Positions 1 through 64,000 of a stretch of DNA of 64,000 bases are shown piece by piece. The stretch comes from Rhodothermales bacterium (GTDB lineage: Bacteria; Bacteroidota; Rhodothermia; Rhodothermales; UBA10348). The stretch lies in assembly GCA_028284865.1 (NCBI GenBank), contig JANQQV010000017.1, positions 1-64,000 on the forward strand, read 5' to 3'. Below the pieces are notes generated by a model. That model was not told the origin of the DNA. It made no database searches and worked only from the letters and a program-made list of their open reading frames with translations. A program made the position numbers and the translations under genes. Numbering within the stretch: the stretch's first letter is position 1; each line of letters starts with the position of its first letter.

Positions 1-398
1 CGATGTCCCATGTGCCAGCGGTGGTGATAGGCCAGGGCAAGAGTCACGCCATGTTGTTCGCACGCTCGCATCATGCGCTCGCAAGCCGAGGTACTGGTAG
101 CCATCGGCTTCTCCAACAAAACGTGTTTGCCGGCTTCAGCGGCAGCCACCGTTTGCTCTTCGTGGAGTCGATCAGGCGTGGCGATGATCACGCCATCCAA
201 TTCCGGATCGGCCAAAAGCGTGTCCATCGAGGTGTGGACAGGAGTGCTCGAGGCCAACCCGTGTCGCCGCGCGAAGTCTGCACCGCGGTTTTTCGATCGG
301 CTGAGGACTGACCACAAAACCGCGTCCGGATGCGCGTTGATGGCGGGAGCATGCTGGTCGTCGGCAATGCCTCCCGGACCGATAATGGCACATTTCAT
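1..398 (-). CDS. Gfo/Idh/MocA family oxidoreductase, partial (C-terminus beyond window start)
   Basis: The minus strand is open from an ATG at 398 to the window edge, giving about 132 residues that begin MKCAIIGPGGIADDQHAP. This is the Rossmann fold of the family: a GxGxxA-like dinucleotide loop at residues 7-12, an IIATPD strand end near residue 75, and the typical EKPMA motif near residue 100 whose Lys is catalytic in the family. Members are NAD(P)-dependent dehydrogenases acting mainly on sugars, inositols or related alcohols. The substrate-binding C-terminal domain lies outside the window, so the substrate cannot be called. The gene is divergent from the secreted hypothetical at 557. The family call is secure; the exact function is not. 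Confidence 0.88.
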   Translation of the reverse strand, partial: MKCAIIGPGGIADDQHAPAINAHPDAVLWSVLSRSKNRGADFARRHGLASSTPVHTSMDTLLADPELDGVIIATPDRLHEEQTVAAAEAGKHVLLEKPMATSTSACERMMRACEQHGVTLALAYHHRWHMGH

Positions 399-556
399 GG
401 CGAAGAGAGGTTGTGGTAGGGAGGAAGCGATACGCCGGAGATGACACCGGGTGCCATTCCGATTTAATGATATGGTTGGTGGAGGGACAGAACGCGGTAC
501 ACAAAACGACGTACATTTGATTTCGCTTTCGCAGCCATCCAGATCCCGTTCGAACG

Positions 557-1156
557 ATGAACCGAATTCCTGCCCTGCTTTGCTGTCTTGCCCTGGTTTT
601 TACCAACGGCGCGTGTGCACAGTCTGCCGACGATACCCACTTGATCAATCAGGCGCTCGCCGCTGCTCCCGATGAAATGAAAGAGGGAGCCCGTGTCCTC
701 GCGTACGACGATCAAGGGATGTACCGGGTCATTCGCGAAGGCGAAAATGAGTTGACCTGTGTGGCAGACAATCACCTGCAGGAAGGATTCGAGGTTGTTT
801 GCTACCACCGCGACCTGGAGACGTACATGGCGCGTGGACGCGAATTACGCGCTCAGGGAATGACTGGTGGCGAATCGGTGACCAAGCGTGGCGAGGAAAT
901 CGAGGCTGGTGAGTTGGCGTTTACCGAGGGGCCGGCAACCCTGTTCATCCGATATGGCGAAGAGGCGTTCTACGACGAAGCCACGGGCGAAGTGATGAAC
1001 TCGAATCTTCGCTATGTGATTTACACGCCATATGCAACGGCAGCCACCACCGGCTTGCCGACTTCACCATCGGGACCGGGAGCTCCATGGCTGATGCTGC
1101 CGGGCGATTGGCGTGCACACATCATGGTGACACCGCCGGCTTCGAACGAGAACTAG
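557..1156 (+). CDS. Secreted hypothetical protein
   Basis: 199 residues. An N-terminal signal peptide (hydrophobic stretch at residues 4-20, probable cleavage after ACA before Q) predicts export. A Cys at residue 20 follows NGA, so a lipoprotein form is possible, but the -3 residue is atypical. The mature part is acidic and mixed alpha/beta, with two Cys near residues 69 and 82 that could form a disulphide. I recognise no family. It is transcribed alone, divergent from the oxidoreductase and convergent with trhO; two short T runs near 1213-1226 sit in the convergent gap. Confidence 0.7.
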   Translation: MNRIPALLCCLALVFTNGACAQSADDTHLINQALAAAPDEMKEGARVLAYDDQGMYRVIREGENELTCVADNHLQEGFEVVCYHRDLETYMARGRELRAQGMTGGESVTKRGEEIEAGELAFTEGPATLFIRYGEEAFYDEATGEVMNSNLRYVIYTPYATAATTGLPTSPSGPGAPWLMLPGDWRAHIMVTPPASNEN

Positions 1157-1231
1157 GACCAGGACGCTTTCGAGTCAGGCGGCCAGCCCTCATCGAGAGC
1201 TGCGCGCTGGGTTTTTCGCCTTTTTGACCGA

Positions 1232-2215
1232 CTACTGGGCCCGCTGACGCTGCGCTTCCTTGCGAGCGAGCTTCAGGCGACGCCGTTGTTCGTGCAAACC
1301 CGGGATTTCGTCCCCCAGGTGGACTTCGCCCCGTTCACGCGCCAGTTCAATCTGGTGCTGACGTTCTTTCATCCGCGCGCGATCCTCTTCGGTCAAGCTA
1401 TCGTGGCAATAGGGGCAACTGACGCCCGGCTCGAACAGATTCGATGCTTTGTCCTCTTCGGATATCGGCATGCGGCATGCATGACACATGTCGTAGTGGC
1501 CTGGAGCAAGGTCGTGGTCAACGGTCACACGGTTGTCGAACACGAAACACTCGCCTTCCCATAGGGAGTCATCAACTTCGACCTTCTCGAGGTAATTCAG
1601 GATGCCGCCCTTCAGGTGGTAGACTTCGTCGAATCCCTCTTCTTTCAGCCATGAGGTTGCCTTTTCGCACCGGATGCCGCCGGTGCAGAACATGGCGACT
1701 TTTGGTGTTTTCTCCGGGTCCAACGTGCTCTTGACGTAGTCCGGGAATTCCCTGAACGACTGTGTTTCCGGGTTGATGGCACCCTTGAAGGTCCCTACCT
1801 GGAATTCGTAGTCGTTGCGCGTGTCGATCAGGATCACATCGTCCTGGGAGATCAGATCATTCCAGTTCTGAGGATCGACGTACGTTCCCACGATCCGGCT
1901 CGGATCCACGCCTTCAACACCCATCGTCACGATTTCCTTTTTCAGGCGCACCTTGGTGCGAAGGAATGGACACGATTCCGTGTAGGACTCCTTGTGCTCG
2001 AGATTGGCCAGACCGGGCTGGGCTCGCAGATGACTCAGAAGAGCATCAACTCCTTCTCGTGAGCCAGAGACCGTACCGTTGATTCCCTCAGGCGCTACCA
2101 GAATCGTACCACGGACTTCATTTTCGTCCATGACCGCGTGAACGGCATCACGAAACGACTCGATGTCGTCAATCGGCGTGAAATGATAGAGGGCGGCGAC
2201 TACACAGTTGGCCAT
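1232..2215 (-). CDS. trhO: tRNA uridine(34) hydroxylase, rhodanese-like (TrhO/YceA)
   Basis: TrhO hydroxylates U34 in tRNA to form 5-hydroxyuridine. From the ATG at 2215 the protein is 327 residues, close to family size, and starts [12 protein letters not shown], matching the usual VAALYxF opening. A longer frame runs to 2266 but adds a non-homologous leader, so the internal start is chosen. The N-terminal acylphosphatase-like domain (residues about 1-95, with [13 protein letters not shown]) is followed by a rhodanese domain with the active loop CTGGIRCEK (Cys177, Cys183). The C-terminal CxxC pair (CHAC and CPYC) suggests a metal-binding tail. It stands alone between a convergent secreted protein and the CDGSH gene. 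Confidence 0.93.
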
Positions 2216-2351
2216 GGGACGGCGGTCGGACGGTGGCGGGATGAGCGAAGTATCAGCCCACTTCAACGACCCGTGTCGCTGGCACGTTTCCGTCGATTCA
2301 GTCGAAACGGCTCACGGCAAGCCGGCCTGGTCAGTCCATTCCAGTCTTCGG

Positions 2352-3011
2352 TCAAGAAACGCCGTCCGCTTCCCACTGCCCCTTGTGCGATCCGTCACAA
2401 AATGGTTTTCGCTGAGACAGGCCGCACCGGCATAGGGATACCTTCTTTCCCTCCCAGCGAACGCACCCACTGGCCGCTCGAATGGAAACGTTTCCTTTGA
2501 GCAGCAACGGACCATTCGCCCTTGGAGAGATCGAAAGGGGGCCACCCGCTTCCTCGAATCCCGGGCCTTCGCGACCGACGGCTCCCGTGTCGTCCCAGCC
2601 TGCCTTGACGTGCGAGTTGTCACAGAAAGGTTTGTTCTTGGAGTGGCCGCAACGGCAAAGGGCTACGCGCTTGGTCGTGTTGCCTTCCTGCTCCGGAACG
2701 CCCTCAATCTCAAGGTCGCCGCGAACATAGATGGGCCCTGAGGGAACGATGGTCACCGTGTTTTCTGGTTCGGCCTGTTCCCCTGATGAACCGTCGTTGG
2801 CCCGCCAGGCGATGGCTCCTGATGGGCAACGCTTTGCGATGCGATCGATTTCCTCAGCATCCACCCGGTCCGGTTCTCCAAACGGTTTTCGTTTCAATTC
2901 GAAGAGTTCGCTGTCAGCTCGCCAGCATTCCTCGGCGTGGATACACAGATTTCCGTCCCAAATGACGGTGTACTCTTCGCCTTCGAAAGTCAAAACGGTT
3001 TTGGAGCCCAT
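2352..3011 (-). CDS. Divergent ferredoxin (Fer4_19) plus two CDGSH iron-sulfur domains
   Basis: 219 residues in three parts. Residues 1-70 look like the divergent mono-cluster ferredoxin domain (Fer4_19), with Cys23, Cys29 and a CPSGAI motif (Cys62). Residues 85-140 hold a first CDGSH motif (Cys119, Cys121, Cys130, His134). Residues 165-215 hold a second (Cys194, Cys196, Cys205, His209) with the classic CDGSH spelling. CDGSH domains bind a redox-active, pH-labile 2Fe-2S cluster through three Cys and one His. No signal peptide, so probably cytosolic redox or Fe-S handling. It lies 40 bp downstream of the cupin and shares its strand with the molybdopterin enzyme, so the three may be one transcription unit; this is inference. 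Confidence 0.9.
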   Translation of the reverse strand: MGSKTVLTFEGEEYTVIWDGNLCIHAEECWRADSELFELKRKPFGEPDRVDAEEIDRIAKRCPSGAIAWRANDGSSGEQAEPENTVTIVPSGPIYVRGDLEIEGVPEQEGNTTKRVALCRCGHSKNKPFCDNSHVKAGWDDTGAVGREGPGFEEAGGPLSISPRANGPLLLKGNVSIRAASGCVRWEGKKVSLCRCGLSQRKPFCDGSHKGQWEADGVS

Positions 3012-3051
3012 GGGGTAGCGGATGTAGTCGGTTAAAGAGGAAAATGGAACG

Positions 3052-3564
3052 TCAAGCTAGTGAAGCCAGGTGTGGATGGGAGTCAATCAGTTGCGCTTTG
3101 AGCGGGGGTTCGTCGTCCAGCATGGCAAAATCCTGGAACTCGAAACCAGGACCCACGCTACAGCTCACCAGCGTCCAGGGCCCCCGCGTTTGTGCAGCCT
3201 GCCAGTATGCAGCCGGGACGGTAGACGTAGGGTGACTTTCGTCCAACGTAAACGATTTGGCTGTTTTCATGGTCGGATCCACGATGGTCACCGACAGGGG
3301 AGCGCCGGATACATGAATCCAGATCTCGTCAGAAACAACGCGGTGAAATCGACTGATTCCGTTCTTGACGTTGTCATCGAGCAGAAACAGGATATTGGTG
3401 ATGGCACTGCGAGGGCTTCGTCCGTCCAGAGGGTCAACCGATCGGACTGAGCGGAACGTCTCGACAAAAAAACCTCCTTCAGGGTGAGCCATCATCGCGT
3501 GCCGCTCCGCAATGCGTTTCGCCTCGGGATGCAACGCTGCAAGGATCTCGTCTGAAACGCTCAT
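3052..3564 (-). CDS. Cupin domain protein, DUF985/Cupin_5 family
   Basis: 170 residues. The DUF985 signature is clear: MMAHPEGGFFVETFRS near residues 24-39, FHRVVSDEIW near 73-82, a Pro-x-x-x-WQAA segment near 117-124, and SVGPGFEFQDF near 136-146. The family is a single-domain cupin of unsettled enzymatic role (yeast YML079w is a structural relative). The start codon overlaps the stop of the molybdopterin oxidoreductase by four bases (ATGA), which implies translational coupling. No signal peptide. Confidence 0.9.
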   Translation of the reverse strand: MSVSDEILAALHPEAKRIAERHAMMAHPEGGFFVETFRSVRSVDPLDGRSPRSAITNILFLLDDNVKNGISRFHRVVSDEIWIHVSGAPLSVTIVDPTMKTAKSFTLDESHPTSTVPAAYWQAAQTRGPWTLVSCSVGPGFEFQDFAMLDDEPPLKAQLIDSHPHLASLA

Positions 3565-5747
3565 GCTTCGATCGTGACCGGGACGCCCTTGAATGACGGC
3601 GTCTTGCTCAGGGGATCGACACGTTGATCAAGCAGTCGGTTGGCCTCGGGGTAGTACATCGCAATATTCCCCGGCCGGATTCGATCGAAGGGAAGGAGTC
3701 GTTGATACGGCATGCGACCTCCAGGTCCCGTCACCGAAACACGCTGCCCAGTGGTCCATCCGCGTGCAGCGATGTCGTCCGGGTGCAGCAGGATGACATC
3801 CCGACCGTCAGCGCCTCGGAAAATGTCCTCTTCCTCGTAAACCACCGTATTGAACTGACCTTCGCTTCGGATGGTCATCAGTCGGAATGAACCTGCTTGG
3901 ACGGCGGTGTGAGCTGGAAGCGTTGGCACGTGGAAGCGAGCCTTTTGGTCAGCCGTCTTGAATGTCGGTTCGTGGAAAGTGCGCCCTTTGATCTGGAATT
4001 CTGGACCTCCCTCGTCCAAGTCCGAGATGGCCTCCCATCCGGGAATGACATCGGCAATCATTTTGCGCAGTCCCTTGGTATCGCGAATGGTGTTCCAATC
4101 CAGGGCGCTCAACGCATGGCCCGTTCCGCGGGACTGCTGGATCCGTCCAAATAGTTCGGCGATGACATCGATTTCGCTACGCGGCCCATCAAAACGATGT
4201 GCGCCGCCGTCACTCAGGCGAACGTAGTTGAACATGGACTCCTGCGTCGTCGGCTGCGGCTCCTCGTCGCGGGCCAGGACGGGCAGGATGAGATGATTCG
4301 GCGATACGGCCCGGGCGTGTCCGGTGTTGAGGGTTGTGCTGAGGGTGATCTGCCACGGGATGCCGGACATCGCCCGGGCCGCCCAGTCCGCGTCCGGATT
4401 GGATCCGAACAGGTTTCCTCCCAGGTGGAACGCGACATGGATTCCGTCCTGATCGGCCCGCTGCATGCAGGCCATGGTGTCCATCCCCTCGGACGTCGGG
4501 AGCGTCAGATTGTAGCGCTCCGTCAATCCGTCAAAAATGGCCTTCTTCAGCTTGGGCGTAGCGCCAATACTACCAATGCCCTGGACGTTGGAGTGACCGC
4601 GGATCGGCATCAGTCCACAGCCTGGTTTGCCCAGCATACCCCGGAGCATGGCCAGTGCACCGATCATCTGGACGGTAGCTGTGCCGTGTTGGTGGTGCGT
4701 GACACCCATGGCCCAGGCGAATATGACACGCTTTCCGGCGGCATATCGCCCAGCCAGATCGTCGATTACCTCACGCGACAAGCCCGACCCTTCTTCGATC
4801 TCAGCCCAGTCAGTCGTTTTGATCTGTTCGGCGAAGGCCTCAAAGCCGGACGTGTATCGCGACACGAAATCGCGGTCAAAGGTGTCGTTTTCAATCAGGA
4901 CCTTGGCCACACCCATCATCATGGCCAAGTCGCCGCCGCTGTGAGGCTGGACAACGTGGCTGGCAATCGCGCTTCCAAAGAGCAAGCTTCTAGGATCCGA
5001 CGGGACGCTGAATCGCTCGAGACCCGCTTCCCGAATCGGGTTCACAACGATTACTTCGCCTCCCCGGCGCCGGACGTTCATCAGGGACTTCATGAGGCGA
5101 GGATGGTTGCTGGCCGGATTGGCACCGATCAGGATCACCATGTCCGTCTTGTCCAGGTCCTCCAGCACGACGGTTGCCGTTCCGCTCCCCGTAACGGAGG
5201 TCAGCCCGACACCGCTTGCTTGATGGCAGTAATAGCTGCAGTTGTTGACGTTGTTCGTTCCGTAGAGTCGGGCGCCCACGTGCAGCAGAAAAGCGGCTTC
5301 GGAGCTGCTGCGTCCTGAAAAGTAGAAGAAGCTCCGGTCCGGCGTCGTCTCGCTGAGGGCGCCGGCTGCCAGGGACATCGCTTCGTCCCAGCTCACCTCG
5401 CGATAGGCCTCACTGCCGGCTTCTCGTAGCACGGGCCGGGCCAGTCGCCCCACATGCTCGAGCTGCCTCGGCGTCATGGAGGCCATTCTGTTGAGCGGGG
5501 TCTCCGACCAGAACGACGAAGGAATTGGCGACTGCAGGTCGGCGGCCATGGCCTGAACGCTTTTCTTGCAGAACTCCGGGAATTCGCCGGCCTCGTTGAC
5601 CATGCCTCCGCGCTGCCCTCCCATGCCAACGGCGCACGTCTTACAGGTATTCCGTGAACGCAACGCACGAAACATCGATCGGAAACCGCCTGATTCGCGG
5701 GCCTTCTTGAACGTGTAGGCTATCGATGCCCAGCCGCCTGGCGTCAT
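3561..5747 (-). CDS. FdhF/YdeP-type molybdopterin oxidoreductase
   Basis: 728 residues. It matches the YdeP-like alpha subunit family (TIGR01701), which is related to formate dehydrogenase and binds bis-MGD molybdenum and probably a 4Fe-4S cluster. CKTCAVGMGG (Cys35, Cys38) and Cys60 lie at the N-terminus; NCSYYCHQASG (Cys170, Cys174) follows; GANPASNHPR is a cofactor-binding segment; RGHSNVQGIGSIG is a family hallmark; the C-terminal third is the molydop-binding domain. No Tat signal, so cytosolic. E. coli YdeP is linked to acid resistance, but the substrate of this family is not known. No fdhD or electron-transfer subunit gene is adjacent. The downstream cupin overlaps its stop. Confidence 0.9.
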   Translation of the reverse strand: MTPGGWASIAYTFKKARESGGFRSMFRALRSRNTCKTCAVGMGGQRGGMVNEAGEFPEFCKKSVQAMAADLQSPIPSSFWSETPLNRMASMTPRQLEHVGRLARPVLREAGSEAYREVSWDEAMSLAAGALSETTPDRSFFYFSGRSSSEAAFLLHVGARLYGTNNVNNCSYYCHQASGVGLTSVTGSGTATVVLEDLDKTDMVILIGANPASNHPRLMKSLMNVRRRGGEVIVVNPIREAGLERFSVPSDPRSLLFGSAIASHVVQPHSGGDLAMMMGVAKVLIENDTFDRDFVSRYTSGFEAFAEQIKTTDWAEIEEGSGLSREVIDDLAGRYAAGKRVIFAWAMGVTHHQHGTATVQMIGALAMLRGMLGKPGCGLMPIRGHSNVQGIGSIGATPKLKKAIFDGLTERYNLTLPTSEGMDTMACMQRADQDGIHVAFHLGGNLFGSNPDADWAARAMSGIPWQITLSTTLNTGHARAVSPNHLILPVLARDEEPQPTTQESMFNYVRLSDGGAHRFDGPRSEIDVIAELFGRIQQSRGTGHALSALDWNTIRDTKGLRKMIADVIPGWEAISDLDEGGPEFQIKGRTFHEPTFKTADQKARFHVPTLPAHTAVQAGSFRLMTIRSEGQFNTVVYEEEDIFRGADGRDVILLHPDDIAARGWTTGQRVSVTGPGGRMPYQRLLPFDRIRPGNIAMYYPEANRLLDQRVDPLSKTPSFKGVPVTIEA

Positions 5748-5840
5748 GGTTCTGTCGATTGGTCACTGGAAAGTGAATCCCGGGGCGCCGGGTACCGTAG
5801 ACATTCTAGCAATTCGGACGCGCAAACACTAGGTGAACCC

Positions 5841-6203
5841 ATGAACTGGCTGGATCCTTTCTCCGTTTCCCTGCTTCTCTCTGGAGTGATCTTCGTGCTG
5901 GCGGCGGAATGGATGGCCCGTCGACCACCTCAGAAGATCAACAGTCTGTACGGTTATCGAACCCCGGCATCCATGGCTTCTCAAGAGCGTTGGGATTTCG
6001 CCCAGAAGGCATCCGCGATCCGTTCCAGATTCTGGGGATGGGTGATGATCACGTTGGCCATGTTCGGCTACGGACTCGGCGGACTTCCCATTGCGATCGG
6101 AGTCGTGCTGTCAATCGGAATCCTGATCACGTGCTGCGTCTTGTTGTTGACGGGCACGGAAAAAGACATCAAAAAGCACTTCGGCCCGGTTCAGCGAGGC
6201 TGA
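5841..6203 (+). CDS. SdpI family membrane protein
   Basis: 120 residues with a hydrophobic N-terminal helix (7-24) and two further helices (about 68-85 and 88-107). Between them lies the SdpI/YhfL-type segment PPQKINSLYGYRTP followed by ERWDFAQ, which is strongly conserved in the family. In Bacillus subtilis SdpI gives immunity to the SdpC toxin, but most short homologues outside Bacillus have no toxin partner and an unknown role. No toxin gene is adjacent, so immunity should not be assumed. Transcribed divergently from the molybdopterin enzyme and ended by the hairpin at 6285-6317. Confidence 0.85.
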   Translation: MNWLDPFSVSLLLSGVIFVLAAEWMARRPPQKINSLYGYRTPASMASQERWDFAQKASAIRSRFWGWVMITLAMFGYGLGGLPIAIGVVLSIGILITCCVLLLTGTEKDIKKHFGPVQRG

Positions 6204-6284
6204 TTGTCATTCGGATTCAGGCTTTTGGGTGAATGGGGGCAGGGTGCGTGTACCCGGTGGACATGGCGAGCATTGAAACGTAAC

Positions 6285-6317
6285 AGCGGGCGGGCGAACT
6301 GTGTTCGCCCGCCCGCT
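6285..6317. terminator. Perfect 15-bp hairpin, likely bidirectional terminator
   Basis: Bases 6285-6299 and 6303-6317 are perfect inverted repeats (15 bp, GC-rich) around a 3-base loop. It lies between the convergent sdpI-like and cytochrome peroxidase genes. A short T run follows on the plus strand at 6336-6341, about 18 bases after the stem, so it is not a classical intrinsic terminator with an immediate U tract. Confidence 0.75.
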
Positions 6318-6388
6318 CACGGTTCGTCTGATTCTGTTTTTGGGATTCGGGAATTGTGAAGCGGTGGGCGCCCCGTTTGGTTGTCAAT

Positions 6389-7789
6389 TCAATTGATGAA
6401 TGGATTGGAGAACCGCTCGTCGGTAGCCAGTGACTCGTCCGTCAGTGTCCGAAGAAAGGCCACCAGCGCCTCCTTGTCCTGTTCGGACAGATTCAGTCTG
6501 CGTGGTTGCCCCTGGTTGTTTCTCAATCGGTTATCCAGGGCAGGATGCGACTGGACGCCCGAGTCATAGTGCTCAACCACCTCGCGGAGCGTCGCAAACC
6601 GACCATCATGCATGTAGGGCGCCGTCAATTCGATATTGCGGAGAGAGGCCATCTTGAAGCGCCCACGCCCGGCACCCGGGTCTGTAGTAACTGCGTCGAG
6701 GCCGTTATTCCTTGGACGATCGCCAACGAGGTCCGGACCGCTGTGACACGTACCACATCGCGTGCGGCCACTGAAGAACAGGCGACGACCGCGCTCCTCC
6801 AAAGGGGTTAGCACACCACGGGCGTCGTTCCCACCCGGATTGCCGATTCCACCCGCGCCGCCCTGAGGTCCACCATTTCCGCCACCTTGAAGGCCACCGC
6901 CCTGGGGTCCACCGTTACCCGGAAGTCCTGCTCCACCTGGCCCACCGCCTTGCTGTCCACCGCGACCATTTCCGCCACCACGGCCACCTGGTGGTGGCGG
7001 GCCTCCGGCACCGGTAACTACAACACCACCAGCTGGAGGTCCACCTGCGTTTACACCGCCCGGACCACCATTGCCGTTGCCTCCATTACCATTTCCATTG
7101 CCATTTCCGGGGAATCCACCGGCCGCCAACCACGCATCCCAGCGGGAATTGGTGGTCACAATAGAGCGCTGAAAAGCCGAAAGGGCCTCCGCAATGCGAT
7201 CGGGTGTGACAAGATCATTTCCGAAAGCATCCTGAAAGAGCACGTCGTAGTAGGGTAACGCATCCACGCGGACAACAGCCTCACCGATGTCTAAGCCCAT
7301 CTCATCCGGGTTCTCAATCGGCATCAAGGCTTGTTCTTCCAGAGACTCAGCTCGCTCGTCCCAGAACATGCGGCCGTTCGGGTAGGTCACAACATTCGCG
7401 ACGGACATGGCCTGACGCGTCGTCATGGCACCTCCGATGCCTCGACTGAATTGGTTGCTGTCCGAGAAGCCCTGGTCTTGTCTGTGACAGGACGCGCAAG
7501 AGACCGTCCGATCGCGGGACAACTCCCGCTCGTAGAACAGGACTCGACCCAGGGTTACTAGACCATCGTTTCCTCCTGTGAAAAAGACCTGTCCTCCGTC
7601 CCCGGGGATGGCTGCAGACCGACCGTCGTCGGATGACGATTGCATGGCCGACTGGTTGCCGGCAACCTCCTCCAATCGCAGCGTTTCGGAGACAGCATCA
7701 GCCGACTCACTTTCTGGCATTTCAACATCGAATGCCTGTTCACACCCCGCCAGCAGCAGGATCAGCATCAAAGCTGTTATGATTCTCAT
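6389..7789 (-). CDS. Di-haem cytochrome-c peroxidase (MauG/CcpA type) lipoprotein with Gly-rich insertion
   Basis: 466 residues. A lipobox LLAGC (Cys16) predicts a lipid-anchored periplasmic or surface protein. Haem site 1 is CASCH (Cys98-His102); haem site 2 is CGTCH (Cys345-His349). PYMHDGRFATL (Met393) fits the distal-ligand region of the second haem domain. Family members reduce H2O2 using electrons from cytochromes, or oxidise protein-derived cofactors (MauG). Residues about 226-320 are a low-complexity insertion of Gly, Pro, Asn and Gln repeats between the two haem domains, just before the usual RGRRLFF segment. No partner cytochrome is adjacent; the closest is the lipoprotein cytochrome at 11245. 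Confidence 0.92.
   Translation of the reverse strand: MRIITALMLILLLAGCEQAFDVEMPESESADAVSETLRLEEVAGNQSAMQSSSDDGRSAAIPGDGGQVFFTGGNDGLVTLGRVLFYERELSRDRTVSCASCHRQDQGFSDSNQFSRGIGGAMTTRQAMSVANVVTYPNGRMFWDERAESLEEQALMPIENPDEMGLDIGEAVVRVDALPYYDVLFQDAFGNDLVTPDRIAEALSAFQRSIVTTNSRWDAWLAAGGFPGNGNGNGNGGNGNGGPGGVNAGGPPAGGVVVTGAGGPPPPGGRGGGNGRGGQQGGGPGGAGLPGNGGPQGGGLQGGGNGGPQGGAGGIGNPGGNDARGVLTPLEERGRRLFFSGRTRCGTCHSGPDLVGDRPRNNGLDAVTTDPGAGRGRFKMASLRNIELTAPYMHDGRFATLREVVEHYDSGVQSHPALDNRLRNNQGQPRRLNLSEQDKEALVAFLRTLTDESLATDERFSNPFIN
6830..7114 (-). repeat. Low-complexity Gly/Asn/Pro coding repeat inside cytochrome peroxidase gene
   Basis: This stretch encodes a roughly 95-residue run of degenerate GNGGP, GGPQGG and GGPPPP units (residues 226-320 of the peroxidase). 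The reading frame is kept on both sides, so it is an in-frame insertion, not damage. The DNA is a set of short purine/pyrimidine-biased GGN repeats that could change length by slippage in multiples of three. Confidence 0.85.
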
Positions 7790-7914
7790 GGCAATGCACC
7801 TTCGCGTTAGTGTCGTGGGCGGGTTCGTGACGTGGGTGTTTGCCAGGATCGTCAGATGTTGCGCAGAAGATGTGTCGAAAGTGTCACGATTCCATCATCA
7901 TCCATAAATGACGA

Positions 7915-7942
7915 CCGGCCGCACCCTGTCGGGTGCGGCCGG
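7915..7942 (-). terminator. Perfect 12-bp hairpin downstream of S9 peptidase gene
   Basis: Bases 7915-7926 pair with 7931-7942 (12 bp, all but one pair G-C) around a TGTC loop. It could end transcription of the minus-strand S9 peptidase gene, whose stop is 169 bp upstream. There is no strong T tract. Its right arm forms part of the first unit of the 36-bp repeat array. Confidence 0.55.
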
Positions 7943-8072
7943 GATGGCGAGTGCGGTCGCCCTTTCAGGTGGGGCCGGGATGGCGAGTACGGTCGGCCTT
8001 TCAGGTGCGGCCGGGCTTGCGAGTGCAGTCCGCTTGGCTGGTACGGTCAGGCTTACGAGTACAATCGGCCTG
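7929..8072. repeat. Degenerate 36-bp tandem repeat, four units plus partial fifth
   Basis: Four consecutive 36-base units run 7929-7964, 7965-8000, 8001-8036 and 8037-8072. The first two differ at only a few positions, the third diverges more, the fourth most, and a remnant continues to about 8095. The shared core is GTGCGGCCGGG followed by TTGCGAGT or TGGCGAGT. No spacers separate the units, so this is a minisatellite-like array and not CRISPR. Confidence 0.85.
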
Positions 8073-8110
8073 TTGGATAAGGCCGGGAGGGCCCAGGAGT
8101 GCAATCTGCC

Positions 8111-10693
8111 TCAGCGCGTTTGGGGGCGCTCGTTGTTCATCTGGATGATGTCAGCATTCCAGCGATAGTCACCAAGCAGGTGCGTGACGAAGTATTCCGC
8201 GCGCAGCCAGAACCAGTAGTCCGACATGCTGCCGTATCCGTGTCGCTGACCGGGGAATACGAAGAAGTCGAACCGCTTGTTGGCCTTGATCAGTGCATCT
8301 GCCATGCGGTACGTGTTCGCCGGATGCACATTGTTGTCTTCAAGCCCAGTCGTCAGCAACAGCCGCCCTTTCAGGTTGCCAGCCAACTCAGGGTTGGATT
8401 TGATATTGTACTTGAAGGAGACGTTGCCCTCGTCGTCAACGACTTCTTCCACGCCATGATGCTGCTCGGACCAGTACCGGTTGTAGATCTCATTCGTGTG
8501 GTTGCCCGCACTCGAGACCGCCACTTTGAAAAAGTCCGGATAGACGAGCATCGCCGCCGTCGACATGAATCCACCACCTGAGTGGCCGTAAATGCCGATC
8601 CGGTCGATGTCGATATAGTTGTGGCGATCCGCCAACTGCTCGGCAGCCACTTTCTTGTCGGCCAGGCCGTAGTCGCGCAGATTTCCGTACCCGTAGTTGT
8701 GATACCATTTCGAGCGGTTCGGATGACCACCACGGTTACCCACGGTGATCACAACCATCCCGAATTGAGCCAGTGCCGTTTCATAGCGATTCGTACTGAA
8801 CCACTTCGAAACCGATTCGGTCTGAGGACCGGGATAGACGTACTCAACCAGTGGATACTCCTTCGCTTCGTCGAAGTCGAACGGCTTGTACATCACGCCA
8901 TACAGGTCGGTGATGCCATCAGCAGCCTTGACGGTGAACGGCTCCGGGAATTGATACCCGGCTTCCAGAAGCTTGGAGAAGTCTGCCGTCTCCAGTTCGA
9001 CAACGACGCGACCATTGGAATCCTTGACAGCGGATACCGGAGTCGTGTTCACGCGGGAATAATTGTCCACAAAGAAGCGGCCTGATTCGCTGAATACCGC
9101 GCGATGGTCATAGTCGCCGGCATTGAGGAGTCGGAGGCCAGATCCGTCCAGGTTTACGCGGTAGGCGTGCTGGTAATACGGGTCTTCCCCTTCCTCTCGA
9201 CCATTCGCCTGGAAGTAGATCACCCCGGCTGACTGATCGACTCGCTGGATTCCTGCCCGGGTATTCCATGGCCCGGAGGTAATCTGGTTCTTCAGCGCTC
9301 CATCAGGGCCGTGCAGGTACAAGTGACCCCATCCGTCCTGTTCGGACCACCAGATCATGTCCCCATTGTCCAGCAGGTACGGATGGCGCGGCTCGATGTA
9401 GGTATTCATCCGCTCCTCGATGAGCACTTCCGTCTCACCGGTAGCAGCATCCACGCGGAATAGATCAACCCGTTTGTAGTCACGGCTCTTTCGATAAGCC
9501 AGGAAGCTGCCCGGATCGTTGGTGTTCCACGTGCGAACGAACGGAGACTCGTCGGCCGGGTAGCGGAATTGCGGCTTCGAGCCGACCTGGACTTCCTGAT
9601 CGACGAACGCCGAGTCGTTGACTGCCCAAACAGAGTCTGAGACAACAGAGCCCACCTGAAGGTGATACTGGGCTACGTTCTCTTCGCCCGGCATGCCGTA
9701 CTTGTAGCTCTCCAGCTGCGGCCGCTTGTCACCCGTGTAGTGGATGATCCACAGATCGCCAACTTCCCTGACATCCATTCGCATGACGGAGAAGAACTCG
9801 GATCCGGGTGACCAGATGATGTCAGCGCGCTTTCGCTCGTCTTTGTCTTCCTCGACTTGCTCTGCGGTGCGGCCATGGAACTGACTCAGTCGCCAGTTTG
9901 ACGCCACATATGAGAAAAACGGCTCCCCGTCGTGCGTGAGCTGGATTTCCTCGACTTCAACTTCGTCTTCTGCCTCCTGTGCATCATCACCTCTCTTGCC
10001 GCGACGAGCATCGACAATCCTCTGGAAGTCCTCGCCACTCATCTTGTAGAGATTGTCGTGGCGGGCAAAGACGACCCAGTTGCCATCAGGTGAAATGGAC
10101 GCCCAGCCTGGACGGTTGTCCGGCTTCTCCACATCATCCAGTTCGCGCAATGTCTGTGTGCGAACGTCGTATTCGAAGTAGAATACTTTATCGCGCATCT
10201 CAGGCTTCTTTTTGACGGCAGTCGAGTCTTGCTGTGTGTCGCCGGTCTCCGCCTCTTCATCCGGGACTTCTTCCTGGACGCTCGAAGTGACTTCGAATCG
10301 CAGCGTGTTCTGGTCGACGAACTTGATGTTGCGAATCGGGAGATTCTGTCCGTCAAACGGGTCCTTGACAATGCGCGTCAATTCTGCGGCAATCCGGTCA
10401 TTGTCGAAAACGGCCGTTTTCGTGCCCCGAACAGGGTCGACGAGCCAGTAGCTCATACCGTCCGACGTTTCGTAGGAATACCAGAAGGTCTCACCGCCTT
10501 CGATCCAGCGTGGTGAAACCGAAGTCGAATAAATGAGGTCGTTGATGCGATAGGGCGCCCAACGGGAAGCCAACTCATAGTTGGCCGTGCGATGGACATC
10601 ACTGCCGAGGGCCGCGCCGCCGTGGTGGTCCTGAGCGGAGGCGGTCGGAAGCGTCACCAGAAAGGCGATCGCGATAAGGAATGTGAAGCGCAT
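8111..10693 (-). CDS. Exported S9 family peptidase, dipeptidyl-peptidase IV type
   Basis: 860 residues from the ATG at 10693, which opens a signal peptide (MRFTFLIAIAF, cleavage after ASAQ region). An upstream extension to 10909 exists but would bury the signal peptide and overlap the divergent DksA-type gene, so it is rejected. The N-terminal two thirds form a DPP IV-type beta-propeller; the C-terminal alpha/beta-hydrolase domain carries GHSGG (Ser705), an Asp in LEDNNVHP and His in QRHGYGSMSDYW. DPP IV enzymes release X-Pro dipeptides from peptide N-termini. Family members act in the periplasm or at the surface. A charged loop (EVPDEEAETGD) interrupts the propeller. Confidence 0.93.
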   Translation of the reverse strand: MRFTFLIAIAFLVTLPTASAQDHHGGAALGSDVHRTANYELASRWAPYRINDLIYSTSVSPRWIEGGETFWYSYETSDGMSYWLVDPVRGTKTAVFDNDRIAAELTRIVKDPFDGQNLPIRNIKFVDQNTLRFEVTSSVQEEVPDEEAETGDTQQDSTAVKKKPEMRDKVFYFEYDVRTQTLRELDDVEKPDNRPGWASISPDGNWVVFARHDNLYKMSGEDFQRIVDARRGKRGDDAQEAEDEVEVEEIQLTHDGEPFFSYVASNWRLSQFHGRTAEQVEEDKDERKRADIIWSPGSEFFSVMRMDVREVGDLWIIHYTGDKRPQLESYKYGMPGEENVAQYHLQVGSVVSDSVWAVNDSAFVDQEVQVGSKPQFRYPADESPFVRTWNTNDPGSFLAYRKSRDYKRVDLFRVDAATGETEVLIEERMNTYIEPRHPYLLDNGDMIWWSEQDGWGHLYLHGPDGALKNQITSGPWNTRAGIQRVDQSAGVIYFQANGREEGEDPYYQHAYRVNLDGSGLRLLNAGDYDHRAVFSESGRFFVDNYSRVNTTPVSAVKDSNGRVVVELETADFSKLLEAGYQFPEPFTVKAADGITDLYGVMYKPFDFDEAKEYPLVEYVYPGPQTESVSKWFSTNRYETALAQFGMVVITVGNRGGHPNRSKWYHNYGYGNLRDYGLADKKVAAEQLADRHNYIDIDRIGIYGHSGGGFMSTAAMLVYPDFFKVAVSSAGNHTNEIYNRYWSEQHHGVEEVVDDEGNVSFKYNIKSNPELAGNLKGRLLLTTGLEDNNVHPANTYRMADALIKANKRFDFFVFPGQRHGYGSMSDYWFWLRAEYFVTHLLGDYRWNADIIQMNNERPQTR

Positions 10694-10810
10694 GGGCCTG
10701 AAGAACACTGGAATGAGATACAATCGGGGTACAGAACCGCAATGTATCTTGTCAGCCACCGAATCGAAAGAACCCGGGCAAATACCCGGAAAAGCCCTAC
10801 ACCCGACGCG

Positions 10811-11149
10811 ATGACGCCCGACAAACAAGGCAACTTCAAACCCGTCCTGGAAGCGTTGAAGGCGGAGATTGAAGCTGAGTTGACAGGCGGTCCCGAAAAG
10901 GGCGCCCATATCCGACCCGACAATGCGATCGGTCGGCTCACCCGCATGGAAGCCATCCAGGCCCAGAGCATCTCAGAGGCTGGAAAAGCCCGACTTCGAA
11001 AACGATTGCCGCAAATCGATCGCGCGTTGAAAGCCGTTGACGAAGGGACGTACGGGACCTGCGTTAGGTGTGGAGGGGCGATACCGGCCGGGCGGCTGGA
11101 AATACGTCCTGAAAGTCGGCTGTGCGTTGGCTGCGCAGCGCGAACTTGA
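10811..11149 (+). CDS. TraR/DksA-type C4 zinc-finger protein
   Basis: 112 residues from the ATG at 10811; a longer frame from 10592 would run over the 5' end of the divergent peptidase gene and is rejected. The C-terminus carries a C4 zinc finger, CVRCGG (Cys84, Cys87) and CVGC (Cys105, Cys108), after a predicted coiled coil (residues about 45-78) as in DksA/TraR proteins, which bind the RNA polymerase secondary channel. It is shorter than E. coli DksA (151 residues), and I see no clear DxxDxA tip motif, so regulation of polymerase is plausible but not assured. Confidence 0.82.
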   Translation: MTPDKQGNFKPVLEALKAEIEAELTGGPEKGAHIRPDNAIGRLTRMEAIQAQSISEAGKARLRKRLPQIDRALKAVDEGTYGTCVRCGGAIPAGRLEIRPESRLCVGCAART

Positions 11150-11244
11150 CCATCACCACGAAGATGAATTGCTCGCAAGGAGTAACGTCGAAGGTCCGGT
11201 GAAGACAGAGGGTCGTTCTCACCAGACAGTCCCGGACCCATTCC

Positions 11245-11682
11245 ATGCGTTGGTTGCTTTCTCTTTTTCTCGTTTCTGCGCTGCTCGTCGGCTGTTCCAG
11301 TTCTTCCGATTCCGACAATCCAGTTGGACCTGTCATGGAAGAAGATGACTCCGACAACGGTTCAGATGTCCCTGCCACGGCCCGTTTTGCCCAGGATGTG
11401 TTGCCTCTCTTCCAGCAGTCTTGCGCCTCATCCGGGTGTCACGGATCAAGCGCGTCCAGCGGGGTTCGACTGTCCTCCTATGAGGCAACCATGTCGTCCA
11501 CAGGCTCTCAGTATGGTACGTTGATTGTCCAGCCGGGTAATGCTTCTGCCTCTCCGCTAGTAGATAAAATCCAGACCAATCCTGATCGGGGTCAGCGCAT
11601 GCCATTGGGTAGGGCGGCCTGGTCGACTTCCCAAATCCAGACGGTTGTGGACTGGATCAATGCAGGCGCATTGAACAACTGA
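11245..11682 (+). CDS. Lipoprotein c-type cytochrome with CX4CH haem site
   Basis: 145 residues. A lipobox LLVGC (Cys17) is followed by a Ser/Asp/Glu-rich linker and a small cytochrome domain. The haem site is CASSGCH (Cys60, Cys65, His66), a five-residue-step CX4CH form rather than CXXCH; Met119 in QRMPLG is the likely second axial ligand. Similar domains with CX4CH sites occur in surface cytochromes of Bacteroidota and Planctomycetes. The gene is 8 bp upstream of the YceI gene and forms an operon with it and the DUF5777 barrel; electron transfer at the outer membrane is the probable role, by inference. Confidence 0.85.
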   Translation: MRWLLSLFLVSALLVGCSSSSDSDNPVGPVMEEDDSDNGSDVPATARFAQDVLPLFQQSCASSGCHGSSASSGVRLSSYEATMSSTGSQYGTLIVQPGNASASPLVDKIQTNPDRGQRMPLGRAAWSTSQIQTVVDWINAGALNN

Positions 11683-11689
11683 CGCACCC

Positions 11690-12250
11690 ATGCACCGACT
11701 CCTTCTGATTTTCTGCGGTCTGCTACTCTCATCGCAGGTGCTGGCTCAGTCCTACACCTCCGAGGACGGCTATGTGGCATTCCATTCAAAGGTCCCTCTG
11801 CATGACTTTACCGGGGAAGCCAATACGTTGATTGGCAGCATTGATTTCTCGGAGGGCGTGGTCGATTTCTACGTCGATCTCGAGACGCTGAAGACGGGCA
11901 ACCGGAAGCGCGACCGGGATATGCGTCGCACGCTGAATACAGAAGAGCATCCGTTTGCCTCTTTCTACGGGACGCTCGGGAATCTTGAGCAGCTTGCCTC
12001 CGCAGGGACAGGGGATGTCCTCGATGTTCTCGTCACCGGGGCATTCAGCGTGAATGGCATCTCTCGCGATATTGAAGTCCCGGGCACAATCACGTTGCAA
12101 GACGGCAGCATTTCGGTGGAGGCCGCATGGGAAATCCTGCTAGATGACTACGAGGTGGTTCCACCTCGACTCCTGTTCATGAAAGTTGATGAGGTCCAGC
12201 GCCTTGAAATCAAGACTACCCTTCTTCTCCAGGACCCGGAATCAGACTGA
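11690..12250 (+). CDS. YceI family periplasmic lipid-binding-like protein
   Basis: 186 residues with a signal peptide ending VLAQ. The YceI lipocalin-like fold is recognisable from VAFHSKVPLHDFTGEA, the strand pair GSIDFSEGVVDFYVDLETL, RDRDMRRTLNTEEHP and GAFSVNGISRDIEVPG. YceI proteins bind long isoprenoids or related amphiphiles in a barrel pocket. The position between a cytochrome and a DUF5777 barrel is a conserved arrangement in Bacteroidota as I know it, with no settled function. The end overlaps the start of the next gene by 65 bp. Confidence 0.93.
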   Translation: MHRLLLIFCGLLLSSQVLAQSYTSEDGYVAFHSKVPLHDFTGEANTLIGSIDFSEGVVDFYVDLETLKTGNRKRDRDMRRTLNTEEHPFASFYGTLGNLEQLASAGTGDVLDVLVTGAFSVNGISRDIEVPGTITLQDGSISVEAAWEILLDDYEVVPPRLLFMKVDEVQRLEIKTTLLLQDPESD

Positions 12251-13103
12251 TCGATGGAACGAGGCTCCTGAATGGGCCCTGTCATTCCCGGTTTTCCTCG
12301 TCTGTTTGGTTGTCCTGGCCGCTTCCGTGCAACCGGCCCACTCCCAGATGCCTCGTGAGCGGTCATCGCAAGCCGCGGCAGATGATCTGTTTTGGGCGCC
12401 GTCAGTGGTCATCCTGCCGTCGGTCACACATGTCGGTAAAGGCATGATGGACTTTCAGATCCAACATGCGTTCGGGCTTCTTGATGACGGGGCAAATGGA
12501 CTCTGGGGATTGGACGCTCCGGCCAACATCCGATTCGGATTCGAGATCGGACTTTCCGACAATGTCACACTGGACATCGGTCGTTCGCGCTTCAACAAGG
12601 TGTTTGATTTCGGACTGAAAGGGACGGTCTACGAGAAATCACGCGTCCAAATTGGACTGTTGGGTACAGCAGGCATTGAGACGTTGAAAGATGGTCGATC
12701 GGCTGGAGACCGGATGTCCTTCTATTCCGGTGCATTGGTTGCAGCCCGGGTGACTCCATCCTTGGTTATCCAGGCGCTCCCATCGCTTGCCCATTTCAAC
12801 CTGGTCGCCGACGGGATGGACAACTCGGCTGTTGTGCTTGGACTCGTCGGGAAGTGGGATGCCTCAGATCAGGTGGCCGTGTATGTCGAGACGCTTCCAG
12901 TATTGAGCGGTGAAGTACCGGGTGCGGAAACCGCGTTTTCGGTGGGCACCGATCTGGAAGTCGGTGGACATGTGTTTCAACTGTTCCTGACCACATCCCA
13001 GTGGATGACCCCTCAGCATGCCGTATTCCTGTCGCGCGATAGCATCGCGGATCGGGATGTGCGCCTCGGATTCAATGTGCACCGGGTGTTCGGGCTTCGA
13101 TGA
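12186..13103 (+). CDS. DUF5777 family outer-membrane beta-barrel protein
   Basis: 305 residues. A hydrophobic signal segment (residues about 33-53, ending AHSQ) sits behind an unusually long 30-residue N-terminal leader. The only ATG codons in frame upstream of that segment are at 12186 and 12189, inside the YceI gene, so this start gives a 65-bp overlap; a non-ATG start closer to the signal peptide is possible. The mature part has alternating strands typical of a barrel (IRFGFEIGLSDNVTLDIGRSR) and a DUF5777-like N-terminus (PSVVILPSVTHVGKGMMDF). It ends in the YceI/cytochrome operon and overlaps the convergent cutC by 32 bp at the 3' ends. Confidence 0.82.
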   Translation: MMRSSALKSRLPFFSRTRNQTDRWNEAPEWALSFPVFLVCLVVLAASVQPAHSQMPRERSSQAAADDLFWAPSVVILPSVTHVGKGMMDFQIQHAFGLLDDGANGLWGLDAPANIRFGFEIGLSDNVTLDIGRSRFNKVFDFGLKGTVYEKSRVQIGLLGTAGIETLKDGRSAGDRMSFYSGALVAARVTPSLVIQALPSLAHFNLVADGMDNSAVVLGLVGKWDASDQVAVYVETLPVLSGEVPGAETAFSVGTDLEVGGHVFQLFLTTSQWMTPQHAVFLSRDSIADRDVRLGFNVHRVFGLR

Positions 13104-13887
13104 TGTGACGCAGCTGCCGTACCAAGTCCGGATTTACCACCTGGTCGGCGGATGCCCTGTGATCTGAACGCACGCTGTAGTCCGAGAGCACGCTTGAGTA
13201 CGCGTGGAGGGAATAGGTGCCTCTCAGCGAATCCATTATGTGCGGCGCGTTTTCGTGGTCTACGCCGCCTCCAATGACCCATTCGATGCCCTCGGGCGAC
13301 TTGCCCAGATATTCAATCAGGGTGCCCAGGTTGTTCGATGCGCTGGCAGCGCTCCCCCAAGGCGCTCCTGAAGTCAGAATGCGCTGGACTCCGAGTTCAG
13401 TCAGCGATGCAATGTGGTTTTCTGGCGTGGAAAGGGCGTCAAATGCGCGGTGCATGGTGACCTGAACACCACTTGAGTGCGACGTATCCATCAAGATCTC
13501 CATCGCAATTAGATCGAGCATGCCGTCGCGAACGACTCCGAAAACCACACCGTGCGCACCTGCCTTTGCAAGATCACGGATACTCTGCGCCATCCGGCGG
13601 ATCTCGGCGGCGTCATAGTCGAACAGTCCGTCTCGTGGACGAACCATGGCCAGCACGGTCACGTCGTCCGGGACTGCGCTGCGAATGGCCTCGATAATGC
13701 TTGCATCGGGTGTCAATCCGCCGACACCCATTCCAGCACAGCACTCCAGACGGTCTGCGCCTCCTTCGGCTGCAGCTCGAGCGTTGGCAAGCGATTGTTC
13801 AAGCGTGTCACACGCGATGCAGATTTCCAGAGGTCGATGCACAGCTGCTCGATGAGTTGAGAGATGGTCCGCTGCAAAAGTAGGCAT
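13072..13887 (-). CDS. cutC: Copper homeostasis protein CutC
   Basis: 271 residues forming a TIM-barrel. CutC hallmarks are visible: LEICIACDTLEQSLANARAA with EGGADRLECCAGMGVGGLTP, VTVLAMVRPRDGLFDYD, GAHGVVFGVV, VTMHRAFDAL and RILTSGAPWGSA. The family has been tied to copper tolerance in E. coli and to copper binding in other species, but its enzymatic role is unclear. The N-terminus is about 15 residues longer than usual; a GTG at 13842 just before RPLEICIACD is an alternative start. Divergent from the M20 peptidase and 3'-overlapping the DUF5777 gene. Confidence 0.9.
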   Translation of the reverse strand: MPTFAADHLSTHRAAVHRPLEICIACDTLEQSLANARAAAEGGADRLECCAGMGVGGLTPDASIIEAIRSAVPDDVTVLAMVRPRDGLFDYDAAEIRRMAQSIRDLAKAGAHGVVFGVVRDGMLDLIAMEILMDTSHSSGVQVTMHRAFDALSTPENHIASLTELGVQRILTSGAPWGSAASASNNLGTLIEYLGKSPEGIEWVIGGGVDHENAPHIMDSLRGTYSLHAYSSVLSDYSVRSDHRASADQVVNPDLVRQLRHIIEARTPGAH

Positions 13888-13972
13888 GGAAGTGGCAGTT
13901 TAAAGACCCTTATCTTTCGAGCCGTTTCGCCCGGCACGGGTACCTGCCAAATCCAGTAATCCGGATCGTCCC

Positions 13973-15295
13973 ATGACCCGTCGTGTCTCCCTTCTTTTCA
14001 TTCCCATTCTCCTTCTGACCATGACCCTCACCAGTGACGTTTCTGCGCGACAGAATCTGGACGAGACTGAACAGCACATTGCGTCGTTCATCGATAGTCG
14101 GGTCGAGGCGGCGATTTCCTTGTTGGAGCGCGTCGTCAACATCAATTCCGGTTCGATGAATTTCGACGGCGTCCAGGAAGTAGGAGCCGTGTTCCGGGAA
14201 GAACTCGAAGGCATTGGATTCGAGACCTGGTGGGTCGATGGAACGGCCTTCGATCGCGCCGGTCACCTGTTTGCCCGCATCGGGACGCGCGGCCCTCATT
14301 TTCTGCTGATCGGGCATCTTGATACGGTCTTCGAGCTGGATAGCCCCTTCCAGGTCTTCACTCGTGAATCGGAGGGCCGCGCGAAAGGCCCCGGCGTCAT
14401 TGACATGAAAGGCGGTGATGTGGTCATGGTGGAGGTCGCTCGCGCCCTGAAGGCTGCAGGCGTACTGGATGACATGACCATCACCATCGCATTGATTGGA
14501 GACGAGGAGTCTTCGGGCGATCCTCTTGAGCTGGGTCGTGCCTCGCTGGAAGAAGCGGCGCGGGAAGCAGACGTGGTCATGGCATTCGAGCCGGGCGACG
14601 GAGATCCGGGCACGGCAGTGTTGGCCCGCCGAGGATTCACGGGATGGGAGCTGCACACGACCGGAGTTCGTGCGCACTCTTCGTCCGTCTTCTCGGGCAC
14701 GACTGGCTACGGGTCCATCTACGAAGCTGCCAGGATCCTGACGCGATTCCAGGAGGAATTAGTGGGCGAAGAATTACTCACGTTCAACCCGGGCCTGATT
14801 CTGGGTGGAACGGCCGTAGAGTTTGACGAGGAAAACGATCGCGGTTCTGCATTCGGGAAAACGAACGTGGTCGCCGGCAAAACCGTCGTTTCCGGTGACC
14901 TCAGAACGATTTCGCCTGAGCAACGCGAGGCGATCAAGGAGCGCATGCGGGGATTGATCACGGATAACCTACCGCGTACGACGGCGAAGCTCACCTTCCG
15001 GGACAGCTATCCTCCCATGGGTCAGACGGAGGGGAATGAGCGCCTGCTGGCCATTCTGAATCAAGCCAGTCTTGACACGGGGTATGGACCGATTGTCGCC
15101 GGAGACCCAAGCAAGGCAGGAGCAGCAGACGTTTCGTTCGCTGCGGGGTACGTCGATATGGCCATCGACGGACTGGGGATGACCGGAGGTGGGACGCACA
15201 CCACGGAGGAATGGGCCGACTTGTCCACGCTCCCCATGCAGGCTACACGCGCTGCCGTTGCGATGTACCGCATCGCTCGCGACTGGTCCGAGTAG
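13973..15295 (+). CDS. Exported M20 family metallopeptidase (glutamate carboxypeptidase-like)
   Basis: 440 residues with a signal peptide (SLLFIPILLLTMTLT...). M20 zinc ligands are present: IGHLDTVF (His and Asp), KGPGVIDMKGG (bridging Asp), the catalytic Glu and ligand in GDEESSGD, and later ADVSFAAG and GGGTHTTEEWADL near the C-terminus. The order and spacing resemble carboxypeptidase G2, which removes C-terminal glutamate from folates and dipeptides; substrate is not determined by sequence. An AbgT-family transporter is encoded about 30 kb away. Single gene, divergent from cutC. Confidence 0.92.
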   Translation: MTRRVSLLFIPILLLTMTLTSDVSARQNLDETEQHIASFIDSRVEAAISLLERVVNINSGSMNFDGVQEVGAVFREELEGIGFETWWVDGTAFDRAGHLFARIGTRGPHFLLIGHLDTVFELDSPFQVFTRESEGRAKGPGVIDMKGGDVVMVEVARALKAAGVLDDMTITIALIGDEESSGDPLELGRASLEEAAREADVVMAFEPGDGDPGTAVLARRGFTGWELHTTGVRAHSSSVFSGTTGYGSIYEAARILTRFQEELVGEELLTFNPGLILGGTAVEFDEENDRGSAFGKTNVVAGKTVVSGDLRTISPEQREAIKERMRGLITDNLPRTTAKLTFRDSYPPMGQTEGNERLLAILNQASLDTGYGPIVAGDPSKAGAADVSFAAGYVDMAIDGLGMTGGGTHTTEEWADLSTLPMQATRAAVAMYRIARDWSE

Positions 15296-15358
15296 ACCGG
15301 AAAATTCAATGCCGGTTTTTCGGTGGACGTGTGACTCCCGGATTGCGGAGATTGGAGC

Positions 15359-16444
15359 ATGAATGATCGCACGCTTACAACTTCGCAGCTGCCCGCCCGG
15401 GAAGAGATGGTCCATGCCTTCCTGAACCGGGATACCAACTATGAGGGCATTTTCCTCACAGCGGTGAGGACAACGGGCATCTTCTGCCGGCCGAGTTGCT
15501 CGGCACGGAAGCCCAAGCCGGAAAACGTGGAGTTTTTCTCCACTACCAAAGAGGCACTCGATCGGGGGTATCGGCCATGCAAGCGGTGTCGGCCGATGGA
15601 ACCGTTGGGTCAGGCGCCGGAATGGGTGCAACCCTTGATTTCAGCACTTGACGAGGATCCCGTTCGCCGGTGGAAGGATGCTGACCTGCGGGCCATGGGG
15701 TTGGACCCCGATCGCGTCCGACGGTGGTTTGTCAAACAGCATGGAATGACGTTTCATGCCTTCAGCAGAAGCCGTCGACTGGGAGGAGCCTTGGGAACGA
15801 TGAAGGAAGGGAAATCGCTGACAGAAGCTGCATTCGATCACGGGTATGAATCCCTTTCCGGATTCAGGGACGCGATTGCGCGAATCACCGGCGTTCCGGC
15901 AGGCGAAGCGACGGACAAAGGCGCCCTGTACCTGCACCGACTCGAGACTCCGCTTGGACCCATGCTGGCAGGCGCAACAGACAAGGCGGTGTGCCTGCTC
16001 GAGTTCATCGATCGTCCGATGCTGCCCACGCAGTTGACCCGAATCCGCAAGCGATTCTCAGAGGTCCCGGTTCCGCAGTCGAACCCGGTCATTGAGAAGT
16101 TGGCCTCAGAGCTGGAAGCCTACTTCAAAGGGGAGCTACAAGCGTTTTCGACTCCGCTGGATTTGCGGGGAACGGCCTTTCAGGAAGAGGTGTGGCAAGC
16201 GCTCCTCCAGGTTGGATATGGTCAAACTGCATCGTACGGCGACTTGGCAAAGACCATCGGCAACCCCGGATCTGTACGCGCCGTGGCCCGGGCGAACGGC
16301 GACAACCGGATGGCCATTTTGATTCCATGCCACCGAATCATTGGCTCGGACGGGTCACTGACAGGATATGGTGGGGGACTGCATCGAAAGAAGTTCTTGT
16401 TGGAGCTCGAGCAGGGTATTCGTTCGCCCGGACTTTTTGATTGA
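15359..16444 (+). CDS. ada: Ada: bifunctional DNA alkylation repair protein and transcriptional activator
   Basis: 361 residues with the full Ada layout. Residues 1-80 are the Zn-bound phosphotriester methyl acceptor domain (Cys43, Cys47, Cys74, Cys77 in FCRPSC and PCKRC). Residues about 95-180 are an AraC-type helix-turn-helix region. The C-terminal half is the O6-methylguanine methyltransferase, with the acceptor Cys324 in IPCHRIIG. Methylated Ada activates its own gene and other alkylation-response genes. An AlkD-like glycosylase is encoded at 29627, but not as part of this unit. marR follows 124 bp downstream with its own operator. Confidence 0.95.
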   Translation: MNDRTLTTSQLPAREEMVHAFLNRDTNYEGIFLTAVRTTGIFCRPSCSARKPKPENVEFFSTTKEALDRGYRPCKRCRPMEPLGQAPEWVQPLISALDEDPVRRWKDADLRAMGLDPDRVRRWFVKQHGMTFHAFSRSRRLGGALGTMKEGKSLTEAAFDHGYESLSGFRDAIARITGVPAGEATDKGALYLHRLETPLGPMLAGATDKAVCLLEFIDRPMLPTQLTRIRKRFSEVPVPQSNPVIEKLASELEAYFKGELQAFSTPLDLRGTAFQEEVWQALLQVGYGQTASYGDLAKTIGNPGSVRAVARANGDNRMAILIPCHRIIGSDGSLTGYGGGLHRKKFLLELEQGIRSPGLFD

Positions 16445-16508
16445 GCATTGGGTGGACGGAATGCTCTGGGAGTGAACCATAGCGTGTGCGTTCGCCACGT
16501 AACACAAT

Positions 16509-16524
16509 AGTTGACTGGTCAACT
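16509..16524. promoter_or_regulatory. Palindromic operator candidate for MarR-type regulator
   Basis: AGTTGAC and GTCAACT are perfect 7-bp inverted arms around TG, 45 bp upstream of the marR ATG. This sequence matches the TTGAC/GTCAA palindromes often bound by MarR-family dimers, and it overlaps the putative -35 element, which fits autorepression. Confidence 0.7.
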
Positions 16525-16538
16525 TATTGCTGTAGATT
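16511..16538 (+). promoter_or_regulatory. Candidate promoter of marR
   Basis: TTGACT at 16511-16516, then a 16-base spacer and TAGATT at 16533-16538 resemble sigma-70 -35 and -10 boxes. The -35 box lies inside the palindrome at 16509-16524. Sequence match only; sigma consensus in this lineage may differ. Confidence 0.4.
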
Positions 16539-16568
16539 GAACCCCTCCTGCAACATTGCTTTCCTGGC

Positions 16569-17033
16569 ATGGCCTCCATCCTCGGAGAACTCAAACAGAC
16601 CAAGCCGTTTCCGACACCCGGACTGGAAACAGGCGCGTCCCTGCTTCGAACTGCTGCCCAGTTACGCAGACTCCTTGAACAGGAGATGGGTACGCACGAG
16701 ATGACGCTTCAACAATTCAACGTGCTTCGCATCCTGCGTGGTGCGGACGAGCCGCTTCCCACCATGGAGATCGCGGACAGAATGGTTGAACCAGAACCAG
16801 GAATCACTCGGCTGCTGGGTCGGATCGAAGAGAAGGGGTTGATCTCCCGATCCCGTTGCACGGAGGATGGCAGGAGGGTACTTGCCGAAATCACGACGGA
16901 AGGGGTCGCCGTTTTGGAAGAGATCGGCGAGCCCACGGACTATCTATGTCCTGACGATGGCGCGGCCTTGTCAGCCGAGGAACTTGACCAACTCCTATCG
17001 CTGCTCTCGAAAGTCCGGCGAGCCATGGGCTAG
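16569..17033 (+). CDS. MarR family transcriptional regulator
   Basis: 154 residues. A winged-helix core is visible: MTLQQFNVLRILRGADEPLPTMEIADRM, then the recognition helix PGITRLLGRIEEKGLI and the wing SRSRCTEDGRRVLAEIT. Dimerisation helices flank it. It sits just downstream of a perfect palindrome overlapping its probable promoter, so it most likely represses itself. No drug-efflux or catabolic gene is co-directional next to it; pnuC converges 9 bp beyond its stop. Confidence 0.92.
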   Translation: MASILGELKQTKPFPTPGLETGASLLRTAAQLRRLLEQEMGTHEMTLQQFNVLRILRGADEPLPTMEIADRMVEPEPGITRLLGRIEEKGLISRSRCTEDGRRVLAEITTEGVAVLEEIGEPTDYLCPDDGAALSAEELDQLLSLLSKVRRAMG

Positions 17034-17042
17034 GGGATTGCA

Positions 17043-17687
17043 CTAGGGAGACTGTGTCTCCATGGATCGTGTCCATTCCCGATATCCCATGATGCACAGA
17101 ACCAGGAAGATGGCGTACTGCCCGGAAAACAGGTACAGCCCTTTCAGTGCATAGATCGTGATGGCCACGATGTCGATCACGAACCAGTAGGCCCAGTTTT
17201 CCAGCAATTTGCGCGCCATGAACCACATCGCGACCAGACTGGCCATGGTGGTGAAGGCGTCGCCGTATGGATAGGCAGGTACAGGTGCTCCCCCTGCGGC
17301 CCATGCCTGAGCCCATGCGATGGAATCGTTCACGTTGGTCAGAAACCACTGCGCGATCACGTCCAGATTGCTCATGCTCCATCCCCAGGCAAGGGTGAGC
17401 ACTATGGTCACGATTCCCCACATCACATTCTTGCTCACGGACATGCGTCCAACAGGCAAGACATCATCCTGGGGTCCGCCACGGAGCCAGTGGATCCAGC
17501 CATAGATGTTCATTCCGATGTAGTAGACATGCAGCAGCATGTCGGAATACAGGAAGGAGTCGTAGAACACGATGGCTGCCGTGGTTACCGACAACAAGCC
17601 GGTCGGCCACGCCCAGATTGACTGTCTCGTCAGGAGAAAAACGCTGACGAGGCCACTGATGGCTGCGATGGCTTCAAGAATCAGCAT
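17043..17687 (-). CDS. pnuC: Nicotinamide riboside transporter PnuC
   Basis: 214 residues with about seven membrane helices. The PnuC signature is present: SIWAWPTGLLSVTTAAIVFYDSFLYSDMLLHVYY split by WxxG and LYxDM, then NIYGWIHWLRGG. PnuC proteins move nicotinamide riboside (or thiamin in some branches, PnuT) by facilitated diffusion, with trapping by a cytosolic kinase. No NadR-like kinase or thiamin gene is adjacent, so the vitamin cannot be decided here. Its start overlaps the stop of the upstream YbaK-like gene by 7 bp, so the two are probably co-translated. Confidence 0.9.
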   Translation of the reverse strand: MLILEAIAAISGLVSVFLLTRQSIWAWPTGLLSVTTAAIVFYDSFLYSDMLLHVYYIGMNIYGWIHWLRGGPQDDVLPVGRMSVSKNVMWGIVTIVLTLAWGWSMSNLDVIAQWFLTNVNDSIAWAQAWAAGGAPVPAYPYGDAFTTMASLVAMWFMARKLLENWAYWFVIDIVAITIYALKGLYLFSGQYAIFLVLCIMGYREWTRSMETQSP

Positions 17688-18187
17688 CGAGAGGGTACCT
17701 CCAAAACGGTAGGCTCATGACCGGTGATCGAAAAAAGTTGGCGCATCCCTGCCTGATCCAGGACCACGGTGCTCGTATTCACCAAAGGGTGGCAACGCAC
17801 AGAGTCGGCATTCCAGATGGCCTGGTCCACGATGACTTCCACTAGATGGTCGGGGTCGTTGATGACCCCCATGAGCGTCACTGATCCGGGCTCGACATCA
17901 AGGTGCTTGAGCAGTCGTTGCTTCGAGCCGAACGACATCCGTCCGAGCCCGGTCGCAGCCCCCAGAGCCATAAGATCGACTTGCTTGTCGAAGGGGACTA
18001 CAATCAGAATGTGACGTCGCCCTTTTTTGTCTCGGACGAACAGATTCTTGGTGCGCTGGCCCTTCGGAATGTCCACCAGTTCCGTGACTTCCTCGACCGT
18101 GAACACTGCCGGGTGGTCATATCGGTCGTAGGGGATCCCGTGGGTGTCAAGAAAGTCGAGTGCCTTCCTCAACCGGTCGGTGGTCAT
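17681..18187 (-). CDS. YbaK/ProX-type aminoacyl-tRNA deacylase (prolyl-tRNA editing domain)
   Basis: 168 residues of a free-standing INS-like editing domain. The pattern YDHPAVFTVEEVTELVDIPKG, KNLFVRDKKGRRHILIVVP, VDLMALG, RMSFGSKQRLLKHLDVEPGSVTLMGVIND and CHPLVN matches ProXp-ala/PrdX proteins, which hydrolyse mischarged Ala-tRNAPro. The catalytic Lys is likely that of TKNLF. A small hypothetical membrane protein gene ends upstream in the same orientation within three bases of its start. Confidence 0.9.
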   Translation of the reverse strand: MTTDRLRKALDFLDTHGIPYDRYDHPAVFTVEEVTELVDIPKGQRTKNLFVRDKKGRRHILIVVPFDKQVDLMALGAATGLGRMSFGSKQRLLKHLDVEPGSVTLMGVINDPDHLVEVIVDQAIWNADSVRCHPLVNTSTVVLDQAGMRQLFSITGHEPTVLEVPSRC

Positions 18188-18190
18188 GGA

Positions 18191-18616
18191 TCAGGGGTTC
18201 GGTCGTGATCTGGGCGAGAAGCGTGTGGGTCCGGCGAAAATAGCGAAATACACCCACAGGATCGCCGCAAGAAAAATCCCCTGTGTCACGAGGATCAGTC
18301 CACCACCTGAAATGCGACCAATGTTGTCATGCAGCTCGAATGTGATGTTGCGACTCTCATCGGACATGACCAGGAATACCAGAATGGTAGCGGATGAGAT
18401 GAGCGCCAGTCCGAACAGGTGTAGTCTGGCCACCCAGACCCAGAACTGATTTCCTTCCAGCAGGGCAATGCCAAGCGGCAACAGGACGGGCGCGTAGTCC
18501 ACGGCGTTCACCGTCCCCGACATGAGGGAGACGGTGAACCGGACCGTGGCAGCTACGCCCAACAATGTGCAGATCGTACCTGCAACCAGAGTGACGGTGG
18601 ATCGGGACGGATACAT
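18191..18616 (-). CDS. Hypothetical membrane protein, four predicted helices
   Basis: 141 residues with hydrophobic segments near 7-32, 41-52, 60-84 and 103-128. No recognised family. It ends three bases before the YbaK-like gene start, so it likely belongs to the same transcript as the YbaK-like and pnuC genes. Confidence 0.65.
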   Translation of the reverse strand: MYPSRSTVTLVAGTICTLLGVAATVRFTVSLMSGTVNAVDYAPVLLPLGIALLEGNQFWVWVARLHLFGLALISSATILVFLVMSDESRNITFELHDNIGRISGGGLILVTQGIFLAAILWVYFAIFAGPTRFSPRSRPNP

Positions 18617-18653
18617 GGCGGATTGGGTTGATTGGGTTCAAGTACAGAAACGG

Positions 18654-19313
18654 TCAGAGAGACAGTGATGCGTCACCTGTGGGCTGCTCGTCCTTGCCAA
18701 AGGAGAATTCGACATCCACATCGCACCCCATGAAGCACCAGCAGGTGACCACATCGACATCGTATTCGATCAATCCCCACAAGAAAGAGCGCGAGGCGGT
18801 ATCAGGGCACTCCCCGTGGCCATCGCATACTTCTCCAGGGGAAACGAAGTCCACTTCGCAGGTCAGTGTCAGCTTCAAGAAGTCTTTGCCAGCAACATCA
18901 AGGCCGGCAATGTCCTTGTACGTGTCCTCCTCCAGGCACGAGCGATCTACGGGAGCGCTGTAAATCCCGTCGCCTGCGACGGCATCAAAGCGAACGCCCG
19001 TGTCCTCCATGAGCGTCACAGAGCCGTCTTCCTGCATCCCAAGGATGTGGAATGCTTCCGGATAGCGAACGCCGGCATTCTGATCCAGCGCGATCGACAA
19101 CACGAATTGCTCTTCCTTGGCAGATCCTGGATTCAGAATGGTCATTTCGACCGATTCAATAATCTCCATGGATGCCAGTGTGGCGACTTCAGCCGAAGGA
19201 TCGGTTTCCGCCGACGAAAGGGATCCAGCATTGCAGCCAGTCCAAAGCGTCATCAAGGCAATGGTCAGAATGGGCAATAATCGATGGCCAGGGGCCAGAT
19301 AGGTCAGTTTCAT
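18654..19313 (-). CDS. Hypothetical lipoprotein
   Basis: 219 residues. A long n-region leads to a hydrophobic stretch and lipobox LWTGC (Cys27), so a lipid-anchored protein is likely. The mature part has a segment GVRFDAVAGDGIYSAPVD that resembles the AGDGxYSAxV pattern found in extracellular Ig-like domains, then a Cys-rich end (CEVDF, CDGHGEC, CWCFMGC) suggestive of disulphides or metal binding. No family assigned. Confidence 0.7.
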   Translation of the reverse strand: MKLTYLAPGHRLLPILTIALMTLWTGCNAGSLSSAETDPSAEVATLASMEIIESVEMTILNPGSAKEEQFVLSIALDQNAGVRYPEAFHILGMQEDGSVTLMEDTGVRFDAVAGDGIYSAPVDRSCLEEDTYKDIAGLDVAGKDFLKLTLTCEVDFVSPGEVCDGHGECPDTASRSFLWGLIEYDVDVVTCWCFMGCDVDVEFSFGKDEQPTGDASLSL

Positions 19314-19422
19314 GGTCAGTCCTCATCTTCATCCAACTTCACGAACGAGCAGGCGCATGACAGCGCCGCTCATGGATAAAGAGCCCAAACCAACCGGGAC
19401 GTAACCTCGACAGCCCGATTAT

Positions 19423-20388
19423 TTACCAGACGTGATCGTTCTTGTCGATCACCTGAGACGCAGAGCCGATGATGAGAGGATCCGGCTCTATGACCACTGT
19501 GTGGTCTTTCTGGGGATAGTCCAGATGATAGAGGAAGTGATTCATGCAGTTCAGACGAGCACGCTTCTTGTCATCCGACTTGACGACCGTCCAAGGAGCG
19601 TCGGCGGTGTCGGTATGAAAGAACATGTTCAGCTTCGCCTTCGTGTAGTCGTCCCACTTGTCACGGGACAGGCGGTCGATATCACTCAGCTTCCATCCTT
19701 TGAGCGGATCCGAATCCCTCGAATCCATGCGAGCCTTCTGTGCGCCCCTTGTGACTGAGAACCAGTACTTGAAGAGGATGATGCCCGATCGAACGAGCAT
19801 GCGTTCCACTTCGGGTGCCTGACGCAGGAATTCCTTGTACTCTTTTCCGGTGCAGAAATTCATGACCCGTTCGACCCCAGCACGATTGTACCAGGACCGG
19901 TCGAAGAACACGATTTCTCCAGATGTTGGAAACTGGACTACATAGCGCTGGAAGTACCACTGTCCGCGCTCTTCATCTGTCGGCTTTTCCAGCGCCACGA
20001 CGCGTGCACCACGAGGATTGAGGTGCTCCATGAAACGTTTGATGGTACCCCCTTTGCCGGCTGCGTCACGACCCTCGAAAACGAGAATGATGCGCTTCCC
20101 CGTTTTCTTTGCCCAGCGCTGCACCTTCAACAACTCAATCTGCAGTTCCCGCTTGCGCGCCTCGTAGGCTTCACGATTCAGTTTCTGCGGGTAGGGATAA
20201 ATGCTGTCCCGGAACAGCGTATCGATTTCCTCTTGTGAATAGCCCAGGTCTTCGCGTACGAGATCTGTTCTAGAGGCATCTGAATTCAACAGTGAGACGC
20301 CTTTCTGCCCGACACCCAATTCGGATACACCTTCTTCTGCCGAAGCATCAACCTTTTTGAGATCCAGAACTTTTTTCGATGTATCCAT
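19423..20388 (-). CDS. ppk2: Polyphosphate kinase 2
   Basis: 321 residues, one-domain PPK2. Walker A is GRDAAGKG (residues 106-113) and Walker B lies in FFDRSWYNRAGVE (Asp163); the lid module reads KARMDSRDSDPLKGWKLSDID across residues about 216-236. These enzymes use polyphosphate to phosphorylate nucleotides (GDP/ADP or, in other classes, AMP). The layout is closest to class I (ADP/GDP-phosphorylating) members, but class cannot be settled by eye. A roughly 60-residue N-terminal leader precedes the core. Divergent from the PAP2-type gene. Confidence 0.93.
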   Translation of the reverse strand: MDTSKKVLDLKKVDASAEEGVSELGVGQKGVSLLNSDASRTDLVREDLGYSQEEIDTLFRDSIYPYPQKLNREAYEARKRELQIELLKVQRWAKKTGKRIILVFEGRDAAGKGGTIKRFMEHLNPRGARVVALEKPTDEERGQWYFQRYVVQFPTSGEIVFFDRSWYNRAGVERVMNFCTGKEYKEFLRQAPEVERMLVRSGIILFKYWFSVTRGAQKARMDSRDSDPLKGWKLSDIDRLSRDKWDDYTKAKLNMFFHTDTADAPWTVVKSDDKKRARLNCMNHFLYHLDYPQKDHTVVIEPDPLIIGSASQVIDKNDHVW

Positions 20389-20537
20389 GAGCTAGGCGAA
20401 AAAGTGGCCGATTTCTGACAGGGGACGCAAACTAGTATCCGTCAAGGACTCGCGCTGTGGGGTTAAACCTCCTTCTTTCTGCCTGAACCGCGACCGATTC
20501 AATTAGTATATCCGGCAACCATCAGATCGACGCATTG

Positions 20538-22766
20538 ATGACCTTTTGCATGCGACTCCCAAGGCAAGCAGTTGCCGTGTTCATCCTGGTCGGGTTGCTG
20601 TTCCCGATCAGTGTCCAGGCGCAAACGGGGCAAGACCATTCGGTAGCCCGACAGTGGAATGAAGCCCTGCTTCAGTCGATTCGGGAGGACTTCGCTCGAC
20701 CGACCGTGCACGCTCGCAACCTGTTCCACTCCTCCGTTTTGATGTGGGATGCCTGGGCAGCCTATGACGACATGGCAACGCCGTATATCCTCGGCAATGA
20801 TCGGCACGGGTTCACATGCGAATTCTCAGGAGTACCGGATCCAGGTGACACTCAGGCAGCACGCGAAAAAGCCATCAGCTACGCCTCCTATCGCCTTCTC
20901 CGTCACCGATTCCAGCAGTCCCCCGGGATGGAGGCGGCGTTGGCCCGATACGATGTTCTGATGAACGAGTTGGGATACGACCGCACGTTCGAAGGGACGG
21001 ACTACGCGAGCGGTGAACCGGCTGCCTTGGGCAACTACCTCGCCCAGTGCATGATCACGTACGGAATGAGTGATGGGGCCAATGAGGGCGAGTTGTATTC
21101 CAACCGACACTATCGTCCGGTCAATCCACCGCTGGCACCGCCACTGCCTGGCAACCCGCACATCCTGGACATGAACCGGTGGCAACCGCTTTCTTTCGAC
21201 ATCTTCATTGATCAGGCAGGCCAGGAGATTCCACTGGGAACGCCTGAATTCCTGGGACCGGAGTGGGGGGCAGTGCTTCCGTTCTCGCTGACGCCGGACG
21301 ACTTGACCATCCATGAACGCGATGGCTTCGAATACTGGGTCTATCACGATCCCGGACCGCCTCCAATGCTGGATGTGCTCAATGGCGGCGGCCTCTCCGA
21401 CGAATACAAGTGGTCTCATTCGCTAGTCTCGGTATGGTCGGCCATGCTGGATCCGGCCGACGGCGTGATGTGGGATATTTCCCCAGCCCGCATTGGCAAC
21501 ATCCCCTTGAGCGACCTTCCCACCGACTGGGAGGGACATCGGGACTTCTACAACCTGTTTGAAGGTCTGGACGCCAGTCGAGGGCACCGCCTCAATCCCC
21601 ATACCGGAGAGCCCTACTGGGCCCAGGTCGTTCCCCGAGCCGACTATGCGCGCGTTCTGGCCGAGTTCTGGGCGGACGGTCCTGATTCAGAGACCCCTCC
21701 TGGTCACTGGTTCACCATTCTCAACTACGTGTCCGATCACCCTGACCTGGTCAAGCAGTTCAAGGGAAGCGGTCCGGTACTGGACGATCTGGAATGGGAC
21801 GTCACGTCGTATCTCGTGCTCGGCGGCACGATGCATGACGCGGCCATCGCAGCGTGGGGAGTGAAAGGGTGGTACGACTACATTCGCCCAATTTCGGCGA
21901 TCCGAGGGATGGCGGAGTTTGGACAGAGCTCGGACCCGTCCTTGCCGCGCTATCACCCGGCCGGGATTCCCTTGATCCCGGGCTATATCGAGCTGGTTCT
22001 CGAGGGAGATCCGCTGGTTGGCGACAATCTGGAGAACCTGTACAAGATTAAGACGATGGCCTGGAGAGGCCCAGAATTCGTCTTCGATCCGGCTACGGAT
22101 GTAGGAGGTGTTGACTGGATCCTGGCCGACAACTGGTGGCCGTACCAGCGTCCATCATTCGTCACGCCACCATTCGCTGGCTACGTATCGGGTCACTCTA
22201 CGTATTCGAGAGCCGCGGCGGAAGCCATGACGCTGCTCACCGGAGATGAGTATTTCCCGGGAGGGATGGGCGAGTTCTTTGCTCCGAAAAACGAATTCCT
22301 GGTATTCGAAGATGGCCCCAGTGTGGACGTCACGCTGCAATGGGCCACGTATCGCGATGCATCCGACCAGACCAGTTTATCCCGGATCTGGGGTGGAATC
22401 CACCCACCTGCGGATGACATTCCCGGAAGGCTCATGGGGCGCGAGATCGGAATAGATGCCTTCCATTTCGCCGAGCGATTCATCAGCGGGTTGGCAACGG
22501 ATATCGAGCGCCCGGAAATCCCCCAGGATCAGCCTGTATTGGCCGCGTACCCGAATCCCGTGCGTTCAGGCAACCATTTCACTCTGGATGCCCCTGAAGG
22601 GGGTACCTACGTGCTGATCGATGTGCTTGGGCGACAGGTTCGCACCCTCGACATGTCCGGCGGACGGAATATCGTCGACACGGCCGGCTTGGCTGCAGGC
22701 ATGTACTTCGTCCGCTCGGAGCAACACGTCGATCGCCCCGGGACCTCCCTGGTTGTCACTCGCTAG
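20538..22766 (+). CDS. Exported PAP2/vanadium haloperoxidase-like protein with T9SS sorting domain
   Basis: 742 residues from the ATG at 20538 (ATG at 20550 is equally possible). A signal peptide ends VQAQ. The acid-phosphatase/vanadium-haloperoxidase fold is shown by YVSGHSTYSR near residue 550 and RIWGGIHPPADDIPGRLMGR near 618, giving the SGHS, Arg and His set that binds phosphate or vanadate. The C-terminus (about 660-742) is a T9SS type-A sorting domain: AAYPNPV, DVLGRQVRTL, AAGMYFVR. Surface or secreted haloperoxidase-like or phosphatase activity is inferred; vanadium use is not proven by sequence. Single gene. Confidence 0.9.
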   Translation: MTFCMRLPRQAVAVFILVGLLFPISVQAQTGQDHSVARQWNEALLQSIREDFARPTVHARNLFHSSVLMWDAWAAYDDMATPYILGNDRHGFTCEFSGVPDPGDTQAAREKAISYASYRLLRHRFQQSPGMEAALARYDVLMNELGYDRTFEGTDYASGEPAALGNYLAQCMITYGMSDGANEGELYSNRHYRPVNPPLAPPLPGNPHILDMNRWQPLSFDIFIDQAGQEIPLGTPEFLGPEWGAVLPFSLTPDDLTIHERDGFEYWVYHDPGPPPMLDVLNGGGLSDEYKWSHSLVSVWSAMLDPADGVMWDISPARIGNIPLSDLPTDWEGHRDFYNLFEGLDASRGHRLNPHTGEPYWAQVVPRADYARVLAEFWADGPDSETPPGHWFTILNYVSDHPDLVKQFKGSGPVLDDLEWDVTSYLVLGGTMHDAAIAAWGVKGWYDYIRPISAIRGMAEFGQSSDPSLPRYHPAGIPLIPGYIELVLEGDPLVGDNLENLYKIKTMAWRGPEFVFDPATDVGGVDWILADNWWPYQRPSFVTPPFAGYVSGHSTYSRAAAEAMTLLTGDEYFPGGMGEFFAPKNEFLVFEDGPSVDVTLQWATYRDASDQTSLSRIWGGIHPPADDIPGRLMGREIGIDAFHFAERFISGLATDIERPEIPQDQPVLAAYPNPVRSGNHFTLDAPEGGTYVLIDVLGRQVRTLDMSGGRNIVDTAGLAAGMYFVRSEQHVDRPGTSLVVTR

Positions 22767-22812
22767 GAATCAGCCGGACTTTGAGATCCATTCCAAGAAA
22801 AATGTTCAGGAC

Positions 22813-23202
22813 TCAGTCATCCTGGTGTTTCATTTCCCGGCCCTTGACGATCACAAAGGCGATCAGAGCAAACACAAAAAACACCAACAGCATCCACGCG
22901 ACGCTCTGGAGTGTCCCCACGATGGCGCGGTAAATTTCCATCGTCCACGCCTCGGGAGTCAGGGAAGCAACCTCTCCGTCAGGAGGAGCGATCAGGTACT
23001 TTTCGAAGTCCCAGACACGGACCCCTCCCGAGATGCCGACGACATAAACTGCGAAGGTGAGGTATCGGGCCCAGGCCGAGGAGACCGATTCGCCGATGAT
23101 CCGATCCAGGATTTGCTGGATGGGCTGGTTGAACAGGCGCGTGAGGATCCAGGAAACGGTGACGGCCAGAATGAACGTGACACCGAGAAGCAGGATGAAC
23201 AT
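22813..23202 (-). CDS. Hypothetical membrane protein
   Basis: 129 residues with a strong N-terminal helix (1-19) and a strong C-terminal one (about 98-120), plus a possible middle segment (46-58). A good Shine-Dalgarno (GGAGG) precedes the ATG at 23202. No recognised family. Convergent with the PAP2 gene across a 46-bp gap. Confidence 0.7.
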   Translation of the reverse strand: MFILLLGVTFILAVTVSWILTRLFNQPIQQILDRIIGESVSSAWARYLTFAVYVVGISGGVRVWDFEKYLIAPPDGEVASLTPEAWTMEIYRAIVGTLQSVAWMLLVFFVFALIAFVIVKGREMKHQDD

Positions 23203-23351
23203 GGCAGACCTCCGAGATTTGACGAATCAATCTACCTGGTCTGGAAGCCGAGCGATGTAGGGAGATCCACTCGGACGGATTCGACGGCGCTGGAGGCCCG
23301 GGGGCACACAGGCTTGCAAACGTCGAGATCCGCAGACAAAGAGCCGGGAGA

Positions 23352-23765
23352 CTACTCCTCGGTATCGAAATACATCAACATCAGCCGGTCAGGAATCGAA
23401 GCAGGCCTTCCGGTCTCGCGGTTGAAGCAGACCCAATTGGTTTCGCCGGAAGCCAGAAGCACATCGTCCTTGGTTCGCCGGAATTCGTATTTCCGGATTG
23501 AGGTAACGCGCTCAACCGAACCCACCCAGGTCGTCAGCTGCACTTCGTCATCCTCAAACGTGGGTGCGCGGTACTCGATGTGATGCGAACGGACAAGCCA
23601 GGTCAATCCGGCGGCCGCAGCCCGAATGTCCGCACCAAGATGAGCGGTGTGACGGATGGCAATCTCCTGCATCCAGCGGATGTACTCCACATTGTTGACG
23701 TGCCCGTTCACGTCGATGGATTCACGGCCGACGGTGAAGGTCCATGCGAATCGATTGGGAGTCAT
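23352..23765 (-). CDS. Acyl-CoA thioesterase, YbgC/4-HBT hotdog family
   Basis: 137 residues of a single hotdog domain. The segment IDVNGHVNNVEYIRWMQEIA carries the family motif DxNGHVNNxxYxxW with the catalytic Asp. Members hydrolyse short- to medium-chain or aromatic acyl-CoA thioesters in the cytosol. It overlaps the stop of the upstream small membrane protein by four bases (ATGA), so translational coupling is likely. Confidence 0.9.
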   Translation of the reverse strand: MTPNRFAWTFTVGRESIDVNGHVNNVEYIRWMQEIAIRHTAHLGADIRAAAAGLTWLVRSHHIEYRAPTFEDDEVQLTTWVGSVERVTSIRKYEFRRTKDDVLLASGETNWVCFNRETGRPASIPDRLMLMYFDTEE

Positions 23766-24055
23766 GAGGGGGAGGAATGAGATTGATCTGTGCCGTTATC
23801 GGCGGGACGGTCCGAGGGGCGATGCCTGAACCACATCACGATACCCCAAAGGCTGATCAGGATCCAGAAGATCTCGATGATGAACGAGGCCAGATTGAAC
23901 GAGTAGCGCAGAGACACCAAAATCATGGCCGCCCCGACAAGATTCAGGATCGAGTAGGACAGCTGCTCCGAGCGCATCCTGCGGGTCTGGACCGCGCCAT
24001 ACGCGATGATGATCAGGATGACGCCAATCGTGCCGACAACATCGAACCAGGCCAT
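23762..24055 (-). CDS. CBU_0592-type small membrane protein
   Basis: 97 residues with three predicted helices (about 5-20, 35-48, 55-75) and a hydrophilic tail. The arrangement VGTIGVILIIIAYGAVQ, SYSILNLVGAAMILVSLRY and IIEIFWILISLWGI matches the CBU_0592-like family of unknown role. It lies between the IMPase-family gene (2-bp gap) and the thioesterase (4-bp overlap), so the three form an operon. Confidence 0.8.
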   Translation of the reverse strand: MAWFDVVGTIGVILIIIAYGAVQTRRMRSEQLSYSILNLVGAAMILVSLRYSFNLASFIIEIFWILISLWGIVMWFRHRPSDRPADNGTDQSHSSPS

Positions 24056-24057
24056 GA

Positions 24058-24873
24058 TCAGTTTCCTTTGAGGACGTTCAGAATATCCTGCTGCAATGCC
24101 GGGTTGGCCGATGAAACCAGGTTGGGCGCGTGTACCAAGTCGTCGGTGTTGCCATCGATGTCACTCAATGTGCCGCCCGCCTCCAGAATGCACGGAATGA
24201 TGGCGGCGTTGTCCCAAGGATTCATCTTGGGATCGTAGGCGGCGTCGAGCAAGCCGCGAGCCACCCAGGCATGCTGCACGCAGTCGCCGACGAAACGGAA
24301 TTTGCGAGCGCGTTGAATCAGGGCTGACATCGCAGGCGGTTCCGATTCCCCTCGAGGGTCGACATCGGTGTTGTAGAGTCCGGTCGAGGAGATGTAGGCA
24401 GCCTCCACCGTATCTGCCCCGGAGCTCACACTGACCTGCTCCAGATCGCCGAGGCGATTGAGATACCAGCATCCACTGCCCAGTTCGGCATACACCGTCT
24501 CCTTCAGACCCGGCATGTTGATCACGCCCAGAATCGGGTGGCCGTTTCGGAGCAATGCAATCAGCGTCCCGAATGTTGGCAGGCCCAAAGCGAACGAGGA
24601 CGTACCATCAATCGGATCGAGCACCCAGCACCACTCGGCGTCCGGATTCACGTCATCCTGCTCTTCCCCCATGATTCCATGATCCGGGTAGCGCATCTGG
24701 ATCAGCTCGCGCATGACGCGCTCGGCTTCCGTATCGGCTTCGGTCACGGGAGATCCGTCCGCTTTCGAATGGACGTCCGTATTCTGGAATCGCGGAATGA
24801 TCTCCTGAGCCGCCGTACCCGCCAATTCGAGGGCGAACTGGAGGTAGGGACTGAGATTCGGCGTGTCGCTCAT
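24058..24873 (-). CDS. Inositol-monophosphatase family phosphatase (histidinol-phosphatase-like)
   Basis: 271 residues with the metal-binding motifs of the FIG superfamily: GEEQDD (Glu), DPIDGT near residue 85, and a C-terminal Asp in WDNAAIIPCILEAGG. The SSFALGLPTFGTLIALL segment and the C-terminal pattern fit the HisN-like branch that dephosphorylates histidinol phosphate, though inositol or other sugar phosphates remain possible. No his genes are near. First gene of the unit with the CBU_0592 and thioesterase genes. Confidence 0.87.
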   Translation of the reverse strand: MSDTPNLSPYLQFALELAGTAAQEIIPRFQNTDVHSKADGSPVTEADTEAERVMRELIQMRYPDHGIMGEEQDDVNPDAEWCWVLDPIDGTSSFALGLPTFGTLIALLRNGHPILGVINMPGLKETVYAELGSGCWYLNRLGDLEQVSVSSGADTVEAAYISSTGLYNTDVDPRGESEPPAMSALIQRARKFRFVGDCVQHAWVARGLLDAAYDPKMNPWDNAAIIPCILEAGGTLSDIDGNTDDLVHAPNLVSSANPALQQDILNVLKGN

Positions 24874-24974
24874 CAGGATGGGAGATTCAGCTAAGGGTGG
24901 GTCTTTCTTGACTACAGACCGAAAATACCCTGCACCGGCTTCCCAAGTTGACCGAAGGACGCTGAATCGAGCGA

Positions 24975-25475
24975 TTACATCATCTGTTCGTCTGCCGTCG
25001 GGCCGAAGATGGGCGGCAATGGGACGTTCAAAAGGCGCAGATAGACTCCCAACTGGCCGCGATGGTGTCCCATATGACTGATTCCGAACTCGCGGATGAC
25101 CTCAAAACGGGGTCGACTCCAAAGTGTCTTGTCGCCCATCTTGAGGGTCCAGCTGCCGCGCAGGTGCTCCTCTCCAGCATCCGCTACCCTCGCAAGCGCG
25201 TCGGACGCACTCGTGTCAAAGGCAGCAAGGACCTGCTCCCGTGTGGTGATGGTGGGACGTTCGCCGAAATCAGACGACAGATCGATCTCATCCGTATCCA
25301 CCGTGCTGACGATCCACCACGGCACGTTGGCCAGGTGGGTCGAGAGATCGACGAGCGACCACGACTTCTCGTGAGGCTTCCAGTCGAAGTGCTCTTCCGG
25401 AATCCGCTCGAGCATGCGCCGGGTTTTTTTCAGCTCGGATTCCAGATCCCCGAGTACGTCGTCCGCGAAAGGCAT
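24975..25475 (-). CDS. DinB/YfiT-type four-helix metal-binding protein
   Basis: 166 residues. The DinB metal-binding His triad is visible in THLANVPWW and GHHRGQ. The opening DLESELKKTRRMLERIPEEHFDWKPHEKSWSL is typical, split here into shorter parts. The family includes thiol-dependent transferases (bacillithiol or mycothiol type) and many of unknown role. The gene begins 2 bp after the DUF302 stop, so the two are co-transcribed. Confidence 0.85.
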   Translation of the reverse strand: MPFADDVLGDLESELKKTRRMLERIPEEHFDWKPHEKSWSLVDLSTHLANVPWWIVSTVDTDEIDLSSDFGERPTITTREQVLAAFDTSASDALARVADAGEEHLRGSWTLKMGDKTLWSRPRFEVIREFGISHMGHHRGQLGVYLRLLNVPLPPIFGPTADEQMM

Positions 25476-25477
25476 GA

Positions 25478-25861
25478 TTACACCGATTCGTTCATGATGG
25501 TGGTGATGGTCGACTCGACTTCGTCCGCGATTCCGGCTAGACGCTCATCGTCCGACATCATCTTGAGCATGTTCGATGGGTTGATCATGCCCACTTTGGT
25601 TTCTCCAGCCTGGGAGTAGATTGACACACGGCACGGAAGCGCCATGTTCATCTCCAGGTCGATTCCCAGCACGTTGTCGGCGTGGCCGGGATTGCAGATC
25701 TCGTAGACACGGATCTCTTCTGTTTGAGGAAAGCCCTTTCCTTCGAGGGTTTCCTTCAGATCGTAAACGTGCAGCACGCCAAAGCCATTGCGCGATACCG
25801 CTTCTTCAAAATCGGCTGCCGTCTGGTCGACACTCTTGTCGGTGGACAGGATGGTTTTCAT
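25478..25861 (-). CDS. DUF302 family protein
   Basis: 127 residues. The DUF302 core is seen in DFEEAVSRNGFGVLHVYDLKETL, RVYEICNPGHADNVLGIDLEMNMALPCRVSIY across residues about 50-82, split by the conserved CNP motif, and KVGMINPSNML. Function unknown; some homologues are tied to stress or sulfur oxidation loci. No signal peptide, so cytosolic. Likely one unit with dinB downstream. Confidence 0.9.
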   Translation of the reverse strand: MKTILSTDKSVDQTAADFEEAVSRNGFGVLHVYDLKETLEGKGFPQTEEIRVYEICNPGHADNVLGIDLEMNMALPCRVSIYSQAGETKVGMINPSNMLKMMSDDERLAGIADEVESTITTIMNESV

Positions 25862-25964
25862 GGATGGAGAGATAAGAAGTCAATAAATGAGCGATGGCGG
25901 GGCGGCAACATATCAGCCGGCATCGCCTCCGTCCAGCGGGGGAATCCTTACAGAAGAATCGAGC

Positions 25965-26588
25965 TTACTCGCTCGCCGCCGCAATGATGTCGAGAACGGC
26001 GCCCACTGTCTGGCGGCCCGCGTCAGCATCGTACCACTCAAACTTGCCCCGAACGAAGTCCTGACTGGACAGATCGGCCCCGTCCGTGTCTACCCATTCC
26101 TGCAAGGCTTCGGGTCGTTCGATGAACACGCCAACCGGTTCGAAACGGTCATTGAGGACCAGAATGGTCGGTGTGGCGGGACGACCGTCTTTCGTTCGAT
26201 GGGCCTCCATGATGGCCCTTCCAGCGGTGGAGTCCACAACGCGCATGTTCACATGCTCGCTGTACCCCACGAGGTGGGCGAGATAGGGAAGGGTCGAGAC
26301 CGAATCACTGCACCCGGCTACGGCCACGGCAAGTAGATGCCAGGTCCCTGTGATCGAATCGGCCTGTTCCGTCAGCTCAGCGTGGAGCGTGCCATCTCCG
26401 AAGTTGTTTACCCAACGATCTCGCCGACGCTCGGCCTCGTCCAGGAATTGGCCGAATTCGATTCCGGAGTGATAGAGCGAGTCCAGCCAAACGGGATCAG
26501 CTGTACGGTCCAGAACGGGCTCTTCTTGAGCTAACGCCGGGACAGCCGTGCACACCAGCAACGCGAGGAGCAGGAAGGTTCTGATCAT
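25965..26588 (-). CDS. Exported thioredoxin-fold protein with single active-site Cys
   Basis: 207 residues with a signal peptide ending ALAQ. A thioredoxin_9-like fold is suggested by LLAVAVAGCSDSVSTLPYLAHLV and TPTILVLNDRFEPVGVF. The usual CxxC is reduced to one Cys (AGCSDS), so it may act as a monothiol or non-redox protein. Its start and the DUF4197 stop overlap by one base (TGATG), which implies coupling. Confidence 0.78.
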   Translation of the reverse strand: MIRTFLLLALLVCTAVPALAQEEPVLDRTADPVWLDSLYHSGIEFGQFLDEAERRRDRWVNNFGDGTLHAELTEQADSITGTWHLLAVAVAGCSDSVSTLPYLAHLVGYSEHVNMRVVDSTAGRAIMEAHRTKDGRPATPTILVLNDRFEPVGVFIERPEALQEWVDTDGADLSSQDFVRGKFEWYDADAGRQTVGAVLDIIAAASE

Positions 26589-27328
26589 CAGTTATCTCGT
26601 CCGAAGACGCGCTGGAGGAGGGAGGTCGTACGTGCAATGGGATCTTCCCGGATACGCTGTTCTTCGTGGGCAAGCGTCGAAAACAGTCCATTCATGGTCT
26701 GAGCGACCACGTAACCCTGGATGTCGAAGTCGACCCGTCGAACCAACGGGATGGCATTGTAGCGGGTGACAAGGTCTTCGTACACACGCACAACACCCAG
26801 CTGCTGCATGACATCGTCGACAACTGGACTGAATCGCGCCGTCAATTCGGATTCAGTCCGATCGCGGAAATACATGGTCGCGGCGTCCTGAGGGCCATTC
26901 AGAATTCCGAAGGCATCCTGGATGGTCATCTGACGGATGGCACCGGCAAACACATCGAGGGCCTGTCCGGCGGCCTGTTCGGCCGCCGTGTTCATCTGGT
27001 CCTCGAAGCGATCCACCTGATCATCCAATCCAACCGACCGCAGTCGCGAGGCCATCGTTTCCAGGTTCTCGGGAATCGGGATCCGAAGCACGTCACTTGC
27101 ACCGAATCCACCTTCAGCGGACAGAGTCTCGACGGCCCTTCCCGTTCCGACATCCAGTGCCTCGCGCAATCCAGCAGCAACGGTCTCCTCGTCCAGCGGA
27201 GCCGCGGATTCAAGAAGGTCGCTGATGGCAGCCATGTCCACGGATGCACAGCTTGGCAAAAACAGCAAGGCGGGCATCATCATCAGGGCCAGGATCGGAA
27301 TCCAGAGTGTTCGCAGGAATCGGGGCAT
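26588..27328 (-). CDS. DUF4197 lipoprotein
   Basis: 246 residues. A signal with lipobox LPSC (Cys27) predicts a lipoprotein. The DUF4197 core is recognisable in AAGLREALDVGTGRAVETLS, IPIPENLETMASRLRSVGL, AFGILNGPQDAATMYFRDRT and FDIQGYVVAQTMNGLF. Function unknown, periplasmic. Upstream lies the YjbR/TfoX-like gene in the same orientation. Confidence 0.9.
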   Translation of the reverse strand: MPRFLRTLWIPILALMMMPALLFLPSCASVDMAAISDLLESAAPLDEETVAAGLREALDVGTGRAVETLSAEGGFGASDVLRIPIPENLETMASRLRSVGLDDQVDRFEDQMNTAAEQAAGQALDVFAGAIRQMTIQDAFGILNGPQDAATMYFRDRTESELTARFSPVVDDVMQQLGVVRVYEDLVTRYNAIPLVRRVDFDIQGYVVAQTMNGLFSTLAHEEQRIREDPIARTTSLLQRVFGRDN

Positions 27329-27342
27329 GTTGTTGGCTCAGT

Positions 27343-27642
27343 TCAGGAAACGAATTCCCGGGCTTCTTCGAGGAGACGCGCCCACAGTTCGCGGTCTTGC
27401 CCAGATACCTGCACCCACTCCCGGAATTTCCGTCCATTTGGTGCGAATGCTATCCCACTCTCGGAAGCAATCATTGCCTCCACTCTGTGAGCGGGAAGCT
27501 TTACGATCATGTTTCCCGACTCCGGGTGAACGGACGCAAAGAATGCGCCGTTCACCCGGAGACAGGGATAGCCCATCATGGTGGATCGTTCGACCCCTTC
27601 GGTTGCCAGCAACGGTTCTGCGACAGACCAGAAAAACTCCAT
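27343..27642 (-). CDS. TfoX/YjbR-like small protein
   Basis: 99 residues from the ATG at 27642, which lies one base after the stop of the upstream membrane protein (TAACATG); the extended frame to 27675 would overlap that gene and is rejected. STMMGYPCLRVNGAFFASVHP and NMIVKLPAHRVEAMIAS fit the TfoX-N/YjbR-type fold, with a tail EWVQVSG and a final helix ending EAREFV. DNA binding is reported for some relatives, but not assured here. Confidence 0.75.
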   Translation of the reverse strand: MEFFWSVAEPLLATEGVERSTMMGYPCLRVNGAFFASVHPESGNMIVKLPAHRVEAMIASESGIAFAPNGRKFREWVQVSGQDRELWARLLEEAREFVS

Positions 27643-27643
27643 G

Positions 27644-28033
27644 TTAGCTGGATTTGGGGCGAGACAGCCCACCACCGTACATGGTGGCTGGTACGATGAA
27701 GAGGATGAACAGGATATGCCACCAAGTCGGCAGCAAGTTCCAGGCCGAGGCCTGAACGATGATTCCCGTGACCAGGTTGACGGCGGCCAGGGCTTTCACC
27801 GCGGTTCCGGCGTGCGCCACGCCGACGCGAGCTGCTGCGAAGCCGGCAAGAATCGAAACAGGTATGCTCGCAATCAGATACACGACAAGCGTAGTGGTGT
27901 CTGAAAGCGGCTCACCCAGGACGAATGTCCCGGAAAAGATGGAAGACAGAGCCAGGCCAACCAGATTCCATACGATTCCGTACAGAAGCCAACCGGTCAG
28001 GACCGCAAGTATGATGCGAACGTTCTTGTTCAT
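27644..28033 (-). CDS. Hypothetical membrane protein, four helices
   Basis: 129 residues from the ATG at 28033; an extension to 28333 would cross the divergent hydrolase gene and is rejected. Hydrophobic segments at about 6-34, 46-65, 77-95 and 100-118. No family recognised. Co-directional and practically contiguous with the YjbR-like gene. Confidence 0.75.
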   Translation of the reverse strand: MNKNVRIILAVLTGWLLYGIVWNLVGLALSSIFSGTFVLGEPLSDTTTLVVYLIASIPVSILAGFAAARVGVAHAGTAVKALAAVNLVTGIIVQASAWNLLPTWWHILFILFIVPATMYGGGLSRPKSS

Positions 28034-28205
28034 GGCGGGGGGCGGTTTTATTCGTGATGGGGAAATATGCGGGATGCACGCGGGCTCTGCAAGCGATGCT
28101 TGAGCAGCACGTGGGACCCCAATCCTCGTTTGCCCGGTTGAAAAAGCGCACAATGACCTGGCGCGCAGGAAACTCGAATCGGGTCTACACCGAATCGGTT
28201 GGCAG

Positions 28206-29621
28206 ATGATAAATGGGAAATCCACATATGACGGAGGCTTGAAGTGCGTGTCGCACGGACTGGCGCTGCTCCTGTGGGTTCTCGCGAGCCTGACTTCACA
28301 TGCCCAGGTGGCCAACGATCCAGCCGTTGCCAATGAGTTGGACCGGATTCTGCAGGAGGGGCTTCAAGCCGAAGGTCACATTGGGCTGGTCTCGGCCGTT
28401 GCCTTTCCTGATGGATCCATATGGCAGGGCGCGGCAGGGTGGAGCAATCCGGATGCGCAAGAGCCGATCAGGACCGACCACCGCCTCGCTTTTGCCAGCA
28501 TCACGAAGACCTTCGTTGCTGCGGTTGTGCTCCAATTGGTCGAAGAGGGTGTCCTTTCCTTGGACGATACGGTTGGTCAGCACGCCGGTCCGTTCGTTTT
28601 CGTCAACTCCGGGATTACGATTCGGCAGCTGCTGGGTCATACGTCTGGTGTGTACAACTACACGAACCATCCCGACAGAGTACCGACCATTCGGGCCGAC
28701 TTGACGCGGGAGTGGACCCCGGAAGAAGTGCTGAGCAGCTTCCTGAAGTCCCCGTATTTCTTTGCGGGGACCGGCGGGTCGTATTCCAATTCCAACTTCC
28801 TGATTCTGCACACCATCATCGAGGCGGCCACGGGCAACTCCCTGGGCGACGAGATCCGTTCGCGCCTCATCCAGCCATTCGAATTGACGGGTACCACGTT
28901 TGGCGGGGACGAACCGGCCAACGGAGAAATCGCCACGACCTGGTCGGATATCAACGGCAACGGTCAACTGGACAATTTCAATGAGCTCTACATCGCCCGC
29001 TCGCACCTTTCGGCGCGAGCGGCTCCCGGTTCGATGTTCTCTACCGTATCGGACATCGTTCGCTGGGCTCAGGTATTGTTTGATCCTTCCATGTTCTCCA
29101 CCGAGATCCGTCAGCAGATGCTGGACTGGCACGCGCTGGACGGCGTGAATGACACCTGGACCGGGTTCGGTTTGAGCGTGCAGCAATTCAACTTTTCCGG
29201 CGTTGAAATGTGGGGGCACTCAGGATGGGTGAACGGCTCGCGCTCCATCATGGCGTATGCGCCCGACTACGGATTCAGTTTTACGGTTGTCGACAATGAT
29301 GCGAGAACGAATCACTACGGCATCGCAGCTGAGTTGGCAGCGTACCTGTCGACACTTGATCTGACTTCCACGGACGTCGAATCCCAACTGTCTTCCAGAG
29401 TCGAGCTTGACGTCTTTCCGAATCCCGTGTTTCGCGGCAGTCGGGTGACGATCCCTGGAGCTGAAGGGAGCGACGTTGTGATGGTCGACATCCTCGGGAG
29501 GATGATGCAACCCCGCCTCATGGGAGTCCAGCTTGATATCAGCGGGATGGCACCCGGAACGTATTTCGTGCGGGTCCAGCAGGGTGATCAGGTGGCCACG
29601 AAGGCGCTGATCATCCAGTAG
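28206..29621 (+). CDS. Exported serine hydrolase (beta-lactamase class C fold) with T9SS sorting domain
   Basis: 471 residues from the ATG at 28206; TTG 28239 or GTG 28248 (behind GGAGG) would put the signal peptide (ending SHAQ) nearer the start. The hydrolase has SxxK in SITKTF (Ser98), YSN in SYSNSNF and HSG in HSGWVNG, the three motifs of class C beta-lactamase/DD-peptidase fold enzymes. The C-terminus (about 395-471) is a T9SS type-A sorting domain: DVFPNPV, DILGRMMQP, APGTYFVRV. It is probably an esterase or peptidase on the cell surface or outside. Convergent with alkD, 5 bp away. Confidence 0.9.
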   Translation: MINGKSTYDGGLKCVSHGLALLLWVLASLTSHAQVANDPAVANELDRILQEGLQAEGHIGLVSAVAFPDGSIWQGAAGWSNPDAQEPIRTDHRLAFASITKTFVAAVVLQLVEEGVLSLDDTVGQHAGPFVFVNSGITIRQLLGHTSGVYNYTNHPDRVPTIRADLTREWTPEEVLSSFLKSPYFFAGTGGSYSNSNFLILHTIIEAATGNSLGDEIRSRLIQPFELTGTTFGGDEPANGEIATTWSDINGNGQLDNFNELYIARSHLSARAAPGSMFSTVSDIVRWAQVLFDPSMFSTEIRQQMLDWHALDGVNDTWTGFGLSVQQFNFSGVEMWGHSGWVNGSRSIMAYAPDYGFSFTVVDNDARTNHYGIAAELAAYLSTLDLTSTDVESQLSSRVELDVFPNPVFRGSRVTIPGAEGSDVVMVDILGRMMQPRLMGVQLDISGMAPGTYFVRVQQGDQVATKALIIQ

Positions 29622-29626
29622 CGTCC

Positions 29627-30355
29627 TCAGCGATTCCCTTTCAGGTAATCCTGTCGCAGTGGCTCGGGAAACTTTTCGATGGCATATCGAAGCATCGTGC
29701 GCGGCATGTTCTCGTAGTGCCGATCCAGGAAGGCGACCTCCAGGTCGAATGCTCGCTTGCCCACCTCGCGCAGGGTCCAACCAACCGCTTTGTGAATCAG
29801 GTCATGCTCGTCGTGAACGAGGGTCTCTGCCATGCGCATGCTGGGCTCGAATCGTTCTTCCTTGAAGAATGCAAAGGTGGAAATGATGGCGATTCGACGT
29901 TCCCAGAGCATCTCGGAGACGGCAAGCTTGTCCAGGATGCCTTCGTGTTCAGGATTCGCAATCAGCCAAGGTCCGAGGATCTTGTGCGCGGAAGAATCGA
30001 CCAGATCCCAGTTGTTGATCCGATGCGTCATCGTCAAATAGGAGCGGACGATCGCTTCCTGTTCGGGCGGATCTGCCTTCGGAAAGCGATATGTCCACAT
30101 GACCAAGCCGCACAGCCGCTCTTCATGCCACGGCGATTCGAGGAGCTCAGGAACAGCATCCCACGGCACGTTTCTCGCTCGCTTGGCCACCTTGCGAGTG
30201 TTGGGCACCTTCACGCCGAGAAACTGATCGCCCTCGCCATACTCACCGGGTCCGGCTTTGAAGAACCATGCGGCCGTTTCAGCTGCATCTGGACGGGCGT
30301 ACTCCCTCAACGCACGCTGGATGTCCTCAACGGAGTGTAGCAGATCAGAGCTCAT
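29627..30355 (-). CDS. DNA alkylation repair protein, AlkD family
   Basis: 242 residues of a HEAT-like all-alpha protein. AlkD features include EYGEGDQFLGVKVPNTRKVAKR at the N-terminus, WHEERLCGLVMW, NNWDLVDSSAHKILGPWL with its conserved Trp and Asp, WERRIAIIS and LIHKAVGWTLREVGKR. AlkD excises cationic alkylated bases such as N3- and N7-alkylpurines. The start overlaps the stop of the ACT-domain gene by 11 bp. Confidence 0.92.
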   Translation of the reverse strand: MSSDLLHSVEDIQRALREYARPDAAETAAWFFKAGPGEYGEGDQFLGVKVPNTRKVAKRARNVPWDAVPELLESPWHEERLCGLVMWTYRFPKADPPEQEAIVRSYLTMTHRINNWDLVDSSAHKILGPWLIANPEHEGILDKLAVSEMLWERRIAIISTFAFFKEERFEPSMRMAETLVHDEHDLIHKAVGWTLREVGKRAFDLEVAFLDRHYENMPRTMLRYAIEKFPEPLRQDYLKGNR

Positions 30356-30731
30356 AGCCTTCCGACGCGAGGACTTTCATGGCTCGATCGACATCACTGT
30401 TCTTGACCAGGATGTAGTCGGTGTCGAACGTCGATATGGCAAAGATGCTGATCCGTTCGCGCGCCAGGGTATCCGATATACGGGCGATGATGCCGACCAT
30501 CGTGAAATCCAGCGGACCGACCACCTTGAAGCATGCCCAGTCGGCTTCGGTCTTCTCGCTCTGGACGAAAATATCGTTGTGACAAACCACGGACAGTTCG
30601 TCTTCCGTGCGGGCCACAAACCAGGTCTCCGATTCAAGGACGGCCTGTGGGATGGGCGATTCACGCGAAAAGCGGTGAACAGCGAACGAATCGGCCAGCA
30701 GGCGCAGGGTCAGGTTCGGCGAAGTACTCAT
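30345..30731 (-). CDS. ACT domain protein (CASTOR/ThrR-like)
   Basis: 128 residues from the ATG at 30731; the frame continues one codon upstream to a TTG. The second half holds an ACT fold: ADWACFKVVGPLDFTMVGIIARISDTLARERISIFAISTFDTDYILVKN across about 64-113, typical of small stand-alone ACT proteins that sense amino acids. The ligand is unknown. Co-transcribed with alkD. Confidence 0.85.
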   Translation of the reverse strand: MSTSPNLTLRLLADSFAVHRFSRESPIPQAVLESETWFVARTEDELSVVCHNDIFVQSEKTEADWACFKVVGPLDFTMVGIIARISDTLARERISIFAISTFDTDYILVKNSDVDRAMKVLASEGYEL

Positions 30732-30752
30732 CAAGCGGGTCGGATGAAATCG

Positions 30753-31820
30753 TCAAGGGATGATCCGTCCCTTCCACTCGATTTGGCCACGGGATCGATT
30801 CCAGATGGAGTCGAGCGCGAGAAAGACGGTCATCACGTAGGATACGGGAGCCAGCAGACTGATGGAAAACGGCTGCCGTGTAATCCGATCGGCGATGATT
30901 TTCAGTGCGAACAATGAAATGATCAGGATGGGCGCAAGCACAGGGGCCACCAGGAAGACCATGACGTAGCCGATCAGAACCGCGATGGAAGCGATCGTGG
31001 AAGCTCCCAGAATGTCCGCCGTGTTCTTCCGGAACCCCCTCCAGGCTTCGCCGAAGCTGGGATACATGTGTACGGTCAGGTCGTCGGTGACATCGTCGAG
31101 GATGGGAGTCAATCCTTTCTTGTGCAGATAGCGACCGATACGGACATCTTCGAGGACTTCGCCACGCACGTGTTGATGAGGCTGAAGTGTTCGGTATTCA
31201 TCGCTCGTGATCATCCAGCACTGCCCATTGACTCCGGACATGACCGATGCAGGAACGTATCTCCCCAGCCACCACGGAATGCAGCCCACGATCAAGGCTC
31301 CAACCATGGTAACCACGACGCGACCCTGACCCTGAAGGAGGGTCATTCCAGTCAGCATGGTCGATTCGGGTCGGGCGGCAAAGCGCTCGCACATGTGGCG
31401 AAGCGCCGCAGGATGCTGGAATTCGGTATCCGCGTCAATGAACAACATGACATCGGCCTTCGCATGCTTGGATAGCTGATAGCAGCCGTTTGTCTTCCCG
31501 ACCCATCCATCCGGCAACTCACCACCGCGGATTCCGCGGATGCGATCATCAGACATCTCCTGGATGATCTCCCAGGTGCGATCCGTGGATTGATCATCGT
31601 AGACGATCAATTCGGCGTCCGGATGATCTTGCCTCTTGAAGGACTGCAGCAGCCGGGGCAGGTTGTTTTCCTCATCTCGTGCCGGTACCAGGACGGACAC
31701 CGAGGGCAGCGCACGATTTGATCGTGCGCGGCGCCGAAGAGAAAACGTGGCCAGGTTGAGGAGGATGTTGGTGAGCATCACCCCGTGCAATCCCAGCAGG
31801 ATCCAGACCAGGATGTCCAT
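30753..31820 (-). CDS. Family 2 glycosyltransferase, CruC-like membrane enzyme
   Basis: 355 residues. One N-terminal helix precedes a GT-A domain: VLVPARDEENNLPRLLQS, DDQSTDRTW, the metal-binding DADTEF and the EDVRIGRYL motif; three helices follow near the C-terminus. This topology matches membrane GT2 enzymes such as CrtQ and the chlorobactene glucosyltransferase CruC. Stop/start overlap with the acyltransferase upstream is one base. Together with that acyltransferase it resembles the CruC-CruD pair that makes glucosyl-fatty-acid esters of carotenoids; this role is inference. Confidence 0.85.
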   Translation of the reverse strand: MDILVWILLGLHGVMLTNILLNLATFSLRRRARSNRALPSVSVLVPARDEENNLPRLLQSFKRQDHPDAELIVYDDQSTDRTWEIIQEMSDDRIRGIRGGELPDGWVGKTNGCYQLSKHAKADVMLFIDADTEFQHPAALRHMCERFAARPESTMLTGMTLLQGQGRVVVTMVGALIVGCIPWWLGRYVPASVMSGVNGQCWMITSDEYRTLQPHQHVRGEVLEDVRIGRYLHKKGLTPILDDVTDDLTVHMYPSFGEAWRGFRKNTADILGASTIASIAVLIGYVMVFLVAPVLAPILIISLFALKIIADRITRQPFSISLLAPVSYVMTVFLALDSIWNRSRGQIEWKGRIIP

Positions 31821-32476
31821 CAGAAGAGCTTCTCGCCCGGCCAGTGTTCAAGGGCCGTTTCTCCGTGAGAGCGCAGCCACGCTCGGAGAGAGGAGACCGT
31901 CTCCACGAAAGCATCTTCAGCGTCCTGGAGCCCGACAGCATCACCCACGCGGATGAACAGGGAGGGCTTGGAGTGATGCAGAGCTTCGAAAGAGAGTGCC
32001 ACGGGAATGAACCTGGTCGGCAGGTGGGGGTGAGCGAAGCGACGAAAACCGGTCCGGATAGTCCGGGGGTCTGCGTCTACCGTTTCGATCCGTCCCTGGG
32101 GAAACAGCGCCACGCAGTCACCTGCAGAAAGCTCCGTTTTCACCATGCGGATCAAGGCCTTCCCTGATTCCAGTGATCCGGGAGTAATCCCGAAAGCACC
32201 AGCCTTCCTGAAGACCGGGTATCGCTTCAGTTGCCGATTCAGCATGATGGTTACCAGACGCGCGTCTGGGGCATCCCTGCGCTGTAAATGCCTTACCACG
32301 AATCCATCCAACGAGCTGACATGCTGAGCAAGCAATACGTGGACGGAATCCGGGGACCAATCCAGGTGGCCATCGACAAAAACTCCATGGGTTCGCCTGG
32401 TGACGTGCATGCGCATATACACATCAAACCAGCGCATGTGGCTCCGACTGAAAACGACCTGGTTGTCGTTGCTCAT
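31820..32476 (-). CDS. PlsC-type acyltransferase (CruD-like)
   Basis: 218 residues. HVSSLD provides the HX4D catalytic motif; GAFGITPGS and FPQGRI correspond to the later substrate motifs of lysophospholipid acyltransferases. The GT2 gene follows with a one-base stop/start overlap, implying close coupling. Either lysophosphatidate acylation or acylation of a glycosylated carotenoid (as CruD) could be its job; the neighbour favours the second. DUF2141 starts 4 bp before the stop region of this operon. Confidence 0.82.
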   Translation of the reverse strand: MSNDNQVVFSRSHMRWFDVYMRMHVTRRTHGVFVDGHLDWSPDSVHVLLAQHVSSLDGFVVRHLQRRDAPDARLVTIMLNRQLKRYPVFRKAGAFGITPGSLESGKALIRMVKTELSAGDCVALFPQGRIETVDADPRTIRTGFRRFAHPHLPTRFIPVALSFEALHHSKPSLFIRVGDAVGLQDAEDAFVETVSSLRAWLRSHGETALEHWPGEKLF

Positions 32477-32480
32477 CGAG

Positions 32481-32918
32481 TCAGTCCAGCCGAATGAACA
32501 ACTGCACCGGTTCTTCGCTCACTTCGAACGTGGCATCATTCCACTTCGGAGGTCCCATCCGCACTCGTGCATCCCGCGAAAATCCGAATGGCTCCTTGAA
32601 CCAACCGACCAGATTGCGGTCCAGCTTCCCGTTCCGGTTTTCATCCAGGTACACGGCGGCGCCGTAGACACCTGTCGGGAGACCGGTGAAGATCACCGTG
32701 GTCAGCGAGTCGGTGGCCACGGCCAGTCCGCCTACGATGGGCTCTTCATCCAGCCAGTTGGAACGGTCGGTGTACAGCCCTACGCGAACCTCGGCATCGT
32801 CCGCCAACGGGTGCGCGACCTGAATGCGCAACTCCGTTTCTTGCGCAGCCACAGCCTGCGTGCTCACTGCGAGCACGACGACCAGCAGGGCTGTTTGCAG
32901 AAATCGAAGCGTCATCAT
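32481..32918 (-). CDS. DUF2141 secreted protein
   Basis: 145 residues with a signal peptide (to VAAQ). The DUF2141 core is clear: VRVGLYTDRSNWLDEEP, LPTGVYGAAVYLDENRNGKLDRN and GWFKEPFGFSRDAR. Function unknown. In Bacteroidota the family often accompanies carotenoid or lipid genes, as far as I know. It ends 4 bp before the acyltransferase gene starts, in the same orientation. Confidence 0.9.
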   Translation of the reverse strand: MMTLRFLQTALLVVVLAVSTQAVAAQETELRIQVAHPLADDAEVRVGLYTDRSNWLDEEPIVGGLAVATDSLTTVIFTGLPTGVYGAAVYLDENRNGKLDRNLVGWFKEPFGFSRDARVRMGPPKWNDATFEVSEEPVQLFIRLD

Positions 32919-32931
32919 TCAGTATTCGTTT

Positions 32932-33282
32932 TCAGGTCCGGATGCGCCGGGCAATCCGCTCAGCTTCCTCCCGGTTTTCTTCCTCCGGGTCGGGAAGCAG
33001 GATTTCAGGCTCGGGTTCGGGCAGAGCCGGAGTTGATTCTGCGGCGGTGACTTGATCCCAATCCGCACTGGTCACGATGGCTTCCAGATTCTGGATGCGT
33101 TTGACGAGGGACTCGTTCTGTGCCTCCAGCTTCTTGGAAAGCTCAGCGAAAGAGGCCTCAAGGGATTCTGCAGATGCACCCAGCGTGGCCTGCTCTTTCT
33201 TGAATTTGAGCCACTCCGACCAGGCTCCGGCCAGGATGGCGGCCAAGGGAATGAGAATCCATGAAAACGGCAGGAAGTCCAT
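32932..33282 (-). CDS. Single-span membrane protein with coiled coil (PspB-like layout)
   Basis: 116 residues: a membrane helix near 7-20, a coiled coil (about 36-68, SLEASFAELSKKLEAQ and KRIQNLEAIV) and an acidic Glu/Pro-rich tail (PEPEPEILLPDPEEENREE). The layout of short membrane helix plus coiled coil recalls PspB, but the match is general. Its start is 13 bp from the DUF2141 end region; likely part of that unit. Confidence 0.7.
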   Translation of the reverse strand: MDFLPFSWILIPLAAILAGAWSEWLKFKKEQATLGASAESLEASFAELSKKLEAQNESLVKRIQNLEAIVTSADWDQVTAAESTPALPEPEPEILLPDPEEENREEAERIARRIRT

Positions 33283-33432
33283 TGTAGGGAGGGATTGGGG
33301 CTCGTGAAGGCGGGTAGATCAAGCATTTAGTACACGAAATGGCAATCAGGGTTGCGAACGTTGACCTCGCGCGTGTCGGAACGAGGCGCTACATTCGGAA
33401 GGCACGACCGCAATCACCTTCTCTGTTGGACC

Positions 33433-34023
33433 ATGCACCGAATTCGTTTCTCGTGGGCGCTGATCGCTCTGCTGATTGTTATGCCGATCACGCCGTCATT
33501 TGGACTTGAATTGCAGCCGCGGGATGTCCTGGACGCCGATTTGAGCGCGTCCGACGACAAGATCGTTTTCCTGGTCCGGCACGGTGAGAAGTGCACAGAG
33601 CCGGCATCCGATCCGGGCCTGACCGAACTGGGCAAGGAGCGGGCGCAGGCGCTTGTCCGGGTGCTGCAAGATGTGGACGTGGATGCCATCTACTCGACCC
33701 CATTGCACCGAACACGCGATACGGCCAAACCGCTGGCGGAAGCTCATGGCCTGGAGATCATTGAGACCCCGATCAAATCCGGATTCCTGGAGGATCTGGC
33801 AGACGCCATCCGGGCGTCAGATGCTTCCCGCATCGTGGTCTCAGGTCACAGCAATACCACGCCTCGTGTCGCGAATCTGCTTGCTGGAACGGAATTCCCG
33901 GACTTGGACGAAAGTGAATACGATCGGCTGTTTGTCGTTCACCTGGCTGCTGATGGGTCGGCCCAGGTATCGATTCTCCGTTTCGGGCCCGAGTCCGGCC
34001 CTCCGGAGTCACCCTGTGGATGA
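33433..34023 (+). CDS. Exported histidine phosphatase family protein
   Basis: 196 residues from the ATG at 33433, which opens a signal peptide (MHRIRFSWALIALLIVMP); the longer frame to 33352 is rejected. VFLVRHGEK (Arg49, His50) holds the phosphate-binding nucleophile, DAIYSTPLHRTRDTA the second Arg, and VVSGHSNTTP the C-terminal His. The family covers phosphatases and phosphoglycerate-mutase relatives; the periplasmic substrate is unknown. 15 bp overlap with the convergent gene at 34009. Confidence 0.9.
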   Translation: MHRIRFSWALIALLIVMPITPSFGLELQPRDVLDADLSASDDKIVFLVRHGEKCTEPASDPGLTELGKERAQALVRVLQDVDVDAIYSTPLHRTRDTAKPLAEAHGLEIIETPIKSGFLEDLADAIRASDASRIVVSGHSNTTPRVANLLAGTEFPDLDESEYDRLFVVHLAADGSAQVSILRFGPESGPPESPCG

Positions 34024-34395
34024 GTCTTCCGTTTTGGTGCGCTCGCTGAGCCGTGCCTGTTTTTGAAGCGCAAGCACCTCGAGCATCAACCGCTCGGTCT
34101 CACTACGCTTGTTGCGCCAGATCCGAAGTCGCAGGTCGTTCGGGTGCTTGCCCGGGACGAGGTCCAGCAATTCGTGCTTCTTGGGCGTGATGATGAGCCG
34201 ATCCTTGAATGGGCGCTTCTGAAGCCGGATGTCGCTGATAGCCGTGGCTTCGATCTTGATCACGTCCCGATCTTCATCAATCAAGCCCAGCAGCTTGTTG
34301 CTGATCTGAATCACCAGGAACTCGTCCTCGATCCAGGCCAGGCCTTCAAATTCCCGAAGACCGACATCTGGAAGAGTGAAAGGGATGCGACTCAT
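34009..34395 (-). CDS. Hypothetical protein, possible bacterial PH-like domain
   Basis: 128 residues, no signal peptide. Alternating hydrophobic strands (FLVIQISNKLLGLIDE, IKIEATAISDIRLQK, DRLIITPKKHELLDLVP) followed by a C-terminal amphipathic helix (SETERLMLEVLALQKQAR) suggest a small beta-barrel closed by a helix, as in bacterial PH domains. This is fold-level inference only; I do not recognise a family. Confidence 0.65.
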   Translation of the reverse strand: MSRIPFTLPDVGLREFEGLAWIEDEFLVIQISNKLLGLIDEDRDVIKIEATAISDIRLQKRPFKDRLIITPKKHELLDLVPGKHPNDLRLRIWRNKRSETERLMLEVLALQKQARLSERTKTEDSSTG

Positions 34396-34431
34396 GGTTC
34401 GTGCGAGATAGCGGGTGTTCGCTGGAAGGAC

Positions 34432-35532
34432 TCAAGCGGCGGTTGCAACAGGCTCAGGCCGACCGAGCATCTTCAGCATCTTGTAATGCGACCCGATGGC
34501 TTTGCGCAGCGTCGGATGGTAGTTGTACGGGATGTCATAGCGGGAAGCTACATCTCGAACGATTTTTGATACTTCGGGGTAGTGAATGCTGCAAATCTGC
34601 GGAAAAAGGTGGTGCTCGATCTGATAATTAAGGCCACCGATATACGCCTGCAGCACCTTGTTGCGATGCGCAAAATTGGCCGTGGTCAGCATCTCATGGA
34701 TCAGCCAGGCATGCTCCATGTTGCCGTCCGCATCCGGACTCAGGTATTCGGTCCCTTCCACCACGTGAGCCAACTGGAAGATCACCCCAAGAATGACCCC
34801 AGCCGTCATGTGCATGGTCAGAAACCCGATCAGAAACTGCCACCAGGTGATGTCCAGCAGCAACAGGGGAAGGACGATCATGTAGACCACGACCAGCGCC
34901 TTGGTCACGAACAGCGTGATCCACTCGGAGATTGGATGGCGCTTGTCCTTGTAAGGCCCGATGTCCCGCTTGCTGAACTGCTGGAAGTCTTTGGCGAACA
35001 ACCAGTTGATGGTAGCAAGGCTGTAGGCTGGAAAGGCGAAGAACTGCTGGAATCGATGAAACCCATAACGGGGCTCCTCCGGCGAAAGCCGGACCAGAGG
35101 TGACACCGCGAGATCCTCATCCACACCAGGGATGTTGGTGTACGTGTGATGGATCACATTGTGGGTGATTTTCCACATGTACCCATTCGCTCCCAGCATG
35201 TCGAATGTGTACCCGAGGAGCTTGTTGATCGTGGCGTTGGAGGAGTACGCACCGTGGAGCGCATCATGCGCCACGCCGAATCCGACACCTGCAGCTCCCA
35301 CTCCCATGATGAAGGCCAGGAGCCACATCTGCATCAGCGTGAACTGGCCGGAGATGATCAATGCGTAGGAGCCGAATGTCATCAACAGCACAAAAATCCC
35401 GTTGCGAACCATGCGCCAATTGGCATGCTTCGAGAGATTGTTGTCCTTGAAGTACTGGTTGACTTCCGCTTTGACTTCAGGGATGAAGCCGCTCAAGTCC
35501 CGGTTGGCGAACCGGATTTTCTGCTGGGACAT
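34432..35532 (-). CDS. Membrane fatty-acid desaturase (acyl-lipid, QxxHH type)
   Basis: 366 residues with four or more membrane helices and three His boxes: HDALH (preceded by GVAH), HNVIHH and QIEHH. The last Gln-containing box is typical of front-end/acyl-lipid desaturases such as delta-6 types. The enzyme is di-iron and needs a ferredoxin or cytochrome b5 partner; no fused cytochrome b5 domain is present. It alters membrane fluidity. Position of desaturation and electron donor are not determined. Confidence 0.9.
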   Translation of the reverse strand: MSQQKIRFANRDLSGFIPEVKAEVNQYFKDNNLSKHANWRMVRNGIFVLLMTFGSYALIISGQFTLMQMWLLAFIMGVGAAGVGFGVAHDALHGAYSSNATINKLLGYTFDMLGANGYMWKITHNVIHHTYTNIPGVDEDLAVSPLVRLSPEEPRYGFHRFQQFFAFPAYSLATINWLFAKDFQQFSKRDIGPYKDKRHPISEWITLFVTKALVVVYMIVLPLLLLDITWWQFLIGFLTMHMTAGVILGVIFQLAHVVEGTEYLSPDADGNMEHAWLIHEMLTTANFAHRNKVLQAYIGGLNYQIEHHLFPQICSIHYPEVSKIVRDVASRYDIPYNYHPTLRKAIGSHYKMLKMLGRPEPVATAA

Positions 35533-35604
35533 GGTCCGGAGGAGGGTTGTGGGTCGCAGTCCGGCAAGATACGGACGAGGAGGCGTCCCGTCGAAGAGCT
35601 TGTG

Positions 35605-36084
35605 CTACCCGTCCGATTCCAGATCCCGGATCTGCGCCGCGACATCCCGCAGAATTTCGTTCGGAATGGGTACGGTCAGATTGTACTGCTTCACTTTCCA
35701 CTCGTCGTCGACCTTCACCAACACGCCCGTTCCGCGGCACTCTCCGAACGCGGCATTGTCCAAACGCTCGTCAAACCAAGCCGTGTTGCCGTCTTCCGAG
35801 ACAAATACATGGCGCTCGGTCATCGTGTAGGTCCATCCCGTTCCCCGATCGAAGGCGGGTCGGGCATATTGCTGGAAATCAGCAATGGTCCAGCGTTCAT
35901 TGGCATCCGTACCCATGAAAATCGCATCTGCGGTGTACAGGTTGAAATACCCTTCGAAGTCGGCTTCGGATGCCAAGCGATGGACATCATCGAGCACAGC
36001 GCTGACCGCTTCTTCGTGGGTTTGAGCAAAGGCAGTGGTGGCCAGAAACAGGAAGGCCATCAGCAGAGAGCAGGAACGAACCAT
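35605..36084 (-). CDS. Exported SnoaL/NTF2-like protein (DUF4440 type)
   Basis: 159 residues from the ATG at 36084, which opens a signal peptide ending AFAQ. A start at 36123 overlapping the upstream stop by four bases (ATGA) is also possible and has a GGAAGG about 12 nt upstream. The NTF2-like fold shows in ADFEGYFNLYTADAIFMGTD, RWTIADFQQYARPAF and VKVDDEWKVKQYNLTVPIP. A secreted single-domain member; ligand or activity unknown. Confidence 0.8.
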   Translation of the reverse strand: MVRSCSLLMAFLFLATTAFAQTHEEAVSAVLDDVHRLASEADFEGYFNLYTADAIFMGTDANERWTIADFQQYARPAFDRGTGWTYTMTERHVFVSEDGNTAWFDERLDNAAFGECRGTGVLVKVDDEWKVKQYNLTVPIPNEILRDVAAQIRDLESDG

Positions 36085-36119
36085 TGGTTTGTGCGGGTAG
36101 AGTGATTTAGGAGTCCGGG

Positions 36120-37112
36120 TCATTCGGTCGAATCGCCTTCCGGATCAGGTGCGGTCCAGTACAGTGTCCAGAGCCTCCAATCTTCCAGGATCTGGGCTTC
36201 GGGCAATTCACCATCAGGACCTGACCAGTCATCCGGGCGAAAAACATACGAGATGTATGGGTGTCTGTCGTCGAAACAAATGGCATCACCAGAATGATGC
36301 TCCGTACCTGGGAAGCATTCAAAGCGTTCAGGCGACATGTAGGTCATAGGCCAGCCGATCGTGGCTTCGTCGGGTCCAGAGGTACCCGCCAGGGTGATCT
36401 CGAGGGTTTCGATCATCCCCTCTTCGCTGCCATAGACCCGACCCATGAAGTCCAATCCGTGGGCAAGCTCAAGAGTGGGGTAGGTACCGCTTTCGTCTTC
36501 GTGGACGCCTTCAGATACGGTTCCTGCCGGGAGAACGGAGCGAACAGCATCCAGGCTGAAGGAAACGGACTGGTCGAGAATGACGGAATCGCCTTCCAAC
36601 AGTCCCACGTCGGTAACCCGCCAGGCGGTCCGATCTTTTTCCGGTGATGCACAGTCCGCGCCTCGAGCGTGCAAGGCGTCGATAGCTGAAATCCGGTAGC
36701 GCGTCCAGTCCGACATCTCCGTGGCCTCAATCAGCGGCGCGATGGTTCCGCCTTCATGGGCCGAACGCTCCTCGGCGGCTGCTGCGTTTCGCCGGTCCAG
36801 CCAGGCCTCGTGATCCGCTGCAAAGCTGGCTCTTGTTTCAGGCGAGCATCCTTCCTGATACCGGGACATTGAAATGAACAGGGTGGCTTCGAGCACTTCG
36901 AGCTCCAGAAACGCCGTGTGGTTCATTTCTGACTGCGTCATGGCCTCCGATTGCAGTCGTTCGATCTCCCAAAGCGTGTTGTGGAGTGAGACATCCCAGG
37001 AGCTTATGGCAGGCTGAGTGCCTGACTCGGTTGATGCACTTGGATCGGACTCTGAGGGACTGCAGCCCAGCGGCAGACTCAAGCAAAGGGCGACGGAAAA
37101 AGCGCGAAGCAT
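36120..37112 (-). CDS. Hypothetical lipoprotein
   Basis: 330 residues from the ATG at 37112, which begins MLRAFSVALCLSLPLGC with lipobox LPLGC (Cys17); the longer frame to 37199 adds a leader that lies in the divergent promoter and is rejected. The first third (about residues 25-125, with SEMNHTAFLELEVLEATLF and YQEGCSPETRASFAADHEAWL) resembles the lysozyme-inhibitor LprI-like pattern around a Cys, but the match is weak. No confident family. Confidence 0.7.
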   Translation of the reverse strand: MLRAFSVALCLSLPLGCSPSESDPSASTESGTQPAISSWDVSLHNTLWEIERLQSEAMTQSEMNHTAFLELEVLEATLFISMSRYQEGCSPETRASFAADHEAWLDRRNAAAAEERSAHEGGTIAPLIEATEMSDWTRYRISAIDALHARGADCASPEKDRTAWRVTDVGLLEGDSVILDQSVSFSLDAVRSVLPAGTVSEGVHEDESGTYPTLELAHGLDFMGRVYGSEEGMIETLEITLAGTSGPDEATIGWPMTYMSPERFECFPGTEHHSGDAICFDDRHPYISYVFRPDDWSGPDGELPEAQILEDWRLWTLYWTAPDPEGDSTE

Positions 37113-37197
37113 GACAGGGGAGGCCAGAACGACGGGAAGGCGAGCGAATGACGTATCATACGAATTCCGATTTCCGATCGACAATCCGGCCCCATTC

Positions 37198-38943
37198 ATG
37201 CGTCGTACCTCCCTTTGGCTTTTTGCAGCGTTCCTTTCGTGCAGCGCCCTGGTCGTGGCCTGTCAATCACCGGCCGGCCCGGAGCTCATCCTGGTTAATG
37301 CGAATGTCTACACGATGGCCTGGGACGATCCAGACCTGCAAGGTGGACCAGCTGCCAATGCTCCGTATGCGGAGGGCGAGTGGAGGGCCGACGCTTCTGC
37401 CATGGTGATCAGCGATGGCCGTCTACAACATGTCGGATCGGATGACGAGGCGATGGCCATGGCTGGACCTGAATCCCGGGTCATCGATCTGGGAGGAGCG
37501 ACGGTTGTCCCGGGGCTGATCGAGAGCCATGGGCACCTACATGAGATTGGAGAAAAAGCAGAAGAAGTCAGTCTCGTGGGCGTGCTTACCGAATCAGAGA
37601 TTGCCGAACGACTGCGTGAAGCGGATTCTGGGCGAAGCCCGGGCGAGTGGATCCTGGGCACCGGTTGGGATGAAGGCGAATGGGCCGATGCTCTGCCGGA
37701 CCGCGGCTTTCTGGATGAGATGTATCCAGACACCCCCGTGGTTCTCAAAGGGCTTCGCGGGTTTGGAACGCTGGGTAATGCCCGGGCGCTCGAGGCCGCC
37801 GGGTTGGGTCCGGACACTGAGGATCCGATCGGTGGCACCCTGATCCGGCGATCAGACGGCTCGTTGAGTGGGGTGTTGCTCAACAATGCGACGGACATGC
37901 TGAACGACACTGTTCCACAGCGAACGCTGGAGCAGCGCAAACGCGTGCTTCGCTACGGCATGGATCAGTTGTTGCAAGCCGGGTTCGTGTCAACGCACCA
38001 TGCAGGTGTCCGCACGGATTATCTACCCGTGTATCAGGCGATGGAAGAAGCTGGTGAATTGCCGATGCGCGTTGAGGCCATGCTCTCTGTGGGAGTCGTT
38101 GAAGCACCGGATGTCGAGGAGTGGACGCGCCGCGGGCCCACGATGGATCCGGAGGCGATGCTGCAAATTCGTGCCATCAAAGCATATTACGACGGATCCC
38201 TCGGGTCCCGCGGCGCGAAATTGCTTGAACGGTACACCGACATGCCGGGCGCTCAGGGTATTTCAGGAGCGGATTACGGATTCGATCCAGAGGCGGTCGA
38301 GGCATTCATGGCGGCTGGCTTCCAGGCTGGAACGCACGCGATCGGAGATGCTGGAAATCGCGACGTGCTCGATTTCTACGAGGGCGTTTTCGAGCGGCAT
38401 CCTGGAGCGAAATCCCTGCGGCACCGGATCGAGCACGCCCAGGTCATTCACCCCGATGACATCCCGCGGTTCGGCGCACTCGAATTGGTTGCGGCCATGC
38501 AGCCCGGCCACGCAGTCGAAGACAGTCCCTGGGCGGAGGACCGTCTTGGTCCTGTGCGCGTGCGCGGAGCCTACGCGTGGCGATCCCTCCGGGAGGCTGG
38601 AGCGCTGCTGGTCTTCAGCTCGGACTTCACGGGGACAGACTGGTCCGTTTTCTATGGCATGTACGCTGCCATGACGCGGAAAAAGAAGGATGGGACCCCG
38701 GAAGGAGGTTGGTATCCCGAGGAAGCCGTGACGGCCGAAGAAGCGCTTCGGGCCTACACCATTTGGCCTGCTCGTTCATCCGGGCTGGAAGATCAGACCG
38801 GAACGTTGGATGCTGGTAAATGGGCTGATATCACGGTCATGGATATCGATCCGTTCAACACGCCGGCCGATTCCTTGATGACCGGTTCGATCCTGATGAC
38901 CATCGTGAACGGTCAGATCCAGTTCGAGAGCCTTCCGGAGTAA
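37198..38943 (+). CDS. Exported amidohydrolase, YtcJ-like, lipoprotein
   Basis: 581 residues from the ATG at 37198. Lipobox LVVAC (Cys21) predicts lipid anchoring. The amidohydrolase-3 fold is clear: GATVVPGLIESHGHLHEIG (metal His), KAYYDGSLGSRGAKL (with carboxylate-type Lys/Asp region), GTHAIGDAGN, LRHRIEHAQ and the C-terminal SSDFTGTDW. Members hydrolyse amides or N-substituted compounds; substrate unknown. The first segment VNANVYTMAWDDPDLQGG is typical. Divergent from the lipoprotein at 36120. Confidence 0.9.
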   Translation: MRRTSLWLFAAFLSCSALVVACQSPAGPELILVNANVYTMAWDDPDLQGGPAANAPYAEGEWRADASAMVISDGRLQHVGSDDEAMAMAGPESRVIDLGGATVVPGLIESHGHLHEIGEKAEEVSLVGVLTESEIAERLREADSGRSPGEWILGTGWDEGEWADALPDRGFLDEMYPDTPVVLKGLRGFGTLGNARALEAAGLGPDTEDPIGGTLIRRSDGSLSGVLLNNATDMLNDTVPQRTLEQRKRVLRYGMDQLLQAGFVSTHHAGVRTDYLPVYQAMEEAGELPMRVEAMLSVGVVEAPDVEEWTRRGPTMDPEAMLQIRAIKAYYDGSLGSRGAKLLERYTDMPGAQGISGADYGFDPEAVEAFMAAGFQAGTHAIGDAGNRDVLDFYEGVFERHPGAKSLRHRIEHAQVIHPDDIPRFGALELVAAMQPGHAVEDSPWAEDRLGPVRVRGAYAWRSLREAGALLVFSSDFTGTDWSVFYGMYAAMTRKKKDGTPEGGWYPEEAVTAEEALRAYTIWPARSSGLEDQTGTLDAGKWADITVMDIDPFNTPADSLMTGSILMTIVNGQIQFESLPE

Positions 38944-38967
38944 ACGTCCGTTCGCCTTTGATGGGTC

Positions 38968-39882
38968 CTACTCTGAGAAGTGCGCTACCCAGTCCGATTC
39001 GGCGGCGAGATAGCCGAAGGAAGCCCAGCCGCCTTCATCCAGGAGAGAGCGCGTGAGTTCGCGCGCGCGTTCTTCATCGCCCTCATAGAAGTGCCAGTTG
39101 GCAACCCCGTATCGGATGGCATCACCGGCTGAGCCGTCGCCCGTCAGCTCTTCTTCGCTCATCAGGCCCTTGTAGAAGAGGGCCAGCTGATGGTAGGCGT
39201 GGTTCTCAATGATCTCCATGTCTTCGGAAATCGGCTCAAGCACGGCATTCGCTGCCTCCACATCTCCCATGCGGCGATTGATCATGTACAGCCAATGGGT
39301 ATTGGAGACGATGTTGTCCGGGTAGTCACCGGCCGCAATGCTGTTTGTGTACGCCCGAAGGGCATTGGGCATGTCCTGATTCAGGTAGTACGCCAGCCCC
39401 AGGTGGTACCAAATATTGCCATGCAGCGTGCTGACCGGAATCCCTTGTGCGTTCGGCATCCCGTCGGGTTCGACCTGGTTTTCTGTGCCCTCGATCATGT
39501 CAGCCGCCTGTTCGAAGTCTGCAATGGCCAGGTCGAGCTGCCTCGTCGTGATGTAGCGATGACCCCGGTGCCGATAGAATCGCGGATCGTAAGGGAAACG
39601 CTTGATGCCCTCCGTGTAGAGATCAATTGCGTGATCATAGTCGCCGATGTAGGCCGCAAACCGTCCGAACCAGACCAGGGCCATGGCGCTGTCCGGGTTT
39701 GCCTCATAATCGGCCTTGCGGGCTTCATATCGGGCAAGCAACGCGCTGTCCGGCTCCGGAGCGAACAATTCGCTCCCGTCCAGCGAGATGGCATCCGGAG
39801 TGTCTTCCATCACGGGGGCGTCGTCCGTGGATTGGCAGGCAGTCAAAAAGATCAGAAGCAGGAGCGGAAGGAGGCGGGTCAT
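38968..39882 (-). CDS. TPR-repeat lipoprotein
   Basis: 304 residues with lipobox LTAC (Cys16). At least three tetratricopeptide-like helix pairs lie at about residues 60-180, for example ALVWFGRFAAYIGDYDHAIDLYTEGI, followed by FYRHRGHRYITTRQLDLAIADFEQA and WYHLGLAYYLNQDMPNALRAYTNSI. It probably scaffolds a periplasmic complex. Downstream of the RDD gene in the same direction. Confidence 0.88.
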   Translation of the reverse strand: MTRLLPLLLLIFLTACQSTDDAPVMEDTPDAISLDGSELFAPEPDSALLARYEARKADYEANPDSAMALVWFGRFAAYIGDYDHAIDLYTEGIKRFPYDPRFYRHRGHRYITTRQLDLAIADFEQAADMIEGTENQVEPDGMPNAQGIPVSTLHGNIWYHLGLAYYLNQDMPNALRAYTNSIAAGDYPDNIVSNTHWLYMINRRMGDVEAANAVLEPISEDMEIIENHAYHQLALFYKGLMSEEELTGDGSAGDAIRYGVANWHFYEGDEERARELTRSLLDEGGWASFGYLAAESDWVAHFSE

Positions 39883-39905
39883 CAGGGTAAAGTGTCGGGT
39901 GATGA

Positions 39906-40406
39906 TCAGGTGATGGGGCGTTCGTCAACGACGATGGTCTCCGTCATGATGTCATGCGCAGCACGCCGGTCGGGCTTCCAGATGACCTGGAAAAACCCCA
40001 GGCCCGTCAATGTGGAGGCGCCATATCCGAGCGCCCGCTGGACACAATTCCACAAACGGAGTCGGACGTTCTTGGTCGAAATGACCCGGATCCGGAAGAG
40101 TCGTTTGCCCAGCGTCTTCCCATTGCCCCAGTAGTGTCCGAGTGCAAAGTAGAGCACGATCAGGATGAGGCTGTACCAGTTGTCAAACGAGAGCCGGAGG
40201 TTCAATTGACCCTCCGGATCATACCATCCGTTTCGGATCAGCCAGGGAAGCAATAGCAGTGTGACGGCCATGAACACGATGGCGACAATCGTCATATCCA
40301 CGCCAAAAGCCGCAAATCGCCTCCGAAAGGACGCCAGACGAACGCCTTCCAGCGATTGCTCTCGTGTCAGCTCGGGCGGGGTGTATCGAACAATTTTGGA
40401 GGCCAT
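39906..40406 (-). CDS. RDD family membrane protein
   Basis: 166 residues with three hydrophobic segments. RDD hallmarks: ASFRRRFAAFGVDMTIV (the Arg, and Asp in the first helix), GKTLGKRLFRIRVIS, and RRAAHDIMTETIVV. Function generally unknown; some act in ion tolerance. The start is three bases downstream of the GNAT stop, so co-transcribed. Confidence 0.92.
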   Translation of the reverse strand: MASKIVRYTPPELTREQSLEGVRLASFRRRFAAFGVDMTIVAIVFMAVTLLLLPWLIRNGWYDPEGQLNLRLSFDNWYSLILIVLYFALGHYWGNGKTLGKRLFRIRVISTKNVRLRLWNCVQRALGYGASTLTGLGFFQVIWKPDRRAAHDIMTETIVVDERPIT

Positions 40407-40409
40407 GAC

Positions 40410-40946
40410 TCAGTCCTGTTCCACAAGCGAGCCTTCAAAATAGGCGATTTCGGGACCATCATCGGTCAACCGGACTGTGCCCGCCGGCAAGACACCGATC
40501 TTGGCAAGCACATTGGCTGAAGGTTCGTTGCCAAGGGAGGTGATGGCACAGACCTTTGTGAGCCCTAATCCTTCGCGTGCATGACGGAGCATACCTTGCG
40601 CCGACTCCGTCGCATACCCGTTTCCGTGATGCGCTTCAAGCAGCGCAAATCCGACATCCGGATCGTCAAGCGATTCACGCTTCAGCAATCCACAGATCCC
40701 GATGCGGACGCCGGAATCACTCAGCTCCACGGTGTACATCCCGTAGCCGAATCGCTCGTAGTTGTCCCAACCTGCTGTCTGGATGTAGCCCAAAGCATCC
40801 TCGAGCGTCCGAACACCTTTGTCCCCGATGTTCGCCAGGAATGAGGGGTCGTTGAGCAGGTCGACGATGAAGGCGGCGTCGTCCGTTTGCATCGGACGGA
40901 TGAACAGCCGCTCAGTCGTCAGGGGTAATCCGGCAGATGCTGACAT
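40410..40946 (-). CDS. GNAT N-acetyltransferase (RimJ/RimL-like)
   Basis: 178 residues. The GNAT signature appears in LTTERLFIRPMQTDDAAFIVDLLNDP, GICGLLKRES, VGFALLEAHHGNGYATESAQGMLRHA with the acetyl-CoA loop, and ITSLGNEPSANVLAKIG. Typical of acetyltransferases modifying N-termini or small molecules. The start/stop overlap with the MBL gene is one base (TGATG). Confidence 0.9.
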   Translation of the reverse strand: MSASAGLPLTTERLFIRPMQTDDAAFIVDLLNDPSFLANIGDKGVRTLEDALGYIQTAGWDNYERFGYGMYTVELSDSGVRIGICGLLKRESLDDPDVGFALLEAHHGNGYATESAQGMLRHAREGLGLTKVCAITSLGNEPSANVLAKIGVLPAGTVRLTDDGPEIAYFEGSLVEQD

Positions 40947-41854
40947 CAGTACACTCCCAGGTCCACGCCGTTGACCACCTGGCCGTCAAACTCGGATTGG
41001 ACTTCCTCAAGAAGGGTATCAAGCGTCGAGGACCATTCGAGCTGATGATAGAGCACCAGCAACTTGGGCTGTGCTCGCTGTGCAATGCGTCCGAGCTGCT
41101 TGGCAGATGTGTGGAATTGCGCGTGATAGTTCTGCCAGAACGGGGTGCGTCGCTCCCACGCTGAATCGGAATACGCTTCGTGCAGCAGAACGTCGCATTG
41201 CTGACACATCTGTTCGATGATATCCGACTCGGCTGTGTCGCCTGAGATCACGATCACCTTATCAGGCGTAGTGAATTTGAATCCGAAGGCAACGGGCCAA
41301 CTGCCGTGGGGAACGTTGAACGCCTCCACCGTGACGAGCGAGTCTTCGTAGACCACTCCAGCCGACACATCGCGCGCATTCACCCGCCATCCTGTGTTGT
41401 TGGCTGGTTCGAGGCCGTATAACCTGATCTGGATATCCCGCTCGTAGGCCTTCAAGAGATGCTCTGCCATTTCCGAGGTGCCTTCTGGGCCGATAAGCTC
41501 CAGCGGATCCGTACGCTCCAGCACCCAGGGAGACAGCATGAGGTCCGGTAGGCCAGCGGTGTGGTCGGAGTGAAGGTGGGTGATGAAAGCCTTGCTGAGC
41601 TTGGTCATGTGCAGTCCTTCAATGCCCTGCTCATAGGCCGCCTGTGCTTGTCGCACGAGGCCAGGGCCCGCATCCACGATGTAGGATGTTTCGCCAACCA
41701 CCACAGCTACCGAAGGGCCTTGCCGATCGGGCATCGGGTTGGGCGTTCCGGATCCGAGAATGACGACTTTCGTCTCGATATGCGCAGAATCCTGGGCGAC
41801 TACTTGAATCGCAAGCAGCACGGTGAGGGACAGACAAAGGAGTCGCATGCGCAT
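40946..41854 (-). CDS. Exported MBL-fold metallo-hydrolase (RNase Z/arylsulfatase-like)
   Basis: 302 residues from the ATG at 41854 (or 41848), opening a signal peptide ending VVAQ; the frame continues upstream to 41890. Zinc ligands: THLHSDHTAGLPDL (HxHxDH), ISGDTAESD (Asp), VPHGSWPV (His) and LYHQLEW (C-terminal His). The LGSGTPNP start is typical of the RNase Z/arylsulfatase branch, but a signal peptide makes RNA processing unlikely. Gene is in an operon with the GNAT, RDD and TPR genes. Confidence 0.88.
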   Translation of the reverse strand: MRMRLLCLSLTVLLAIQVVAQDSAHIETKVVILGSGTPNPMPDRQGPSVAVVVGETSYIVDAGPGLVRQAQAAYEQGIEGLHMTKLSKAFITHLHSDHTAGLPDLMLSPWVLERTDPLELIGPEGTSEMAEHLLKAYERDIQIRLYGLEPANNTGWRVNARDVSAGVVYEDSLVTVEAFNVPHGSWPVAFGFKFTTPDKVIVISGDTAESDIIEQMCQQCDVLLHEAYSDSAWERRTPFWQNYHAQFHTSAKQLGRIAQRAQPKLLVLYHQLEWSSTLDTLLEEVQSEFDGQVVNGVDLGVY

Positions 41855-41993
41855 GAGGGCGGGGACCAGAGGGATTTTCAGATGCAGCATGGTAAGGGGA
41901 AGATGGATTCGAGACCAAATGCTCTTGTGATTTCGCGCTCGCGCGACGATTCTGTGGATTCCCTGTTTTTTCTGCCCGAATCACTCGACCACC

Positions 41994-44846
41994 ATGCACA
42001 CGTCGCTCGTTCGTCCCTTAGTTGCAGCCCTCCTTTTCCTGGCTCTTGGCGCACTCAGTCTGGACGCCCAAGCCCAGAAGAAAGACCTCACCCTGGAAGA
42101 CTATGACGAGTGGGAGCGGATTGGAATCAACGTGCTCTCGCCCGACGGATCCTGGTTCGCCTGGACAGAAACCAAGGTCGAAGGCCCCACGACCCTGCAC
42201 GTTCGTGCCGTTGAGGGTGAGGACATTCATTCATTTCTCTACGGCAATCAGCCGCGGTTCTCGGGCGATTCTGGATGGCTCGCGTTCACGATCGGGATGT
42301 CCGAGGACGACGAAGAGAAACTGGAGAAGGCCAAAAAGCGGGTCGAGATGTCCCTGGGCATCATGAACTTGGCCACGGCTTCGGTCGACACGGTCGAATA
42401 TGTCCAAACGGCGTCCTTCTCTGACGATGGTCGCTTCCTGGCCATCCGGAAGTATGCCGAAGAGGGCAGTGATGGTGGCGCGGATCTGGTCATCCGGAAT
42501 CTGGCGACCGGCTCGATGTACGCCATGGGCAACGTGGGTTCCTACGCATTCAGCCCGGAAGGCGCGCATCTGGCCGTCACGATTGACGCTGTCGAGAAAC
42601 TGGGCAATGGTGTGCAGCTGATCGACCTGTCTGACAACTCGGTGCGCATCCTGGACAGCGACGAAAAGGACTACTCCAGCCTGACGTGGCGCGACGACTC
42701 GTTTGATCTGGCCTTCCTGAAAGAGGGCGAAAGGATGGGCGAAGATTTCCCCGATCACCACGTCATGGTCTATCGCGGCGTGGATACGGGCGGCGAGCTG
42801 TTCGCCCTGGATGTGACCGGTCGGGATGATGTGTCCGAGGACTACCGGATTGCCAGTGAAGGCGGCGTTCGCTTCTCCGAAGACGGCTCCCGCGTGTTCA
42901 TCGGATTGAAAGAGCGCTACCAGGAAGAAGAGGAAGAAGAGGCTACCGAAGAGAAATCCGAAGAGGCCGATGAGGAGGAAGAAAAAAGCGAAGAGGACTC
43001 GGACGATCCGGACGACAAAACAAATGCAGAGCGTGACAAAGACTTGGATCCGCCGGGAGTCGACGTCTGGCACTGGAACGATCCTGTCGTTCAGCCGCGC
43101 CAGGGCGTGATGGCGAATCGCGACCGCAACTTCACGTACATGACGTCCTGGGTGCTCGATGACGATCGCGTGGCCAAGCTGGCGGACAACAACATTCGCA
43201 ACTTGACCTTGACCGGCGATCAACGCCATGCCGTTGGATACGACGAAACGCCGTATCAGCCGCAGCTTCGGGAGTCTTGGAGTGATGTATACGTCCTCGA
43301 CACCACAACGGGGGATCGCACGAAGGTGCTCGAGCGCATCGAGAATGTGAGTGTTTCGCCCGATGGCGCCTACGTGATCTACTTCCGCGCTGACGATTGG
43401 TGGAGCTACTCCGTCGAAAATGACGAGCACACCAATTTGACCGAAGACATCGATACCCGATTCAACAACTTCACGGCCATTTACGGCCGCGAAGAAGATC
43501 GCCCGTTCGGTACCGGGCAGTGGGTCGACGGTGACAACGCCGTTCTACTCTACGATCAGTTCGATGTCTACCGAGTGGATGCTGACGGCAGTGGCGTCGA
43601 GCGACTGACCTTCGGCACGGCTGACAGCGTACGTTTCCGTCAGCTTCGAGTCGATTGGGACAACGAGACCTTGGCCGCCGACGGGCCGATCTATTTCAGT
43701 GCCTATGGCGATGAGACGAAAGATTCGGGCTTCTACGTGTGGCAGAAGAACCCATCGCGCAGCGAAGATGGTGGTACGCTGGACCGGCTGGTGTACGAGC
43801 CGCGCATGATCAATCAGCTACGCCGCGCCGAGGATGCGGAAGTGTTCACGTTCATGACGCAGAAGGCCGATGAGTCACCGAACATCTACGCGGTGGATGC
43901 CTCGTTCTCCAACCCCATCCAGCTGACGGACACCAACCCTCAGCAGGAGGACTACAAGTGGGGTCATACGGAGCTGGTCGACTTCGTGAACGCCAATGGC
44001 GTGCCGCTGCAGGGTCGGCTGTTGTATCCGGCCGACTACGAAGAGGGCAAGCAATACCCGATGATCGTGTACATCTATGAGCTGCGCAGCCAGAGTCTGC
44101 ACAGCTACACGATGCCGAGCCGTACGAGTGCCTACAATCAGCGTCGTTTCTCGTCGGACGGGTATTTCGTCTTTGAACCCGATATCGTCTACCGCCTCCG
44201 TGATCCCGGTGTGTCGGCGGTCGAAGCGCTCGTTCCGGCGGTCGAAGCCGTGGTGGCTACTGGTATGATCGACGAAGAGCGCATCGGACTAACCGGTCAC
44301 TCATGGGGCGCCTACCAAACGTCTTTTGTCGTGACCCAGACGGACATTTTCTCGGCTGCCGTGGCTGGCGCGCCGCTGACCAACATGATTTCGATGTACA
44401 ACTCGATGTACTGGAATTCGGGTGGCACGGACGCGACGATCTTCGAAGTCAGCCAGGGCCGCTTCCCGCAGCCTTACTGGGAGGACATGGAGAAGTACAT
44501 CCAGAACTCACCCGTTTTCCTGGCCGAGAACATTAATACGCCGCTGCTGGTGGCCTTTGGTGATGAGGACGGCGCCGTGGACTTCAACCAGGGCGTCGAG
44601 CTTTACAACACCATGCGCCGCCTGCAGAAGGAGTTTGTGCTGCTGGTCTATGATGGCGAAAACCACGGTCTGCGCCTGAAGCAGAACCAGCTCGACTACG
44701 CCAACCGGACGCACGACTGGTTCAATCACTTCCTGCGCGATCGCGAGCCAGCCGCTTGGATCACGGATGGCATCCCATTCCTGGAGAAAGGACTGGAAAA
44801 AAAGAAAGCGGACGAAGCGCGGAAGAAAGCGGCTAGCGACGAATAG
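41994..44846 (+). CDS. Exported S9 prolyl-oligopeptidase-family peptidase with acidic insert
   Basis: 950 residues with a signal peptide ending AQAQ. The beta-propeller part has WD40/PD40-like strands (LSPDGSWFAW); the catalytic domain carries LTGHSWGAYQT (Ser770), AFGDEDGAVDF (Asp) and GENHGLRLK (His). An acidic low-complexity loop at residues about 310-350 (alternating Glu, Lys, Asp) interrupts the propeller. Unlike the DPP IV gene at 8111 it has GHSWG rather than GHSGG. Peptide-bond cleavage after Pro or Ala is typical of the family; substrate unknown. Confidence 0.92.
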   Translation: MHTSLVRPLVAALLFLALGALSLDAQAQKKDLTLEDYDEWERIGINVLSPDGSWFAWTETKVEGPTTLHVRAVEGEDIHSFLYGNQPRFSGDSGWLAFTIGMSEDDEEKLEKAKKRVEMSLGIMNLATASVDTVEYVQTASFSDDGRFLAIRKYAEEGSDGGADLVIRNLATGSMYAMGNVGSYAFSPEGAHLAVTIDAVEKLGNGVQLIDLSDNSVRILDSDEKDYSSLTWRDDSFDLAFLKEGERMGEDFPDHHVMVYRGVDTGGELFALDVTGRDDVSEDYRIASEGGVRFSEDGSRVFIGLKERYQEEEEEEATEEKSEEADEEEEKSEEDSDDPDDKTNAERDKDLDPPGVDVWHWNDPVVQPRQGVMANRDRNFTYMTSWVLDDDRVAKLADNNIRNLTLTGDQRHAVGYDETPYQPQLRESWSDVYVLDTTTGDRTKVLERIENVSVSPDGAYVIYFRADDWWSYSVENDEHTNLTEDIDTRFNNFTAIYGREEDRPFGTGQWVDGDNAVLLYDQFDVYRVDADGSGVERLTFGTADSVRFRQLRVDWDNETLAADGPIYFSAYGDETKDSGFYVWQKNPSRSEDGGTLDRLVYEPRMINQLRRAEDAEVFTFMTQKADESPNIYAVDASFSNPIQLTDTNPQQEDYKWGHTELVDFVNANGVPLQGRLLYPADYEEGKQYPMIVYIYELRSQSLHSYTMPSRTSAYNQRRFSSDGYFVFEPDIVYRLRDPGVSAVEALVPAVEAVVATGMIDEERIGLTGHSWGAYQTSFVVTQTDIFSAAVAGAPLTNMISMYNSMYWNSGGTDATIFEVSQGRFPQPYWEDMEKYIQNSPVFLAENINTPLLVAFGDEDGAVDFNQGVELYNTMRRLQKEFVLLVYDGENHGLRLKQNQLDYANRTHDWFNHFLRDREPAAWITDGIPFLEKGLEKKKADEARKKAASDE

Positions 44847-44875
44847 CTGGGCTTTGGCCGGGCCTTGAACAACGA

Positions 44876-44904
44876 GGGGCGGCCGGACTAAGTCCGGCCG
44901 CCCC
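44876..44904. terminator. GC-rich hairpin between convergent genes
   Basis: Bases 44876-44889 and 44891-44904 form an inverted repeat with a single central base (about 11 bp usable stem with a 7-base loop). It lies between the S9 peptidase and the convergent AbgT gene and could stop both transcripts. Only TTTT at 44911-44914 follows. Confidence 0.7.
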
Positions 44905-44930
44905 GTTGCATTTTGGAAGATGTGCGCGGC

Positions 44931-46490
<1,560 letters not shown>

Positions 46491-46831
46491 GGAAGGTTTT
46501 GTCAAGTGCGGCTTGAGGTTACGAAATCATCGTCCGGTTGACAATTCCAGGAGTCACTCAGTGGGCCATTGCGAACTTCGTCAATACCAACGGAACAGGG
46601 CATTGAAGTGGCTCTACCTCTTACATACATTAAAATCGTTCACTACTTGCCGAGGAGCGCTTTGCAATGCCTTGACAACCAATACGATAGCCGGATCCCG
46701 ATGGAAGCCGTGAGTCGCCGATCCGGTAGGCTCCTTGAGCATCCCTCACGTTTCTGATACCAGCAACAATGCTTCAAGCTTGTCGGCTTGCTGCGTTTCC
46801 AGACAGCTACCCCCTCCAACCCGCCACCAAC
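46491..46831. other. Divergent intergenic region between abgT-like and giant adhesin genes
   Basis: This 341-bp gap holds the promoters of both neighbours. TTGACA boxes lie near 46537 and 46670 but no convincing -10 partner is seen at the right distance. No ORF with coding character, tRNA or repeat was recognised. Confidence 0.5.
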
Positions 46832-49800
46832 ATGTATTCCCGTTTTTTCCGCTCATCGAGATCCGCGACTTGGGTCCTGGGTCAGGCAGCTTTGATGCTC
46901 TCCATTCTGGCTATTGGTCTGAATCCGAATGAAGCTCGGGCTCAAACCATTTTCGCAGAGAGCTCCACCGGATCAGAGGTGTTCGGATTGGGGAATCACG
47001 GGCAGTCCTTCACGGCTGCATCGACCGGTACGTTGGGATCGTGGGAAATGAAGATCAACGGATCTATCAATGGCAGCGACGGAACGTATTACCTCTACGA
47101 AGGCGCCGGGTGTGGTGGCACCCTTCTTTCAACGGGAAATTTCATCAATGCCACGGGCAATGGAGTCGGCGGGGACTTCGTACCGGTTCTGGGATTCGGC
47201 AGCGACGGTGTCAGTGTTACGAGTGGTCAGGTTTACACGATTCGTTTTAGCCACAGCGCGGGAAACCGTTTTGCCGCGACCTCCAGCGGCAACCCGTATG
47301 CCGGTGGTGACTACTATTCCCAGTGCCAGCCCTCGTTTTCAAATGCCTATTCACCTGCTGAATGGGTGTTCAGAGCGTCATCCACGATCGTGGTTAGTCC
47401 AAATACGGCGCCGACGGTAACCGGTGTGCCGTCCGACCTGACGTTCACAGAGGACACCCAGGGCAATGTGGACCTGTCAGCTGTGACCGTGGCCGATGCG
47501 GATGGGGACAATGTGACCGTCACGCTCACGGCGTCTGCGGGTACATTCGCCGCCCCGATCAATGATTTCAATGTGACCGAAGGCCGAAGCAATGGCAACA
47601 CGGTCGTAACGTTGAGCGGAACTGCCGCTGCGGTGACTACCTATCTCGATACCGCATCCAATCTGAAGTACACTCCGGCTGCCAATTCTAGCGGAAATGA
47701 TGTCGCGACCATAACAGTGAAAGCCAACGACGGCACGACCGATTCGACGGAGCACACGGCGAATGTGGATGTGACGGCGGTTAATGACCCGCCAGTTCTG
47801 GATGATTCTCAGTCTCCTATACTGACGGCGATCGATGAGGACGCCGGTGATGACGACGGTAGTGGAGCAGACGGAGACGACGATGCCACAGCAAACACAA
47901 ACAACCCAGGCACCACGGTCGGCACGATCGTGGTCGATGGTTCGATAACCGATGTGGATGGCGCAGTCGAAGCCATCGCCGTGACTGGCGTCGACAATAC
48001 TAACGGGGTGTGGCAATACTCGACGGATGGAGGGACGAGCTGGAACAACTTCAGCGGCACGACCGGTTCATCGGTTGACTTGAGCGCCACCGCTCGTCTC
48101 CTGGATGGTACGAATGCGAATCACAAGATTCGTTTTGTGCCCGACATGGATTACAACGGGACCGCGACATTCACCTTCAGAGCGTGGGACAAGAGCACGG
48201 GCACGGCCGGTGCCACAGCGGATGCATCCAGTGGGGGAACAGGAGATTCGGCTTTCTCAACCGCCACGGATACGACGTCCATCACCATCAATTCTCTACC
48301 AGAGCTGGCCACCGTTACGACCACCGCTCCATCTGGCACAGGTATCTTCAATTCTACGCTGGGTGGCAATGTCACCGCTGATGGAGGAGGTGCCATATCT
48401 GAGCGTGGCGTCGTGTGGTCAGTCTCCGACAACACCCCGACAATCGGAGAGGCCAATGTCTTCAAGAACGACAATGGCGCAGGCACGGGCGTATTTAGTG
48501 AGACCATTTTCGGCTTGCAAGGCGCATCTACTACCCACTATGTACGAGCGTACGCTACAAATGCAGCTGGAACGGCTTATGGAGCAGTTCAGACGCTCCA
48601 GACTAACGATCTGGACTGGACGCTTCTGTCCCAGATCAGTGGCATTGTGGGCCCCGCGTCAGTAGTTGCTGAAGGCAACACGCTTTGGGTGGGATCCGTA
48701 GGTGGCTCCACTGTTGGGAAGATCTTCAAGACGACCAAAACAGATCGGTCAACGGACAATCCAATCTTTCAGGGCAATCAGATCTGGGACCTGTTCTTGG
48801 ACGGCAACAACCTGTTTGTAGCGGACAATGTCGGTGACGACATCATTCGCGTGGACAAGAACTCTGGGGCACAGCTGGATATCGCCTCGAACACGATGGA
48901 CAATCCGGTTGGGGTCACAACGGATGGGACGCATGTGTACGCCCTCGACCATCAAGGTGGATCAGGCGGCTATATTCGCCGATTCGACAAGACGAATCTG
49001 GGCGGTCCCACATCGATCGTGGTGTCGAATATCAATCTCGGAGCCGCCGTCGAGGTGGATGACACGTACATCTATTGGAATGAGCAGACGACGATCTACC
49101 GGACGCCCAAAGCGACTCCGGGTGTGAAGGAGCAGATCTGGACCGGATTCAACTATGCGTGGGGTATGCACTTGCATGGCGACATGCTCTACGTCATGGA
49201 CGAGGGTGCAAATAAGTTGTTTGCCGCCAACAAGGATGGCACGGGGATTCTTACTGAGATCCGTTCCGGACTGACGGGCGCACGAAGCGTGTACGTTGAT
49301 GGAGCAGGGGACATCTTCATGGGTCTCTGGTCAGGAGGTTCGGTTGTGAAACTGACCGAAACCGCTCCGACACTTGCCTGGACGGCGGCGTCACAATCAG
49401 CCTACGAACATGCTGGGACCGCGACCGCAACGGCGTCGTTGAGCGAAACAGTATTCACAGGAGGTCCAACGGTCACAGCAACCGTTGGCGTGGGCGGAAC
49501 GGCAACGAATACGACCGACTTCTCGCTCAACACAACGGCCATTTCGATTCCCGCAGGCACGGCAAGTCAGGACATCACAGTCACCATCGTCGATGACAGT
49601 TCGGATGAATCGGACGAAACGGTGGCTTTAAGTCTGACTGGAGTATCTGTGGCGCAAGCAGGAACTCCTGCGACGCACACGTTGACGATTCAGGATGATG
49701 ATCCCCAGGATTGGGGTGATGCGCCCAACGGTTCCTATCCTACCCTGGCCGCGAACAATGGGGCTCGACACATTGCCACCGGACCACATCTCGGCACGAA

Positions 49801-52800
49801 CCGAGATGGTGAGAGTGACGGTCAGCAAAATTCCGATGCCTCGGGTGACGATGGCGACGGAACGGACGATGACGATGGCGTTGCATGGGATGCCTTCCTG
49901 CAGCCGAATATGCAGGAGAACATCGTTGTTTCGGCTTCAGTAGCGGGCAAACTGGATGCCTGGATAGACTTTAACCGGGACGGGGATTGGGCAGACGCCG
50001 GAGAGCAAATATTCACGTCCCAAGACCTCACATCAGGCGCGAACAATCTGTCTTTCACTCCGCCAGCGGGAGCGTCATTGGGCGTGTCATTCGCACGATT
50101 CAGAGTCAGTACGGCTGGTGGTCTTGCGGTGACGGGCCTGGCCTCCGATGGGGAAGTTGAAGACTACCAGGTCACCATAGGTGTCAACCAAACGCCGACG
50201 GTATCTGGAGTCCCGTCTGACCTTTCTTTCACAGAGGACACGTCGGGGAATGTCGATCTGTCTGCTGTCACTGTAGCCGATGCTGACGGCGATGCGCTAA
50301 CCGTCACCTTGACGGCTTCGGCTGGCGTTTTCGGAACGCCAACTGATGGTGCAGCCGTGGGTGGAGGCGTGACGGAAGTGCGTGTCAGCGATACAGTGAT
50401 AACACTCGCCGGTGCTGCCGCCGACATCAATACCTACCTCGATTCTGCGACCAACATCACGTATACCCCGGCCCTCAATGTGAATGGCCAAGATGTCGCG
50501 ACGATCAAGGTTAAAGCGAATGATGGTACGGTTGATTCCGCCGAATCCACAGCCAACGTGGATGTCACGGCGGTGAACGACGATCCAACCGTGGTCTCGG
50601 TGCCCTCGGATGTGACAGTTGTAGAAGACACGCAAACCCAGGTGGATCTTTCGGCGCTCACGTTTGCCGATCTGGATGCGGGAACAGCTTCCGTGACGCT
50701 GACGGTGGCTGTCAACGCCGGAACGCTTGCCGCTTCGAGTGGCGGCAACGTGACGGTGGGTGGAAGCGGAACGGCAACGCTGACGCTCACGGGCACGGCG
50801 GCAAACATCGACACCTATCTCAATACGGCTTCGGCCATTCAGTACACGAGTGCCCTGAACGCCTTCGGTGACGATGCGGCGACACTGACGTTGACTGGAA
50901 ACGACGGCGGCGCAACCGGAACGGGCGGCGGCACGGCGGTGGCTCTCGGCACGGTGACTATCAATATCACGGCGGTTAACGATCCGCCCACGATCACAGG
51001 CATACCAGCGGACGCAACCGTATTGGAGGATGCCCATCCCGCGGCAAATGTTGATTTGTCCTCCATTACCGTTGGAGATCCCGATGGAGACCAACTCACG
51101 GTCACTATTGTATTTGACACGGAAACTAGAATTAGTGTGGGCACCACTCAGTCTCCTGGAGTGACTTTCACGTCGTCTAAGACTACCCTGACGGCAACGG
51201 GCTCTGCAGCCGCAATCAATACGTGGTTGGACCTCCCCAGCGCTGTTCAGTATGAGCTGCCAGTGAGTAATGCCCATGGAGACAACCTGTATTCATTTAC
51301 GGTCAAAGTGGGAGATGGCACTATCGACACCGCACCTGCAACCGTCAACCTTGATGTAGTTTCAGTAAATGACGCACCATCATTTACCACTCTCGGAAAT
51401 CAATTCATCCATGATGATATCGGCCCACAAACGATTGTGGGCTGGGCCTCCAATTTCTCGGCAGGACCTCCGGACGAGAGCGGGCAGGCCCTGGAACCCC
51501 TCTCAAGACGGATTCTCGATGGGGCCGACAAATTTGACGTATTGCCGTCTGTGGATGCTGCAGGTACGTTGACCTACACGCCCAAGCTGGGGGCGTCAGG
51601 AATTGCGCGATTTGCATTTGATCTCAAGGACAACGGAGGAACCGAAAATGGTGGGCGTGACACAGGTACGGGTATCCTCCTGTTCTTTCTCACCAGCACC
51701 AATTCTGCTCCTGTCATTTCGATTCCCGATTCACCGACCGTGACTGAAGATCAGAGTGTTGTGATCAATGGGATTTCAATCTCAGACCAGGATGCGGGAA
51801 CGAGCGATCTCTCTGTAACGCTCACGGCCTCGTCTACAGTAACATTGAAGCAAACCACGGGATTGACGATTACCGCTGGCGCAGACGGTACATCGTCTGT
51901 CACATTCACGGGAACTCTGGCAAACGTAAATGCAGCCTTGGACGGTCTCACTTATGCGCCGACTGCCAATCAGGTTAGTGGTGCTTCAATCAAGATTGAT
52001 GTCTCTGACAACGGCAATACAGGATCTGGCGGAGCATTGACCGATTCGAAAACACTGAATATTGCCGTTACGGCCGTCAACGACGACCCCACGGTTGTTT
52101 CGGTGCCGAGCGATGTTACTGTGATCGAGGATGTGGCCTCCAATGTGGACTTGTCAGCATTGACGTTTGGTGACGTCGATTCCGGCTCAAACGACATCAC
52201 GCTTCAGGTGGCTGTCGGAGTTGGTGTGCTGACCGCCTCTGATGCAGACGGAGTGTCGGTGACTGGAAGTGGTACTACCACGCTGACGTTGACAGGTACA
52301 GCAGGCGAGATAGATTCGTACCTGAATACGGCCTCTGCTATTCGCTATACCGGTGCTGGTGATGCTAATGGTGAAGATTCGGCTACCATCACCCTCACTG
52401 CCAATGACCAAGGACACACTGGAGCGGGAGGAGGAACGAGCGTTCAGCTGGCAACGATTAACATCGATATCACGGCAGTCAACGATGAGCCTTCATTTAC
52501 AAAAGGCGCTGACGTGACGGTCGGCGAAGACTCGGGCGCTTACTCAGCAGCCTTCGCCACAAACATCAGCGCGGGTCCGGCCGATGAGTCGGGCCAGACG
52601 CTCTCGTTCCACGTGATGAACAACACTAACGTGGGGCTCTTCGCTACGGCACCAGCCGTTGCAGCCAACGGAACGCTGACTTTCACGCCAGCCGATGCTC
52701 AGAATGGATCGGCTAACATCACGATTGAGCTGCGCGACGATGGTGGGACGGCCAATGGCGGCGATGACACAAGTCAGAGTGCGACGTTTACGATCAATGT

Positions 52801-55800
52801 CACTGCAGTCAATGACGATCCAACTGTTGCATCGGCGCCGACTGATGTAACCGTGGTCGAGGACACGCAGAGTCAGGTAGATCTATCTGCCCTCACGTTC
52901 GCCGACCTAGACTCAGGTGGCAATGATGTGGTGCTGACCGTGGCTGTTAACGCCGGTGTGCTATCGGCAGCAAGCGCCGGCGGTGTGACCGTCGGAGGCG
53001 ACGGCACCAATACGCTCACGCTCACGGGCACAGCGGCGAACATCGACGCATACCTCAATTCGGCAGCCGCCATCCAGTACACGGGCGCGGCCAATGCAAA
53101 CGGCGACGACGCGGCATCGGTCACGCTCATAGCGAACGACCAGGGCCACGTCGGAGCTGGTGGCGGAACGGATGTACAGCTCGCTACCGTCAACATCGAC
53201 ATCACACCCGTCAACGATCAGCCTTCATTCACGAAGGGCGCCGACGTGACGGTGAGTGAGGATGCTGGCGCGCAGACGGTGTCCAATTGGGCAACGAACA
53301 TCTCCGCCGGACCGGCCAACGAGGCGGCGCAGGCGCTGACGTTCAATGTCACGAATAACTCGAACGTGGGGCTGTTTGCCGCGCAGCCAGCCATCAGCGC
53401 TGACGGTACGCTCACGTTCACGCCCAACGACGGGCTGAGCGGGTTTGCGACCATTACGGTTGAGCTTCAAGATGATGCAGGCACAGCGAATGGCGGTGTG
53501 GATACCAGTGTCGAGGCGCGCTTCGTGATCACGGTGACCGGGGTTAACGATCCTCCGACACTAACCGTGCCAGCGACAGCGACTGTCGCAGAAGATGGAA
53601 GCGTAGCTATTGCCGGTATCACAGCGGGTGATGACGACTCAGGCTCGCTGACGCTTTCCGTGACGGCGACCTCGACGGCAACGCTGGGAACGACGACGGG
53701 CCTGACGGTCAGCTCTGGCGCGAACGGCTCGAGCGCCTTCACGATGCAGGGCTCGCCGGCCGATGTAGCCGCTGCTCTTGCGACGCTTACCTATGCTCCG
53801 AGCGCAAACCAGACGACGGGTGCATCGGTGACGATCAGCCTGAGCGATGGCGAGCTCACGGTCACCAAAACGATTGCCATCACGATTACGGCGGTCAATG
53901 ACCCTCCGATTGCGAACAATGACACGGCTTCGATGCCCTCGGGTTCGAGCATTTCAATCGATGTGCTTTCAAACGACTCCGACGTGGAGACCAGCACGCT
54001 CACGGTGGCATCTGTCACGACGCCTACGGTCGGTACAGCCACCATCAACGCCTCGGGCACAATCGACTTCACAGCCACGCTCGCCGCTGGTGGCACGTCG
54101 ACCTTCAGCTACACCGTCTCCGATGGTGATGGTGGCACGGCGACGGCCACGGTGACGGTCACGATCATTGGCCCAAGCTCCGACGGTGATGGAGTGGATG
54201 ACACGGTAGAAGCCAATGCGCCCAACGGCGGCGATGGCAACTTCGATGGCATGCCAGACTCGCAGCAGACCAATGTCGCCAGTCTTCCGATATCGGCAGG
54301 AGCGAGCCAGGGACAGTATCTGACGGTAGCCGCAGCACCAGGACTGGCGCTCGAGCAAACGGTAAACACGACGATACCCAACCCGGCAGCGGCGCCTACG
54401 GGAGTCACGTTCCCGATTGGCCGCGTGGCCTTCAACGTGAACAACCTCTCTGTGGGCCAGACAACATCGATCAACATCATCCTCCCACGCGGGGTGGTGG
54501 TGGATTCGTACTACAAGTACGGCCCGACACCGGACAATCCGACCGATCACTGGTACGAGTTTACTTACGACGGCGTCTCAGGCGCGGTCCTCTACCCGGA
54601 GACACCAGCCTTCCCGCCCTACATCGTGCTCTTCCTGCGCGATGGCGCGCGTGGTGATGCGGACCTGACGGCGAACGGCATCATCGATGACCCGGGCGTA
54701 CCCATCTTCCGCAACAACATGCTGCCCATGGCCGGCGCTGATGCCGTGACGATGGACGAGGACGCTAGCGCCGTGATCGACGTGCTGGCCAACGACACGG
54801 ATGCCGATGCCGATCCTCTGGCGGTCACCTTTGTCTTCGAGCCCACCAATGGCACGGCTTCGATCGATGATCAGGGCCGCGTCGTCTACACGCCAAACGC
54901 CGACTTCCACGGCACGGATACGTTTGACTATCTGGTCAGCGACGGCAACGGCGCGCCTTCAAGCGCAAGCATCATGGTAACGGTCAATCCGATCGAAGAC
55001 GCACCGGTTGCGATCGACGATACAGCTGCAACCGATGAGGAAGTGGCCGTCGTCGTACCGTTCTTCGCTAATGACTCGGACGCTGACGGCGATGCGTTGC
55101 ACCTTGTCGCGATCGACACTCCGATGAACGGCGAGGTGGTCTACAATAACGACAAGACGCTGACCTACACGCCGGCAACGGGCTTTAATGGCACGGACTC
55201 GTTTACCTATGTCATCAGTGACGGCAAGGCGCAGGCCACGGCCACGGTGACGATCACGGTAACCGGTACGAATGATGCGCCGGTGGGGGTAGCCGACACG
55301 ATTCAGATTGATGAGGACTCCAACTTCGCATTGAACGCGCTGCTTGCCAATGACACGGACGAGGATGGAGATCCACTGATCATTGTGGGTTGGACTGACC
55401 CTAAGAATGGTTTCGTTATGGGGGATGTGGTAGGCACGTTTTTCTACCAGCCCGCTTCAGACTTCTTCGGAACGGACAGCTTCACGTACACTGTGTCTGA
55501 CGGCCAAGCCACATCAACAAGCACGGTCTCGATTACCATCATCGCAGTCAATGATGCCCCCGTCTTCCAAAGCGAGGCGATCAATGGCCCGTTGGACGCC
55601 TTCTTCCTGTCTGAGACGCCCTACGAGGTCACATACATGGACGCTACGGACGTCGATGACACGCAGCTGAACTACACCTGGGAGCTCTCGACGACGGAGG
55701 ACTTCGCAGCGACGGTCATGAGCGTCGACGTCACAGGCGGAACAGCCAGTGTCCCGGCGGCTGATCTCATTGCGGCGCTCGAGCCCGAGGGGCTCGGCTT

Positions 55801-56197
55801 TGGTCAGCAGCTGATGGTCTACCAGCGCATGCGGGCCACGGACGATGAGGCGGCCTCGGGCGCGAGCGCCGCACAGGCCGTTACCTTCGCCCGTGCACTC
55901 AACGTGTCCAACGAGAGCGAGCTCGGCATCCCAACCGAGTTCTACCTCTCGGACAATTACCCGAACCCGTTCAATCCGAGCACGACGATTGAGTTTGGAC
56001 TGCCGCAGGCGGCTCACGTGACGATCACGATGTACGACATCAACGGTCGTCAAGTACAGCTGATCACCGATCGGCAGTTGGCGCCGGGTGTGCACCGCGA
56101 GCGCATCGACATGGGCACCTTACCCAGCGGCGTTTATCTCTACCGAATGACTGCGGGCAGCAAGGTGTTCACCAAGACGCTGCACCTGATTAAGTAG
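46832..56197 (+). CDS. Giant T9SS-exported multi-domain repeat protein (adhesin-like)
   Basis: 3,121 residues from the ATG at 46832 (a 46769 ATG would add 21 residues ahead of the signal peptide, which ends ARAQ). Order by nucleotide: N-terminal beta-domain 46945-47407; cadherin-like module 47408-47788; further modules with a FnIII-like GVVWS/YYVRAYATN-type unit near 48300-48600; NHL-like propeller 48610-49370; Calx-beta 49376-49710; GEVED-type domain (DGEVEDYQV) to 50190; repeats 50192-53551; more Ig/cadherin modules; choice-of-anchor U-like region 54172-54720; three tandem-95-type modules 54720-55555; sorting domain 55906-56197 (YPNPFNPST, DINGRQ, PSGVYLYRM). Many DxDGD sites suggest Ca2+ binding. 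Likely surface adhesin; function inferred. Confidence 0.9.
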   Translation: MYSRFFRSSRSATWVLGQAALMLSILAIGLNPNEARAQTIFAESSTGSEVFGLGNHGQSFTAASTGTLGSWEMKINGSINGSDGTYYLYEGAGCGGTLLSTGNFINATGNGVGGDFVPVLGFGSDGVSVTSGQVYTIRFSHSAGNRFAATSSGNPYAGGDYYSQCQPSFSNAYSPAEWVFRASSTIVVSPNTAPTVTGVPSDLTFTEDTQGNVDLSAVTVADADGDNVTVTLTASAGTFAAPINDFNVTEGRSNGNTVVTLSGTAAAVTTYLDTASNLKYTPAANSSGNDVATITVKANDGTTDSTEHTANVDVTAVNDPPVLDDSQSPILTAIDEDAGDDDGSGADGDDDATANTNNPGTTVGTIVVDGSITDVDGAVEAIAVTGVDNTNGVWQYSTDGGTSWNNFSGTTGSSVDLSATARLLDGTNANHKIRFVPDMDYNGTATFTFRAWDKSTGTAGATADASSGGTGDSAFSTATDTTSITINSLPELATVTTTAPSGTGIFNSTLGGNVTADGGGAISERGVVWSVSDNTPTIGEANVFKNDNGAGTGVFSETIFGLQGASTTHYVRAYATNAAGTAYGAVQTLQTNDLDWTLLSQISGIVGPASVVAEGNTLWVGSVGGSTVGKIFKTTKTDRSTDNPIFQGNQIWDLFLDGNNLFVADNVGDDIIRVDKNSGAQLDIASNTMDNPVGVTTDGTHVYALDHQGGSGGYIRRFDKTNLGGPTSIVVSNINLGAAVEVDDTYIYWNEQTTIYRTPKATPGVKEQIWTGFNYAWGMHLHGDMLYVMDEGANKLFAANKDGTGILTEIRSGLTGARSVYVDGAGDIFMGLWSGGSVVKLTETAPTLAWTAASQSAYEHAGTATATASLSETVFTGGPTVTATVGVGGTATNTTDFSLNTTAISIPAGTASQDITVTIVDDSSDESDETVALSLTGVSVAQAGTPATHTLTIQDDDPQDWGDAPNGSYPTLAANNGARHIATGPHLGTNRDGESDGQQNSDASGDDGDGTDDDDGVAWDAFLQPNMQENIVVSASVAGKLDAWIDFNRDGDWADAGEQIFTSQDLTSGANNLSFTPPAGASLGVSFARFRVSTAGGLAVTGLASDGEVEDYQVTIGVNQTPTVSGVPSDLSFTEDTSGNVDLSAVTVADADGDALTVTLTASAGVFGTPTDGAAVGGGVTEVRVSDTVITLAGAAADINTYLDSATNITYTPALNVNGQDVATIKVKANDGTVDSAESTANVDVTAVNDDPTVVSVPSDVTVVEDTQTQVDLSALTFADLDAGTASVTLTVAVNAGTLAASSGGNVTVGGSGTATLTLTGTAANIDTYLNTASAIQYTSALNAFGDDAATLTLTGNDGGATGTGGGTAVALGTVTINITAVNDPPTITGIPADATVLEDAHPAANVDLSSITVGDPDGDQLTVTIVFDTETRISVGTTQSPGVTFTSSKTTLTATGSAAAINTWLDLPSAVQYELPVSNAHGDNLYSFTVKVGDGTIDTAPATVNLDVVSVNDAPSFTTLGNQFIHDDIGPQTIVGWASNFSAGPPDESGQALEPLSRRILDGADKFDVLPSVDAAGTLTYTPKLGASGIARFAFDLKDNGGTENGGRDTGTGILLFFLTSTNSAPVISIPDSPTVTEDQSVVINGISISDQDAGTSDLSVTLTASSTVTLKQTTGLTITAGADGTSSVTFTGTLANVNAALDGLTYAPTANQVSGASIKIDVSDNGNTGSGGALTDSKTLNIAVTAVNDDPTVVSVPSDVTVIEDVASNVDLSALTFGDVDSGSNDITLQVAVGVGVLTASDADGVSVTGSGTTTLTLTGTAGEIDSYLNTASAIRYTGAGDANGEDSATITLTANDQGHTGAGGGTSVQLATINIDITAVNDEPSFTKGADVTVGEDSGAYSAAFATNISAGPADESGQTLSFHVMNNTNVGLFATAPAVAANGTLTFTPADAQNGSANITIELRDDGGTANGGDDTSQSATFTINVTAVNDDPTVASAPTDVTVVEDTQSQVDLSALTFADLDSGGNDVVLTVAVNAGVLSAASAGGVTVGGDGTNTLTLTGTAANIDAYLNSAAAIQYTGAANANGDDAASVTLIANDQGHVGAGGGTDVQLATVNIDITPVNDQPSFTKGADVTVSEDAGAQTVSNWATNISAGPANEAAQALTFNVTNNSNVGLFAAQPAISADGTLTFTPNDGLSGFATITVELQDDAGTANGGVDTSVEARFVITVTGVNDPPTLTVPATATVAEDGSVAIAGITAGDDDSGSLTLSVTATSTATLGTTTGLTVSSGANGSSAFTMQGSPADVAAALATLTYAPSANQTTGASVTISLSDGELTVTKTIAITITAVNDPPIANNDTASMPSGSSISIDVLSNDSDVETSTLTVASVTTPTVGTATINASGTIDFTATLAAGGTSTFSYTVSDGDGGTATATVTVTIIGPSSDGDGVDDTVEANAPNGGDGNFDGMPDSQQTNVASLPISAGASQGQYLTVAAAPGLALEQTVNTTIPNPAAAPTGVTFPIGRVAFNVNNLSVGQTTSINIILPRGVVVDSYYKYGPTPDNPTDHWYEFTYDGVSGAVLYPETPAFPPYIVLFLRDGARGDADLTANGIIDDPGVPIFRNNMLPMAGADAVTMDEDASAVIDVLANDTDADADPLAVTFVFEPTNGTASIDDQGRVVYTPNADFHGTDTFDYLVSDGNGAPSSASIMVTVNPIEDAPVAIDDTAATDEEVAVVVPFFANDSDADGDALHLVAIDTPMNGEVVYNNDKTLTYTPATGFNGTDSFTYVISDGKAQATATVTITVTGTNDAPVGVADTIQIDEDSNFALNALLANDTDEDGDPLIIVGWTDPKNGFVMGDVVGTFFYQPASDFFGTDSFTYTVSDGQATSTSTVSITIIAVNDAPVFQSEAINGPLDAFFLSETPYEVTYMDATDVDDTQLNYTWELSTTEDFAATVMSVDVTGGTASVPAADLIAALEPEGLGFGQQLMVYQRMRATDDEAASGASAAQAVTFARALNVSNESELGIPTEFYLSDNYPNPFNPSTTIEFGLPQAAHVTITMYDINGRQVQLITDRQLAPGVHRERIDMGTLPSGVYLYRMTAGSKVFTKTLHLIK
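47408..47788 (+). repeat. Type C cadherin/Ig-like module, copy 1
   Basis: 127 codons, beginning APTVTGVPSDLTFTED and ending VDVTAVND. It is clearly related at protein level to copy 2 at 50192, which shares VPSDL, GNVDLSAVTVADADGD, LTASAG and ITVKANDGT-type segments. The two copies are separated by 2.4 kb of other domains. Confidence 0.85.
50192..50581 (+). repeat. Type C cadherin/Ig-like module, copy 2
   Basis: 130 codons, beginning TPTVSGVPSDLSFTED and ending VDVTAVND. Related to copy 1 at 47408; placed directly before the first type A module. It has a DADGDALTV Ca2+-site-like motif. Confidence 0.85.
50582..50983 (+). repeat. Type A module, first copy (402 bp)
   Basis: 134 codons, beginning DPTVVSVPSDVTV and ending ITAVND. 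Two further copies of exactly 402 bp lie at 52085-52486 and 52817-53218, showing that module length is conserved while sequence drifts. Confidence 0.88.
52085..53551 (+). repeat. Tandem pair of A+B units, 732 bp and 735 bp
   Basis: Unit 1 is 52085-52816 (A 402 bp, B 330 bp); unit 2 is 52817-53551 (A 402 bp, B 333 bp). Both A parts start DPTV and both B parts contain PSFTKGADVTV, NISAGPA and GTLTFTP. The two units are clear duplicates: same domain order, matched lengths and many identical residues. A degenerate B-like module at 51373-51700 precedes them. Confidence 0.9.
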
Positions 56198-56236
56198 GGT
56201 TTTTACTAGGCGAATCACGACGTCGAATACTGCAAC

Positions 56237-56268
56237 AGGGGAGGGTGGCCAACAGGCCATCCTCCCTT
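56237..56268 (+). terminator. Hairpin after giant repeat-protein gene
   Basis: 14-bp stem (56237-56250 with 56255-56268, two G-U pairs) around an AACA loop, 40 bp past the stop codon. A T-rich but broken stretch (TTGGTTTGGG) follows. Likely transcription terminator before the choice-of-anchor B gene. Confidence 0.7.
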
Positions 56269-56410
56269 GGTTGGTTTGGGAGAATTCTGGTCGCCCAGAT
56301 CAGAGTCGATTTTCAGAAACGCAGACACACAATCCGCGTTAGGCATGGTCTACGCCCGCTTTCAATCCGGGGCGCTTCACGTTCAACCCAACTTATTCTG
56401 TCCCACGACC

Positions 56411-58807
56411 ATGAATCGATCATTCGTTTCAAACGTGTTTTCGCGCATGTTGGCGCTTCTTGTGGCCGTGGCCTTCATGGCCACTCCTGCGTTCGCTCAG
56501 TCCCTGGCCGTCACGGGCTCCACGGGCCTCGGATTTGGCGGCTCCGTCTCCATTTCCGGAAATCACATTGTTGTCGGCTCCGCCCCGACCGGTTGGCCTC
56601 GCGGTGACGAACCTGCAGGCGTCGTGTATGTGTTCGCTCGTGACATGGACGGATCCTGGAATGAATCGGCTCGCCTCATGGCGTCCGACGCCCAGATTGG
56701 CGACGATTTTGGACGTACGGTCTTCATGCGTGACGGACGCATCGTCGTTGGTGCGCCCGGCATGAACGCCGCTTACGTTTTTGAACAGCAGGAAGACGCC
56801 GAGTGGGTCCAGACAGGCAAACTGCAGCCGTCTGAGTTGGCTGAAGGATCCGAGTTCGGTGGTGCCTATGCACGTGCCGGTTCGCGCACCGACAACATCG
56901 CCATGGCCGGCGATCAGATCATCGTCACGTCCTATAACGGCGATACGCACACGGGAGCCGCCCACGTATTTCGTCCATCCGAGGATGGATGGGTTGAAAT
57001 GGCAACGCTGAATGCCGCAACGGCTAAAGAAGGCGACGGATTTGGTTTCAGTGTTGCTGCCAACGCGGGCAACATCTTCGTGTCAGCTCCTCGCACGAAC
57101 GATCAGGCAGGTGTCGTCTATGTCTTCATGGACCACGGCTATTGGATGCAGATGGGAATGCTTCGACCAACCGGCGAAGGTGCTGCGCAGCTTGGCGCGT
57201 TCCTGGCTGAAGCGGACGGCAAAGTCTACGCAGGTGCTCCTGCAGCAAACCGGACCGGAGCCGTAGAGGTCTATGAGTTGAAGCCGAACGGCATGTTTGG
57301 CCACGCATCTACGATTGCTCCTGAAGTGGCTGAAGGAGAACGCATGTTCGGCTTCGGTCGTGGCGTGGACGTGTCAGGCGACCATGCGATGATCACCGCC
57401 GGTGGTGCCGCATTCGCTGTGAATCTGAGCTCTGGTGAAATGACCCGTATCGATGCGCCCGAGCGTCGCTTGCAGCCAGGTTTCGGTATCGGCGTCGCTT
57501 TCGAAGGTCGAACCGCCGTCATCGGCAGCCCAACGGCCGACTACGAGGCCGGGTTGGCCAGCGTCTGGGAGGTCATGGACAACGGATGGAATCAGGTGGG
57601 CTTGCTCGAAAGCGAAGTCGTTCGCTTCCAGTCCTATTCTGGCGACAAAGTGGATTGTGAGGACGGAGAGGCGCAGGGCTTCGGCTGTGACAACGTCGAC
57701 CTGGTCTCATTTATGAGCATCGGCGATGTCTCCAGCGATCGCGGCGTAGGCATGACCGACATCTGGGGCTGGGAAGACCCGGTCACGGGCAAGGAGTGGG
57801 TGCTTCTTGGTCGCACGGAAGGTGTGTCATTCGTCGACATCAGCGATCCAGGTCACCCCGTCTGGGTGGGTGAGCTGCCAAAAACCGCTTCTTCACCAGG
57901 TAGTGGATGGCGCGACGTCAAGGTGTTCAAGGACCACGCATTTGTGGTCGCCGACGGTGCGGAGCAGCATGGCCTCCAGATCTTCGACCTGACTCAGTTG
58001 CGCGACGTGGATCCGGCTGACATGCCGGTCACCTTCCCGGAAACCGCCCGCTACGACGGTACGGCCTCCACGCACAACGTGGTGATCAACGAAGTATCCG
58101 GCTACGCCTATCTGGTCGGCAACCGCTCCGGTGGAGAAACCTGTAGCGGTCAGCTGCACATGGTCGATATCAACGACCCGCAGAATCCGGTCTTTGCGGG
58201 CTGTCAGTCCTTCGGTGATGCCGGTGGCACGCACGACTCGCAGTGTGTGATGTACGAAGGCGACGACACAGACTACCAGGGTCGTGAGATCTGCTTCAAC
58301 TCCAGCGGCAACATGTTTGTGATCGCCGACGTGACGGACAAGGATGCACCGGAAACGCTGGCAGCCACGTCCTACCCGAACCAGGCCTACACACACCAGG
58401 GCTGGCTGACGGAAGACCACAACTACTTCTACATGAACGACGAGCTCGACGAGCTGGGTGGTCTGACCGAGAATACACGGACCTTGATCTGGGATGTGCG
58501 CGATCTGGAAGACCCTGTTCTCGTACGTGAGTTTTTCCTTTCGAGCCCTGCATCGGACCACAACCTCTACATCCGGGACAACTTCATGTACCAGTCCAAC
58601 TACCAGGCTGGACTGCGCATTCTGGACGTCTCTGACCCGGAAAACCCGGTTGAAGTCGGACACTTCGACACCGTACCGTTCGGCGAAGACGAGGCTGGAT
58701 TCGGTGGCTCCTGGAGCAACTACCCGTTCTTCAGCAGCGGCATCATCGCCGTAAGCAGTCGAGGCGAAGGCCTCTTCCTGCTGCGCAAGCGTCAGCAGGA
58801 TCTCTAG
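56411..58807 (+). CDS. Exported choice-of-anchor B family protein with FG-GAP repeats
   Basis: 798 residues from the ATG at 56411; a longer frame from 56267 would cross the hairpin and is rejected. Signal peptide ends AFAQ. Residues about 20-390 are FG-GAP-type propeller blades (IVVGAPGMNAAYVFEQ, DDFGRTVF). The second half is the choice-of-anchor B region: RGVGMTDIWGWEDP, TEGVSFVDISDPGHPVWVG, QLHMVDINDPQNPVFAG, SYPNQAYTHQGWL and ILDVSDPENPVEVG, i.e. LVIVD-like repeats. The C-terminus lacks the PNP/GR T9SS pattern, so the anchor is not evident. Role unknown. Confidence 0.88.
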   Translation: MNRSFVSNVFSRMLALLVAVAFMATPAFAQSLAVTGSTGLGFGGSVSISGNHIVVGSAPTGWPRGDEPAGVVYVFARDMDGSWNESARLMASDAQIGDDFGRTVFMRDGRIVVGAPGMNAAYVFEQQEDAEWVQTGKLQPSELAEGSEFGGAYARAGSRTDNIAMAGDQIIVTSYNGDTHTGAAHVFRPSEDGWVEMATLNAATAKEGDGFGFSVAANAGNIFVSAPRTNDQAGVVYVFMDHGYWMQMGMLRPTGEGAAQLGAFLAEADGKVYAGAPAANRTGAVEVYELKPNGMFGHASTIAPEVAEGERMFGFGRGVDVSGDHAMITAGGAAFAVNLSSGEMTRIDAPERRLQPGFGIGVAFEGRTAVIGSPTADYEAGLASVWEVMDNGWNQVGLLESEVVRFQSYSGDKVDCEDGEAQGFGCDNVDLVSFMSIGDVSSDRGVGMTDIWGWEDPVTGKEWVLLGRTEGVSFVDISDPGHPVWVGELPKTASSPGSGWRDVKVFKDHAFVVADGAEQHGLQIFDLTQLRDVDPADMPVTFPETARYDGTASTHNVVINEVSGYAYLVGNRSGGETCSGQLHMVDINDPQNPVFAGCQSFGDAGGTHDSQCVMYEGDDTDYQGREICFNSSGNMFVIADVTDKDAPETLAATSYPNQAYTHQGWLTEDHNYFYMNDELDELGGLTENTRTLIWDVRDLEDPVLVREFFLSSPASDHNLYIRDNFMYQSNYQAGLRILDVSDPENPVEVGHFDTVPFGEDEAGFGGSWSNYPFFSSGIIAVSSRGEGLFLLRKRQQDL

Positions 58808-58815
58808 TTAGCGGA

Positions 58816-58849
58816 TTGCGGGGTTTCGCCTTCCGGCGAAACCCCGCAA
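58816..58849. terminator. Perfect 15-bp hairpin with TTCC loop
   Basis: 58816-58830 and 58835-58849 are perfect inverted repeats around TTCC, 8 bp after the choice-of-anchor B stop and 22 bp before the next start codon. No T tract follows, so it may be a terminator, an mRNA 3' stabiliser or an attenuator for the downstream genes. Confidence 0.7.
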
Positions 58850-58871
58850 CCAATACTCCGTCCATAGGACC

Positions 58872-59282
58872 ATGTCAAAACGCACGTCAACACGCAGGAC
58901 CTTCTTGAAAGTGGCCGCCGCCGGGTGCGGGCTCAGCCTCTTGCCAGCAAAGGCTTTCGCCCGATTCGAGCATCCAGAGCCGCGCGAAGGAATTGATGCT
59001 TCACTCGTGATCACGGACGAACAGGCTGCCAAATATGGCGAAGAGTCGGTCGAAGTGGTTCGCATGATTCGAGAGATCCCTCAAATTGCAGATGGTATTG
59101 GATGCTACTGCGGTTGCCACGTTCGCCCGGGATACCGCTCGCTGCTGACCTGCTTCTATGAAGACGGTCGAGGCCCGGGTTGTCCAATCTGCAAGGGCCA
59201 GACCAAGTTGGCCTACCGCCGGCACAAAGAAGGCCAATCCCTCGATCGAATCCGTCGCGCAATCGATGCACGATTCGGATAA
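58872..59282 (+). CDS. Tat-exported PCYCGC-motif protein
   Basis: 136 residues. A twin-arginine signal TRRTFLKVAAAG (Arg8-Arg9) leads the protein. The mature domain has CYCGC (Cys78, Cys80, Cys82), Cys94 in LLTCFYEDG, and CPIC (Cys104, Cys107), then GQSLDRIRRAIDARFG. This arrangement matches the PCYCGC domain, described mostly in Firmicutes lipoproteins. Tat export suggests folding or cofactor insertion before secretion. Metal or redox role is inferred. Confidence 0.82.
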   Translation: MSKRTSTRRTFLKVAAAGCGLSLLPAKAFARFEHPEPREGIDASLVITDEQAAKYGEESVEVVRMIREIPQIADGIGCYCGCHVRPGYRSLLTCFYEDGRGPGCPICKGQTKLAYRRHKEGQSLDRIRRAIDARFG

Positions 59283-59309
59283 CCCGTCATCTCCGATCCC
59301 CCCCGATCC

Positions 59310-60221
59310 ATGTCCCGATTTCTGCCAGCCCTGACCATGTCAGGGCTTCTGTTTTTCTCGCTGATTCTGCTTCCCGATACGTCAGAAGCTCAGATTGCGT
59401 TGAGTCCACGTGGGTCCGTCTCACAGACGATCGATGGCACGACCATCGACATTGAATACTCCAGACCTCGACTTCGTGGTCGTACCGGGATGTTCGGAGG
59501 TCCAATCTGGTGGGGGCACATTTGGACGCCGGGAGCGGACTGGGCCACTATTCTGGAAGTGAATAACGACATCACGCTGGCGGGTACTGAGGTCCCGGCC
59601 GGAAAGTATTCCATCTGGATGGTGGTCGTCGAAGAAGGGGATTGGGAAGTGATACTGGATCCTGAATGGAAGCAGTTTCATTTGCCCGAGCCGGAAAAGA
59701 ACGGTGACGAAATCACCTTCTGGATCACTCCCAACCGGGAAGCACCGATTGAGGAAACCCTGACATGGGAGTTTGTCGACAACACCAACACCGGCACCAC
59801 GTTGCGACTGCACTTTGAGACGCATGAAGTGATCTTGCCGATCAGCGTTCCGTCCCGCCTGCAAATGACCGTCACTGAGGAAGAGGTTGCGCCGTACGTG
59901 GGCACCTATGCCATGCAGGTTAACGAATACGCCTGGACGCCTGAGCCTTTCGAATACGAGATGCGCATGTGGTGGGAGAATGATCAGTTGCGATTCAACA
60001 TGCAGCTGGCCGAAGACAATGAAGACTTTATTTTCCAGACGGGATTCCTGCCGTTGCCTCAGGTCGAGGGCATCTTTTACATGACATTCCTGGAGGATGG
60101 CGAGGTTTTTCAGACGCTGCTCGACATGGTCGAGTTTGTCTACGGCGATGACGGCGCCGTCACCGGGTTTGAATTCAGGGCGGAAGACGACACACTCTGG
60201 ATGGTCGGCACCAAACTCTGA
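59310..60221 (+). CDS. Secreted DUF2911 family protein
   Basis: 303 residues with a signal peptide (MSRFLPALTMSGLLFFSLILL). DUF2911 core: ALSPRGSVSQTIDGTTIDIEYSRP, RLRGRTGMFGG, WTPGADWATILEVNNDITLAG and VPAGKYSIWMVV, ending with HLPEPEKNGDEITFWI-like strands. A C-terminal extension of about 120 residues carries further strands. Function unknown. 27 bp downstream of the Tat protein in the same direction. Confidence 0.9.
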   Translation: MSRFLPALTMSGLLFFSLILLPDTSEAQIALSPRGSVSQTIDGTTIDIEYSRPRLRGRTGMFGGPIWWGHIWTPGADWATILEVNNDITLAGTEVPAGKYSIWMVVVEEGDWEVILDPEWKQFHLPEPEKNGDEITFWITPNREAPIEETLTWEFVDNTNTGTTLRLHFETHEVILPISVPSRLQMTVTEEEVAPYVGTYAMQVNEYAWTPEPFEYEMRMWWENDQLRFNMQLAEDNEDFIFQTGFLPLPQVEGIFYMTFLEDGEVFQTLLDMVEFVYGDDGAVTGFEFRAEDDTLWMVGTKL

Positions 60222-60285
60222 GGCCACCTGGGCACTGCCCTGGGCACTTCTGAAAACGCTTTTCAACTAGCTGGGGAATCTGTGG

Positions 60286-60314
60286 TTGACTAACATGTGA
60301 CTAAATAGTAACAT
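60286..60314 (+). promoter_or_regulatory. Candidate promoter with TAACATG direct repeat
   Basis: TTGACT (60286-60291), a 17-base spacer and TAACAT (60309-60314) resemble a sigma-70 promoter 67 bp upstream of the SRPBCC start. TAACATG occurs twice, at 60291-60297 and 60309-60315, 18 bp apart, so the repeat could be a regulator site covering the -35 and -10 boxes. Confidence 0.35.
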
Positions 60315-60381
60315 GAAAAGACAGGCCGTCTCATCGCTCTGATTGCCTGCTTTACAGCCCATTCACTCAGTCTCGCGAACC

Positions 60382-60807
60382 ATGTCACAATCAGCCAGCG
60401 TTCAGGAAATCGTCCAACAGCATGTAGCCGATGCACCAGCGGCCGCAGTCTTCAAGGCCCTCATTCATCGATTCTCAGCGGGAATGACGGCTGGTCCTGA
60501 TGCGCCCATGCCGCTCGTCATGGAATTGAGACCTGGAGGCCGTTGGTACCGGGATCTGGGAGATGGAGCGGGCCACCTTTGGGCGCATATCCAGAGCTAC
60601 AAACCCGACAGTCTGCTCGAGATGAACGGCCCGCTATGGATGTCGGGCCCGGTATCGAATCACATCATCATCCGGCTCAAGGAAGAAGACGGAACAACAA
60701 CCATTTCCTTCAAACACACCACTCACGGATTCATCGATCCCTCCTTTTTGGAAGGCACGCACGAAGGTTGGCAAGAGATGTTTGAAGAAATCTGCCAGGC
60801 CGCCTAG
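60382..60807 (+). CDS. SRPBCC (AHSA1-like) domain protein
   Basis: 141 residues from the ATG at 60382 (the TTG at 60343 is rejected). The fold is suggested by VADAPAAAVFKALIHRF, LVMELRPGGRWYRDLG, HLWAHIQSYKPDSLLEMNGP, NHIIIRLKEEDGTTTISFKHT and GTHEGWQEMFEEI. SRPBCC proteins bind hydrophobic ligands or act with Hsp90-like partners. Here the ArsR regulator lies downstream, a pairing often seen as an operon. Confidence 0.88.
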   Translation: MSQSASVQEIVQQHVADAPAAAVFKALIHRFSAGMTAGPDAPMPLVMELRPGGRWYRDLGDGAGHLWAHIQSYKPDSLLEMNGPLWMSGPVSNHIIIRLKEEDGTTTISFKHTTHGFIDPSFLEGTHEGWQEMFEEICQAA

Positions 60808-60836
60808 GTCGGCACGTTCCATCACGTTCTGAAAAC

Positions 60837-61178
60837 ATGGCGGATTTGGATCCCATCTTCAAGGCGTTGGCCGACCCGACTCGACGTCGGATTCTCGACC
60901 TGCTCAAGCAGCGGTCCAGGACCACAGGTGAACTCGTAGATCATTTCCCTGAGCTATCCCGATTCGGAGTCATGAAGCACATGGAAGTCTTGCGCGAAGC
61001 AGGACTTCTGGTTGCAGAGAAGAACGGACGAGAGCGAATCAATCACCTGAATGTGATTCCAATCCGGCAGATTCATGATCGTTGGATCAAAGGCTTTGAA
61101 GGCCTGTGGGCGGATGCGTTGATTGACGCTGTTCGCCAGGCTGAGAGCCATACAGCTTCCGGGCAATCGCCAGACTGA
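60837..61178 (+). CDS. ArsR family transcriptional regulator
   Basis: 113 residues with a winged helix: PIFKALADPTRRRILDLLKQ, TTGELVDHFPELSRFGVMKHMEVLREAGLL and a wing NGRERINHLN. No metal-binding CxC is seen in the recognition helix, so it is of the non-metal, SRPBCC-linked type. It probably regulates the SRPBCC gene before it. Its 3' end overlaps the opposite-strand gene at 61087 by 92 bp. Confidence 0.9.
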   Translation: MADLDPIFKALADPTRRRILDLLKQRSRTTGELVDHFPELSRFGVMKHMEVLREAGLLVAEKNGRERINHLNVIPIRQIHDRWIKGFEGLWADALIDAVRQAESHTASGQSPD

Positions 61179-61521
61179 CGGATACGACCAATACTTCCGT
61201 GATGGGGAACGGGATGTAGATCAGCATCGCCATCGGCCCCAGGTGATCGGTGAGGAAGTGAGCGCGCATCAGTGCGATCGTGATAAGCATCACGACAACA
61301 CCGCCGCCAAACAAAGCCCATCCGGCTCGTGGGTCTTTGCCCCATTTCTTGAGTCCGAAATGGGCCACGATGAGCGGTGTCAGGATCCAGGCGAAATAGA
61401 ACGGGGCTGCCGAACTGAATGCTGAACCAATGTGCCCGTGCAACTGCACGATCCCCCAGGTCGCAGCAGCAACGTGGACGCCATAGGCGAAGTAGGTCAG
61501 TATGCGCAGCGTGGATGCCAT
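61087..61521 (-). CDS. Hypothetical membrane protein, four helices
   Basis: 144 residues from the ATG at 61521. Hydrophobic segments at about 7-24, 32-52, 65-82 and 88-115. The last 25 residues are hydrophilic and are the part that overlaps the arsR 3' end (92 bp). The ATG lies just after the proline-racemase-family stop. No family recognised. Confidence 0.65.
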   Translation of the reverse strand: MASTLRILTYFAYGVHVAAATWGIVQLHGHIGSAFSSAAPFYFAWILTPLIVAHFGLKKWGKDPRAGWALFGGGVVVMLITIALMRAHFLTDHLGPMAMLIYIPFPITEVLVVSVSLAIARKLYGSQPGEQRQSTHPPTGLQSL

Positions 61522-61528
61522 GGCATGA

Positions 61529-62557
61529 TCACGCGCCGGGCCAGGTGTCACCAACCCGGTAGCCTTGCGGCCAGGGATCATCCGGATCCAGCATCAGCTG
61601 CCTCGTACCAGCAATCCAGGCCCGTCCGGAGACAGTCGGAATGACGGCATCCTTGTCGCCGACTTTGGTCGTTCCAGCGATCCGGCCCTCGAACTCCGAG
61701 TTGATGATCGAGCGCGCCTGATAGGTCATGCCCTCTGTCATTTCACCTTTGGCATGCAGGACGGCCATGCGCGCTGATACGCCCGTACCCGTCGGGCAGC
61801 GGTCGAGTTTGCCCGGTCTGATGGCCACTGTATTGCGTCCGGTCAATACATCGTCCTTCTCAACAAGTGGATCTGTGAATTGGCAGAATGAAATGTGATC
61901 CCAATCCGGATTCTCAGGGTGAGTGAAACCGAGCTGCTCATTCGCGGCGGCGACAATGCGCATGCCCGTTTCGGCCAACTCCCGTGCATGCGAAGGATCA
62001 ATCGTCACACCTGCCTGGGCCGCATCCACGATCACAAAGCTGTCTCCTCCATAAGCCGTGTCGACCCGCAGTGTACCTATTCCAGGAACGTTTAACTCGG
62101 CGTCGAGCCGGTCCGCAAAGGAGGGGACATTGGTGATCTGAACACGCTCAGCCTTCCCATTGCGGCACGTCGCTTGGACTCTGACCAATCCTCCCGGAGC
62201 TTCGAGTGTCAACGTTGTTTCGGGCTCGGTCATCGGGAGGATTCCCGTGTCCAGAAGCGCGGTGGCCACACACATCGAGTTGGAACCCGACATGGGAGGC
62301 GTGTCGGCAGGTTCCATGATGATGAAGCCCATGTCCGCGTCGGGATGTTTCGGTGGAACGAGCAGATTCACATGCCGAAAAACTCCGCCTCGTGGCTCAT
62401 TCAGGACGAAATTACGCAGCGTATCGTCCTTCGCGATGAAAGAACGCTGTTCCCAGATCGTATCACCGGGAGGCGGTGCAACACCACCTACAATGACATC
62501 GCCCACTTCACCTTCAGCGTGTACGCTGACAATGTGTACTAACTTTTCAGTTCTCAT
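61529..62557 (-). CDS. Proline racemase superfamily enzyme (hydroxyproline epimerase/dehydratase-like), Ser/Cys type
   Basis: 342 residues from the ATG at 62557 (the TTG at 62569 is rejected). [13 protein letters not shown] and PPGDTIWEQ open the fold; [11 protein letters not shown] holds Ser90 in place of the first catalytic Cys, while [21 protein letters not shown] holds the second Cys254, split here for length. In the superfamily Cys/Cys pairs racemise or epimerise proline/4-hydroxyproline, Cys/Thr pairs dehydrate trans-3-hydroxyproline, and Ser/Cys variants have mixed or epimerase activities. The S15 peptidase lies just upstream on the same strand. Confidence 0.9.
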
Positions 62558-62621
62558 GCTGAAAAACAATCATTGAAAGACTGAGTGAACGCGGTTGAAA
62601 GAGCTGGACCTGGGCTTCGAC

Positions 62622-64000
62622 TCAGTACGTACCCATCCTTCCTTTCAGTGCCGCAGCGCCACCAACGATCGGGATTTCGATCGATGTGGCATCGAGGTCA
62701 ACTTGAAGCTCGGAGCCGGGGGCTGGCCAAAGCGTGAAGTCGCGATCAGAGGACATGATCATCAATCCGATTTTCTGGCCTGCTGGGATGACTTGATCAT
62801 CCGGCTGCAGCTCAAACTCGAATTCGACGAACTCACCCGGCGTCAGGGGAGTGCTCTCGGTCATGGACTCGGCATTCTGCGGATCAAACCATCCTCGCGT
62901 AATAATGCCACCGCGAGCCCGGCGACCTTCTGTCCAGGGCAGGGAAACCAGCCAGACGGAGAAGTTCACGGCTGGCTTGTTGGCAGCCAGCCGCACCTTC
63001 ATGGTAGCCGTTCCAGAAATATGCACGTCCTGGGTCAGCTCCGGTGTGACATAAAGCAGACGGTGGTTCGTGTACTCAGCCTGGGCAAGAGACTTGCCAC
63101 TGAAGGAGACATTGTCCACGATCGTTTCGGCGCCCTGTCCCGTGGGCTGCTCGAGGGACAGTTCCGCCGTGTACTGACCGCCTTGTGTTGGGTACAGGCG
63201 CACGCCTTCGGATTCGGGATTCGGGTAGTCGGCGTACGGCGTGGGCTCGAGACGCTCGTCGCCTTCGCGCGTGATCCATGCTTTCGGGTCGTTCTCGACA
63301 CCATTCTCAACATCGTAGAGATAGCGAGTGAACCACTTGTTCATCATGTCGAGTGGCGGAGGACCACCATGGCCTCCCTGGTGGAAGTACATCTGCACAG
63401 GGACCTGGCCTTTGAGCGCTTCCACGATCCGCACACTGTGCTCTGGCATCACATTCCAATCATTGAAGGCGTGAGCCATGAGGGTTGCCGCTTTGACGTT
63501 CTCGATCACATTCAGATAGTCACGGCCGGCCCAGAACTCATTGTAGTCTCCCGTCACGCGGTCCATCCCTTCGGCATATTCGCCGTCCCGGATGGTAGCG
63601 TTGCAGTAGTCGCGACGATCGCTCTCGCGGCTGTGGATGAAGTCGTATAGCACGTCGATGTCTTCTCCAAGGAAGCCACCGGGATGGCGAATCAGGCCAT
63701 TGGAGCGGTAGTAGTGCCAGTACGAGGTGTTCGGTGCAATGGGGATGATGGCTTTCAGTCCATCTACACCCGTCGTCGCAGCCGCCAGTGGGAGCGTTCC
63801 GTTGTACGAGGTCCCTGTCATGCCCACGTTACCGGTTGACCAGTCGGCAACGACTTCTTCGCCGCCAACGGGAGCCGTGTATCCTTTCGCACGACCATTG
63901 AGCCAGTCCACCACGGCTTTTGGAGCCAGGGATTCATTGATGCCGCCAACGGTCGGACAACCCTGCGACTGGCCCGTCCCAGGAGACTCAGAGTGGACCA
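62622..64000 (-). CDS. S15 family Xaa-Pro dipeptidyl-peptidase, partial (N-terminus beyond window end)
   Basis: The frame stays open to the window edge; about 458 residues are visible. The alpha/beta-hydrolase triad shows as VGMTGTSYNGTLPL (Ser), HAFNDWNVMPEHS (Asp) and HQGGHGGPP (His). A C-terminal beta-sandwich (TATMKVRLAANKPAVNFSVWLV and PAGQKIGLMIMSSD) is typical of X-Pro dipeptidyl-peptidases of the S15/CocE type. The GTGQSQGCPTVGG segment near the edge is the usual family motif. It releases X-Pro dipeptides; signal peptide cannot be judged. Next gene is the proline-racemase-family enzyme 64 bp downstream. Confidence 0.92.
   Translation of the reverse strand, partial: VHSESPGTGQSQGCPTVGGINESLAPKAVVDWLNGRAKGYTAPVGGEEVVADWSTGNVGMTGTSYNGTLPLAAATTGVDGLKAIIPIAPNTSYWHYYRSNGLIRHPGGFLGEDIDVLYDFIHSRESDRRDYCNATIRDGEYAEGMDRVTGDYNEFWAGRDYLNVIENVKAATLMAHAFNDWNVMPEHSVRIVEALKGQVPVQMYFHQGGHGGPPPLDMMNKWFTRYLYDVENGVENDPKAWITREGDERLEPTPYADYPNPESEGVRLYPTQGGQYTAELSLEQPTGQGAETIVDNVSFSGKSLAQAEYTNHRLLYVTPELTQDVHISGTATMKVRLAANKPAVNFSVWLVSLPWTEGRRARGGIITRGWFDPQNAESMTESTPLTPGEFVEFEFELQPDDQVIPAGQKIGLMIMSSDRDFTLWPAPGSELQVDLDATSIEIPIVGGAAALKGRMGTY

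Follow-up and report, generated by a model that had tools for sequence, protein, structure and literature searches.

A 3,121-residue predicted T9SS cargo protein of a Rhodothermales bacterium with a probable old tandem duplication of a two-module unit

Type A tails are the commonest signal for export by the T9SS, very large adhesins are among its known cargo, and RemA of Flavobacterium bears a C-terminal domain (CTD) of type A (PMC10202324). Giant proteins of the tandem-95 type from planctomycetes were taken by the authors who described them to be calcium-binding, cadherin-like adhesins (PMC7717043). Our literature searches joining T9SS with cadherin and tandem repeat, GEVED or Calx-beta returned no paper, and none was found on the shuffling of bacterial cadherin-like domains. 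Here, a gene combining such parts is described from a 64,000-nucleotide stretch of a Rhodothermales genome (the window); its features are as follows.

46832..56197, + strand: complete coding sequence, 3,121 aa, open frame from the ATG at 46832 to the stop at 56197
46832..47407, + strand: putative signal peptide (judged by eye) and N-terminal domain without a Pfam match
47408..47788, + strand: cadherin-like module m01, near-copy of m03 (71% amino acid identity, sister in the tree at 90/92)
47789..50191, + strand: 801-aa block (residues 320-1120), skipped by the co-linear alignment to the homologue at locus L058
48605..49330, + strand: six-bladed beta-propeller, NHL/YWTD-like (AF2 model, structure match)
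49424..49786, + strand: Calx-beta-like domain (PF03160; 28.5 bits scanned alone, 21.3 in the whole protein, cut-off 27)
49952..50176, + strand: GEVED domain, residues 1041-1115 (PF20009; 56.6 bits, cut-off 24.4)
50192..50581, + strand: cadherin-like module m03 (module alignment)
50582..50983, + strand: module A1, 134 aa (clade with A2 and A3)
51374..51703 (approximate), + strand: module B0, a diverged third B (39-41% identity to B1 and B2; B HMM match at residues 1515-1633)
52085..52486, + strand: module A2, 134 aa (module alignment)
52487..52816, + strand: module B1, 110 aa, 330 bp (module alignment)
52817..53218, + strand: module A3, 134 aa (module alignment; AF2 model of A3-B2)
53219..53551, + strand: module B2, 111 aa, 333 bp (module alignment; AF2 model of A3-B2)
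53903..56194, + strand: conserved C-terminal frame, 764 aa (matches in other proteins)
54395..54703, + strand: choice-of-anchor U domain, residues 2522-2624 (NF041766; 55.6 bits, cut-off 32)
55958..56179, + strand: T9SS type A sorting domain, residues 3043-3116 (PF18962, 41.4 bits, cut-off 27; TIGR04183, 37 bits, cut-off 23)

The reading frame, whose product of 3,121 residues was reported in an earlier note on this DNA, is intact along its whole length, and a second in-frame ATG at 46769 would make the product 21 residues longer. The protein is acidic in composition (287 Asp); with residues 1-38 left out, its predicted pI is about 4.05 and its predicted mass about 312 kDa. Downstream, the gene at 56267-58807 codes for a member of the choice-of-anchor B family (TIGR04312, 421 bits), in which FG-GAP-like N-terminal repeats were recognised by eye. 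Far upstream, at 7924-8030, lies a G+C-rich tandem repeat of 36 bp in three copies (85% matches), possibly composed of imperfect 18-bp units, which is outside every open reading frame of at least 100 aa, one of these stopping at 7907.

Read directly by eye, residues 1-39 resemble a typical Sec signal. The N-terminal domain matched only the N-terminus of the nearest homologue (36% identity); its Pfam scan gave no match. At the other end of the chain, the type A tail exceeded the cut-offs of both families. The organism's own genome encodes 79 such tails, together with SprA (1932 bits), several proteins of the PorV family (PorV, 340 bits) and a PorU-type sortase (966 bits), so that the predicted export of this protein by the T9SS, already proposed in the earlier note, is well supported.

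Several families were found over their curated cut-offs in Pfam and NCBIfam: Big_9, Cadherin_4, Cadherin_5, GEVED, Por_Secre_tail, tandem-95 and choice-of-anchor U. The tandem-95 model (NF012211) matched in 13 stretches, with 360.6 bits against a cut-off of 90. Searching the PDB by sequence returned no match. The protein had been described as an unusual mosaic of cadherin-like, Calx-beta, GEVED, NHL-like and choice-of-anchor U-like parts. The HMM check confirmed the cadherin-like, GEVED and choice-of-anchor U parts, while the Calx-beta part was marginal, falling on either side of the cut-off depending on how it was scanned. The NHL-like segment gave no match to NHL in Pfam, either within the whole protein or alone, but its fold was modelled by AF2 from the single sequence as a six-bladed propeller (mean pLDDT 70, pTM 0.70), which resembled the NHL domain of PknD (1rwi/1rwl; TM about 0.80) and also the designed Pizza propellers (TM about 0.8). 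A search of 114 genomes from the order turned up no relative of this propeller at E <= 1e-8. The mosaic itself is of a familiar sort, and not unusual, because a paralogue in the same genome (contig C8) has a similar mixture of Calx-beta, cadherin-like modules and a T9SS tail, and the C-terminal frame occurs in at least four other proteins.

This frame has the order Big_9, choice-of-anchor U, three Big_9/tandem-95 modules, an Fn-like segment and the T9SS tail. It was matched end to end by proteins of the genomes G013 (46% identity), G001 (a congener, 41%) and G008 (38%), and over approximately its last two thirds by the C8 paralogue (36%). A strict orthologue was not found within the genus, the congener G001 having only the C-terminal frame in common with the protein. 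The nearest homologue (contig C7 of G013, locus L058, ORF from 4962) belongs to another genus of the same family and is a 2,160-aa open frame; its alignment with the protein of the window is co-linear, taking in the N-terminus and residues 1119-3121 (41% for the latter), and shows 41% identity over 2,040 columns. Both proteins possess the N-terminal domain, the entire C-terminal frame and, between the head and this frame, ten cadherin-like modules, or beads, ending in B-C. The order of the beads, as assigned by HMM and identity, differs: A A B B A A B B B C in the homologue and A A A B C A B A B C in the window.

A second difference is that the homologue lacks both the m01 copy and the 801-aa block, which in the window stands between m01 and m03 and contains a cadherin-like module (m02), an Fn3-like segment recognised by eye, the propeller, the Calx-beta domain and GEVED. 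In the tree, the first bead of the homologue is placed beside the m01+m03 pair (81/90). The m01/m03 pair with its block is a larger rearrangement than the A+B duplication that had been reported first; the pair had been overlooked then, as had the third B module (B0) and a further diverged pair, m07/m12. The likelier explanation, to which we nevertheless give somewhat less than an even chance in its full form, is that the block entered an ancestral cadherin-like array as a single cassette, the flanking m01/m03 module being duplicated; if so, it would be a visible trace of head swapping driven by module homology in T9SS adhesins. Alternatively, the block may have been lost in the G013 lineage.

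The fold of the modules was approached with the A3-B2 stretch, modelled by AF2 (pLDDT 87.8) with an alignment of 23 two-module rows, which also served for the analysis of conservation. Foldseek matched this model mostly to tandem cadherin EC domains of the PDB (E about 1e-7), the top two matches being a fucoidan hydrolase; the TM-scores to cadherin pairs were moderate (about 0.4-0.56), presumably because the inter-domain angles differ. The A and B modules are, according to this model, predicted to have a cadherin-like fold. Across all 23 aligned two-module stretches, the N-D of the linker and an E-D pair do not vary, and these positions, together with the low pI, would fit a rod stiffened by calcium.

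The product is likely to be a T9SS-exported adhesin or stalk, either surface-bound or released, whose array has grown by the duplication of modules; calcium binding, adhesion and the mechanism of recombination are what we infer from the features above. The Sec signal and the type A C-terminal domain would carry the protein over both membranes, the cadherin-like beta-sandwich modules with their VND-x-P linkers might form a long acidic rod, probably calcium-stiffened, and the propeller, Calx-beta, GEVED and N-terminal domains could serve as binding heads. The array would be extended at the level of modules: an A+B unit may have been copied in tandem long ago (giving A2B1 and A3B2), and an m01-type module may have been copied to both sides of the inserted block. 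Another explanation could be that the protein acts chiefly, after release, as an enzyme or as a factor that binds ligands, in which the propeller and GEVED do the work and the modules are spacers. The resemblance of the six-bladed propeller to NHL/YWTD folds would agree with this, and T9SS cargo may be freed into the medium as well as anchored (PMC10202324); but no catalytic family was found in Pfam or NCBIfam, and the homologue without the propeller/GEVED block still retains the rest of the protein, which makes such a role unlikely and leaves the adhesin or stalk as the preferred reading.

The three A modules, reported earlier to be 402 bp each, are indeed 134 codons long and align without gaps at 66, 70 and 73% amino acid identity in the three pairs. 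B1 and B2 are 66% identical and differ by one codon, so that the description of the modules as exact in length applies to A and not to B. The two tandem A+B units of 732 and 735 bp were recovered at exactly 52085-53551, and the 402/330/333 spacing was also obtained with a DNA repeat finder. Local alignment scores exceeded those of shuffled sequences by 40-50 SD for the A pairs and by 43 SD for B1-B2.

In a tree of 42 rows, A1, A2 and A3 formed one clade (100/97) against all sampled outside modules, with A2 and A3 as sisters (99/89). The A2+A3 pairing was lost in a smaller tree restricted to the modules of the window and of G013, and the raw identity of A1-A3 (73%) is slightly higher than that of A2-A3 (70%), contrary to this pairing. 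B1 and B2 paired at 86/91 in a reduced set, with no resolution in the 31-row tree. When the units were concatenated, A2B1 and A3B2 paired at 100/99 against the two AB units of G013. Where a residue is shared, the A and B pairs are 31-40% identical at four-fold degenerate third positions, compared with 27% expected from base composition; these sites are therefore near saturation and the duplication is old. Codon positions 1 and 2 remain 70-83% identical between the copies, which fits purifying selection. Judged from these comparisons, A2B1 and A3B2 probably arose by tandem duplication of one A+B unit, although the support from single modules varies with taxon sampling. Old unequal recombination followed by drift, as put forward in the earlier note, is thus upheld with respect to the old duplication (from the trees) and the later divergence (from the four-fold sites), whereas the recombination step is read only from the tandem layout and the argument from length does not hold, as discussed below.

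It is also conceivable that the two AB units were gained independently, through recombination with other genes bearing A and B modules. The occurrence of A and B apart from each other in other phyla would be in line with this, as would the poor resolution of the B trees and the fact that no AB stretch was found elsewhere in the same genome or in six congeners; the monophyly of A1-A3 and the strong pairing of the AB units, however, speak against it, and we regard an independent gain as improbable and tandem duplication as the preferred origin. An assembly artefact, which had been named as a possible refutation of the second unit, is very unlikely even in a draft genome of 28 contigs because the two units differ at about 37% of the nucleotide sites in A and about 34% in B with the frame intact, while errors of collapse or duplication would give near-identical copies.

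The equal length of modules with divergent sequences had been taken as a sign of unequal recombination. With module bounds set by HMM envelopes, the A HMM found copies in Planctomycetes, 26 of 28 of which are exactly 136 aa long, and the B HMM found ten B modules in a row, each of 110 aa, in a protein of Aquimarina. These ten modules (locus L041, approximately 8492-11791) are mutually at least 75% identical and represent a much younger expansion of B. Among pairs taken from a single outside protein, lengths were equal in all seven A pairs at 60-80% identity and in both B pairs at 60-75% identity; between proteins, they were equal in 119 of 130 A pairs at 60-70% identity, these counts being non-independent because the copies are related to one another. 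Since equal length is so common at similar divergence in unrelated proteins, it is a property of the bead family and its fold and is uninformative on duplication; as a special clue it was ruled out, being the norm among related modules.

Growth by the copying of beads is ordinary for proteins of this kind, and the gene may best be regarded as a tidy case of evolution in an already familiar manner, of more use to annotation than a surprise. It appears to belong to one lineage of T9SS surface proteins in which the C-terminal frame is fixed, while the outer modules are duplicated, reordered and exchanged between genera. The repeated cadherin-like bead is common to this protein and to the giant proteins of the tandem-95 (NF012211) or Big_9, Cadherin_4 and Cadherin_5 type, from which it differs in its T9SS tail and in the block that holds the propeller, Calx-beta and GEVED. 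With SprB and RemA of Flavobacterium it shares, by description, the presumed character of a modular surface adhesin exported by the T9SS; SprB, however, carries a type B CTD, whereas that of the protein described here is of type A.
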